From IMG/VR virus record IMGVR_UViG_3300037502_001423, positions 1 through 23,271 of that record: DNA of 23,271 nt. One strand, 5' to 3'. The notes under the pieces were generated by a model. That model did no database searches and had not been told where the DNA came from. It was given only the letters and a program-made list of their open reading frames with translations. How positions within the stretch are numbered: position 1 is the stretch's first letter; the number at the start of each line of letters is the position of its first letter. Of this stretch, positions 1 through 23,271 are shown piece after piece. Both the position numbers and the translations under genes were made by a program. Source of the stretch: a virus.

Positions 1-2004
1 GTCGCTTGACCATGATGGAACACCGCTAGCAAGTTTTAACACCTGGCCATCTGTTCCCGCAGCCAAAAATGTTGTTGCGCCCGCACCAGACTGATATGGT
101 AATGAGCCAGTTGCGCCACCCGCTAAGTTTGTCGCAGAGCCTGCAACTAGGCTTGATTGAGCCCTGTTTTCCCAGCGAGAATCGCCGTTATCCCAAACAA
201 TTACATCGCCATCCGATGGAGTTGGCGCATTTACATTAGACAAATCATTTAATCTTGGCTCAAATGTTGGCCGTACAAATAAGATTCCATTTGTGTTATC
301 TGCATGAACAACCGCGGCCATTTGCACTTTGGCATTTGGCGCAGTTGGTACATTTTTGGTTAGCCCACCCGTAACCGCTGGGTTGTAATACAAAATATCG
401 CCGTTTGCCCAGGTTTCACTTGCTGTTGATCCGCTGGTATCAATTCCTTTTACTTCGCCAAACTCTTGAACATAAATCCAATCATTTGTTGATGCATTTT
501 CTTTGGCTAGGCCTAAAATATATGACCCTTGCGCAGCTGTTAACCCTGTTGCCGGGGCCGCAGTTAAGCCGCCAGATGAGCCCAAAGTGCCAGTAAACAT
601 TAATACTTGGCCTTTAGTAATTGCGGACGATGCTTTAATTCTGTAATAGTTTTCTTCGGCTACCTTAATTTCTACATTGTTATTACCAATTAATTGCAAG
701 GTTTTGGAGTTATCGTCACTATTCCAAGATAACGATCCAGCGCCACCAACAACACTTGCTGGGGTAATGTCAAAGTTAACCTCGTTGACATTTTGCAAGG
801 CATTTGCGTCAGATAGGGTAATCCCTGAGTTCTGAATAATTTTGCCAGTTGTGCTGTCAAAACGAGCGATTGCGTTATCAGTAGATGATGCCGGGCCAAC
901 TACATCGCCATTAGTTGCGGGCGCGGCCCATGTTGGAACACCACCAGCTACGGTTAATATTTGACCAGTTGAGCCAATTCCTACAAAGGTTGTTGCGCCT
1001 GATCCACTTTGATAAGGTACGCTGCCAGTAGCGCCACCAGCAAGGTTTGTTGCGGTTGTTGCACTTGTTGCACTTGTTGCGGTTGCTGCGTTACCAGAAA
1101 TTGAACCAGAAATGGTGTTGGAAACCGTTAAATTGGTTAATGTGCCAACCCCAGTAATTCCTGAATAATTGCCGCTAATCCTTGCTGAATCAATGGTTCC
1201 GCTTGTAATTTGAGATGCTGCAATCGCAATATTTGAGTTGCTCGCGCTTGTAATTTGTCCCTGGGCGTTAACAGCAATCACAGGAACCGCAGAGGCCGAG
1301 CCGTAAGTTGCAGCTGTTACACCAGTATTAGTGATGTTAAATGTATCGCCACCAGATAGATTTAGGCCTGTACCAGCAAAATATACGCCACCAACCGAGA
1401 AATTATTCCAGGTAACCGCGGTTACTCCAAGAGTGCCTCCTGGCTGGACGGGGCAATACCATGCTGAACCAGCTTGTGAGCCGCTTTCCACAAACACCAA
1501 AGCCGAAACCAACTCGTCCCATGCGTTTGCATCTGGGGAGCGGGTCCATGGCGTTCCAACAATGTAAATACCGTTTTCTGACTGAGTATTTTGGTTTTTA
1601 ACCAACACTCGGTCACCGGCAACTACTGCTACGGTGTCAATTGTTTGCGCACCAGATAGGGTAATGTTGGCCGTTGTGGCCGCATTTACTGGCTGTTTCC
1701 AAGAAATACCTAGGGCCAAAGAGTCAACATATAGTTTGGTTGTTAAATCGTTGTTTCCTACTGGTTGATTGGTTGCGCTTGCAGTAGTAAACGCGCCCGC
1801 AGCTGGTGTTGTAACGCCAATAGTTGTGCTATTGATGGTACTGTTGGTGATGTTTACACCATCTAAATTGGGGTTTACAGGGGCATAAAACGGGGTTCCT
1901 GCAGGGCCAATTAAGTTAATGCACTCATACGGTGGCAAGGGCTCAAAAGTCCCTTGGACCGGCACTATATTGGTTGTTATAGTCTTTGCGGTGTCGTTGG
2001 ACAT
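1..2004 (-). CDS. Tail fibre / virion structural protein, 3' end outside window
   Basis: All 668 codons from ATG at 2004 to the window edge are open, so the C-terminus is missing. The product is rich in Gly, Ala, Ser, Thr and Asn, with low-complexity stretches and almost no Cys. This is typical of fibrous, trimeric phage tail or appendage proteins. An early segment contains the motif TTKLYVDS, often seen in phage fibre proteins, and is followed by a beta-rich part. Two 42-residue modules starting ATNLAGGATGS (plus-strand 928-1053 and 10-135) are about 70% identical. The start is preceded by AAGGGAT. It is the last gene of the leftward late block visible here, 10 bp after the small protein at 2015. 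A receptor-binding or host-contact role is inferred; the fold is not identifiable by eye. Confidence 0.8.
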   Translation of the reverse strand, partial: MSNDTAKTITTNIVPVQGTFEPLPPYECINLIGPAGTPFYAPVNPNLDGVNITNSTINSTTIGVTTPAAGAFTTASATNQPVGNNDLTTKLYVDSLALGISWKQPVNAATTANITLSGAQTIDTVAVVAGDRVLVKNQNTQSENGIYIVGTPWTRSPDANAWDELVSALVFVESGSQAGSAWYCPVQPGGTLGVTAVTWNNFSVGGVYFAGTGLNLSGGDTFNITNTGVTAATYGSASAVPVIAVNAQGQITSASNSNIAIAASQITSGTIDSARISGNYSGITGVGTLTNLTVSNTISGSISGNAATATSATSATTATNLAGGATGSVPYQSGSGATTFVGIGSTGQILTVAGGVPTWAAPATNGDVVGPASSTDNAIARFDSTTGKIIQNSGITLSDANALQNVNEVNFDITPASVVGGAGSLSWNSDDNSKTLQLIGNNNVEIKVAEENYYRIKASSAITKGQVLMFTGTLGSSGGLTAAPATGLTAAQGSYILGLAKENASTNDWIYVQEFGEVKGIDTSGSTASETWANGDILYYNPAVTGGLTKNVPTAPNAKVQMAAVVHADNTNGILFVRPTFEPRLNDLSNVNAPTPSDGDVIVWDNGDSRWENRAQSSLVAGSATNLAGGATGSLPYQSGAGATTFLAAGTDGQVLKLASGVPSWSSD
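10..135 (-). repeat. Tail-fibre internal module, copy 2
   Basis: This encodes a 42-residue module (ATNLAGGATGSLPYQS... ending GVPSW). It matches the module at 928-1053 at about 30 of 42 residues, with no gap. It is a protein-level repeat inside the fibre gene, not a mobile element. Confidence 0.8.
928..1053 (-). repeat. Tail-fibre internal module, copy 1
   Basis: This encodes the first 42-residue module (ATNLAGGATGSVPYQS... ending GVPTW). On its N-terminal side it is preceded by a short Ala-Thr-Ser tandem (ATATSATSATTAT), a low-complexity linker. The copy at 10-135 has the same length and frame. Confidence 0.8.
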
Positions 2005-2014
2005 GGTAAATCCC

Positions 2015-2347
2015 TTATTCGTTTGCCACTAATGTCAAATATAGCGAATTTGTGCCTGATGAAATAGCTTTAATAAAGAAATTAGGTCTTGGGCAGTCAA
2101 TGATAATTGGCAAAAACATACTAGGAGCCAAAATATATGATCCGCTGCTACCAGATGACGCAATCGCTGGGGTTGCCATGTTGGAATTAGTCGTTCCAAA
2201 AGTAATCGCTGCGGTTCCAGTTCCTGTATTCAGGATGGCCACGCGAAATGCTAAAGTTGGCGTATCTGGAATAAGTTGCAGCGCAGCTGATGCAGAAGTT
2301 GTAAGGTCTAAACGATATGTTGGGGAAAGAATTTTTAAAGAATCCAT
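2015..2347 (-). CDS. Small virion-associated protein, hypothetical
   Basis: This 110-residue protein is rich in Thr, Ala, Ser and Ile, has a single Cys (in DCPRPNF) and appears all-beta. It reads like a small beta-sandwich decoration or fibre-associated protein. It has no signal peptide or membrane segment. It sits between the glycosyltransferase (stop 2357) and the long fibre (start 2004), with gaps of about 10 bp on each side, so it is co-transcribed with structural genes. The ATG at 2347 is preceded by an AAGGAT-like ribosome site. The role in the particle is inferred from position only; no family is recognised. Confidence 0.75.
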   Translation of the reverse strand: MDSLKILSPTYRLDLTTSASAALQLIPDTPTLAFRVAILNTGTGTAAITFGTTNSNMATPAIASSGSSGSYILAPSMFLPIIIDCPRPNFFIKAISSGTNSLYLTLVANE

Positions 2348-2356
2348 GATTAATCC

Positions 2357-3049
2357 TTATGGTTGAGTTTGTTCAATTATCCTACTTTTAAGCCAATTTC
2401 CAATGTGTCCTTCAAAGATTTTATTGCCAATGTGGCCCATATTAATTTCTGGGTCTAACCAAACCTGGCCGCCAATATCGCGCCACCGTTTACAAAAAGA
2501 AAAGTCCTCGCCATATTTCCATTTCTTTTCTGGGTCAATATACGACTCATACAGAGGATAAAACTGGTTATTAACTGCTGCGTCATGGTAAAAGGTCTCT
2601 GGGTAAGCCTCAATCATTTTTGCGACACAGTTTTTGGTGATTTTTAGAAATCCAGTAGGCACACGGTCTACTTCCAACAGGCCCGTGTTTGGGTCTGCTT
2701 GTAGATATTTGCGGTCTTCAATCCAGCCAACACTAAATTTAAGCGGGTCAACCCTTGCTGGATAAGCGCCTGCAACCATGTCTACAGGGTGATCAATAAG
2801 CCGGCACAATGCCCCAGCCTCCCAGGCCACATCTGAGTCAATAAACACCAGTTCATCGCACTCAGAATGGTAAAAATTGGTAGTAATAACACCGCGACAG
2901 TCTGCTATCAGGGCGTTTCCTACATCGTCAACAAATGTAAATCTATCCCCTCTTTTGATGAGAGTAATACAGTCAGTCATTAAGGACCGCATTGTCCCCA
3001 TATGAACCACCCCAGTATATGCGGGCATAGCTAACATTATGTGTTTCAT
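2357..3049 (-). CDS. GT-A type glycosyltransferase
   Basis: This 230-residue protein has the look of a GT-A-fold nucleotide-sugar transferase. The N-terminus MKHIMLAMPAYTG is the first Rossmann-like strand. The sequence LVFIDSDVAW (residues about 67-76) carries the metal/nucleotide-sugar DxD motif. GAYPAR (94-99) fits the region after it. YGEDFSFCKRW (179-189) fits the acidic catalytic region, and GHIG (205-208) gives a late metal-binding histidine. It would transfer a sugar to a virion protein, host glycan or DNA base; the acceptor cannot be told from sequence. AAAGGA precedes the ATG. A terminator separates it from the upstream head genes, and a small virion protein and fibre follow, which hints at modification of a surface component. 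Confidence 0.8.
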   Translation of the reverse strand: MKHIMLAMPAYTGVVHMGTMRSLMTDCITLIKRGDRFTFVDDVGNALIADCRGVITTNFYHSECDELVFIDSDVAWEAGALCRLIDHPVDMVAGAYPARVDPLKFSVGWIEDRKYLQADPNTGLLEVDRVPTGFLKITKNCVAKMIEAYPETFYHDAAVNNQFYPLYESYIDPEKKWKYGEDFSFCKRWRDIGGQVWLDPEINMGHIGNKIFEGHIGNWLKSRIIEQTQP

Positions 3050-3064
3050 GTAGTCCTTTAAATG

Positions 3065-3095
3065 AAAAAAGCCACCCCTTTTGGGGGCAGCTTTT
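3065..3095 (-). terminator. Intrinsic terminator after head genes
   Basis: On the minus strand a GC-rich hairpin (GCTGCCCCC / GGGGTGGC with an AAAA loop and a small internal mismatch) runs directly into six U residues. It lies 20 bp after the stop of the small head protein at 3114 and before the glycosyltransferase start. The A-run on the other side means it could also stop rightward transcription weakly. Confidence 0.8.
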
Positions 3096-3113
3096 CTGTT
3101 ACTTCAAAACATC

Positions 3114-3350
3114 TTAGGCTGTGATGCCAATGTTTTGCAATGCAGTAATGATGCTATTGATTCGTGCGCACATATCGGTTGTTGATGCCGTTGTAGACAC
3201 TAATGGGGTAATAGCACCGGCTTGAACCACGGGGGTCTCGCCATAAAAACCCACTTCACCTCCAGCGATGCCGATTAAAACACCATCGGATGCACTACCG
3301 TTTAATAGGTAGTTAGAGGTTTGGGTACTTGCTGGTCCTGGATTTGACAT
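3114..3350 (-). CDS. Small head fibre / decoration-like protein
   Basis: This 78-residue protein follows the coat gene by about 20 bp. The central GFYGETPVVQ, followed by a helical end (DMCARINSIITALQNIGI), resembles a recurring phage motif of the form GFfGatPVaQ followed by a coiled helix. That motif occurs in head-fibre proteins and in small proteins encoded next to coat genes. It would sit on the capsid surface, possibly as a trimer through the C-terminal helix. The start at 3350 has AAGGAACC upstream. The assignment rests on the motif and on position. Confidence 0.65.
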   Translation of the reverse strand: MSNPGPASTQTSNYLLNGSASDGVLIGIAGGEVGFYGETPVVQAGAITPLVSTTASTTDMCARINSIITALQNIGITA

Positions 3351-3369
3351 GATAAGGTTCCTTTCCTAA

Positions 3370-4617
3370 TTAAGCTGCCACGCGGCAAGCGAGTTCAGGG
3401 TAAAGCGGAGCCCAGCCGTATAGAACATCTAAACGGGTTGGGATGGAGTCGTTGTTAATGGTGTATTGACGCACCACACGAATCGACAAACCATTGTCCT
3501 TATCGCTTGCACGGCCTGCGAAATGAACGCCGTCAGGCAATTCCAAGTCGGCAGTAGCCAGGGTAAATGCGTTGCGATGAAATACCAAGTTCTGTGGGCT
3601 GACAACACCAGTCTTATTGAATGGGGTTACAACTGCAGATGCAGAAGTGGTCAACACGCTGACATTCTGGAACTGGCCAGCAGTAATAATCGCTGGGGAA
3701 ACAGTTACAGATGCCGATCCACCAGAAGTGATGGTCACAGGAGCGGTAATTACAAAGTTACGCAATACATTACCACCGTATGGCTGGCGGTTTTGTGGGT
3801 TGACTGCAAACACACCAGCAATCTGAATCGTATCGCCTTGGTTTAGCACGGCGTTAGCGGTTGCAGCAGAGATGGTAATGGTTGAGGTCTGAGCCCAGCC
3901 AGTTGTCAACGAGCCAGTAAATGTGCTGGTGTTGGTTGACATGGTAGCGGTTGAATACGAACCATAGGTATGGGACACAATGTTTTGGTCCATATACCAG
4001 TTCATACCAATCGTGTCGCGCCCCATCATGCCCTTTTCATACTGGCCAGAGATGGTGCCTTGTGGGTTAAATAAACCCTTTAAGCTGCCAACAATACTAG
4101 CGCCGGTAAATGGGTCAACTACGCAAGAACGCTTACCGTCACGGGGAGCACCTTCACCATCCAAGTAAGCCTGGGCGGTCAAGAATGTTGCGATGTCAGA
4201 TGGAACTACACCAGCTGTACCTACGGTATTAGCGGTGTTATCTACTGCCATTGTAGTGCCGTCAAAGTCGATTTTGTTGGCAATAGCAGCGATTGCGGGC
4301 TTCAATACACGGTCAGAGAACATATCCAAAGACAAGGATAGGTCTTGAGTCGTAAATTGGGTGTCCACATGGAACTGGGTTGAGAGGGTAACTGGTGTGG
4401 AAGTCTCGTTAAAGTCTTCTACATTCAGCGCTGGGCCAGTAGTACCGATGAAACGGCCTGGGCGGCGGACATTGACTGTGTTACCAATCTTTGCACCGAC
4501 AACCGCAAACTGGTCATCATAATTACGATCTACACGGCCCGTAAAGGTCAATTCGTTTTCCAAGACCATCAACGCCTCGTTGGTGATCATGGAGATAGTT
4601 AGCAAGTTATTTGCCAT
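3370..4617 (-). CDS. Major capsid protein, P22 coat (gp5)-like
   Basis: This 415-residue protein has the pattern of P22-type coat proteins (HK97 fold). Its N-arm is MANNLLTISMITNEALMVLE. It continues with VNVRRPGRF and a beta-rich segment, then the spine-helix region DMFSDRVLKPAIAAIANKID (about 100-120). The segment TFTGSLTTGWAQ to SAVV (about 230-330) is Thr/Val-rich. It is probably an inserted immunoglobulin-like domain comparable to the P22 I-domain. The C-terminus ends in a beta-strand pair (SIRVVRQYTINND and RLDVLYGW). It follows the scaffold by about 30 bp, in the canonical order portal, scaffold, coat. The start has GGAGAA upstream. It forms the icosahedral shell. Confidence 0.9.
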   Translation of the reverse strand: MANNLLTISMITNEALMVLENELTFTGRVDRNYDDQFAVVGAKIGNTVNVRRPGRFIGTTGPALNVEDFNETSTPVTLSTQFHVDTQFTTQDLSLSLDMFSDRVLKPAIAAIANKIDFDGTTMAVDNTANTVGTAGVVPSDIATFLTAQAYLDGEGAPRDGKRSCVVDPFTGASIVGSLKGLFNPQGTISGQYEKGMMGRDTIGMNWYMDQNIVSHTYGSYSTATMSTNTSTFTGSLTTGWAQTSTITISAATANAVLNQGDTIQIAGVFAVNPQNRQPYGGNVLRNFVITAPVTITSGGSASVTVSPAIITAGQFQNVSVLTTSASAVVTPFNKTGVVSPQNLVFHRNAFTLATADLELPDGVHFAGRASDKDNGLSIRVVRQYTINNDSIPTRLDVLYGWAPLYPELACRVAA

Positions 4618-4650
4618 GGTAATTCTCCAAATAAATTTTAAAGTTACCCG

Positions 4651-5577
4651 TCATCGAATCTTTCCTGCGGCCCTTGCAGCTTTCCATTGCTGGTAGGTGC
4701 CGTGAAACTTACGGTCAGCATCTAGCGTTATATCGCTAGGATTGCCGCCGGATTTCAGCGGATTAATCGGTGCCGGAGCATTAGACTTCTTCGCAACAGG
4801 CTCCTTTACGCTCGGTTTAGGGGTCTCTGATTTCTCAAATTTAGCCTCTAAACGCCCAATACTACGCAATTGCGAGGTGATGGATTTCTCCCCCAACTCA
4901 CGAGCAAAATCTGGATTTTCGGCCAAGTAATATAGGATTTGTGGGCCTACATCACTCTCTATAATCGCATCGGTGACCGGTCCTGAGACCGCAACATCAC
5001 TTGAGGCAATCATATCGTCATAATCCGGCAAATCTTGTTTTACCGCATCTAGCCTTTCTTGGAATTTTTGCCGCATCCGCGACTGTTCTTCCTCGGCTTT
5101 ACGCGCAAGTTCTGCTTGATCCCGCTCCCGCAATTTCTTATCCGCGGTCCACTCGGCCAGAGCCTCTGCATACTCGATAGCATCATTGAATTGCGATGGG
5201 TCAGGTTTGGGGTCAGGTTCCTCTGATTTAGGAGGGTTTACCTTAGTTTCCAATTCCTTTAATCGCGCCTCTAGAGCCTCTCGCGCATTACGCTCACGCT
5301 CCGCTTCTAGGCGGGCTGCTTCGCGCTGCTTGGTCAGTTCCGAAAACCGTTTTTCAAGTTTTGGGTTGTGCTTCTTTTCTCCTGCTGCAGCCTCTGTCTC
5401 GACATCTGGCTCACTCCGCCCTTGCTCAACAACCGGCTCCGCATCTGCGGCCTCAGTTGGAGTTTCCTGGGTGGCTAAACCAAGTTTTTGTGCCTGAAAC
5501 TCAGCTAAATTTTCACTTGTTACCAGGTTCGCAGCTTGTTTCCTTACTGGTTCCTGCACAACATTTGCATCTGACAT
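4651..5577 (-). CDS. Capsid scaffolding protein
   Basis: This 308-residue, highly charged, almost Cys-free protein is mostly helical. An acidic Glu/Ala/Pro-rich N-terminal third precedes a long coiled coil from KKHNPKLEKRFSELTKQ to LETKVNPP (about 67-117). A second charged helix spans about 150-180. A short basic C-terminal segment (FHGTYQQWKAARAAGKIR) is the usual place for coat binding in scaffolds. Its position between portal and coat is diagnostic. It would nucleate procapsid assembly and then leave. No protease motif is visible. Confidence 0.85.
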   Translation of the reverse strand: MSDANVVQEPVRKQAANLVTSENLAEFQAQKLGLATQETPTEAADAEPVVEQGRSEPDVETEAAAGEKKHNPKLEKRFSELTKQREAARLEAERERNAREALEARLKELETKVNPPKSEEPDPKPDPSQFNDAIEYAEALAEWTADKKLRERDQAELARKAEEEQSRMRQKFQERLDAVKQDLPDYDDMIASSDVAVSGPVTDAIIESDVGPQILYYLAENPDFARELGEKSITSQLRSIGRLEAKFEKSETPKPSVKEPVAKKSNAPAPINPLKSGGNPSDITLDADRKFHGTYQQWKAARAAGKIR

Positions 5578-5598
5578 GGATTAACTCCAAGAATAAAC

Positions 5599-5614
5599 CC
5601 GATGAACCCATCGG
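5599..5614 (-). other. Hairpin between portal and scaffold
   Basis: A perfect 6-bp inverted repeat (CCGATG / CATCGG, 4-nt loop) lies in the 74-bp gap between the portal stop and the scaffold start. The downstream run is GTTTATTCTT, a poor U tract. It is more likely an RNA processing or stability hairpin than a full terminator. Confidence 0.4.
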
Positions 5615-5651
5615 TAGGTTAAATCTATTAGAAACTGTTTTTCAATAGTTG

Positions 5652-7898
5652 TCAACGAGGCCCCATTGGAACGCCAGGGATAGCAGGCTGCTCTAATGGT
5701 TGAGGTTGCATCTCTTGCATCGCAAACTGCGCGGCCATCTGATCATCAACTCCAGGGTTAACCATTGGCTGCTGCGCTAACGCCATTTCTTCACGCAAGA
5801 ATGGTGAGTCATTCATGTTGACCTCGCTCTCAGAAAACGCTGCAGCTTGACCCTGTTCCGCATCTCTGCGGGCCATCTCTTGCTGCAAAGCGCGAGAATC
5901 CATGCCTTTGAGTAACAACTTGGTAATGGCATCAAGTTCGGTGCGGTTTTGGTCAGTAATCGCCTTGAGGTTGGTCTGATTGACTTTGGCCTCGTTAATC
6001 GTCTCGGTGTTGTATGCCCTAGAGGTAACATCCATGAGTTTGCGCTTGGTTTGGCCTTCCTCTTTCATGCGCTGCACATCGGTTTGGTGCTGCAAGTTTA
6101 AGGTCAGGGCTGCAATCTGTTGCTGCAAGTCGGCCACCATCTTTTGGCTGGCCATTAATTGCATTTGGACTTGTGGTGGGATGTCGGCTTTTTCGTCAAT
6201 CTGGGCTAATGGGTTCATGGCTGCCAGACGGTCTGCGATGACATCGGCACCAGGAAAATCCATGTTTCTAAACACTAGGTCACCGGCAGCATTGAACAAT
6301 TCAGGGTTAGCTTGCAATAGCGGAACCATCGCCTCGACTGCCTCCTGGCGCTTGGATTGATAGCCGGGGCCGGTGTCCATGTAAACATCGTATTCGCCTA
6401 CAGTCACATCGTTTAGGATTTTTTCGGCACCGTTCTCGTCCACAATCCGCTGGTTAATAGTAACCATTTCGGGCTGATTGTCGTATCCAATAATCCGCAT
6501 GACACGCTCTTTGTCGTAAATCTTTGGAATCAAATCTAGGATTACGCGCCCAGTTTGCTTAAGGGAGCGGGTGAGGTTGTCGTAATAATGGAAGTTAGAC
6601 AGATCAATTTGCATCTGCTGGCCACGAATGGCCTTGCCAGATAGATTGCCCTGGGCAAACTGATTGGGGTCATAAATACCAACCACAGTCTGCAAGTCAT
6701 TATTGATGGCACTTGTGGCCTCCACGATTCCAGCAGCGGGTGGCTCTGGTTGCAGCCTTTGCGGCACGGGCGCGGGTTGGCCTTCAATATCTTTTTGCTT
6801 ATAACGCAATACTGGTGTGGCCTTGATATTAGCCAGATTCCATTCATTTTCATGGCCTTCGTCTTGGCCTTCTGCCAATAACCACTTCGCTTTAGGCGCG
6901 AGAGCCACAGATTCGGTAAGAGCCGTGCGCCAGTAGTTATACATCCGCTGCGGGTCTTTGGCCATGCGCACAATGCCGTATTTCTTGCGCTTATCGTCAA
7001 CCACCAGCTGCTGGCCATACACCGGAATAATGGGGATAAATTTACCAATCCAGGTTGATTCCTCTAGGATTTCTAAGCCGGTCAACTTGGCCCACTTGAT
7101 AGTCTTGCGCATGGTTTCACGCTCGGCAACTACCTCAATGCCAGCAGCCATCATCATTTCTTCGCTGGGCGCGTCATCTTTATAGACTTGCGTCCCATCG
7201 GAAAGCAGTAATAATTTGGTCTTTTTGCGCTCGGTATACCACCACTCAGCGATGCGAATGTCATCTTTCATGATCCAATCGGCATCGGCATCGCCAGTTC
7301 CGCGCATATCAAAGTTACCGCCATCGTCTGCGTTAGGGTATTGGGCCTTGAAGTCTTTCTTGCTCATTACCTCAGTAATCAGGCAGGATTCGGCATCTGA
7401 TCCGTCTGGCATCTGACTGTTAGGGTCAAAGTAAACGGTAAATGGGTTCTGAATGGGCTTGATGTAGATTTCCTGGTCAAACGAGTCTTCCCTTACATAG
7501 TCAGTAAGGACTCGCCAGTAACCCCATCCCATGCGCACGGCAAACTCAAAGGCCGTGTCATAGGCGGTATCTGCGTCTGAGTTGACCTCAATGTGCTTAA
7601 AAATGCCTGTCAGGATGTCTGCAACCTTGGCATTGGCAGCCGAGTTCATCGAATGGGCTTTCATGCGGGGGCGCGCTTGGCGCTGCTGGTTACAGACTTG
7701 GCGGATAAATCCATCCAGTTTGTTAATGGTTAAGCAGGGTCTAGCCTCCAAGTTTCTGGAGTTTTGCACCTCAACGGGCCATTGGTCACCAGAAGAAAAT
7801 TTAAGGTCATCCAGGGCATCCTGGCGGTTATAGGAATCCGCATCGTTTGCGAATCTGAGATATTTCTGCGCGTCTTGTATGCGCTTATCGTTTGCCAT
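5652..7898 (-). CDS. Portal protein, P22 gp1-like
   Basis: About 748 residues, close to the roughly 725 of P22 portal. The N-terminal region (FSSGDQWP, RPCLTINKLDGFIRQV) matches the usual start of podoviral portals, and the middle contains the crown/stem/clip region. Residues about 580-700 form a long Gln-rich amphipathic helix (QKMVADLQQQIAALTLNL and onward), as in the P22 portal barrel. It forms the dodecameric vertex for DNA packaging and tail attachment. ATGs occur at 7913, 7904 and 7898. The 7898 start has GGGA five bases upstream, while 7904 overlaps the terminase stop as ATGA. The gene is translationally coupled to the large terminase. Confidence 0.92.
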   Translation of the reverse strand: MANDKRIQDAQKYLRFANDADSYNRQDALDDLKFSSGDQWPVEVQNSRNLEARPCLTINKLDGFIRQVCNQQRQARPRMKAHSMNSAANAKVADILTGIFKHIEVNSDADTAYDTAFEFAVRMGWGYWRVLTDYVREDSFDQEIYIKPIQNPFTVYFDPNSQMPDGSDAESCLITEVMSKKDFKAQYPNADDGGNFDMRGTGDADADWIMKDDIRIAEWWYTERKKTKLLLLSDGTQVYKDDAPSEEMMMAAGIEVVAERETMRKTIKWAKLTGLEILEESTWIGKFIPIIPVYGQQLVVDDKRKKYGIVRMAKDPQRMYNYWRTALTESVALAPKAKWLLAEGQDEGHENEWNLANIKATPVLRYKQKDIEGQPAPVPQRLQPEPPAAGIVEATSAINNDLQTVVGIYDPNQFAQGNLSGKAIRGQQMQIDLSNFHYYDNLTRSLKQTGRVILDLIPKIYDKERVMRIIGYDNQPEMVTINQRIVDENGAEKILNDVTVGEYDVYMDTGPGYQSKRQEAVEAMVPLLQANPELFNAAGDLVFRNMDFPGADVIADRLAAMNPLAQIDEKADIPPQVQMQLMASQKMVADLQQQIAALTLNLQHQTDVQRMKEEGQTKRKLMDVTSRAYNTETINEAKVNQTNLKAITDQNRTELDAITKLLLKGMDSRALQQEMARRDAEQGQAAAFSESEVNMNDSPFLREEMALAQQPMVNPGVDDQMAAQFAMQEMQPQPLEQPAIPGVPMGPR

Positions 7899-7900
7899 AG

Positions 7901-9181
7901 TCATCCCATCCATGATCCAGCCGGTTGATACGCGGCTCGTTTAGCTACCGGTTTACGGGGCTCATTTACTACTAAACCTAGATATTTAAAGGCATCCGCA
8001 CCGTGCGAATATATATCGTGCAAGGGCGTTTTACTAAATTGTTTCGTATCTGGGTCCACATCGTACCGATAATGTCTTAAACATTGTAATCCTTGATGGC
8101 AATTTTCTCTATCAAAATAACACTTGCCAAACATAGTTCGAGCTGCGTTGATAGAGTCTGCCGTTGGGGTTCTCGGCACAATCTGCACTTTGTAACCAGC
8201 TGCGCGGACAATATCTGCAATAGACCGGCCAGCAGCTGCAAGGGTTGAGTTCTCAGCATCATGAGGCAGCCAGATGGTGTCATAGACATACCCAAACTTC
8301 TGCATCTCGGATAAATACCAAGACATGGTTTTCTGGTTGTCTTCCATGTATCGCAGCAATCGAATCTCAAACCCTACAAACTGGACAAACCAGATAGCCG
8401 TATTGTCGGCCCAGCCAAGGTCAAAAACCGCATGAACCGGCTTGATGGGGTCATATGGGACGCGAGTAATTCGCTGCTCAAGGTCTGCCATTGTAATTTC
8501 GTTAGCAAACACGGCTCCATCAACGGTCTTACGGCAGATGCCCTCCCAGACGGTGTTATAGGCCTCAATGTCTCGCACTTGGAGGTTGTCTTTTTCCTCC
8601 CGTAAGGTCATGGGAAACCATGGGTTATCGCGCCAGGTAATCTTTTGCACTATTGCGTTACTAGGCGGCGAGACCACAAACCGTTGATAGGTGTCATCGG
8701 TCTCAAGTTCCGGATTAAAGGTAATCCATATCTCGGAGTTGTCCTTACGAATGGTAGGAATGAGGACATTCCAGCTAGTTTTGGAAACAGTCTGCGCCTC
8801 CTCAACCCAGCAAACATCTACGCCCTCAAACGATTTGACATTGGTGATGTTGTTTTTTAAGCCAATAAAGAAGAACTCAGACCCATTCTTACCCTTAATG
8901 CTGGTCTGGGTTACCTCGTAAAAGGATTGCAGGCCAAGACTGTCAATCTGGTCTGTCAATAATTTATGTACCGAATCCTTAATTGAGACTTGAAACTCAC
9001 GGGCGCAGAGGATGCGCATCGGCTCCTTAGCTGCCTTAATCAAGAGCGCCCTGGCAACTCCCCAGGATTTAGCACCACCGCGCCCACCGTAAAGAATCTT
9101 GTATCGTTTAGGCTCAAACAGAAAAGCCAGTTTTACGGGGAACTCTGCGTTAGCGACTACTTTGTCTAAAGTCTCAAGCAT
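7901..9181 (-). CDS. terL: Terminase large subunit
   Basis: This 426-residue packaging motor has the PBSX/P22-type architecture (Terminase_3 ATPase plus C-terminal nuclease). Walker A is GGRGGAKS (32-39). Walker B is VDVCWVEEA (121-129), with catalytic Glu next to the Asp/Trp strand. The coupling motif is ITFNP (153-157). The RNase-H-like nuclease shows acidic residues at FDLGWAD (253-259), LPHDAEN (305-311) and HGADAF (393-398). It cuts concatemeric DNA and translocates it into the procapsid. It overlaps the preceding small-subunit gene by 8 bp and the portal start region. Confidence 0.95.
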   Translation of the reverse strand: MLETLDKVVANAEFPVKLAFLFEPKRYKILYGGRGGAKSWGVARALLIKAAKEPMRILCAREFQVSIKDSVHKLLTDQIDSLGLQSFYEVTQTSIKGKNGSEFFFIGLKNNITNVKSFEGVDVCWVEEAQTVSKTSWNVLIPTIRKDNSEIWITFNPELETDDTYQRFVVSPPSNAIVQKITWRDNPWFPMTLREEKDNLQVRDIEAYNTVWEGICRKTVDGAVFANEITMADLEQRITRVPYDPIKPVHAVFDLGWADNTAIWFVQFVGFEIRLLRYMEDNQKTMSWYLSEMQKFGYVYDTIWLPHDAENSTLAAAGRSIADIVRAAGYKVQIVPRTPTADSINAARTMFGKCYFDRENCHQGLQCLRHYRYDVDPDTKQFSKTPLHDIYSHGADAFKYLGLVVNEPRKPVAKRAAYQPAGSWMG

Positions 9182-9461
9182 CTTGGGGTTTTACGAACAT
9201 GACCTGAATGCCAGATAAAAGCGGCGTTCCATCGGCGTTTTCCATCTGGGTGGTTTGAACTGCCTTGCCATCGAGCCGGTCAATGACTTCTTTGACTGCC
9301 CAGGCCTCGCCTTGTTCGGCTTGTGTGATCAACTGCTTAACAATGTTTTCCAGCTTTTGGGGTTCTTGCGTTAAGACCTTTCTCAGCTTGTCATAAAACA
9401 TTTTGCCTTTTACAGCATTGGTATTTCCTATCGGTGCGGCCATAATGATTAACTCAATCAA
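9174..9461 (-). CDS. Putative terminase small subunit
   Basis: This 95-residue, mostly helical, charged protein lies immediately upstream of the large terminase and overlaps it by 8 bp. The pattern PIGNTNAVKGK, then a helical core ending AVKEVIDRLDGKAVQ, resembles small proteins that sit in the small-terminase position in many podoviruses. It would bind the packaging site and regulate the motor. The start is uncertain. TTG at 9461 has a good AGGA five bases upstream; ATG at 9443 (MAAPIGN) is the more family-like N-terminus but has only a weak ribosome site. The role is inferred from position and size. Confidence 0.65.
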   Translation of the reverse strand: MIELIIMAAPIGNTNAVKGKMFYDKLRKVLTQEPQKLENIVKQLITQAEQGEAWAVKEVIDRLDGKAVQTTQMENADGTPLLSGIQVMFVKPQDA

Positions 9462-9478
9462 TAAGTTCCTATTCGGTA

Positions 9479-9509
9479 ATAATAAATCGTTTCTTGTTGT
9501 TTGTGTTAA
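9479..9509 (-). promoter_or_regulatory. Possible late promoter for the packaging genes
   Basis: On the minus strand, TTAACA (9509-9504) and TATTAT (9484-9479) are separated by 19 bp and lie 18 bp before the first possible start of the small terminase. The spacing is long for sigma70, so this is only a candidate. The intergenic segment 9462-9543 must hold divergent start signals for both flanking genes. Confidence 0.3.
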
Positions 9510-9519
9510 TGTTATTTGG

Positions 9520-9530
9520 TAAACTGTTTA
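9520..9530. promoter_or_regulatory. Palindrome TAAACTGTTTA, candidate operator
   Basis: An 11-bp inverted repeat (TAAAC W GTTTA) lies 13 bp before the zinc-ribbon start codon, in the divergent intergenic segment. The same palindrome, with the central base exchanged, occurs at 15635-15645 over the rightward early promoter. TATAGA directly follows it and could be a -10 element. Confidence 0.45.
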
Positions 9531-9543
9531 TAGAAAGATAAGT

Positions 9544-9741
9544 ATGTCAGATCAAATGGAATTTATTAAGTTGGTTCGTTCAGCGGAAGTTAGTCTTACA
9601 GGAAAGCGGTTTTGTGCCAGTTGTCAGACCATGCAATCAGCGGAATTAGGCGGAATGACTAAGGGCAAAAAGGTTAACAGATGGCAATGTTACAACTGCA
9701 ACAAACGGATTAGTAAACGGTTATATCAAAAGAAAGGATAA
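9544..9741 (+). CDS. Small zinc-ribbon protein
   Basis: This 65-residue basic protein has two CxxC knuckles: FCASCQ near residues 23-28 and CYNCNK near 49-54. They are about 22 residues apart, the layout of a treble-clef or zinc-ribbon fold. The Lys/Arg-rich tail (KRISKRLYQKKG) would favour nucleic-acid contact. Similar short CxxC/CxxC proteins are frequent in phages and have no assigned function. It is the first gene of a rightward island of about 430 bp set between two leftward blocks. The region before ATG is GAAAGATAAGT, a weak ribosome site. Confidence 0.75.
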   Translation: MSDQMEFIKLVRSAEVSLTGKRFCASCQTMQSAELGGMTKGKKVNRWQCYNCNKRISKRLYQKKG

Positions 9742-9742
9742 G

Positions 9743-9823
9743 ATGAAAGTTATTAAATCAGAGTTCTGGTACATCCTACAAAAACATATTGCCTTGAGAA
9801 AGGGTCAAAATGAACGCAAATGA
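9743..9823 (+). CDS. Micro-ORF, 26 residues
   Basis: This begins 1 bp after the zinc-ribbon stop, with AAAGGATAAG upstream as a ribosome site, and encodes a short basic peptide (MKVIKSEFWYILQKHIALRK...). It overlaps the next micro-ORF by 14 bp. No family is recognised. The tight spacing and good ribosome site are the only support. Confidence 0.4.
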   Translation: MKVIKSEFWYILQKHIALRKGQNERK

Positions 9824-9902
9824 GATGGCAGATGACCTAAATAATTTGGCCAACTGTTTAAGAATGTGGCTTTTATACTACGCTAACAGGCTGACCGGAT
9901 AG
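9810..9902 (+). CDS. Micro-ORF, 30 residues, phage NANEMADDL-type peptide
   Basis: It encodes a 30-residue peptide beginning MNANEMADDLNNLA, with a hydrophobic end (MWLLYYANRL). AAAGGG lies about seven bases before ATG. An N-terminus of the form NANELADxL recurs in small phage proteins in my memory, which supports a real gene; this is unverified. It overlaps the preceding ORF by 14 bp and shares one base with the GTG of the next. Confidence 0.5.
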   Translation: MNANEMADDLNNLANCLRMWLLYYANRLTG

Positions 9903-9973
9903 TGGTTTTAAATCAAAAACATAAAGAGGAATTTGATTACATTGAGAAATTGTTACAAGAGCACAATGTGTAG
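9902..9973 (+). CDS. Micro-ORF, 23 residues, GTG start
   Basis: Starts at GTG overlapping the preceding TAG by one base and ends 3 bp before the convergent gene's stop. It encodes a charged helical peptide (HKEEFDYIEKLLQEHNV). It has no ribosome site of its own, so it would depend on translational coupling. Support is weak: position, charged composition and lack of spare sequence. Confidence 0.3.
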   Translation: MVLNQKHKEEFDYIEKLLQEHNV

Positions 9974-9976
9974 GAT

Positions 9977-11014
9977 TTAGTCACTAGAACCCTTAATAAA
10001 TACCTCTAATGGGTCATATGGTTTACTGTTTTGTTCTAGGATTTTGACTTCGCTTGGCTCAAACACAACAAAATTGCTTGTGCCTTTGCCTGATTTACGA
10101 CTACCTTCATCCAAATAGCGTATGCCTTTTACTCCAATTTCATTAAGCATTTTGGAAGCCTTTTCTTGGCTATTGGTTACATCAATTAACCAATCGTATA
10201 AACCTTTGCCTGTATTTCCATACATTTCTGCATTAGTTATCCAGTTTTCAGGCAATTTATTTAAAACTTCTTTAGATTGTTTAGACAATGATTTATCCCA
10301 ATCCAACATATTAGGGATGTGTTCATCAGGTATATCTACTTTGTACAAGTTTCCAGCATTAAATAAGTTAGGTTCTTCTTTTAACAAGGCCTTCTTAAAA
10401 GCATCTGAGCCTTCTTGGTTTATAACCCTAACAAAATTGTTGTAATTACCAGTTCCATCAATAAATGCTTGTATTTCCCTTTTAACTGCGTTTTTTTCTT
10501 TATTAGCAAATTTTTCTAAAGTTGCAAACTGTATCTTTTCAGATGCCACATTGGGGTCTACAGAAAGCATATGTCTATATCCCTCGGCAACTTTAGGGTT
10601 TTCAGCAAAATACATTCCGTGTCCAAAAGCCTGTGAGCCTTCACCAGACCCTACTTTGTTTATGTCAAATTTACCTCTAATAGTGTGAGGTGTGCCGTGA
10701 TAAGCAACCGCGCCCATAAGTCCTGGTATTTGATCCAATAATCGATTTAATGCTATTTTATCGCCTATTTCTATGCCTTTATCGCCCATTACCAGAGCTT
10801 TATTTAGGTCAGAAATCTGTGTTTGTAGGTTTTGTTGCGCAGATTGTCCTACGCCTTTTGCATAATCAATTAATTGTTGATTGGTAAATGCCTTTGTTTG
10901 TGGCGGTGTATAACCTTGGATTGTGCTGGCAAGGGTGCTAATTGGCTGTTTATTGCCAATCATACCAACCATTGATGGTCTTTGATTTTTAAACAAATCA
11001 GCTAATCTAGGCAT
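9977..11014 (-). CDS. ADP-ribosyltransferase-like protein (ART-PolyVal type)
   Basis: This 345-residue protein has a short linker-like N-terminus (1-100) followed by an ART-like domain. YHGTPH (105-110) is the H-containing first strand. GSGEGSQAFGHGMYFAE (122-138) is the typical glycine-rich plus GHGxYFAE block. LYKVDIPDE (223-231), GIRYLD (297-302) and NFVVFEPSEVKIL (314-326) match the closing strands seen in phage polyvalent-type ARTs. It would use NAD+ to modify a protein, either injected host-takeover style or made in the cell. Here it is free-standing and ends the leftward early operon. Its start overlaps the preceding stop as TAATG. Catalytic activity is inferred from motifs. Confidence 0.75.
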   Translation of the reverse strand: MPRLADLFKNQRPSMVGMIGNKQPISTLASTIQGYTPPQTKAFTNQQLIDYAKGVGQSAQQNLQTQISDLNKALVMGDKGIEIGDKIALNRLLDQIPGLMGAVAYHGTPHTIRGKFDINKVGSGEGSQAFGHGMYFAENPKVAEGYRHMLSVDPNVASEKIQFATLEKFANKEKNAVKREIQAFIDGTGNYNNFVRVINQEGSDAFKKALLKEEPNLFNAGNLYKVDIPDEHIPNMLDWDKSLSKQSKEVLNKLPENWITNAEMYGNTGKGLYDWLIDVTNSQEKASKMLNEIGVKGIRYLDEGSRKSGKGTSNFVVFEPSEVKILEQNSKPYDPLEVFIKGSSD

Positions 11015-11157
11015 TATTTTTTCTTCTTTTTAGCTTTTGCCTCACGCTGGACTGAGTACGCAATCGCTACTGCCTGCTTGGGTTTTTTGCCCGCAGAAAT
11101 TTCAGTTTTGATATTTTTCTGTAGGGCTGCTTTGCCGATGTCTTTAATGAGAGGCAT
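11014..11157 (-). CDS. Small Lys-rich protein, DUF6496-like
   Basis: This 47-residue, strongly basic protein begins [20 protein letters not shown] and continues [18 protein letters not shown] with a poly-Lys end. It matches the well-known small phage pattern KNIKTEhxAGKPxKQAVAIAxSxxR (DUF6496-like, from memory). The function is unknown. Charge suggests nucleic-acid binding. Start and stop are tightly packed against neighbours (TAATG overlap with the ART gene). Confidence 0.75.
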
Positions 11158-11159
11158 GA

Positions 11160-11327
11160 TTATTTCTTCTTCGCAGTTTTAGCCGATTCTTTAAAGGCCT
11201 TGGCAGTTGGCGCGCCCTTGCTACCTGGGGTTCTCATCTTTTCTGGGGTCTTACCGGCGGCCTTTTGGCGCTCAATCCGCTCCCTTTTGGCATGAATATT
11301 TGCATAAAGTCCAGGTTTAGTAGCCAT
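11160..11327 (-). CDS. Small Lys-rich phage protein, [12 protein letters not shown] type
   Basis: This 55-residue, very basic protein has a [17 protein letters not shown]-terminus and a [21 protein letters not shown]-terminal half. Both halves recur together in small hypothetical phage proteins, as far as I remember. There is no Cys or membrane segment. The product is likely soluble and may bind nucleic acid. It lies 2 bp after the next upstream gene's stop and shares the leader GGAACTGTTAATT before its ATG with the gene at 12856. Confidence 0.75.
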
Positions 11328-11329
11328 AA

Positions 11330-11614
11330 TTAACAGTTCCAGTTTTTAAGTGATGCTGCCTTACGAGTAGGCCTGCCCTTTTCGTCTTTCATAGGGCCAG
11401 GCATACCGCTCATTCGCGCACAAAAAGACTTTTTACGGCCTTCGTCAGCTTTAGTTTTAGGGTTTGGAGCCGGTGCTTTAAGGTTTGAATTATTTTTTGC
11501 ATTGTATGCCGCCCTTCCTTTAGCGGTCATGCCCGCGCCCTTTTCGGTTGGGTTGTAATTTTTACCCTTACCGGTAGTGGTGCGAGCAATTGGTTTGTTA
11601 GTGGTTTTTGGCAT
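11330..11614 (-). CDS. Small basic protein, DUF6321-like
   Basis: This 94-residue protein is Lys-rich, with a Gly/Asn/Lys N-terminal half (KGKNYNPTEKGAGMTAKGRA) and a conserved-looking C-terminal block. That block is KSFCARMSGMPGPMKDEKGR, then PTRKAASLKNWNC. This matches the DUF6321-type pattern found widely in phages next to other small Lys-rich proteins. The two Cys residues and the terminal WNC are characteristic. ATG at 11614 has GAGGAAG just upstream, so I prefer it to a longer start at 11638. It overlaps the GroES stop by 17 bp. Function unknown. Confidence 0.75.
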   Translation of the reverse strand: MPKTTNKPIARTTTGKGKNYNPTEKGAGMTAKGRAAYNAKNNSNLKAPAPNPKTKADEGRKKSFCARMSGMPGPMKDEKGRPTRKAASLKNWNC

Positions 11615-11900
11615 GATCTTCCTCGATGAAACACACATCTTTCCAAGACATTACAAGCAATTCTTCTCCATCAATTTCAACGCGGGGATAGGACAAATAG
11701 TCTTCCGCACCACCAAATCGAATGCGCTGCCCAATTTCTATAGGATTGGGAATTAAACGGCCTTTTTTGTCAATTTCGCCAGGCCCCACGGCCAAAACCT
11801 CCCCAATATTGGGAAGTTCGTCCATAACCACATGGATAAGCTGGCTTTTAACTCGCTCAATCGGTCTTACGACTATTCGATCACGCAATGGTCTTAGCAT
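11598..11900 (-). CDS. groES: GroES-like co-chaperonin (Cpn10)
   Basis: This 100-residue protein aligns along its whole length with bacterial GroES. It starts MLRPLRDRIVVRP, the first beta strand. GEVLAVGPGEID is the conserved core after the mobile loop, and GQRIRF and EIDGEELLVMSWKDVCFI form the closing strands. The usual mobile-loop GIVL motif and flanking glycines are not conserved; the loop reads VKSQLIHVVMDELPN. It would cap host GroEL, perhaps to help fold a phage coat protein, as T4 gp31 does for gp23. Start 11900 is chosen because MLRPL is the family N-terminus and AGGA lies just upstream. Confidence 0.9.
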   Translation of the reverse strand: MLRPLRDRIVVRPIERVKSQLIHVVMDELPNIGEVLAVGPGEIDKKGRLIPNPIEIGQRIRFGGAEDYLSYPRVEIDGEELLVMSWKDVCFIEEDHAKNH

Positions 11901-12078
11901 TTTTCCTAACCTTTTTGGGTGCTGGAGTGGCTGCCAACTCCTCACAAATTGGCTGCGGTGGCATCACGACTTGATGTTCGCCGCACCACATACCAGCCTG
12001 TTTGGTTACTGACTCAGGGTAGCGCCGGCAATGGCCAAACTGCGTCCCCTGAAAGAATCTGCAATTTCCGCAGTTCAC
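11881..12078 (-). CDS. Small Cys-rich protein
   Basis: This 65-residue protein begins NCGNCRFF, followed by GHCRRYP and MWCGEHQ. The CxxC...C...C layout suits a zinc finger or an iron-sulphur site. Short phage proteins with CxxCRFF...CRRYPP patterns are common. The C-terminus is Ala/Lys/Pro-rich. The GTG start at 12078 overlaps the preceding TGA (GTGA), which supports translational coupling, and the stop lies 20 bp inside the GroES start. Function unknown. Confidence 0.7.
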   Translation of the reverse strand: MNCGNCRFFQGTQFGHCRRYPESVTKQAGMWCGEHQVVMPPQPICEELAATPAPKKVRKNAKTIA

Positions 12079-12251
12079 TTCTGGTAAATTTCGCCAGAAT
12101 TGTTAGTACCCATCTTGGTATCGCGGCCCTTCATGGTCATTTTTTCGCCCATGGGCTTGTTTTTGCCTTCTTGCATAACGGCGTTTTTGGTCTTTTCTTT
12201 ACGGCCAGCTTTGTCGTTGCAATGCATTGGGACATTAAATGTATTAGGCAT
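12075..12251 (-). CDS. Small Lys/Met-rich hypothetical protein
   Basis: This 58-residue basic protein begins MPNTFNVPMHCNDKAGRKEK and ends NNSGEIYQK. It is rich in Lys, Met, Gly and Asn and probably unstructured. AAAGGA lies eight bases before the ATG. Its TGA overlaps the GTG start of the Cys-rich gene downstream. It belongs to the same run of tiny basic genes as those at 11014, 11160 and 11330. No family is recognised. Confidence 0.7.
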   Translation of the reverse strand: MPNTFNVPMHCNDKAGRKEKTKNAVMQEGKNKPMGEKMTMKGRDTKMGTNNSGEIYQK

Positions 12252-12263
12252 TTTGGTTTCCTT

Positions 12264-12620
12264 TTAAGAGAGTTGTTGCAGTTTGTATAAAGTCGAATCA
12301 ATTAAATCAAGAATCTCATCGATAGTATTCTGTAATTCAGAGTCTTTTGGCAAGTGTTTTCTGTTTTCATCAACATACTTTTGCAGCGCTTTAAAGTAGC
12401 GTACTGGATCTTTTTCAATCTCGAATTCTTCTTCAAATTCCTCTAGCGGCCCATACCGTCCGATATACGATTCTACCAACCGGTCTACCAGGTCTGGAAT
12501 GGCCTCATAGTATTTGCCCAAGGCCTTGTGGTTGGCATAACTTCTGGTCTGCCAATGCTGCAGATGCGCACAAGTCGCAGAGTTTAATAACGCCAGAGCG
12601 AATGCTTCGATGTCTTTCAT
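12264..12620 (-). CDS. DUF5856-like helical protein
   Basis: This 118-residue, mostly helical and acidic protein contains LNSATCAHLQHWQTRSYANHKALGKYYE, then IPDLVDRLVESYIGRYG. It resembles DUF5856 proteins of phages, which look like a four-helix ferritin/Dps-type bundle with conserved His/Gln/Glu; the comparison is from memory. Function unknown. ATG at 12620 overlaps the preceding TGA as ATGA and has GAAGGAA upstream, so the longer start at 12635 is not used. Confidence 0.75.
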   Translation of the reverse strand: MKDIEAFALALLNSATCAHLQHWQTRSYANHKALGKYYEAIPDLVDRLVESYIGRYGPLEEFEEEFEIEKDPVRYFKALQKYVDENRKHLPKDSELQNTIDEILDLIDSTLYKLQQLS

Positions 12621-12856
12621 AGTTCCTTCAAACAATACATATTGATGACCTTCGGCCCTGTCATTTTATCTGCCTTTGCGCCTTTTGTCGCAACAATTTT
12701 ATCTTGCTGGTGCAACAATTTCCATAAAACTGCTTTGATGGAATGCGGTTTAGCAGACAACTCTGTAACGATTTGAGATTGTGTCAGATTTGGCTTTTGT
12801 TCAAGCAGCAACAAAACATCACGGGCCAGCTTTGGACGGCGTTTTAATTTTTTCAT
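12617..12856 (-). CDS. Winged-helix DNA-binding protein
   Basis: This 79-residue basic protein has a helix-turn-helix pattern. Helix 1 is ARDVLLLLEQKP. NLTQSQIVTEL, then KPHSIKAVLWKLLHQQ, gives the turn and recognition helix. A wing follows (KIVATKGAKADKMTGPKVINMY). It is small enough to be a local transcription regulator. It sits after RusA within the leftward operon, 13 bp from the RusA stop, with AGGGAA upstream of ATG. It could read the palindromes of the control region, but nothing in the sequence proves that. Confidence 0.7.
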   Translation of the reverse strand: MKKLKRRPKLARDVLLLLEQKPNLTQSQIVTELSAKPHSIKAVLWKLLHQQDKIVATKGAKADKMTGPKVINMYCLKEL

Positions 12857-12869
12857 AATAAACAGTTCC

Positions 12870-13229
12870 CTATAAAACCTTTACTTTTACCATACCGCCC
12901 CTTTGCTGGCTAAATTTGTAGGTGCAATTAATTCGTTTGTCGTTAATGTTCCAGGCATCAGCAAGACCATCCTGCCCCGCCTTAAACGCTGCAATCATAT
13001 TGTCTTGGTCTCTGGGCCGGTTATCTGGCGCGTAAAACTCAATTTCCAAAAATATTGGGCCTTCTTCTGGTATCGGCAGCGGGTGCTGCAGCGCTAGAAT
13101 GCGGACCGCAAACCGGTATTTTTTCTTGGCAGCTGCCTGCGGAGCCCAATGCCCACGGTAATTCGGGCTCAATTCTTTGGGCGGCCAAGGCAAACTAAGC
13201 CTATCGGAGGAGTTTTTCAATTGTGTCAT
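12870..13229 (-). CDS. rusA: Holliday-junction resolvase, RusA family
   Basis: This 119-residue protein has RusA hallmarks. LPWPPKELSPNYRGHW forms the N-terminal strand. DNRPRDQDNMIAAFKAGQDGL (69-89) carries the catalytic-site Asp cluster, followed by ADAWNINDKRI (90-100) with another conserved Asp. Length agrees with RusA (about 120). It cuts four-way junctions during phage recombination or before packaging. It complements the ERF/YqaJ/SSB set on the right arm. The ATG at 13229 overlaps the upstream HNH gene by 29 bp and has no strong ribosome site; an internal TTG at 13220 is possible. Confidence 0.88.
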   Translation of the reverse strand: MTQLKNSSDRLSLPWPPKELSPNYRGHWAPQAAAKKKYRFAVRILALQHPLPIPEEGPIFLEIEFYAPDNRPRDQDNMIAAFKAGQDGLADAWNINDKRINCTYKFSQQRGGMVKVKVL

Positions 13230-13458
13230 TAAGTACGCTTAATTCAGTTTTTTTTAAAACATTCCAGATAGACTTGCGGCCATGAATGCCGTTGTGGCTG
13301 CCCTGGTGGCAATCCTTGCAAAGCGGAATACAGAGGTATTGCAGGCCTTGCTCGATATGGTGGGCATCACTAGGGCCAGCCTCATTACAAACGCCACAGG
13401 GCATGGTTTTAACGGTTGCTAGGTAGCGCCTTTGGGCCGCGGTCAGTTTGTTATTCAT
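13201..13458 (-). CDS. HNH nuclease-like protein (Ref-like)
   Basis: This 85-residue protein shows CGVC (21-24), DAHHIEQG (31-38), IPLCKDCHQG (44-53) and NGIHG (56-60). This is a zinc-knuckled HNH (beta-beta-alpha-metal) site with His33/His34 and a late His. The pattern AHHI...IPLCxxCHxGxxNGIHG resembles P1 Ref and related recombination-associated nucleases. It would nick or cut DNA during recombination, and its neighbours RusA and the methyltransferase support DNA processing. Its ATG lies inside the last codons of the methyltransferase. Confidence 0.78.
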   Translation of the reverse strand: MNNKLTAAQRRYLATVKTMPCGVCNEAGPSDAHHIEQGLQYLCIPLCKDCHQGSHNGIHGRKSIWNVLKKTELSVLNDTIEKLLR

Positions 13459-14275
13459 GTTGGCTCAAAATTTTCCATGCGGTTGCTGCACAAAGTGGGA
13501 CTTGTCCGTTTCCAATGGCTTTAAGTCTGTCCACTCTAGCGGCCACCCCATCAGCCACTCTGTCCAAGTTGGGTTCAGTTTTCCACCATTGTGCAGACCC
13601 GATACTTGTTCTCCAAGATTCCCCTTGCCTCTGTCCCTCAACGCGTGTCTTGAATCTTGCGCTTTTGGCGTTCCCCAAGTTTTTCTGCCGACTATTGTTT
13701 CCAAGTTTGGATTGCGTTTTTCGTTCCACGCTGATTCTGGAGTTATCGTTGCTGCCATTGCCGAACAACTCCTTGGCGTTGGCCATTTTTCCGACAATCC
13801 ATATTCTGTCTCGTCTATGGTTTGCACCAATGTTGGCAGCTGATATAACTCCCCACCTACTGTCATACCCCATTGCGGTAAGGTCTGCAAGGACTCGTTC
13901 AAGTCCTCTAGTAACGAGCATTGGACTGTTCTCCACAAATGCGTATTTTGGTCGAACCTCGCTAATAATCCGTGCCATTTCTCGCCACATTCCTGATCGT
14001 TCTCCGTCAAGGCCATCTCCTTTTCCTGCAACTGAAATGTCTTGGCATGGAAATCCGCCCGAAACAACATCAACAATTCCTCTCCACGGCTTTCCGTCAA
14101 AGGTTTGAACATCATCCCAAATCGGGAAAGACGGGAGAAGTCCGTCATTTTGTCGGGCGAGCAATACGCTTGCTGGGTATGGTTCCCACTCAACTGCGCA
14201 GACGGTTCTCCATCCGAGCAAATGTCCCCCAAGTATTCCTCCACCAGCGCCTGCGAAAAGAGCCAACTCATTCAT
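13451..14275 (-). CDS. dcm: DNA (cytosine-5) methyltransferase
   Basis: This 274-residue protein has the C5-methyltransferase motif order. Motif I is LFAGAGGGILGG (6-17). Motif IV is GGFPCQDIS (73-81), with nucleophile Cys77. Motif VI is VENSPML (114-120), motif VIII is RRDRIWIVG (154-162) and motif X is VDRLKAIGNGQVP (248-260). The target-recognition part (about 165-235) is short, so the recognised sequence is probably short and cannot be predicted. It would protect phage DNA from host restriction; no partner nuclease is encoded here. Its ATG overlaps the preceding TGA (ATGA), with AAAGG upstream. A second 268-codon frame is nested in it (next entry). Confidence 0.93.
   Translation of the reverse strand: MNELALFAGAGGGILGGHLLGWRTVCAVEWEPYPASVLLARQNDGLLPSFPIWDDVQTFDGKPWRGIVDVVSGGFPCQDISVAGKGDGLDGERSGMWREMARIISEVRPKYAFVENSPMLVTRGLERVLADLTAMGYDSRWGVISAANIGANHRRDRIWIVGKMANAKELFGNGSNDNSRISVERKTQSKLGNNSRQKNLGNAKSARFKTRVEGQRQGESWRTSIGSAQWWKTEPNLDRVADGVAARVDRLKAIGNGQVPLCAATAWKILSQHE
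13465..14271 (-). CDS. Overprinted ORF in the +1 frame of the methyltransferase
   Basis: A second ATG only 4 bases after the methyltransferase ATG opens the +1 frame for 268 codons, ending 14 bp before the methyltransferase stop. The product begins MSWLFSQALVEEYLGDICSD and ends near LNPTWTEWLMGWPLEWTDLK. I recall phage hypothetical proteins with this SWLFSQALVEEY start and WVEWLMGWPxGWTDLKP end; this is from memory and unchecked. A frame of this length in DNA of about 45% G+C is unlikely by chance. One ribosome site (AAAGG) could serve both ATGs. It is either a true overlapping gene or a by-product of constrained methyltransferase codons; several other frames here are also unusually open. Confidence 0.5.
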   Translation of the reverse strand: MSWLFSQALVEEYLGDICSDGEPSAQLSGNHTQQAYCSPDKMTDFSRLSRFGMMFKPLTESRGEELLMLFRADFHAKTFQLQEKEMALTENDQECGEKWHGLLARFDQNTHLWRTVQCSLLEDLNESLQTLPQWGMTVGGELYQLPTLVQTIDETEYGLSEKWPTPRSCSAMAATITPESAWNEKRNPNLETIVGRKTWGTPKAQDSRHALRDRGKGNLGEQVSGLHNGGKLNPTWTEWLMGWPLEWTDLKPLETDKSHFVQQPHGKF

Positions 14276-14652
14276 GCTGCCTTTACCGATGCGCGTAATA
14301 CCGCAGCTTTGAATAAATACGGTTGATCAAACTGGCTTTCCAGAATGCCCAACTCTTTGCCCTTGGCCACAATGCCAGGCCATGTTTCGTGCCATTCCTT
14401 CCCGTCAACCACGCCGGGCAGGCTGACTTTTAACTCATCGGACCAGCGCTCACCACGCAACCAGGTTCCTGGGTAGCATATGAACTGGCCATCATTCTTA
14501 CGCCATTGGTCCGAGCGCATCTGCTGCCGGATGGCATCCAATAGTTCTGGCAGCGGTGGCCGGATTCCCTCAGTCTGTTTCCAGGCCTTACGGGCATCTC
14601 CCTTAGCAACACGGCGCGGGTAAACCTTCCAAAATTCTTCAAAGTCTGTCAT
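14272..14652 (-). CDS. Replication-region protein, FWxxYP type
   Basis: This 126-residue protein begins MTDFEEFWKVYPRRVAKGDARKAW and contains DGQFICYPGTWLRGERWSDE. The FWxxYPxxxxKxxAxxAW plus FixxPxTWLxxxRW signature is common in phage replication-initiation and helicase-loader-region proteins, often as a C-terminal domain of lambda O-like proteins. It is free-standing here, without an obvious winged-helix DNA-binding part. ATG at 14652 is preceded by GGTGGA; the longer TTG start at 14679 is rejected. It overlaps the methyltransferase start (ATGA). A link to the palindrome array at 15516-15593 is inference. Confidence 0.65.
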   Translation of the reverse strand: MTDFEEFWKVYPRRVAKGDARKAWKQTEGIRPPLPELLDAIRQQMRSDQWRKNDGQFICYPGTWLRGERWSDELKVSLPGVVDGKEWHETWPGIVAKGKELGILESQFDQPYLFKAAVLRASVKAA

Positions 14653-14752
14653 TTTTAGTCCACCAAAGAATAACGCCAACCAATATGGCCACGATCAAAA
14701 TAAACCAAGTAAATTCAAAAAATATTTGAGATTGAATAGAATAAGGAATCAT
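14639..14752 (-). CDS. Micro membrane protein, 37 residues
   Basis: This 37-residue ORF starts at ATG 14752, overlapping the preceding TGA as ATGA, and runs 14 bp into the next gene. It encodes a polar start (MIPYSIQSQ), a single strong membrane segment (FTWFILIVAILVGVILWW) and a charged tail (TKNDRL). The coupling and hydrophobic pattern support a real gene that fills a gap otherwise left between 14749 and 14652. Function unknown. Confidence 0.55.
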   Translation of the reverse strand: MIPYSIQSQIFFEFTWFILIVAILVGVILWWTKNDRL

Positions 14753-15021
14753 GCGTCTTTTCTTTCTCGGATGGCGCTGGCAACTTGTTCCAATTCAATT
14801 CCGTTAAACCATGCCATTTCGGCCACTTTGGCGCATTGTTCGCGCTCGTAATCGGCGGCTTTTTTTATTGAAGTAATTAAACGATCAGTAGCAATCTGCC
14901 TAAACTCGGCAAGCATACTGTTTGCAAACTGTTCTAGCTGCGCCTGAGACGCATACCAATTTTTTTTACTTTTTCTTAATCCAGATTTGATTGCAATTTC
15001 TTCGAGGTCATCGAGGGTCAT
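14749..15021 (-). CDS. Hypothetical helical protein, first gene of leftward early operon
   Basis: This 90-residue charged, helical protein begins MTLDDLEEIAIKSGL and ends with a REQCAKVAEMAWFNGIELEQ helix and AIRERKDA. The closing YEREQCAKVAE...IAxAIRxR pattern recurs in small phage hypothetical proteins. ATG at 15021 has a strong AAAGGAG ribosome site, so the 30 extra upstream codons (to 15111) are taken as leader and promoter. It is the promoter-proximal gene of a run of about 5 kb of leftward genes. Function unknown. Confidence 0.7.
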   Translation of the reverse strand: MTLDDLEEIAIKSGLRKSKKNWYASQAQLEQFANSMLAEFRQIATDRLITSIKKAADYEREQCAKVAEMAWFNGIELEQVASAIRERKDA

Positions 15022-15041
15022 TTGCGTTCTCCTTTTTGCAG

Positions 15042-15070
15042 AGAATAAATGATTAATAAATAGTTTGCAA
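15042..15070 (-). promoter_or_regulatory. Leftward early promoter candidate
   Basis: On the minus strand TTGCAA (15070-15065) is followed after 17 bp by TATTCT (15047-15042), and then AAAGGAG and the ATG at 15021. TTGCAA is self-complementary. In the plus direction it also has TATTTT 17 bp away (15088-15093), so the site could fire both ways. The -35 hexamer and spacer length are identical to those of the rightward promoter at 15621. Confidence 0.5.
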
Positions 15071-15111
15071 CCTAGGATTTGTTTGTTTATTTTTTTAAAT
15101 AGATTACCCAA

Positions 15112-15131
15112 GGGGTGGAAACATCCACCTC
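15112..15131. other. Inverted repeat GGTGGA-AACA-TCCACC
   Basis: A perfect 6-bp stem with AACA loop. The outer bases can extend it on the plus strand through a G-T wobble. There is no U-run on either side, so it is not a terminator. Confidence 0.45.
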
Positions 15132-15180
15132 AATCCCAGAGTTTCCTCCCAGATAACGCATGACGCAGCGATTCATTCAT

Positions 15181-15241
15181 TAAGAGTCTTGTCCCACCAC
15201 TTTCCTCTTAACTATTCTGGTCCCTCGCTGACAGGCCAGAA
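15181..15241. other. Two adjacent inverted repeats in the control region
   Basis: TAAGAG (15181-15186) pairs with CTCTTA (15205-15210). TTCTGG (15215-15220) pairs with CCAGAA (15236-15241) and extends by a wobble. The two hairpins stand side by side in non-coding DNA. No protein reading of this block has a plausible start. Confidence 0.4.
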
Positions 15242-15333
15242 CCCAAACACGGGGTGCAATGCTGGGTGTCTTTTATTCCGCGCAGCCGATTCAGGCCCAT
15301 TACTATCGTGCGGAGTACGGTCAGCTGGCCAAT

Positions 15334-15355
15334 AAAAAAACCCCAAATCCTTGGG
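15334..15355 (-). terminator. Leftward intrinsic terminator of the predicted RNA
   Basis: On the minus strand a CCCAA / TTGGG stem with a GGAT loop is followed by G and seven U residues. No leftward protein gene lies just upstream of it, so it most likely ends a non-coding transcript. Confidence 0.65.
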
Positions 15356-15488
15356 TGGTGCGGCCTTGGCGGGCATCCTTGGAATTAGTCCTCGTAGTGG
15401 GGAATGACCGATTCCAAGCATTTGTCGCACCACCGAAAAATTCGGGGTTAGCCACATACGAGATTCCAACAAGTGCCACCTTGCTGAC
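15334..15488 (-). ncRNA. Predicted structured small RNA
   Basis: A GC-rich block inside A/T-rich non-coding DNA. On the minus strand a 9-bp perfect helix (15426-15434 with 15354-15362, GGTGGTGCG) encloses an 8-bp perfect helix (15411-15418 with 15378-15385, CTTGGAAT). A short CCGAA-TTT-TTCGG hairpin precedes the outer helix and overlaps its 5' strand by two bases, and an intrinsic terminator follows. A promoter candidate lies upstream at 15495-15522. The expected transcript is about 155 nt. It matches no RNA family that I recognise; 6S, tmRNA and RNase P signatures are absent. The ends are approximate. Confidence 0.5.
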
Positions 15489-15494
15489 ACCCAT

Positions 15495-15522
15495 ATATTA
15501 CCACGGATAGGCAAGTAGGCAA
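15495..15522 (-). promoter_or_regulatory. Promoter candidate for the small RNA
   Basis: On the minus strand TTGCCT (15522-15517), 16 bp, then TAATAT (15500-15495). The -35 hexamer lies inside palindrome unit 1 (15516-15529), so a protein bound to the array would compete with RNA polymerase. Confidence 0.35.
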
Positions 15523-15593
15523 ACGCCTATTTTTGGTAGGCAAATGCCTATTTTTACTAGGTGTTTACCCTAGTTTTATAGGGGATTTCCCTA
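15516..15593. repeat. Four palindromes at exact 21-bp period (candidate iterons)
   Basis: Units are TAGGCAAACGCCTA (15516-15529), TAGGCAAATGCCTA (15537-15550), TAGGTGTTTACCCTA (15558-15572) and TAGGGGATTTCCCTA (15579-15593). Start-to-start distance is 21 bp each time, two helical turns. Each unit has TAGG...CCTA arms and is followed by a T-rich spacer. A half unit, TAGGCAAG, lies at 15508. An A/T-rich stretch follows. The layout resembles the four dyad-symmetric iterons plus A/T-rich region of the lambda origin; an operator array is the alternative. Confidence 0.75.
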
Positions 15594-15620
15594 ATTTTTG
15601 AAAAAAAAGCAACAAATCCG

Positions 15621-15649
15621 TTGCAAACCTCAAATAAACAGTTTACTAT
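15621..15649 (+). promoter_or_regulatory. Rightward early promoter
   Basis: TTGCAA (15621-15626), 17-bp spacer, TACTAT (15644-15649). An A8 tract upstream (15601-15608) could act as an UP element. It would drive the genes from 15695, and no other good promoter is seen before them. Confidence 0.6.
15635..15645. promoter_or_regulatory. Palindrome TAAACAGTTTA, candidate operator
   Basis: An 11-bp perfect inverted repeat covers the spacer and the first two bases of the -10 element of the rightward promoter, where a repressor would block polymerase. Its counterpart is at 9520-9530. Confidence 0.5.
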
Positions 15650-15694
15650 TCATTTACGGTCAACTTTCCAGACCGGACAAAAAGGAGAAACAAA

Positions 15695-16018
15695 ATGAAA
15701 TACACCGTATACCAAATTAATCTGTCAGATGACCAATATGCTGCTCATCGTGAGACATACCTAAACACAACATACCGCCCAAATGACGAGGCCATTCTTG
15801 CAGCGCGCAGCCTATATGCGCCAGTTGCAGAAATCAATACAACCTCATTAAACCAAGTTTTTCATATCGGTAACATCGGCCCAAATTCAAAAATCAAACG
15901 CCTAGCACCTATGCATTCTGTATCAGTTGGCGATGTGATCATTGACGCAAATGGTGAGGCCGCATATGTATCAACATTTGGTTTCAAAAAAATGGGTTTT
16001 AACTTATTTGGTAATTAA
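15695..16018 (+). CDS. Early hypothetical protein, KYTVYQI...SVGDV type
   Basis: This 107-residue protein begins MKYTVYQINLSDDQYAAH. Its second half contains MHSVSVGDVIIDANGEAAYV, then FGFKKMGF. The YxVYxI start with a SMSVGDVVV...FGFKK end recurs in small early phage and plasmid proteins of unknown function. It is the first gene after the rightward promoter, with AAAGGAGAAA before ATG, so it should be expressed early and strongly. No catalytic motif is visible. A UUCG-loop hairpin follows its stop. Confidence 0.75.
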   Translation: MKYTVYQINLSDDQYAAHRETYLNTTYRPNDEAILAARSLYAPVAEINTTSLNQVFHIGNIGPNSKIKRLAPMHSVSVGDVIIDANGEAAYVSTFGFKKMGFNLFGN

Positions 16019-16023
16019 TCAAC

Positions 16024-16037
16024 GGGGCTTCGGCCCC
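16024..16037 (+). other. UUCG-capped hairpin after the first early gene
   Basis: GGGGC-TTCG-GCCCC is a very stable tetraloop hairpin followed by ATTTAT, a weak U tract. It sits in the 37-bp gap before the next gene. Partial termination or protection of the upstream mRNA end is likely. Confidence 0.6.
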
Positions 16038-16055
16038 ATTTATCGGAGAGAAAAT

Positions 16056-16349
16056 ATGCAAGCAATCGACATTCAAATTACCCAAGTTGACCGCCTAGGT
16101 TTACTGTTAGCACAAATCGCTGACCTGACCAAAGAGGCAGACGCAATCAAGGACCAACTCAAAGAGGCAGCAACTGCCGGCGGTCCATCCTCATACGAGG
16201 GCAATCTATATCGTGCCACCGTTGTGGCCAGCAACCGCCAGGTTGTTGATTACAAGGCCTTGATAGCTGACATCGGCGTTACCGATGAGCAGCTGCAGAT
16301 GTTTACCAAAACCACCGCAGTATTTGCAGTAAAAACCGTTAGTCGTTAG
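16056..16349 (+). CDS. Early hypothetical protein with N-terminal coiled coil
   Basis: This 97-residue protein begins MQAIDIQITQVDRLGLLLAQ and continues through a charged helix (KEADAIKDQLKEA). A beta-rich half follows (SYEGNLYRATVVASNRQVVDYKALI) and the protein ends FAVKTVSR. The pattern, helix then LYRATV...R..VDxKAI, is seen in small proteins of phage recombination regions. ATG at 16056 has CGGAGAG upstream. The upstream in-frame extension to 15942 overlaps the previous gene and is rejected. Function unknown; position suggests a helper of the recombination genes. Confidence 0.75.
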   Translation: MQAIDIQITQVDRLGLLLAQIADLTKEADAIKDQLKEAATAGGPSSYEGNLYRATVVASNRQVVDYKALIADIGVTDEQLQMFTKTTAVFAVKTVSR

Positions 16350-16355
16350 TTAACC

Positions 16356-16378
16356 GGGGCCTCGCGCCCCATTTTTTA
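16356..16378 (+). terminator. Intrinsic terminator-like hairpin
   Basis: GGGGC / GCCCC stem with CTCGC loop followed by ATTTTTTA. It lies between the 16349 stop and the gene at 16390, and the TTAGGAG that follows is that gene's ribosome site. Termination is probably partial or is overridden by antitermination, because co-directional genes follow. Confidence 0.65.
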
Positions 16379-16389
16379 GGAGAATAGAG

Positions 16390-16647
16390 ATGGATGATTT
16401 GCAAGACTTGCATCACCAGCAGCAGCTGGAACACCAGGAGCAATTAGCGCAGCCGGTTTACTGCGACTACATTGCCCACCTAACCAAAAACGCCATGAAT
16501 GCGCGAGACCCGCTTGGAATCATTATGGGTGCTGGCCGTATTCATTGGGACCTCAGTCCAGAGGGCCAGTTTCTTAGCACCAAAAAACATATGTTTGTTG
16601 TTGATTGCAATAACCGTCATTACAAAATTACTGTGGAGGAATTATGA
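16390..16647 (+). CDS. Early hypothetical protein
   Basis: This 85-residue protein has a Gln/His-rich N-terminus (LHHQQQLEHQEQLAQ) and a C-terminal half RIHWDLSPEGQFLSTKKHMF, then VVDCNNRHYKITVEEL. There is no signal peptide or membrane segment. TAGGAG precedes ATG by about eight bases. It overlaps the next gene by 4 bp (ATGA). No family is recognised. Confidence 0.65.
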   Translation: MDDLQDLHHQQQLEHQEQLAQPVYCDYIAHLTKNAMNARDPLGIIMGAGRIHWDLSPEGQFLSTKKHMFVVDCNNRHYKITVEEL

Positions 16648-16874
16648 AAGACACCAAAATTAACCTTGTTGCACACCATTTAATCAGCAAAAAAAAGATA
16701 ACCAGCTGGGAGGCAATTGGCCGGTATCACGCAACTCGTTTAGCGGACATCATTTATGACCTAAAGGCCGAGGGCTGGGACATCTTGACCGAGATGGTCA
16801 AGGACGAAAACGGGGTGCGTTACGCTGTATACCGTTTGCTATCAACACCTAAAAATCATCGGGTGGCAACATGA
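16644..16874 (+). CDS. Helix-turn-helix protein (HTH_39-like)
   Basis: This 76-residue basic protein has KKKITSWEAIGRYHATRLAD, then IIYDLKAEGWDILTE. This is the pattern ITSWEAIxxYgATRLsxIIYxLRxxGxxI of short phage winged helix-turn-helix proteins (HTH_39). A wing follows (NGVRYAVYRL). It is a candidate regulator of the divergent control region. It overlaps its neighbours on both sides by 4 bp (ATGA), so translation is coupled. Confidence 0.8.
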   Translation: MKDTKINLVAHHLISKKKITSWEAIGRYHATRLADIIYDLKAEGWDILTEMVKDENGVRYAVYRLLSTPKNHRVAT

Positions 16875-16999
16875 AAAAGACTAACTTTGAGGCCAATAAA
16901 TGGCAGCGCAATCTGTTTGTTAAAAAAGAATCGCCTTGGATGGAGGCCTTGGCTGCAGTTGGTTTAGTGGTGTTTTGTTTACTTTTGGCATTTATTTAA
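16871..16999 (+). CDS. Small C-tail membrane protein, 42 residues
   Basis: This 42-residue ORF begins at ATG overlapping the preceding TGA (ATGA) and ends 2 bp before the ERF ribosome site. It has a basic cytoplasmic-type N-terminus (MKKTNFEANKWQRNLFVKK) followed by one membrane helix (ALAAVGLVVFCLLLAFI). The coupling and the clear two-part pattern support a real gene. Function unknown. Confidence 0.6.
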   Translation: MKKTNFEANKWQRNLFVKKESPWMEALAAVGLVVFCLLLAFI

Positions 17000-17010
17000 T
17001 CGGAGAGATG

Positions 17011-17565
17011 ATGAAAAATATAGCAACTGCATTAGTTAAAGCGCAAAAGGCCTTTGGGCCAGCGCTTAAATCGTCCACCAATCCACACTTTAAATCGCGG
17101 TATGCTGACTTGGCTGCCTGCGTTGAGGCTGTGATTGATGCCCTTAATGAGAATGGGATTGCCTTGTTGCAGCATTCGCATGAATGCGCAGACGGCATCA
17201 TTATTGAGACCATTTTCTTGCATGAGTCCGGCGAGATGATCTCAGGCGGCAAACTCCATGTGCCAGCCACCAAACAGGATGCCCAGGGTTACGGGTCAGC
17301 AATGACCTACGCTCGCCGGTATTCGCTGCAGGCAGCCTGTGGGATTGCGCCAGAGGACGATGACGGCAACCAGGCATCGCGCCCAGCCAAACCCAAATCA
17401 ACGCGCACCAAGGCCGAGATTGAGGCCCAAATATCTGCAACAGCAACAACCGAGCAGCTGACAACAACCTGGAAAACCTTGTTGCCAGATGAGCGCGAAC
17501 TGGTACGCGAGTTTGCAACCAAACACAGCGAGAAACTAAAAGGGGACGAAAATGCGGGAGCCTAA
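17011..17565 (+). CDS. erf: ERF-family single-strand annealing protein
   Basis: This 184-residue protein has the ERF start MKNIATALVKAQKAFGPALK, then NPHFKSRYADLAACVEAV. QDAQGYGSAMTYARRYSLQA follows; this YGsAxTYARRYsL motif is the best signature of the family. The C-terminal third is a charged linker and helix. It anneals complementary strands in phage recombination and concatemer formation, working with the YqaJ exonuclease that overlaps it by 14 bp and the SSB after that. ATG at 17011 has GGAGAG at usable spacing; the ATG at 17008 is too close to it. Confidence 0.92.
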   Translation: MKNIATALVKAQKAFGPALKSSTNPHFKSRYADLAACVEAVIDALNENGIALLQHSHECADGIIIETIFLHESGEMISGGKLHVPATKQDAQGYGSAMTYARRYSLQAACGIAPEDDDGNQASRPAKPKSTRTKAEIEAQISATATTEQLTTTWKTLLPDERELVREFATKHSEKLKGDENAGA

Positions 17566-18199
17566 TCCATTTCAACAAGACGGGACCTGGTGGAATGACC
17601 GCCTAGGCAAACTAACTGGTTCCAGAATGGCAGCTGCCATGAACTTTTTAAAGTCTGGCAAAGAGTCAAGTGAACGCGAGAACCTACGGTATGAAGTGGT
17701 GGCCGAGCGCATTACTAACACTTTTGCCGACAAATACATGACCGCGGATATGCAATGGGGCGTAGACCAAGAGGCCGCAGCCAAAGAGGCCTTTGAGACC
17801 CTTACGGGGTTAATGGTTAAGGATGTCGGCTTTATTGACCATCCTAGTATCCCAAACTGCGGGGTGAGCCCAGACGGGTTTGTTTCTGACGGTTGCTTAA
17901 TTGAGGTCAAATGCCCAAAGACCAAGACCCATATGAAGTATGTAGCCAATCAAGTCATTCCTGTGGAATACAAGCCGCAGATGCTTTTGCAGTCGGCCTG
18001 CACCGGCAAGGATGTCTGGTTTGTGTCTTATGACCCACGAATGGGCGAGGGGCGCGATTTATTTATTAAGAAATACATCCCAACCCCAGAAGAAATTGCA
18101 GAGGTTGAGGCAGCTGCCGAGAAGTTTTTAGCAGAATGTGATGCCCTTTTTGACTTTTTTAACGATAAATCAAATTACTTTGATAAAGGAGAATTTTAA
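17552..18199 (+). CDS. YqaJ / lambda-Exo type exonuclease
   Basis: This 215-residue protein has the PD-(D/E)XK layout of viral YqaJ recombinases. RLGKLTGSRMAAAM (17-30) is the N-terminal helix. MQWGVDQEAAAKEAFE (67-82) carries the first Glu, GVSPDG (104-109) the metal-binding Asp and LIEVKCPK (116-123) the E-x-K. YKPQMLLQSACTG (140-152) is the closing helix. It degrades one strand of double-stranded DNA ends so that ERF can anneal the product. It overlaps ERF by 14 bp, and its stop overlaps the SSB ATG by one base, which marks a coupled operon. Confidence 0.93.
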   Translation: MREPNPFQQDGTWWNDRLGKLTGSRMAAAMNFLKSGKESSERENLRYEVVAERITNTFADKYMTADMQWGVDQEAAAKEAFETLTGLMVKDVGFIDHPSIPNCGVSPDGFVSDGCLIEVKCPKTKTHMKYVANQVIPVEYKPQMLLQSACTGKDVWFVSYDPRMGEGRDLFIKKYIPTPEEIAEVEAAAEKFLAECDALFDFFNDKSNYFDKGEF

Positions 18200-18597
18200 T
18201 GTTGATGATTGGATTAGCCCGCCTGGGCAATGACCCAGAGGTTCGGTATACACAAGACGGCAAGGCCATTATGGATTTGTCCCTAGCGTTTTCTTATGGC
18301 CGCAAGGTTGACGGTAAGCAGCCAACCCAATGGGTAGATGGGACCATGTGGGGTGACCGTTGCGAAAAGTTAAAGCCGCATTTGACCAAAGGCCAGCTGT
18401 TGTTTGTCAGCATGACCGAGCCCCATGTAGAAACCTATAAGCGCAAAGATGGCACCGAGGGGGTCAGTTTAAGGGCTAGGGTGGGCGAATTAGAGTTTGC
18501 TGGGTCTAAGACTAACTCGCAGCCAGAAACGCCTCAGAGCGCCGCAAAATACCCTTCTCGGTCATATGTGCCTATTGACGATGACAACCCATTCTAG
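18199..18597 (+). CDS. ssb: Single-stranded DNA-binding protein
   Basis: This 132-residue OB-fold protein begins MLMIGLARLGNDPEVRYTQD. The strand GKAIMDLSLAFSYG, VDGTMWGDRCEKLKPHLTKG and YKRKDGTEGVSLRARVGELE correspond to the SSB core. It ends in the acidic tip DDDNPF, the partner-binding tail of bacterial SSBs (DDDIPF). It protects single strands made by the exonuclease and recruits host repair proteins. GGAGAA lies upstream of ATG, within the exonuclease C-terminal codons. It is short compared with host SSB (about 175). Confidence 0.93.
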   Translation: MLMIGLARLGNDPEVRYTQDGKAIMDLSLAFSYGRKVDGKQPTQWVDGTMWGDRCEKLKPHLTKGQLLFVSMTEPHVETYKRKDGTEGVSLRARVGELEFAGSKTNSQPETPQSAAKYPSRSYVPIDDDNPF

Positions 18598-18607
18598 GAG
18601 AGGAAAA

Positions 18608-18862
18608 ATGAAAATGATCATAGCCGGAGTTTGTTTACTAATCTTTAGTGGTTGCGGCATCCTGCCAGACAAGCAGGCCATGCCGGAGCAGCAGCTGGTA
18701 GTGGACGATAAAGTCCATGCCATGAGCCGTCTTGAGGTGGTTACGGCCATTCAGGATTGCCAGGTAGCTAAGACCAGGGCGGTAGTGATTTACGCAAAAC
18801 GCAAAGTAGGTGGCATGACCCGTGACATTGTGGTGGATGTTTCATGCGCCCCGCTTTATTGA
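18608..18862 (+). CDS. Small lipoprotein
   Basis: This 84-residue protein begins MKMIIAGVCLLIFSGCGILP: basic N-terminus, hydrophobic core and an FSGC lipobox with Cys16 as the lipidated residue. The mature part is about 70 residues and ends MTRDIVVDVSCAPLY. The position after SSB is odd for a lysis gene, but a spanin-like outer-membrane lipoprotein or superinfection-exclusion lipoprotein are both possible. GGAGAGG lies upstream. It overlaps the next ORF by 19 bp. The role is not identifiable. Confidence 0.75.
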   Translation: MKMIIAGVCLLIFSGCGILPDKQAMPEQQLVVDDKVHAMSRLEVVTAIQDCQVAKTRAVVIYAKRKVGGMTRDIVVDVSCAPLY

Positions 18863-19017
18863 TTGTTGGGGCCGTTTTGCTTGTTTTAGGGCATCTGGAG
18901 GCCGTTCATAACGCCTACCTTGAGGGGTTTTCAGATGCGGTAATCATGCAAGAAAAAAACCCCACGGTTGAGGTGGGGCCAAAGGGTGCCAAAGAAACAC
19001 CAGAAGTCACTATTTAG
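18844..19017 (+). CDS. Small membrane-anchored protein, 57 residues
   Basis: ATG at 18844 lies inside the lipoprotein's last codons. The product has an N-terminal membrane segment (ALLIVGAVLLVLGHL) and a hydrophilic tail rich in Glu, Pro and Lys. The nested arrangement, with the start inside a lipoprotein frame, recalls overlapping spanin pairs, but in spanins the lipoprotein is usually the embedded member. Its codons contain the hairpin that forms the terminator of the convergent endolysin operon. Function unknown. Confidence 0.6.
   Translation: MRPALLIVGAVLLVLGHLEAVHNAYLEGFSDAVIMQEKNPTVEVGPKGAKETPEVTI
18953..18978 (-). terminator. Intrinsic terminator of the lysis operon
   Basis: On the minus strand a CCCCAC / GTGGGG stem with a 7-nt loop is followed by seven U residues, 44 bp after the endolysin stop. 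It lies entirely within the rightward gene at 18844-19017, so its sequence is coding on the other strand. Confidence 0.8.
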
Positions 19018-19021
19018 TTTA

Positions 19022-19459
19022 TCACGCGTATGGCCGAGTGCCGCTGCGATCAATAATTAATGCCTGCTGCCGGGGTTTGTCTTCCGGATTGTTGGGGATT
19101 GAGATGTGGGTCCAGCGGTCAAACTCGCGGATTACTTGGTCATAGCCAATATCCGCAGCCATCACGGCCTTTACTACCTCGTCTGGGGTCATACCTGGGA
19201 CACGAATATCCGCAGCGCAGCCAATCCGGTGCTGACTAGAGTCTTTAGACCCTACGGCATCGTTTACCAGCTTGGACCTAAATGCGCTATTAATCATGAC
19301 GGGTTTGCCGCCAACAACCGTTTTAACTTGCTCTAAAAACTCTGCCAACCGTTTTAAATTTGATAATTCATTGAGGTTTGGTGAGTTGTCCCAGCCGTTC
19401 CGGGCGGCAGTTTCAGAGGCAGTTAATTCCTCAAGAGTAAAGTGTTCACTTAGGTTCAT
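19022..19459 (-). CDS. Endolysin, M15-family peptidase
   Basis: This 145-residue protein starts MNLSEHFTLEEL, as M15_3 peptidases do. SAFRS (58-62), SSQHRIGCAADI (74-85) with zinc ligands His77 and Asp84, and RWTHIS (115-120) with the third ligand His118 form the active site. It would cleave a peptidoglycan stem or cross-link peptide bond (D-Ala-D-Ala or L-Ala-D-Glu class). It has no signal peptide, so it depends on the holin encoded just upstream, whose gene overlaps it by 14 bp. The end (ALIIDRSGTRPY) is typical. It terminates the leftward lysis operon. Confidence 0.9.
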   Translation of the reverse strand: MNLSEHFTLEELTASETAARNGWDNSPNLNELSNLKRLAEFLEQVKTVVGGKPVMINSAFRSKLVNDAVGSKDSSQHRIGCAADIRVPGMTPDEVVKAVMAADIGYDQVIREFDRWTHISIPNNPEDKPRQQALIIDRSGTRPYA

Positions 19460-19856
19460 CTTTTTTAGCCTTCATTTCCATAATCTTTTCAAGGGTTCGA
19501 CCACCAAAATAGGCCGACATAATCAACATACCCCATTCGCCTAATAAATTGACATACGATTCTTTGGCATCGTAACCAAATGCCGACATCATGGCAAACA
19601 AGAAATAGCCTGCAAAAATAGCAACTAAAGACATTGGTCTGATGTTTTTTGATAGCCAGGAATCGCTTGATAGGTCTGCTTTCCACCGGTCAGATATATT
19701 GTTTTGCTCGTTCATGTCGGCCTGTAATTCGGCCAGTTTGCCTTCTTGCTGCATCTTTAATAATTCTTGCTGGGCCTTGGCTTTAGCCTCTGGGTCTGGA
19801 ATAAATTTATCTAGGACCTTCATCCCAACATCAAATAAAGCGGTTAACGGAAACAT
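19446..19856 (-). CDS. Holin, GTA/3-TM type
   Basis: This 136-residue protein has an amphipathic N-terminus (LTALFDVGMKVLDKFIPDPE), a Gln/Glu-rich helix, and the segment SWLSKNIRPMSLVAIFAGYF that opens the membrane part. Further membrane helices run to GMLIMSAYFGGRTLEKIMEM. The order PDPxAKAxA...SWLSKNIRPM...YFGGRTxEK is the signature of 3-TM holins (gene-transfer-release type). It would permeabilise the inner membrane to release the endolysin. Its start shares a base with the preceding stop (TAATG). Confidence 0.88.
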   Translation of the reverse strand: MFPLTALFDVGMKVLDKFIPDPEAKAKAQQELLKMQQEGKLAELQADMNEQNNISDRWKADLSSDSWLSKNIRPMSLVAIFAGYFLFAMMSAFGYDAKESYVNLLGEWGMLIMSAYFGGRTLEKIMEMKAKKDEPK

Positions 19857-20308
19857 TATTTTTTACTCCCCCATACTATGTAATACGCAATCCAAGCTGC
19901 CACTAAAAAACACCAAAACTGAACCCACTTAACTTTAGCTAGTTCCGCGTCAAAGTATTTCTTATCCTCACGCTCTAGCCGTTCAATTTCAGTTTTAATG
20001 TCTAATAACTTTTGCCACTCTTTTGTTCCATACTTCTTAATAAAATCTACTCTTAACTTATATTCTTCATCCGAAATCTTTTTCCGGTGCTTGTATTCTT
20101 CTAGGGCCTTGTAAATTGCCCTTTCTTTTTTTAACTCTGCTTCTCTGCGCTCTCTAATCCTTGCTTGCGCTTGCTGTTTTGCTACATCAACTGCCTCTTT
20201 TTGAACATCCTCGATGTTCTTACCAATCTCTCTACCGGCCTCTCGGCCTGTCTTTAAACCCTCACTAATGCCCTTGGCACCAGCGGATAGCCCCAATTCG
20301 TCTGCCAT
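19856..20308 (-). CDS. Coiled-coil protein with C-terminal membrane anchor
   Basis: This 150-residue protein has a Gly-rich start (GLSAGAKGISEGLKTGREAG), then a highly charged helix from about 35 to 125 (ARIRERREAELKKE onward). It ends in one membrane segment (VQFWCFLVAAWIAYYIVW) with a KK tail. This is a tail-anchored topology. It is adjacent to the holin, so a lysis or envelope role is plausible (an i-spanin-like coiled coil would have the anchor at the other end). Not assigned. Confidence 0.7.
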   Translation of the reverse strand: MADELGLSAGAKGISEGLKTGREAGREIGKNIEDVQKEAVDVAKQQAQARIRERREAELKKERAIYKALEEYKHRKKISDEEYKLRVDFIKKYGTKEWQKLLDIKTEIERLEREDKKYFDAELAKVKWVQFWCFLVAAWIAYYIVWGSKK

Positions 20309-20314
20309 ATCTCA

Positions 20315-20491
20315 TCATTTATCTTTTAATTTCCGCAATATGTCTGAGATTGGCATTCCTTTTATTTCTTTCCACCCAATGTAAATGCAGGCATACATGA
20401 TGAATAAGAAAAAACTAAAAAATACCGCAAAGGTTATTACCGCAAAAAAAGCGATAAATAAAGCAAACATATTTAGAATGGTCATTAACAT
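20315..20491 (-). CDS. Small membrane protein, 58 residues
   Basis: This 58-residue, very hydrophobic protein has a continuous membrane region from TILNMFALFIAFFAVITFAV to FLFIMYACIYIGW, about 35 residues, enough for two close helices or one long one. A basic tail follows (KEIKGMPISDILRKLKDK). Its ATG directly follows the preceding stop. It lies in the holin cluster; an antiholin or second holin is a possibility only. Confidence 0.65.
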   Translation of the reverse strand: MLMTILNMFALFIAFFAVITFAVFFSFFLFIMYACIYIGWKEIKGMPISDILRKLKDK

Positions 20492-20707
20492 TTAATTGGC
20501 CATTAGTATGACAACCGAAATAAACAAAAGAATTAGGATATAGATTCTTTTTGCCCAATACTGTTTATTAAGTATCCGCGGGTCTTGAATCAAATAACTC
20601 TGCAACTCCAGCATATCCTGCTCGCTTTCAATGTATTTTGGCCTTAACGGATTAAGATCATACTTAGAGCCAATCTTAATTTTGCCGTTGTTATATGGCA
20701 CATCCAT
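20492..20707 (-). CDS. Tail-anchored small protein, 71 residues
   Basis: This 71-residue protein has a polar N-terminal part (VPYNNGKIKIGSKYDLNPLR), a segment LELQSYLIQDPRILNKQYW and a C-terminal membrane helix (IYILILLFISVVILMAN). It overlaps the preceding gene's stop by one base and abuts the next gene. It belongs to the group of small membrane genes before the holin. No family is recognised. Confidence 0.65.
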   Translation of the reverse strand: MDVPYNNGKIKIGSKYDLNPLRPKYIESEQDMLELQSYLIQDPRILNKQYWAKRIYILILLFISVVILMAN

Positions 20708-20961
20708 TACTTATCTGCCTTATCGTTTAGCCGGTCAAAAAACGAGGACATAATGCTTTCTAGCTTGTCAAACCGTGCGGCCATTTCAATCCTTACTTCT
20801 TTTAGGTCATCTCGGCGGACATAGATTTCTGGTAAGTCTTTTTCAATTTGGTGGATGTCTCGGCGCAATTCCTTGACCGAATCCCATATTTCTCTGGCAA
20901 ACCAACCGATTGCTGCAACAAGGCATCCTAATCCGAAGTTAATAATTGTCTGCCATTCCAT
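20707..20961 (-). CDS. N-anchored coiled-coil protein, spanin- or holin-like
   Basis: This 84-residue protein has a membrane helix near the N-terminus (IINFGLGCLVAAIGWFA) followed by a charged coiled coil (VKELRRDIHQIEKDLPEIYV to KLESIMSSFFDRL). This N-in anchor plus coiled-coil layout is shared by small i-spanins and by phage proteins near holins. No matching outer-membrane lipoprotein is next to it; the one at 18608 is on the opposite strand. It starts 1 bp after the collar fibre gene's stop. Confidence 0.65.
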   Translation of the reverse strand: MEWQTIINFGLGCLVAAIGWFAREIWDSVKELRRDIHQIEKDLPEIYVRRDDLKEVRIEMAARFDKLESIMSSFFDRLNDKADK

Positions 20962-20962
20962 A

Positions 20963-21712
20963 TTAGGTCTTCATGATGTAGCAAAGGGCATAATAAGGAG
21001 GCAGATTGGCGTTAGTTCCGCTTGTACCAGAATTTGCAGTTGTTGTAGCAACAGTAATTCCAGTTGTCGCAGTTTGGATCATTTGAGTAGAAGTTGTATT
21101 TACTGAACCACTAAATGAATTAGTGTATTGCGCTCCTGCTGATGAACTTCCGCTAGTTTGTGTTATTGCATCATGGTCATGCCCAGGGTCTGTAACTGTA
21201 GAAGTTGCTGTATGGTTATGAGTAACCACAATAGAATCCGCAGAACCGCCAGTTGCATTTACTGCATAAGTAGACCCCGCACCAACAATAAATCGGTCTC
21301 TTAGGTCTGGTGTGCCATTTGAGCCATTACACAAAACATAACCAGCAGGAATTGAGCCAATTGAGCCAGACCATAAGAAAATACCTCCGGCAGGAATTGG
21401 GGTTGCAGCTGGTGGTGTTGCACTAACAATTCCATAAAGATTGTCGTATGTTTGTATGGTTACATCTGCGGATGTTTTTAATACAAATTTATAGAAAAAA
21501 CCCTCTGTTAACCAAATAGTTGACGGTGGACGGCCATCTGTTCCCAAAATAATTGGGTTGGTATTAGCAATTAAACCGCTAGAATCGGTATAAGTTGTAA
21601 GCGGGGTTGTAGACCCAGCTTGGTAGGTATAAATTTTGCCGGCGTTTAATGGCAGGCCATCATTATTAAAAAACTGAAAACCATTGCCTATGGGGGATAG
21701 ATTGACTGCCAT
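20963..21712 (-). CDS. Tail fibre with tail-collar domain
   Basis: This 249-residue protein begins MAVNLSPIGNGFQFFNNDGL and continues GKIYTYQAGSTTPLTTYTDS. This pattern occurs in head/tail-binding N-terminal domains of tailspikes. Residues from about 105 match the phage tail-collar domain: PAGGIFLWSGSIGSIPAGYV, LCNGSNGTPDLRDRFIVGAG and VVTHNHT. NLPPYYALCYIMK follows at the C-terminus. The Ser/Thr-rich His-containing insert (NHTATSTVTDPGHDHD) may bind metal, as in T4 gp12-like fibres. It is probably receptor-binding. Its ATG lies 2 bp after the injection protein's stop. Confidence 0.88.
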   Translation of the reverse strand: MAVNLSPIGNGFQFFNNDGLPLNAGKIYTYQAGSTTPLTTYTDSSGLIANTNPIILGTDGRPPSTIWLTEGFFYKFVLKTSADVTIQTYDNLYGIVSATPPAATPIPAGGIFLWSGSIGSIPAGYVLCNGSNGTPDLRDRFIVGAGSTYAVNATGGSADSIVVTHNHTATSTVTDPGHDHDAITQTSGSSSAGAQYTNSFSGSVNTTSTQMIQTATTGITVATTTANSGTSGTNANLPPYYALCYIMKT

Positions 21713-21714
21713 AA

Positions 21715-23271
21715 TTATTGTCCTTTACCAACATCTTTAAGAGGAACCATCTTTTTCTGGGCGCGTTTTAATGCAGATTTTTCTGCCATCGCCACACCTT
21801 TTTTTGCACCATACATACCGCCAACCGTTGCGCCAACTCCAGCGCCTGGCACGCCACCAAGCGCACCACCTACAGCACCACCCATAGAGGTTCCCAAAGT
21901 TCCTAAAAGCGGGGCCGCGCCCAATCGAATTAGGTTGTGGGCTTGTATTGCTGCGCCAGGATAAGATGCATCGTATTTAACAAGGTGTCCAGCATCGTGC
22001 AAATCTTTAACCATCTGCGCAATTTCCTTGTCTTCCATCAAAACGCCTAGTTTACGGTTGTTGTCGTTAAGGTATTTTGTTATGGCAGCTGCATTCCATT
22101 GGCCTTTATTTTTAGAGCCCTCTTGCAATATACGGTTTGCAAACTGCGCCCTAATTTCTGCAATTGCAGCATCTGCTTGGGGCCTTACTTCTTCTGGCAT
22201 TTCTTTAAGCAGCTTGATTAAATGCCGTTGCTGATCTACATCCATCCGCTCAACAGTCGATGCAATTTTTTCAAACGGCACGGCGCGGTTCATAGGTGAC
22301 TGTGGATCGTAATCCATAATCTTGGCCACACCTTTTGGATCGTCTAGTAAACGAGCAATCTTGGTGCGAATATCCCTGGCTTTTTTGTAAACATCTTGTC
22401 CGGCCACGCTAGTAACATCGTTATCAATTCTGTCTTTTAAACGGCCAATAATTCCAGACCGCTCATTATTCCAGTTGGAATTAATGTATTTGCGTAAATT
22501 TTCTGCCTGTTCTACCGTCATTGGCTTTACTTTGCCGTTTGCGTCTAGCAAATCATTTTCTCTTAAATGCGACTCTATACCACGGCGCAAGGACATAAAA
22601 CTGTCGTTTACCGTAAAGTTGGAATCTGTATCTAAGAATTTCTGTATGTTGCTTGGCACCACCGCCGGTTGATTACCAGCAACTTGTTTGGCGCTTTCAT
22701 ATGCTTGGTTCATCTGGGTTTGCAGCGCAGTTTTAAAGTCATCAAACGGGCGCGCAATCCGTGTGCCACGGTCATATAAAGCAGTTTCATCAAGCCCTAA
22801 AGTTCCGCCGGTGCGCTCAACAATCCGTTGACCAAAGTTTTCTAATGTGGCTCGCTCGTTAGCCAATGTGTCCCTGTAAAGCTGTCCTACTGGCGCGTCT
22901 ACTTTGCTGGTCTGGAACTCATTAGCAGCTGCAAATCCATCGCCTAAAATTGATGATTCACGAGCGTTTTCTAAACCAACACGGGACAAAATTTGTTTGC
23001 GCTGCTCTTGTTCTGCCAAGTTTACTTTGCCTTTGGGCGCGTATTTAACCTCTGGAAATGGCTGCGTATTGGTTGGCGCAGGCATTGTTGGAGTTTGAAT
23101 TTTTGGTGCGGGCGGTAATGTGCCAGTTGGCGCACCTTTTTTAGCCTGTAATTGGGCTTGAAACTCCGCATAAGTTACTTTTGGTTTGCCAACAGTTGGC
23201 TCAACTCTTGGAGTCTCTGGTAATTTTGGCTCGGCAGTTCCTAGGGCGGTTTCTACCTTTTCAGCAGTTTT
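21715..23271 (-). CDS. Injection-type internal virion protein, 5' end outside window
   Basis: 519 codons are open from the stop at 21715 to the right edge, so the N-terminus is missing. The internal ATG at 23085 is probably not the start, because the frame stays open through a Pro/Lys-rich linker upstream. The body is long and helical. The part DDPKGVAKIMDYDPQSPMN, then LKEMPEEVRPQADAAIAEI, resembles large phage virion or ejection proteins. The C-terminus has a glycine zipper (GTSMGGAVGGALGGVPGAG and onward) followed by a Lys-rich end, suited to membrane insertion during DNA entry. It adjoins a tail fibre. The role as a DNA-ejection protein is inferred. Confidence 0.75.
   Translation of the reverse strand, partial: KTAEKVETALGTAEPKLPETPRVEPTVGKPKVTYAEFQAQLQAKKGAPTGTLPPAPKIQTPTMPAPTNTQPFPEVKYAPKGKVNLAEQEQRKQILSRVGLENARESSILGDGFAAANEFQTSKVDAPVGQLYRDTLANERATLENFGQRIVERTGGTLGLDETALYDRGTRIARPFDDFKTALQTQMNQAYESAKQVAGNQPAVVPSNIQKFLDTDSNFTVNDSFMSLRRGIESHLRENDLLDANGKVKPMTVEQAENLRKYINSNWNNERSGIIGRLKDRIDNDVTSVAGQDVYKKARDIRTKIARLLDDPKGVAKIMDYDPQSPMNRAVPFEKIASTVERMDVDQQRHLIKLLKEMPEEVRPQADAAIAEIRAQFANRILQEGSKNKGQWNAAAITKYLNDNNRKLGVLMEDKEIAQMVKDLHDAGHLVKYDASYPGAAIQAHNLIRLGAAPLLGTLGTSMGGAVGGALGGVPGAGVGATVGGMYGAKKGVAMAEKSALKRAQKKMVPLKDVGKGQ

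Follow-up and report, generated by a model that had tools for sequence, protein, structure and literature searches.

Two overprinted reading frames of a tailed-phage locus as putative subunits of a heterodimeric C5-cytosine DNA methyltransferase

Introduction

C5-cytosine DNA methyltransferases made of two polypeptides are already known, as in M.EcoHK31I and M.AquI, and the variable region and motif IX of M.HhaI and M.HaeIII belong to the small domain (PMC3404938). M.EcoHK31I (YGGCCR) has motifs I-VIII and X on its large subunit and motif IX on its small subunit, both of which are needed, whereas M.AquI (CYCGRG) has motifs I-VIII on one chain and the recognition region with motifs IX and X on the other. 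The β subunit of M.EcoHK31I is also read from an alternative frame that overlaps α. The multispecific C5 methyltransferases of Bacillus phages (SPR, phi3T, rho11s) carry tandem exchangeable recognition modules of ~38-40 aa in their variable region. In Streptococcus phage MM1 1998, orf13 and orf14 are annotated as 'C5 methyltransferase alpha subunit / beta subunit' (GenBank DQ113772). A search of the literature on overlapping C5 methyltransferase genes gave secondary mentions only.

Herein, we analysed a stretch of 23,271 nt from a viral record (IMGVR_UViG_3300037502_001423, positions 1 to 23,271), referred to below as the window, in which two long frames of the same strand cover one methyltransferase locus. 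We propose, with a probability of about 0.84, that this locus encodes a heterodimeric C5-cytosine DNA methyltransferase with two overprinted subunits, of which the second, β, would supply the small domain.

Results

Both frames were found on the minus strand where an earlier note made from the sequence had placed them (all window coordinates given here are on the minus strand). The first, α (13451..14275), is a C5-cytosine DNA methyltransferase ORF of 274 aa with an ATG start, and the second, β (13465..14271), is a +1-frame ORF over α of 268 aa, also with an ATG start. The two starts are 4 nt apart and the two stops 14 nt apart, and the overlap is almost end to end. The neighbours of this pair encode portal, terminase, major head protein, ERF, SSB and a RusA-type resolvase, which marks the window as a tailed-phage contig. 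Three other ORFs of the window are recorded as side observations: a small HNH/DUF968-like ORF immediately downstream of the methyltransferase locus (13201-13458), a possible polyvalent-protein-type ADP-ribosyltransferase within the region of phage structural genes (9977-11014; PF18760, below the cut-off), and a 456-aa ORF beside a tail-fibre gene (21715-23085) for which PHROGs and Pfam gave no match.

The gene upstream of the pair is of a replication type (14272..14679; phrog_9327/270). Its TGA overlaps the ATG of α, and the ATG of β follows that of α by 4 nt (ATGAATGA); the overlap of the TGA with the α start suggests translational coupling of α and β. In 160 of 182 loci an upstream ORF ended at or near the start codon of α or β, the commonest offsets being +1 (75 loci) and +5 (69 loci). 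Both subunits could plausibly be made by termination-reinitiation in which either of the two starts is chosen.

The openness of the β frame was assessed in the single sequence and in its relatives. When the synonymous codons of α were shuffled (20,000 trials), ~5 stops were expected in the +1 frame over α, and a +1 ORF as long as β survived in 0.3% of the shuffles; the earlier estimate that chance would yield such a frame a few times per million was too strong. The antisense strand, which had been described as unusually open, is not exceptional either, since its frames are ordinary for the base composition of the locus (p 0.19-0.45). Across 66 loci, 70 stops were observed in the β frame versus 423 expected, and most of the 70 were genuine terminal stops. 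It is the comparative evidence, not the single sequence, that puts the overlap far beyond chance.

A constraint check on aligned homologous loci, which the earlier note had proposed, was run on 66 loci by counting single differences, classed by their effect in both frames, in pairs >80% identical. The ω of β was 0.123 as dNN/dNS (bootstrap 0.077-0.179) and 0.335 as dSN/dSS, and that of α was 0.07-0.20, while the +2 control frame gave 2.7 (dNN/dNS) and 0.67 (dSN/dSS) and was unconstrained. Nonsynonymous change is reduced in the β frame, and purifying selection acts on both frames. The two frames do not share it evenly along the gene: the N-terminal half showed constraint on both, and in the region of β residues 159-225 the ω of β was 0.03-0.10 versus 0.5-1.6 for α, so that β is the constrained frame there and α a free linker. 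The earlier note had also considered that conservation of the methyltransferase frame could force the other frame. This was not supported by the permutation controls, in which the β score of every homologue lay above all synonymous permutations of that homologue's own α (z 3.9-15.6), showing that α conservation does not explain β, and by the variable region, which constrains β and not α. That the +1 frame is open merely through base composition or α conservation, with β never made, might still be argued from the ~0.3% of synonymous shuffles in which a single sequence stays open and from the antisense frames, which are also fairly open; the deficit of stops in the 66 loci, a β ω of 0.12 beside an unconstrained +2 control and the stronger constraint on β in the module region leave this reading barely credible. 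A chance β frame lying over a complete enzyme was likewise considered as a candidate and was ruled out by the selection tests.

The α frame matched PF00145 with an E value of 7e-33, over residues 4-213 only. It has motifs I, IV (PCQ), VI (EN) and VIII in order and a large-domain fold, as a C5-cytosine DNA methyltransferase should; hhalign found motifs I-VIII and X and did not find motif IX. The earlier description of α as containing all C5 motifs does not hold on either count. Motif IV with the catalytic PCQ corresponds to α residues 73-81, GGFPCQDIS (14033..14059), of which GGFPCQ is invariant in alignment A2. Motif X corresponds to residues 250-260, RLKAIGNGQVP (13496..13528), which hhalign aligned to canonical motif X and which aligns with the C-terminal end of M.HhaI. 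Among 264 α frames paired with a β, motif X was kept on α in 229, and a regular expression for the motif IX core found it in none (0/264). This expression is narrow enough to miss the canonical ECARLQGFP spacing; the rows for loci with no β are therefore not a valid control, and the absence of motif IX from α also rests on hhalign and the AlphaFold model.

In that model the large domain had pLDDT values mostly >90; residues 1 to ~172 were of high confidence, residues ~179-252 were mostly disordered, and the motif X helix was ordered again. The variable hydrophilic linker, α residues 166-238 (13562..13780), is the other frame of the β modules described below and combines a pLDDT mostly of 40-55 with an α ω of 0.5-1.6. 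Superposition of the model on M.HhaI and M.HaeIII covered 181-208 residues (Z 20-22). As modelled, α is an M.HhaI-type large domain without the small, DNA-recognising domain; the recognition domain and motif IX that a single-chain C5 methyltransferase has on the same chain were not found on it. The large subunit of M.EcoHK31I, by contrast, also has a predicted recognition domain, and its small subunit has only motif IX (PMC3404938), whereas the window α has no folded recognition domain.

The search of the β protein against phage proteins that the earlier note had called for returned phrog_1008 (E 7e-26, best stretch 59-220), and no relatives of β by sequence were found in Pfam, NCBIfam, PADLOC or the PDB. 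AlphaFold on β alone (100 homologues) gave a model of low confidence, with a pLDDT of 58, a pTM of 0.26 and no PDB match. Residues 1-158 of β form a conserved framework (13798..14271; alignment A1), the second half of which is homologous to the β frameworks of three distant loci, L254 (Verrucomicrobiales), L278 (virus) and L286 (Virus Rctr41k), with a hhalign probability of 95.9% and hmmsearch scores of up to 36 bits.

Near its C-terminus, β contains a motif-IX-like segment, residues 230-249 GKLNPTWTEWLMGWPLEWTD (13525..13584), which aligned without gaps to RRLTPVECERLQGFPKNWTL. In the set with 264 paired α frames, the motif IX core was present near the C-terminus of 244 β frames. A full β profile was not significant against canonical methyltransferases, since 140/200 shuffles scored as high; a profile of the tail only, for which 0/200 shuffles reached both score and location, is suggestive of motif IX. 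Weak alone, the match is strengthened by three groups of relatives. The α frames of L153 (Spirochaetia), L156 (Paraburkholderia) and L209 (virus) reach no further than motif VIII or a short distance past it, and their β frames carry motif X behind the motif-IX-like segment, which is the canonical IX-X order. In L254 and L278, a textbook motif IX lies in the +1 ORF and motif X is kept on α; the β of L254 matches PF00145 positions 175-297 above the cut-off (E 5.6e-5), with RRMLPSEYERLQGFPKNWT, and the window β profile matches the L278 and L254 betas at 26-33 bits. Intermediate motif-IX-like sequences also occur, such as RLTAKFCEMMMGVPSSWTEL in L232. The EcoHK31I-type partition, with I-VIII and X on the large chain and IX on the small chain, is recovered here by sequence and colinearity, the profile statistic for motif IX being weak on its own.

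Between the framework and motif IX, nearly all parsed β frames carry 1-6 segments ("WPTP" modules) that start with [WF]PTP or a similar sequence and have a median length of 36 aa. A census of 215 β frames gave 433 modules in 95 clusters. Identical module types were found at different positions and on frameworks down to 24% identical, and 43 module pairs were >=75% identical on frameworks <50% identical. The window β carries two modules, both proposed as target-recognition cassettes: module 1, residues 163-198 (WPTPRSCSAM...GRKT; 13678..13785), delimited by module segmentation and by sharing between distant frameworks, and module 2, residues 199-231 (WGTPKAQDSRHALRDRG...GGK; 13579..13677), delimited by module segmentation and belonging to the largest cluster, with 108 members. 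A variable number of exchangeable modules of ~40 aa is the hallmark of the multispecific methyltransferases, and the modules share size, tandem layout and exchange with those of the SPR, phi3T and rho11s enzymes, which however are single-chain, whereas the β modules belong to a second subunit read from an overlapping frame. On this comparison the modules appear to be swappable target-recognition cassettes of the α/β family, each of which would read one DNA sequence.

Relatives of the locus were sought with β in searches that do not require α. A tblastn search returned 50 phage and 5 plasmid records, and scans returned at least 550 viral-contig relatives and 147 from contigs of bacterial and archaeal genomes. 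The +1 overlap was present in 87/87 of the first loci fetched, in 139 of 143 further loci in its standard form, and in 12/12 distant phage or plasmid loci; distant relatives with the overlap came from phages or plasmids of Synechococcus, Microcystis, Porphyromonas, Microbacterium, Lacticaseibacillus, Stenotrophomonas, Vibrio, Mycobacterium and Bacteroides. The four exceptions were the three split variants with motif X on β and L148. All 259 β-bearing loci, from phages, plasmids and many bacterial phyla, had an α ORF, and β without α was found in none of them. Stops in the +1 frame of most close relatives, which the earlier note had named as evidence against a second gene, were not seen: the frame is open in all relatives except the lineage of L049 and L050 and the crossed-over L148. 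L049 (3430-3432) and L050 have a single premature TAG at β codon 144, with the rest of β and the whole of α intact; these two look like one virus from two samples.

In L148 (2886-3984, a Gallionella MAG), the N-terminus of α and the C-terminus of β are found in two ORFs and the reverse combination in one; the frames are crossed over in this frameshifted or recombined copy. A programmed frameshift, which would join α and β in one chain instead of making separate subunits, could be suspected from this natural mixture of frames and from the near-complete overlap with its fixed +1 relation. However, β can start from a conserved ATG of its own, 4 nt past the α start, with no shift needed, and motif X, in the α frame near the end of β, would require a second shift; a programmed frameshift is thus highly improbable.

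A further type of relative is represented by L285 (1275-2579, Streptococcus phage Javan599) and L286 (1287-2489), in which a complete-looking methyltransferase with its own motif IX is overlapped in +1 by a short β without motif IX; β frames of this type are matched by >500 plasmid records, mostly Escherichia. Because a complete-looking α is paired there with a short β lacking motif IX, the β framework may have a further role besides carrying modules. These Streptococcus-type relatives, with the full motif set in α, also favour the view that β is a real overprinted protein that inhibits, chaperones or regulates a methyltransferase complete in α. In the window family, however, α has neither motif IX nor a folded small domain, β has a motif-IX-like end, with motif X added in three loci, and the recombining modules on β are of recognition-cassette size, and we regard such a role for β as unlikely.

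Among the records seen, most annotate one frame only. Vibrio phage ZQ26 has α annotated; its relative 1.291.O and Pseudomonas phage phPA-G have β, entered as a hypothetical protein. Of the related Vibrio phages L240 (OP918135) and L288 (MG592659), one has α annotated and the other β. In Paenibacillus phages Diva (gene 50, 'g49 internal gene') and Jacopo (gp57), a β-type ORF is annotated inside the methyltransferase gene and is not described as half of a split enzyme.

Discussion

Given the features of the two frames, the likeliest role of β is that of target-recognition subunit in a split enzyme. The catalytic large domain, with SAM binding, the PCQ and EN motifs and motif VIII, would be supplied by α, which would also contribute motif X via its long disordered linker. 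From the +1 frame of the same mRNA, β would supply the small domain, consisting of the framework, 1-6 target-recognition modules and motif IX, its initiation 4 nt after that of α plausibly resulting from termination-reinitiation from the upstream gene. Neither α alone nor β alone would be active, and the two would assemble physically. Together they would methylate the DNA of the phage, with each module probably accounting for one methylated sequence if modules correspond to targets, and the methylated phage DNA would escape restriction, which is the presumed anti-restriction benefit. Weighing against this reading are the poor model of β alone, the non-significant full β profile, the Streptococcus-type relatives, and the stop within β in L049 and L050.

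The overprinted partner that the earlier note had imagined as an inhibitor or a specificity helper of the methyltransferase is genuine and under its own purifying selection, and 'specificity helper' pointed in the right direction; the expectation that it would be new was not sustained, given M.EcoHK31I, M.AquI and DQ113772. The arrangement is of a known but under-annotated kind. Compared by published description (PMC3404938), the window has the same motif partition as M.EcoHK31I, and β differs from the small subunit of that enzyme in spanning nearly the whole gene and in carrying module arrays. The split of M.AquI resembles that of L153, L156 and L209, whereas motif X of the window stays on α and the genes here all overlap. 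The MM1 1998 β, reached by homology from the L278 β, is nested in +1 of a C5 methyltransferase like that of the window, which shares its frame offset and, via L278 and L286, its framework homology; it is however short (141 codons) inside a longer α (385 codons), whereas the window β spans nearly all of α, and the match covers the framework part only, with no module array seen in it. Judging from the sequences, the locus and its relatives extend beyond the precedents found in their near-complete overlap, in an α with no recognition domain, in the recombining modules of the overprinted subunit and in their distribution across phyla.

It seems fairly probable that modular methyltransferases of this type form a large family spread across phyla, to which the locus belongs. 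In this family the cassette-bearing specificity subunit would be permanently overprinted on the catalytic subunit, each exchange of a cassette would also rewrite a tolerated disordered linker of the other subunit, and the overlap would ensure that both halves are passed on jointly as one mobile unit. Gene callers usually keep one frame, sometimes α and sometimes β in related phages, and through such single-frame calling the half of this common phage enzyme that sets specificity would be mostly absent from annotations or listed as hypothetical. If the proposed division of labour is true, phage methylation motifs would not be predictable from α alone, and the β modules should predict them. The locus is a long same-strand overlap whose conservation is very wide and whose predicted products are clearly linked in function. 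It also allows the evolution of overprinted genes to be tested directly, because the two frames divide the constraint between them along the gene.

Follow-up and report, generated by a model that had tools for sequence, protein, structure and literature searches.

A folded RNA of about 155 nt is predicted to be encoded on the minus strand at positions 15488-15334 of the window, by which we mean the whole 23,271-base virus record IMGVR_UViG_3300037502_001423. On balance we favour the view that it belongs to a promoter-leader-terminator cassette, an attenuator of a phage replication operon in which a choice between folds would set the read-through. With the same, slightly better than even, confidence the phages concerned are taken to be P22-like freshwater phages and the RNA a pseudoknotted leader at the head of the replication operon. 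More tentatively, and somewhat short of even confidence, such RNAs may represent undescribed and widespread phage RNA switches, double pseudoknots in which the fold that forms first cages a terminator arm and the order of folding sets the amount of replication protein. The window carries P22-like head genes (portal, phrog_156; major head, phrog_283; large terminase). Its left operon, which includes a replication-initiation-like gene (14272-14679), lies on the minus strand and is separated by a non-coding gap from the right operon, which starts at 15695. The first right gene (15695-16018, plus strand) encodes a protein of 107 aa that is weakly YodL-like (PF14191, under the cut-off) and has 230 relatives in viral contigs.

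The minimum free energy (MFE) of the minus strand was -77.3 kcal/mol versus -51.7 ± 4.9 kcal/mol for 200 shuffled controls, none of which was as good (z -5.25), and the plus strand reached a fold z of just -2.36. Likewise, the covariance model R1 described below scored 173 bits on the minus strand versus 34.6 bits on the plus strand. From its 5' end the predicted RNA consists of P1, a linker, P2 enclosing P3 and P4, and a U tract. P1 (15487-15466) is a hairpin of 8 bp with an invariant GUGGCA loop (15479-15474), in which 99.2% of the alignment cells were paired and four of the eight pairs showed two-sided changes. P2 joins 15448-15426 to 15362-15340 by 22 pairs with one C.C mismatch, both strands being supported by covariation (two-sided changes in 19/22 pairs), and it abuts the U7 tract (15340-15334), which was recognized by the terminator scan and as conserved T columns. 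The 3' end of the RNA is thus formed by GGGG-U7. Both perfect inverted repeats of the preliminary description are present: the one of 9 bp (GGTGGTGCG, 15354-15362, with CGCACCACC, 15426-15434, on the plus strand) is the top of the 22-pair P2, and the nested one of 8 bp (CTTGGAAT, 15378-15385, with ATTCCAAG, 15411-15418) corresponds to P3. The minus-strand terminator with its U7 was also recovered. It had been regarded as a separate hairpin with two bases in common with the outer helix, but that helix, P2, is itself the predicted terminator stem. A separate 5-bp terminator hairpin (CCCAAGGATTTGGG) is visible in P2 class A only, not in classes B and C, and was discarded. The small P4 hairpin (15374-15363) was paired in 100% of the cells, with two-sided changes in one of three pairs. 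The GCCA of its loop and the UGGC of the P1 loop are complementary, and a kissing contact between these loops is possible; in this, the long form of the RNA, the two loops are nearly unvarying.

Relatives were gathered through searches with the neighbouring proteins and with DNA patterns, and R1 was built from 29 distinct RNAs. It matched 79 virus loci at E ≤ 8e-10, giving 63 distinct rows. In loci that had been fetched via the neighbouring protein alone, R1 found divergent members at the same place (L014 at 1e-11; L015, L016 and L018 at 0.002); a further match, in L017 (3e-23), was to a member of the training set. Compensatory changes were looked for in these homologues and were found. Of the cells in the 63 rows 96.1% were paired and 30 of the 41 pairs had changed on both sides, counts that lean towards the model because the alignment was fitted to it. 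The covariation score of the same rows was 0.523 versus 0.188 after shuffling (0/500), slid pairings reaching 0.144 at best; like the other covariation tests on these sequences, it ignores kinship. A MAFFT alignment of the first 29 RNAs agreed, with 98.1% paired, 11 pairs with two-sided changes and 0/500. Of the further alignments, A2 was reduced from 101 to 60 rows by removing 41 antisense, duplicate or non-matching ones, and A1 excluded L002, L003, L095 and L181, which are cut by the contig end; L212, with a mis-segmented stem, was left out of the sets used for P3 covariation and folding order. The sequence of P2 itself falls into at least four classes. That the region holds nothing but chance inverted repeats or a decayed gene is very improbable: open reading frames of 83-100 aa do overlap it, but such an origin is at odds with covariation in 63 distinct sequences, with the z of -5.25 and with the indels of the homologues, which are not in multiples of three (25 aligned rows). 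Because of these indels and the compensatory changes the region was read as non-coding, and a coding gene at 15334-15488 was rejected, in line with the earlier view that this GC-rich island contains no plausible gene. R1 had no match in 399 Burkholderiales genomes. The 20-mer CCCCGAATTTTTCGGTGGTG recurs in Lachnoclostridium, where it has neither stem partner nor U tract and R1 found nothing at E ≤ 1, and in a Pandoraea locus, where R1 gave merely 12.9 bits and elsewhere in the locus; both occurrences were read as chance.

Upstream of the RNA an extended -10 element (TGGTAATAT, 15503-15495, minus strand) predicts a start at about 15488. Among 50 distinct upstream sequences, 46 carried the pattern TANNNT 5-8 nt ahead of GTCA (mean of the shuffled controls, 5.5), and the -10 was TG-extended in 31. 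Together with P2 and the U tract this conserved -10 bears out the proposal of a minus-strand non-coding RNA with a promoter-like site and a terminator of its own. The -35 placed by the preliminary description inside the first palindrome of an array (15516-15529) does lie there (TTGCCT, 15522-15517), 16 nt from TAATAT; as a -35 it is weak, however, matching at four of six positions, and the TTGCCT/TAATAT promoter was absent from the output of a sigma-70 promoter scan of 14700-16100. The conserved part of the promoter region is the -10. Sequence of the array is retained upstream in only 12 of 25 aligned homologues, and a general dependence of RNA expression on occupancy of the array is not supported. 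The array itself comprises four palindromes with a spacing of about 21 bp (15516-15595, between the divergent units; TAGGCAAACGCCTA, TAGGCAAATGCCTA and two looser ones), which are likely the operators of a regulator. Upstream of the RNA's promoter there is another terminator-like hairpin, which faces left and has a U8 run (15624-15609, minus strand).

Both the linker that joins P1 to P2 and the apical loop are hypervariable, and linkers match their own loops. In a first set of 20 distinct linker-loop pairs the cognate energy was -12.5 kcal/mol versus -4.6 kcal/mol for permuted pairs (0/10000). In the full set of 44 distinct linkers, taken with the adjoining copy 1 (UUGGAAU, 15469-15463), it was -23.9 versus -13.5 ± 0.5 kcal/mol (0/5000), and the own partner was best or tied for 36 of the 44. 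This putative helix, S1, would pair its 5' strand (15469-15452, copy 1 plus linker) with 15401-15391, the apical partner of the linker, and with 15385-15378, which is copy 3 (AUUCCAAG); both contacts are indicated by covariation. Copy 3 has a second partner in copy 2 (CUUGGAAU, 15418-15411), with which it forms P3, the inner repeat noted earlier. The pairing of copy 2 with copy 3 covaried as well (45 distinct, 0/5000 permutations), also inside the P2 classes. Since copy 3 cannot pair with copy 1 and copy 2 simultaneously, these two covarying partners imply that two alternative folds, S1 or P3, have been conserved. The comparisons show in this way the predicted helices P1, S1, P2, P3 and P4, the U tract, the upstream -10 and the competition for copy 3.

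The order in which these helices might form was followed by folding with pseudoknots disallowed. When transcripts were cut before the 3' arm of P2, S1 was part of the MFE structure in 49 of 59 distinct sequences; the transcript of the window itself folded to P3 and was among the 10 without S1. At full length P2 was present in 54/59 and S1 in five. S1 and P2 have no nucleotides in common, and because no strand is shared their mutual exclusion is argued from geometry. In the mechanism that would account for this, RNA polymerase starts at P1 and, before the 3' arm of P2 is made, the leader would pair with the apical region as S1 and the P1 loop with the P4 strand. This early fold would hold the 5' arm of P2 inside a closed loop. 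For as long as S1 lasted, the base of P2 could not form, there being zero or few free nucleotides where the linker meets the 5' arm, and the polymerase would read on. A change of partner by copy 3 from copy 1 to copy 2, giving P3, would let P2 zip up against the U tract, and transcription would stop, yielding the RNA of about 155 nt. Switching would then be achieved by the topology of the folding order, not by strand sharing.

Five deposited spring-water phage genomes, which were reached through the terminase, were scanned for U tracts preceded by a long stem. Structures of the same plan and of unrelated sequence were found in L187, L188 and L190. These compact members were missed by R1, and R1 and the model of the compact type, R2, find none of each other's members. 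The long and compact forms have a common plan with no detectable sequence similarity, their likeness being one of plan alone. In the first 191 loci scanned there were 16 distinct stems, 15 of the same plan and one other. Among 17 records or regions of named phages the structure was present in three (L187, L188 and L190), and the stem scan revealed none in L189, L191, L410-L416 and L419-L423. Of these, L410 (PQ492659.1), Limnohabitans phage DC33, has 39 kb and a tailed-phage-like replication gene, and the record says Inoviridae, a label that looks doubtful. In L188 a primosomal/replication gene starts about 9 nt past the U tract, and relatives of the L188 and L190 genes gave 62 structure hits, 20 of them distinct. 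Upstream sequence of 140 nt or more was available before the gene match in 156 loci, and in 52 of these the predicted compact stem was shown to end 16-19 nt before the match to the replication gene; ten loci had a hit elsewhere, some of them 230-650 nt upstream, and the remainder had none at the scan threshold. The genes behind the compact RNAs match primosomal/replication PHROGs. A -10 was found just upstream in 42 of 47 compact loci (shuffled mean, 15). The small hypothetical proteins annotated across the structures (L187:4881-5099, L188:6498-6716 and L190:33654-33896) are probably spurious. An int-alpA RNA (RF02996) lies in the deposited L188 genome (2423-2489, minus strand).

The contacts of the compact type paralleled those of the long form. 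The P1 loop occurred in six sequences among 22 aligned compact RNAs, each matched by a complementary interior strand in the same RNA (0/10000); covariation was also seen in the linker contact (0/10000). S1-type pairs were seen in 21/22 cut transcripts and P2 in 22/22 at full length. R2 had a match in one of the 399 Burkholderiales genomes, on a phage contig of the assembly that also has genes for a helicase, a terminase and a portal protein. The distance from the end of the stem to a primosomal gene downstream is 16 nt there, and this member, which is outside the training set of R2, has retained all contacts. This single genome and RF02932 (see below) suggest a betaproteobacterial host. In compact RNAs the linker directly adjoins P2, the partner of the linker lying at the far end of a stem of 19-23 bp, so that by geometry the two pairings could not both be complete in one molecule. 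The length of P2 is nearly fixed, at 19 bp in 43 of the 52 and 22-23 bp in nine, and this attenuation alone does not explain. An improbable alternative is that the RNA forms homo-oligomers, in which neighbouring molecules are joined by pairing of linker and P1 loop on one with the P3 loop and P4 strand on the next, the P2 rods lying side by side. The near-constant length of P2 would fit such an arrangement, as would the freely varying complementarity of cognate strands and the compact linker, which is joined directly to P2 and, with P2 closed, would be too far in a single molecule from its partner at the other end of the 19-23 bp stem. In the long form, however, P3 and the conserved spacer could bridge the distance, and the folding switch accounts for the same pairs. 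In L331 (1478-1500) and in other compact RNAs a word after the U tract, beside the start codon, is complementary to the 3' end of P2 (AGCCC...GGGCU); when P2 is open this pairing could mask the ribosome site.

The arrangement characteristic of an attenuator, promoter, leader and terminator before a gene, was found in the compact type; in the group of the window the gene is not adjacent. There the RNA heads the operon region without touching a gene, and a second element and a candidate promoter intervene. The first gene followed at a median of 273 nt in 68 loci with an open reading frame, a few compact ones included. The second element (type 1) occupies approximately 15325-15200 (minus strand, the left boundary being approximate), 3' of the terminator. 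It begins with GCUGACYG or a near variant and belongs to exchangeable types among the relatives, of which RF02932 (Betaproteobacteria-1) is one. RF02932 was found directly 3' of the RNA's terminator in four of six phage loci scanned (L227:673-791, plus strand; L196:3951-4072, L194:711-834 and L186:162-285, minus strand). At the same joint other loci have elements of different types, as if swapped. Eight bacterial RF02932 loci, five of which exceed the family cut-off, lacked a stem and U tract of this kind in the 600 nt upstream. The first conserved word of the second element, GCUGAC (15325-15320), complements the 5' strand of P1, GUCAGC (15488-15483). A perfect GCTGAC was seen in 56 of 79 members and the other 23 pair at five or six of the six positions, G-U allowed; the complement is mostly invariant, with a matching change in two loci (GTCAAT/TTTGAC), and the putative pairing is regarded as a lead. 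Over about 200 nt past the terminator in eight loci the fold z was mostly weak on both strands (strongest in L208, -3.6, and L194, -2.3), and one long structured leader comprising both elements is not claimed.

Before the first left gene a candidate promoter, TTGCAA-17-TATTCT, is located at 15070 (minus strand), so that read-through is perhaps not needed in the window's group. Sites of the TTGCAAAC type precede both operons, at 15070 (minus strand) and 15621 (plus strand), with a -10 17 nt on (TATTCT and TACTAT, respectively), and the TTGCAA-type motif recurs 35-105 nt before the first open reading frame in many relatives. The lack of a directly following gene in this group, together with the operon's own candidate promoter, is what one would expect if the released RNA of about 155 nt were itself the product, a stable trans-acting molecule with a protein or RNA polymerase as its binding partner and a position that reflects an early promoter. 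Its own promoter-like site, strong terminator and conserved GUGGCA loop would agree with this. We nevertheless consider it rather unlikely in view of the constant spacing of 16-19 nt from the replication gene in those 52/156 compact loci, the P2 sequence that is replaceable between classes and the missing free seed. The only unpaired columns with an identity of at least 95% are one G before P1, the P1 loop, two A and the U tract, and no conserved free seed of a base-pairing trans-acting sRNA was found among them. Base-pairing targets are disfavoured since a conserved seed is lacking and the P1 loop complements the RNA's own P4. The suggestions that the RNA acts as an antisense RNA, a host-targeting sRNA or a sponge thus found no support, and of the replication-control role proposed earlier the link to replication genes stood, the RNA heading them in the same 52 compact loci, but as a leader rather than an antisense RNA. 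Replication genes downstream and the GGGG-U7 3' end might also suit a primer or an origin-activating RNA; this we regard as more improbable still than the homo-oligomer, as no origin was located and the first gene of mosaics may be of another kind, e.g. the HNH endonuclease that follows the RNA in L208.

Returning to the attenuator that we favour, many small freshwater phages would, if it is true, time or dose their replication genes by a leader RNA that replaces or supplements a repressor, and an early pseudoknot that cages a terminator arm without base sharing would be an unusual attenuator design. The covariance family can already be used to annotate replication operons of viral metagenomes, and the Betaproteobacteria-1 RNA is placed in a phage setting, as a neighbour of the present RNA and not identical to it. 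Rfam 15 gave no hit in the whole window at the gathering score and nothing near threshold in 15040-15700 at E ≤ 10, and among the divergent and compact members no family fell on the RNA. No description of the RNA was found in the literature; an earlier notice is possible, e.g. in the 2017 survey of 224 candidate RNAs.

Several known systems share single traits with this RNA. In type III toxin-antitoxin systems the gene of a nuclease toxin is preceded by ToxI, a series of pseudoknot repeats in tandem, whereas the present RNA is without tandem repeats and is followed by genes that are for replication or of no assigned kind. The cognate loop pairs of the phi29 packaging RNA vary yet stay complementary. 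The likeness is in these variable cognate loops; phage type, place and helices differ. GOLLD and ROOL are structured RNAs, some from lakes, that are homo-oligomeric and, in the part of the account considered here, described as large (PMC12286853); no Rfam link to the present RNA appeared in our scans. The put RNA of HK022 is described as about 70 nt with two stem-loops at the head of the early transcript, acting on distant terminators with no dedicated protein (PMC9378689). Compared by that partial description, the two are alike in being folded RNAs that head an early phage transcript, and differ in that the present one has 155 nt, is pseudoknotted and carries its own terminator stem. The rep leader of pT181 is subject to antisense-controlled transcription attenuation. 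In pIP501 the leader before repR stops or passes RNA polymerase, with a repressor at the promoter (PMC4981023). An antisense promoter in the present leader was not listed on the plus strand by the sigma-70 consensus scan of 14700-16100, a scan that cannot exclude one. As far as the excerpts describe them, the defining features of pIP501 attenuation and of HK022 put are each only partly shared. With both plasmids, on the same partial description, the RNA has in common a leader that heads a replication gene and would be able to stop or pass the polymerase; it differs from them in that its competing folds would form a pseudoknot instead of having strands of one pair of stems in common, and in belonging to phages and not to plasmids.
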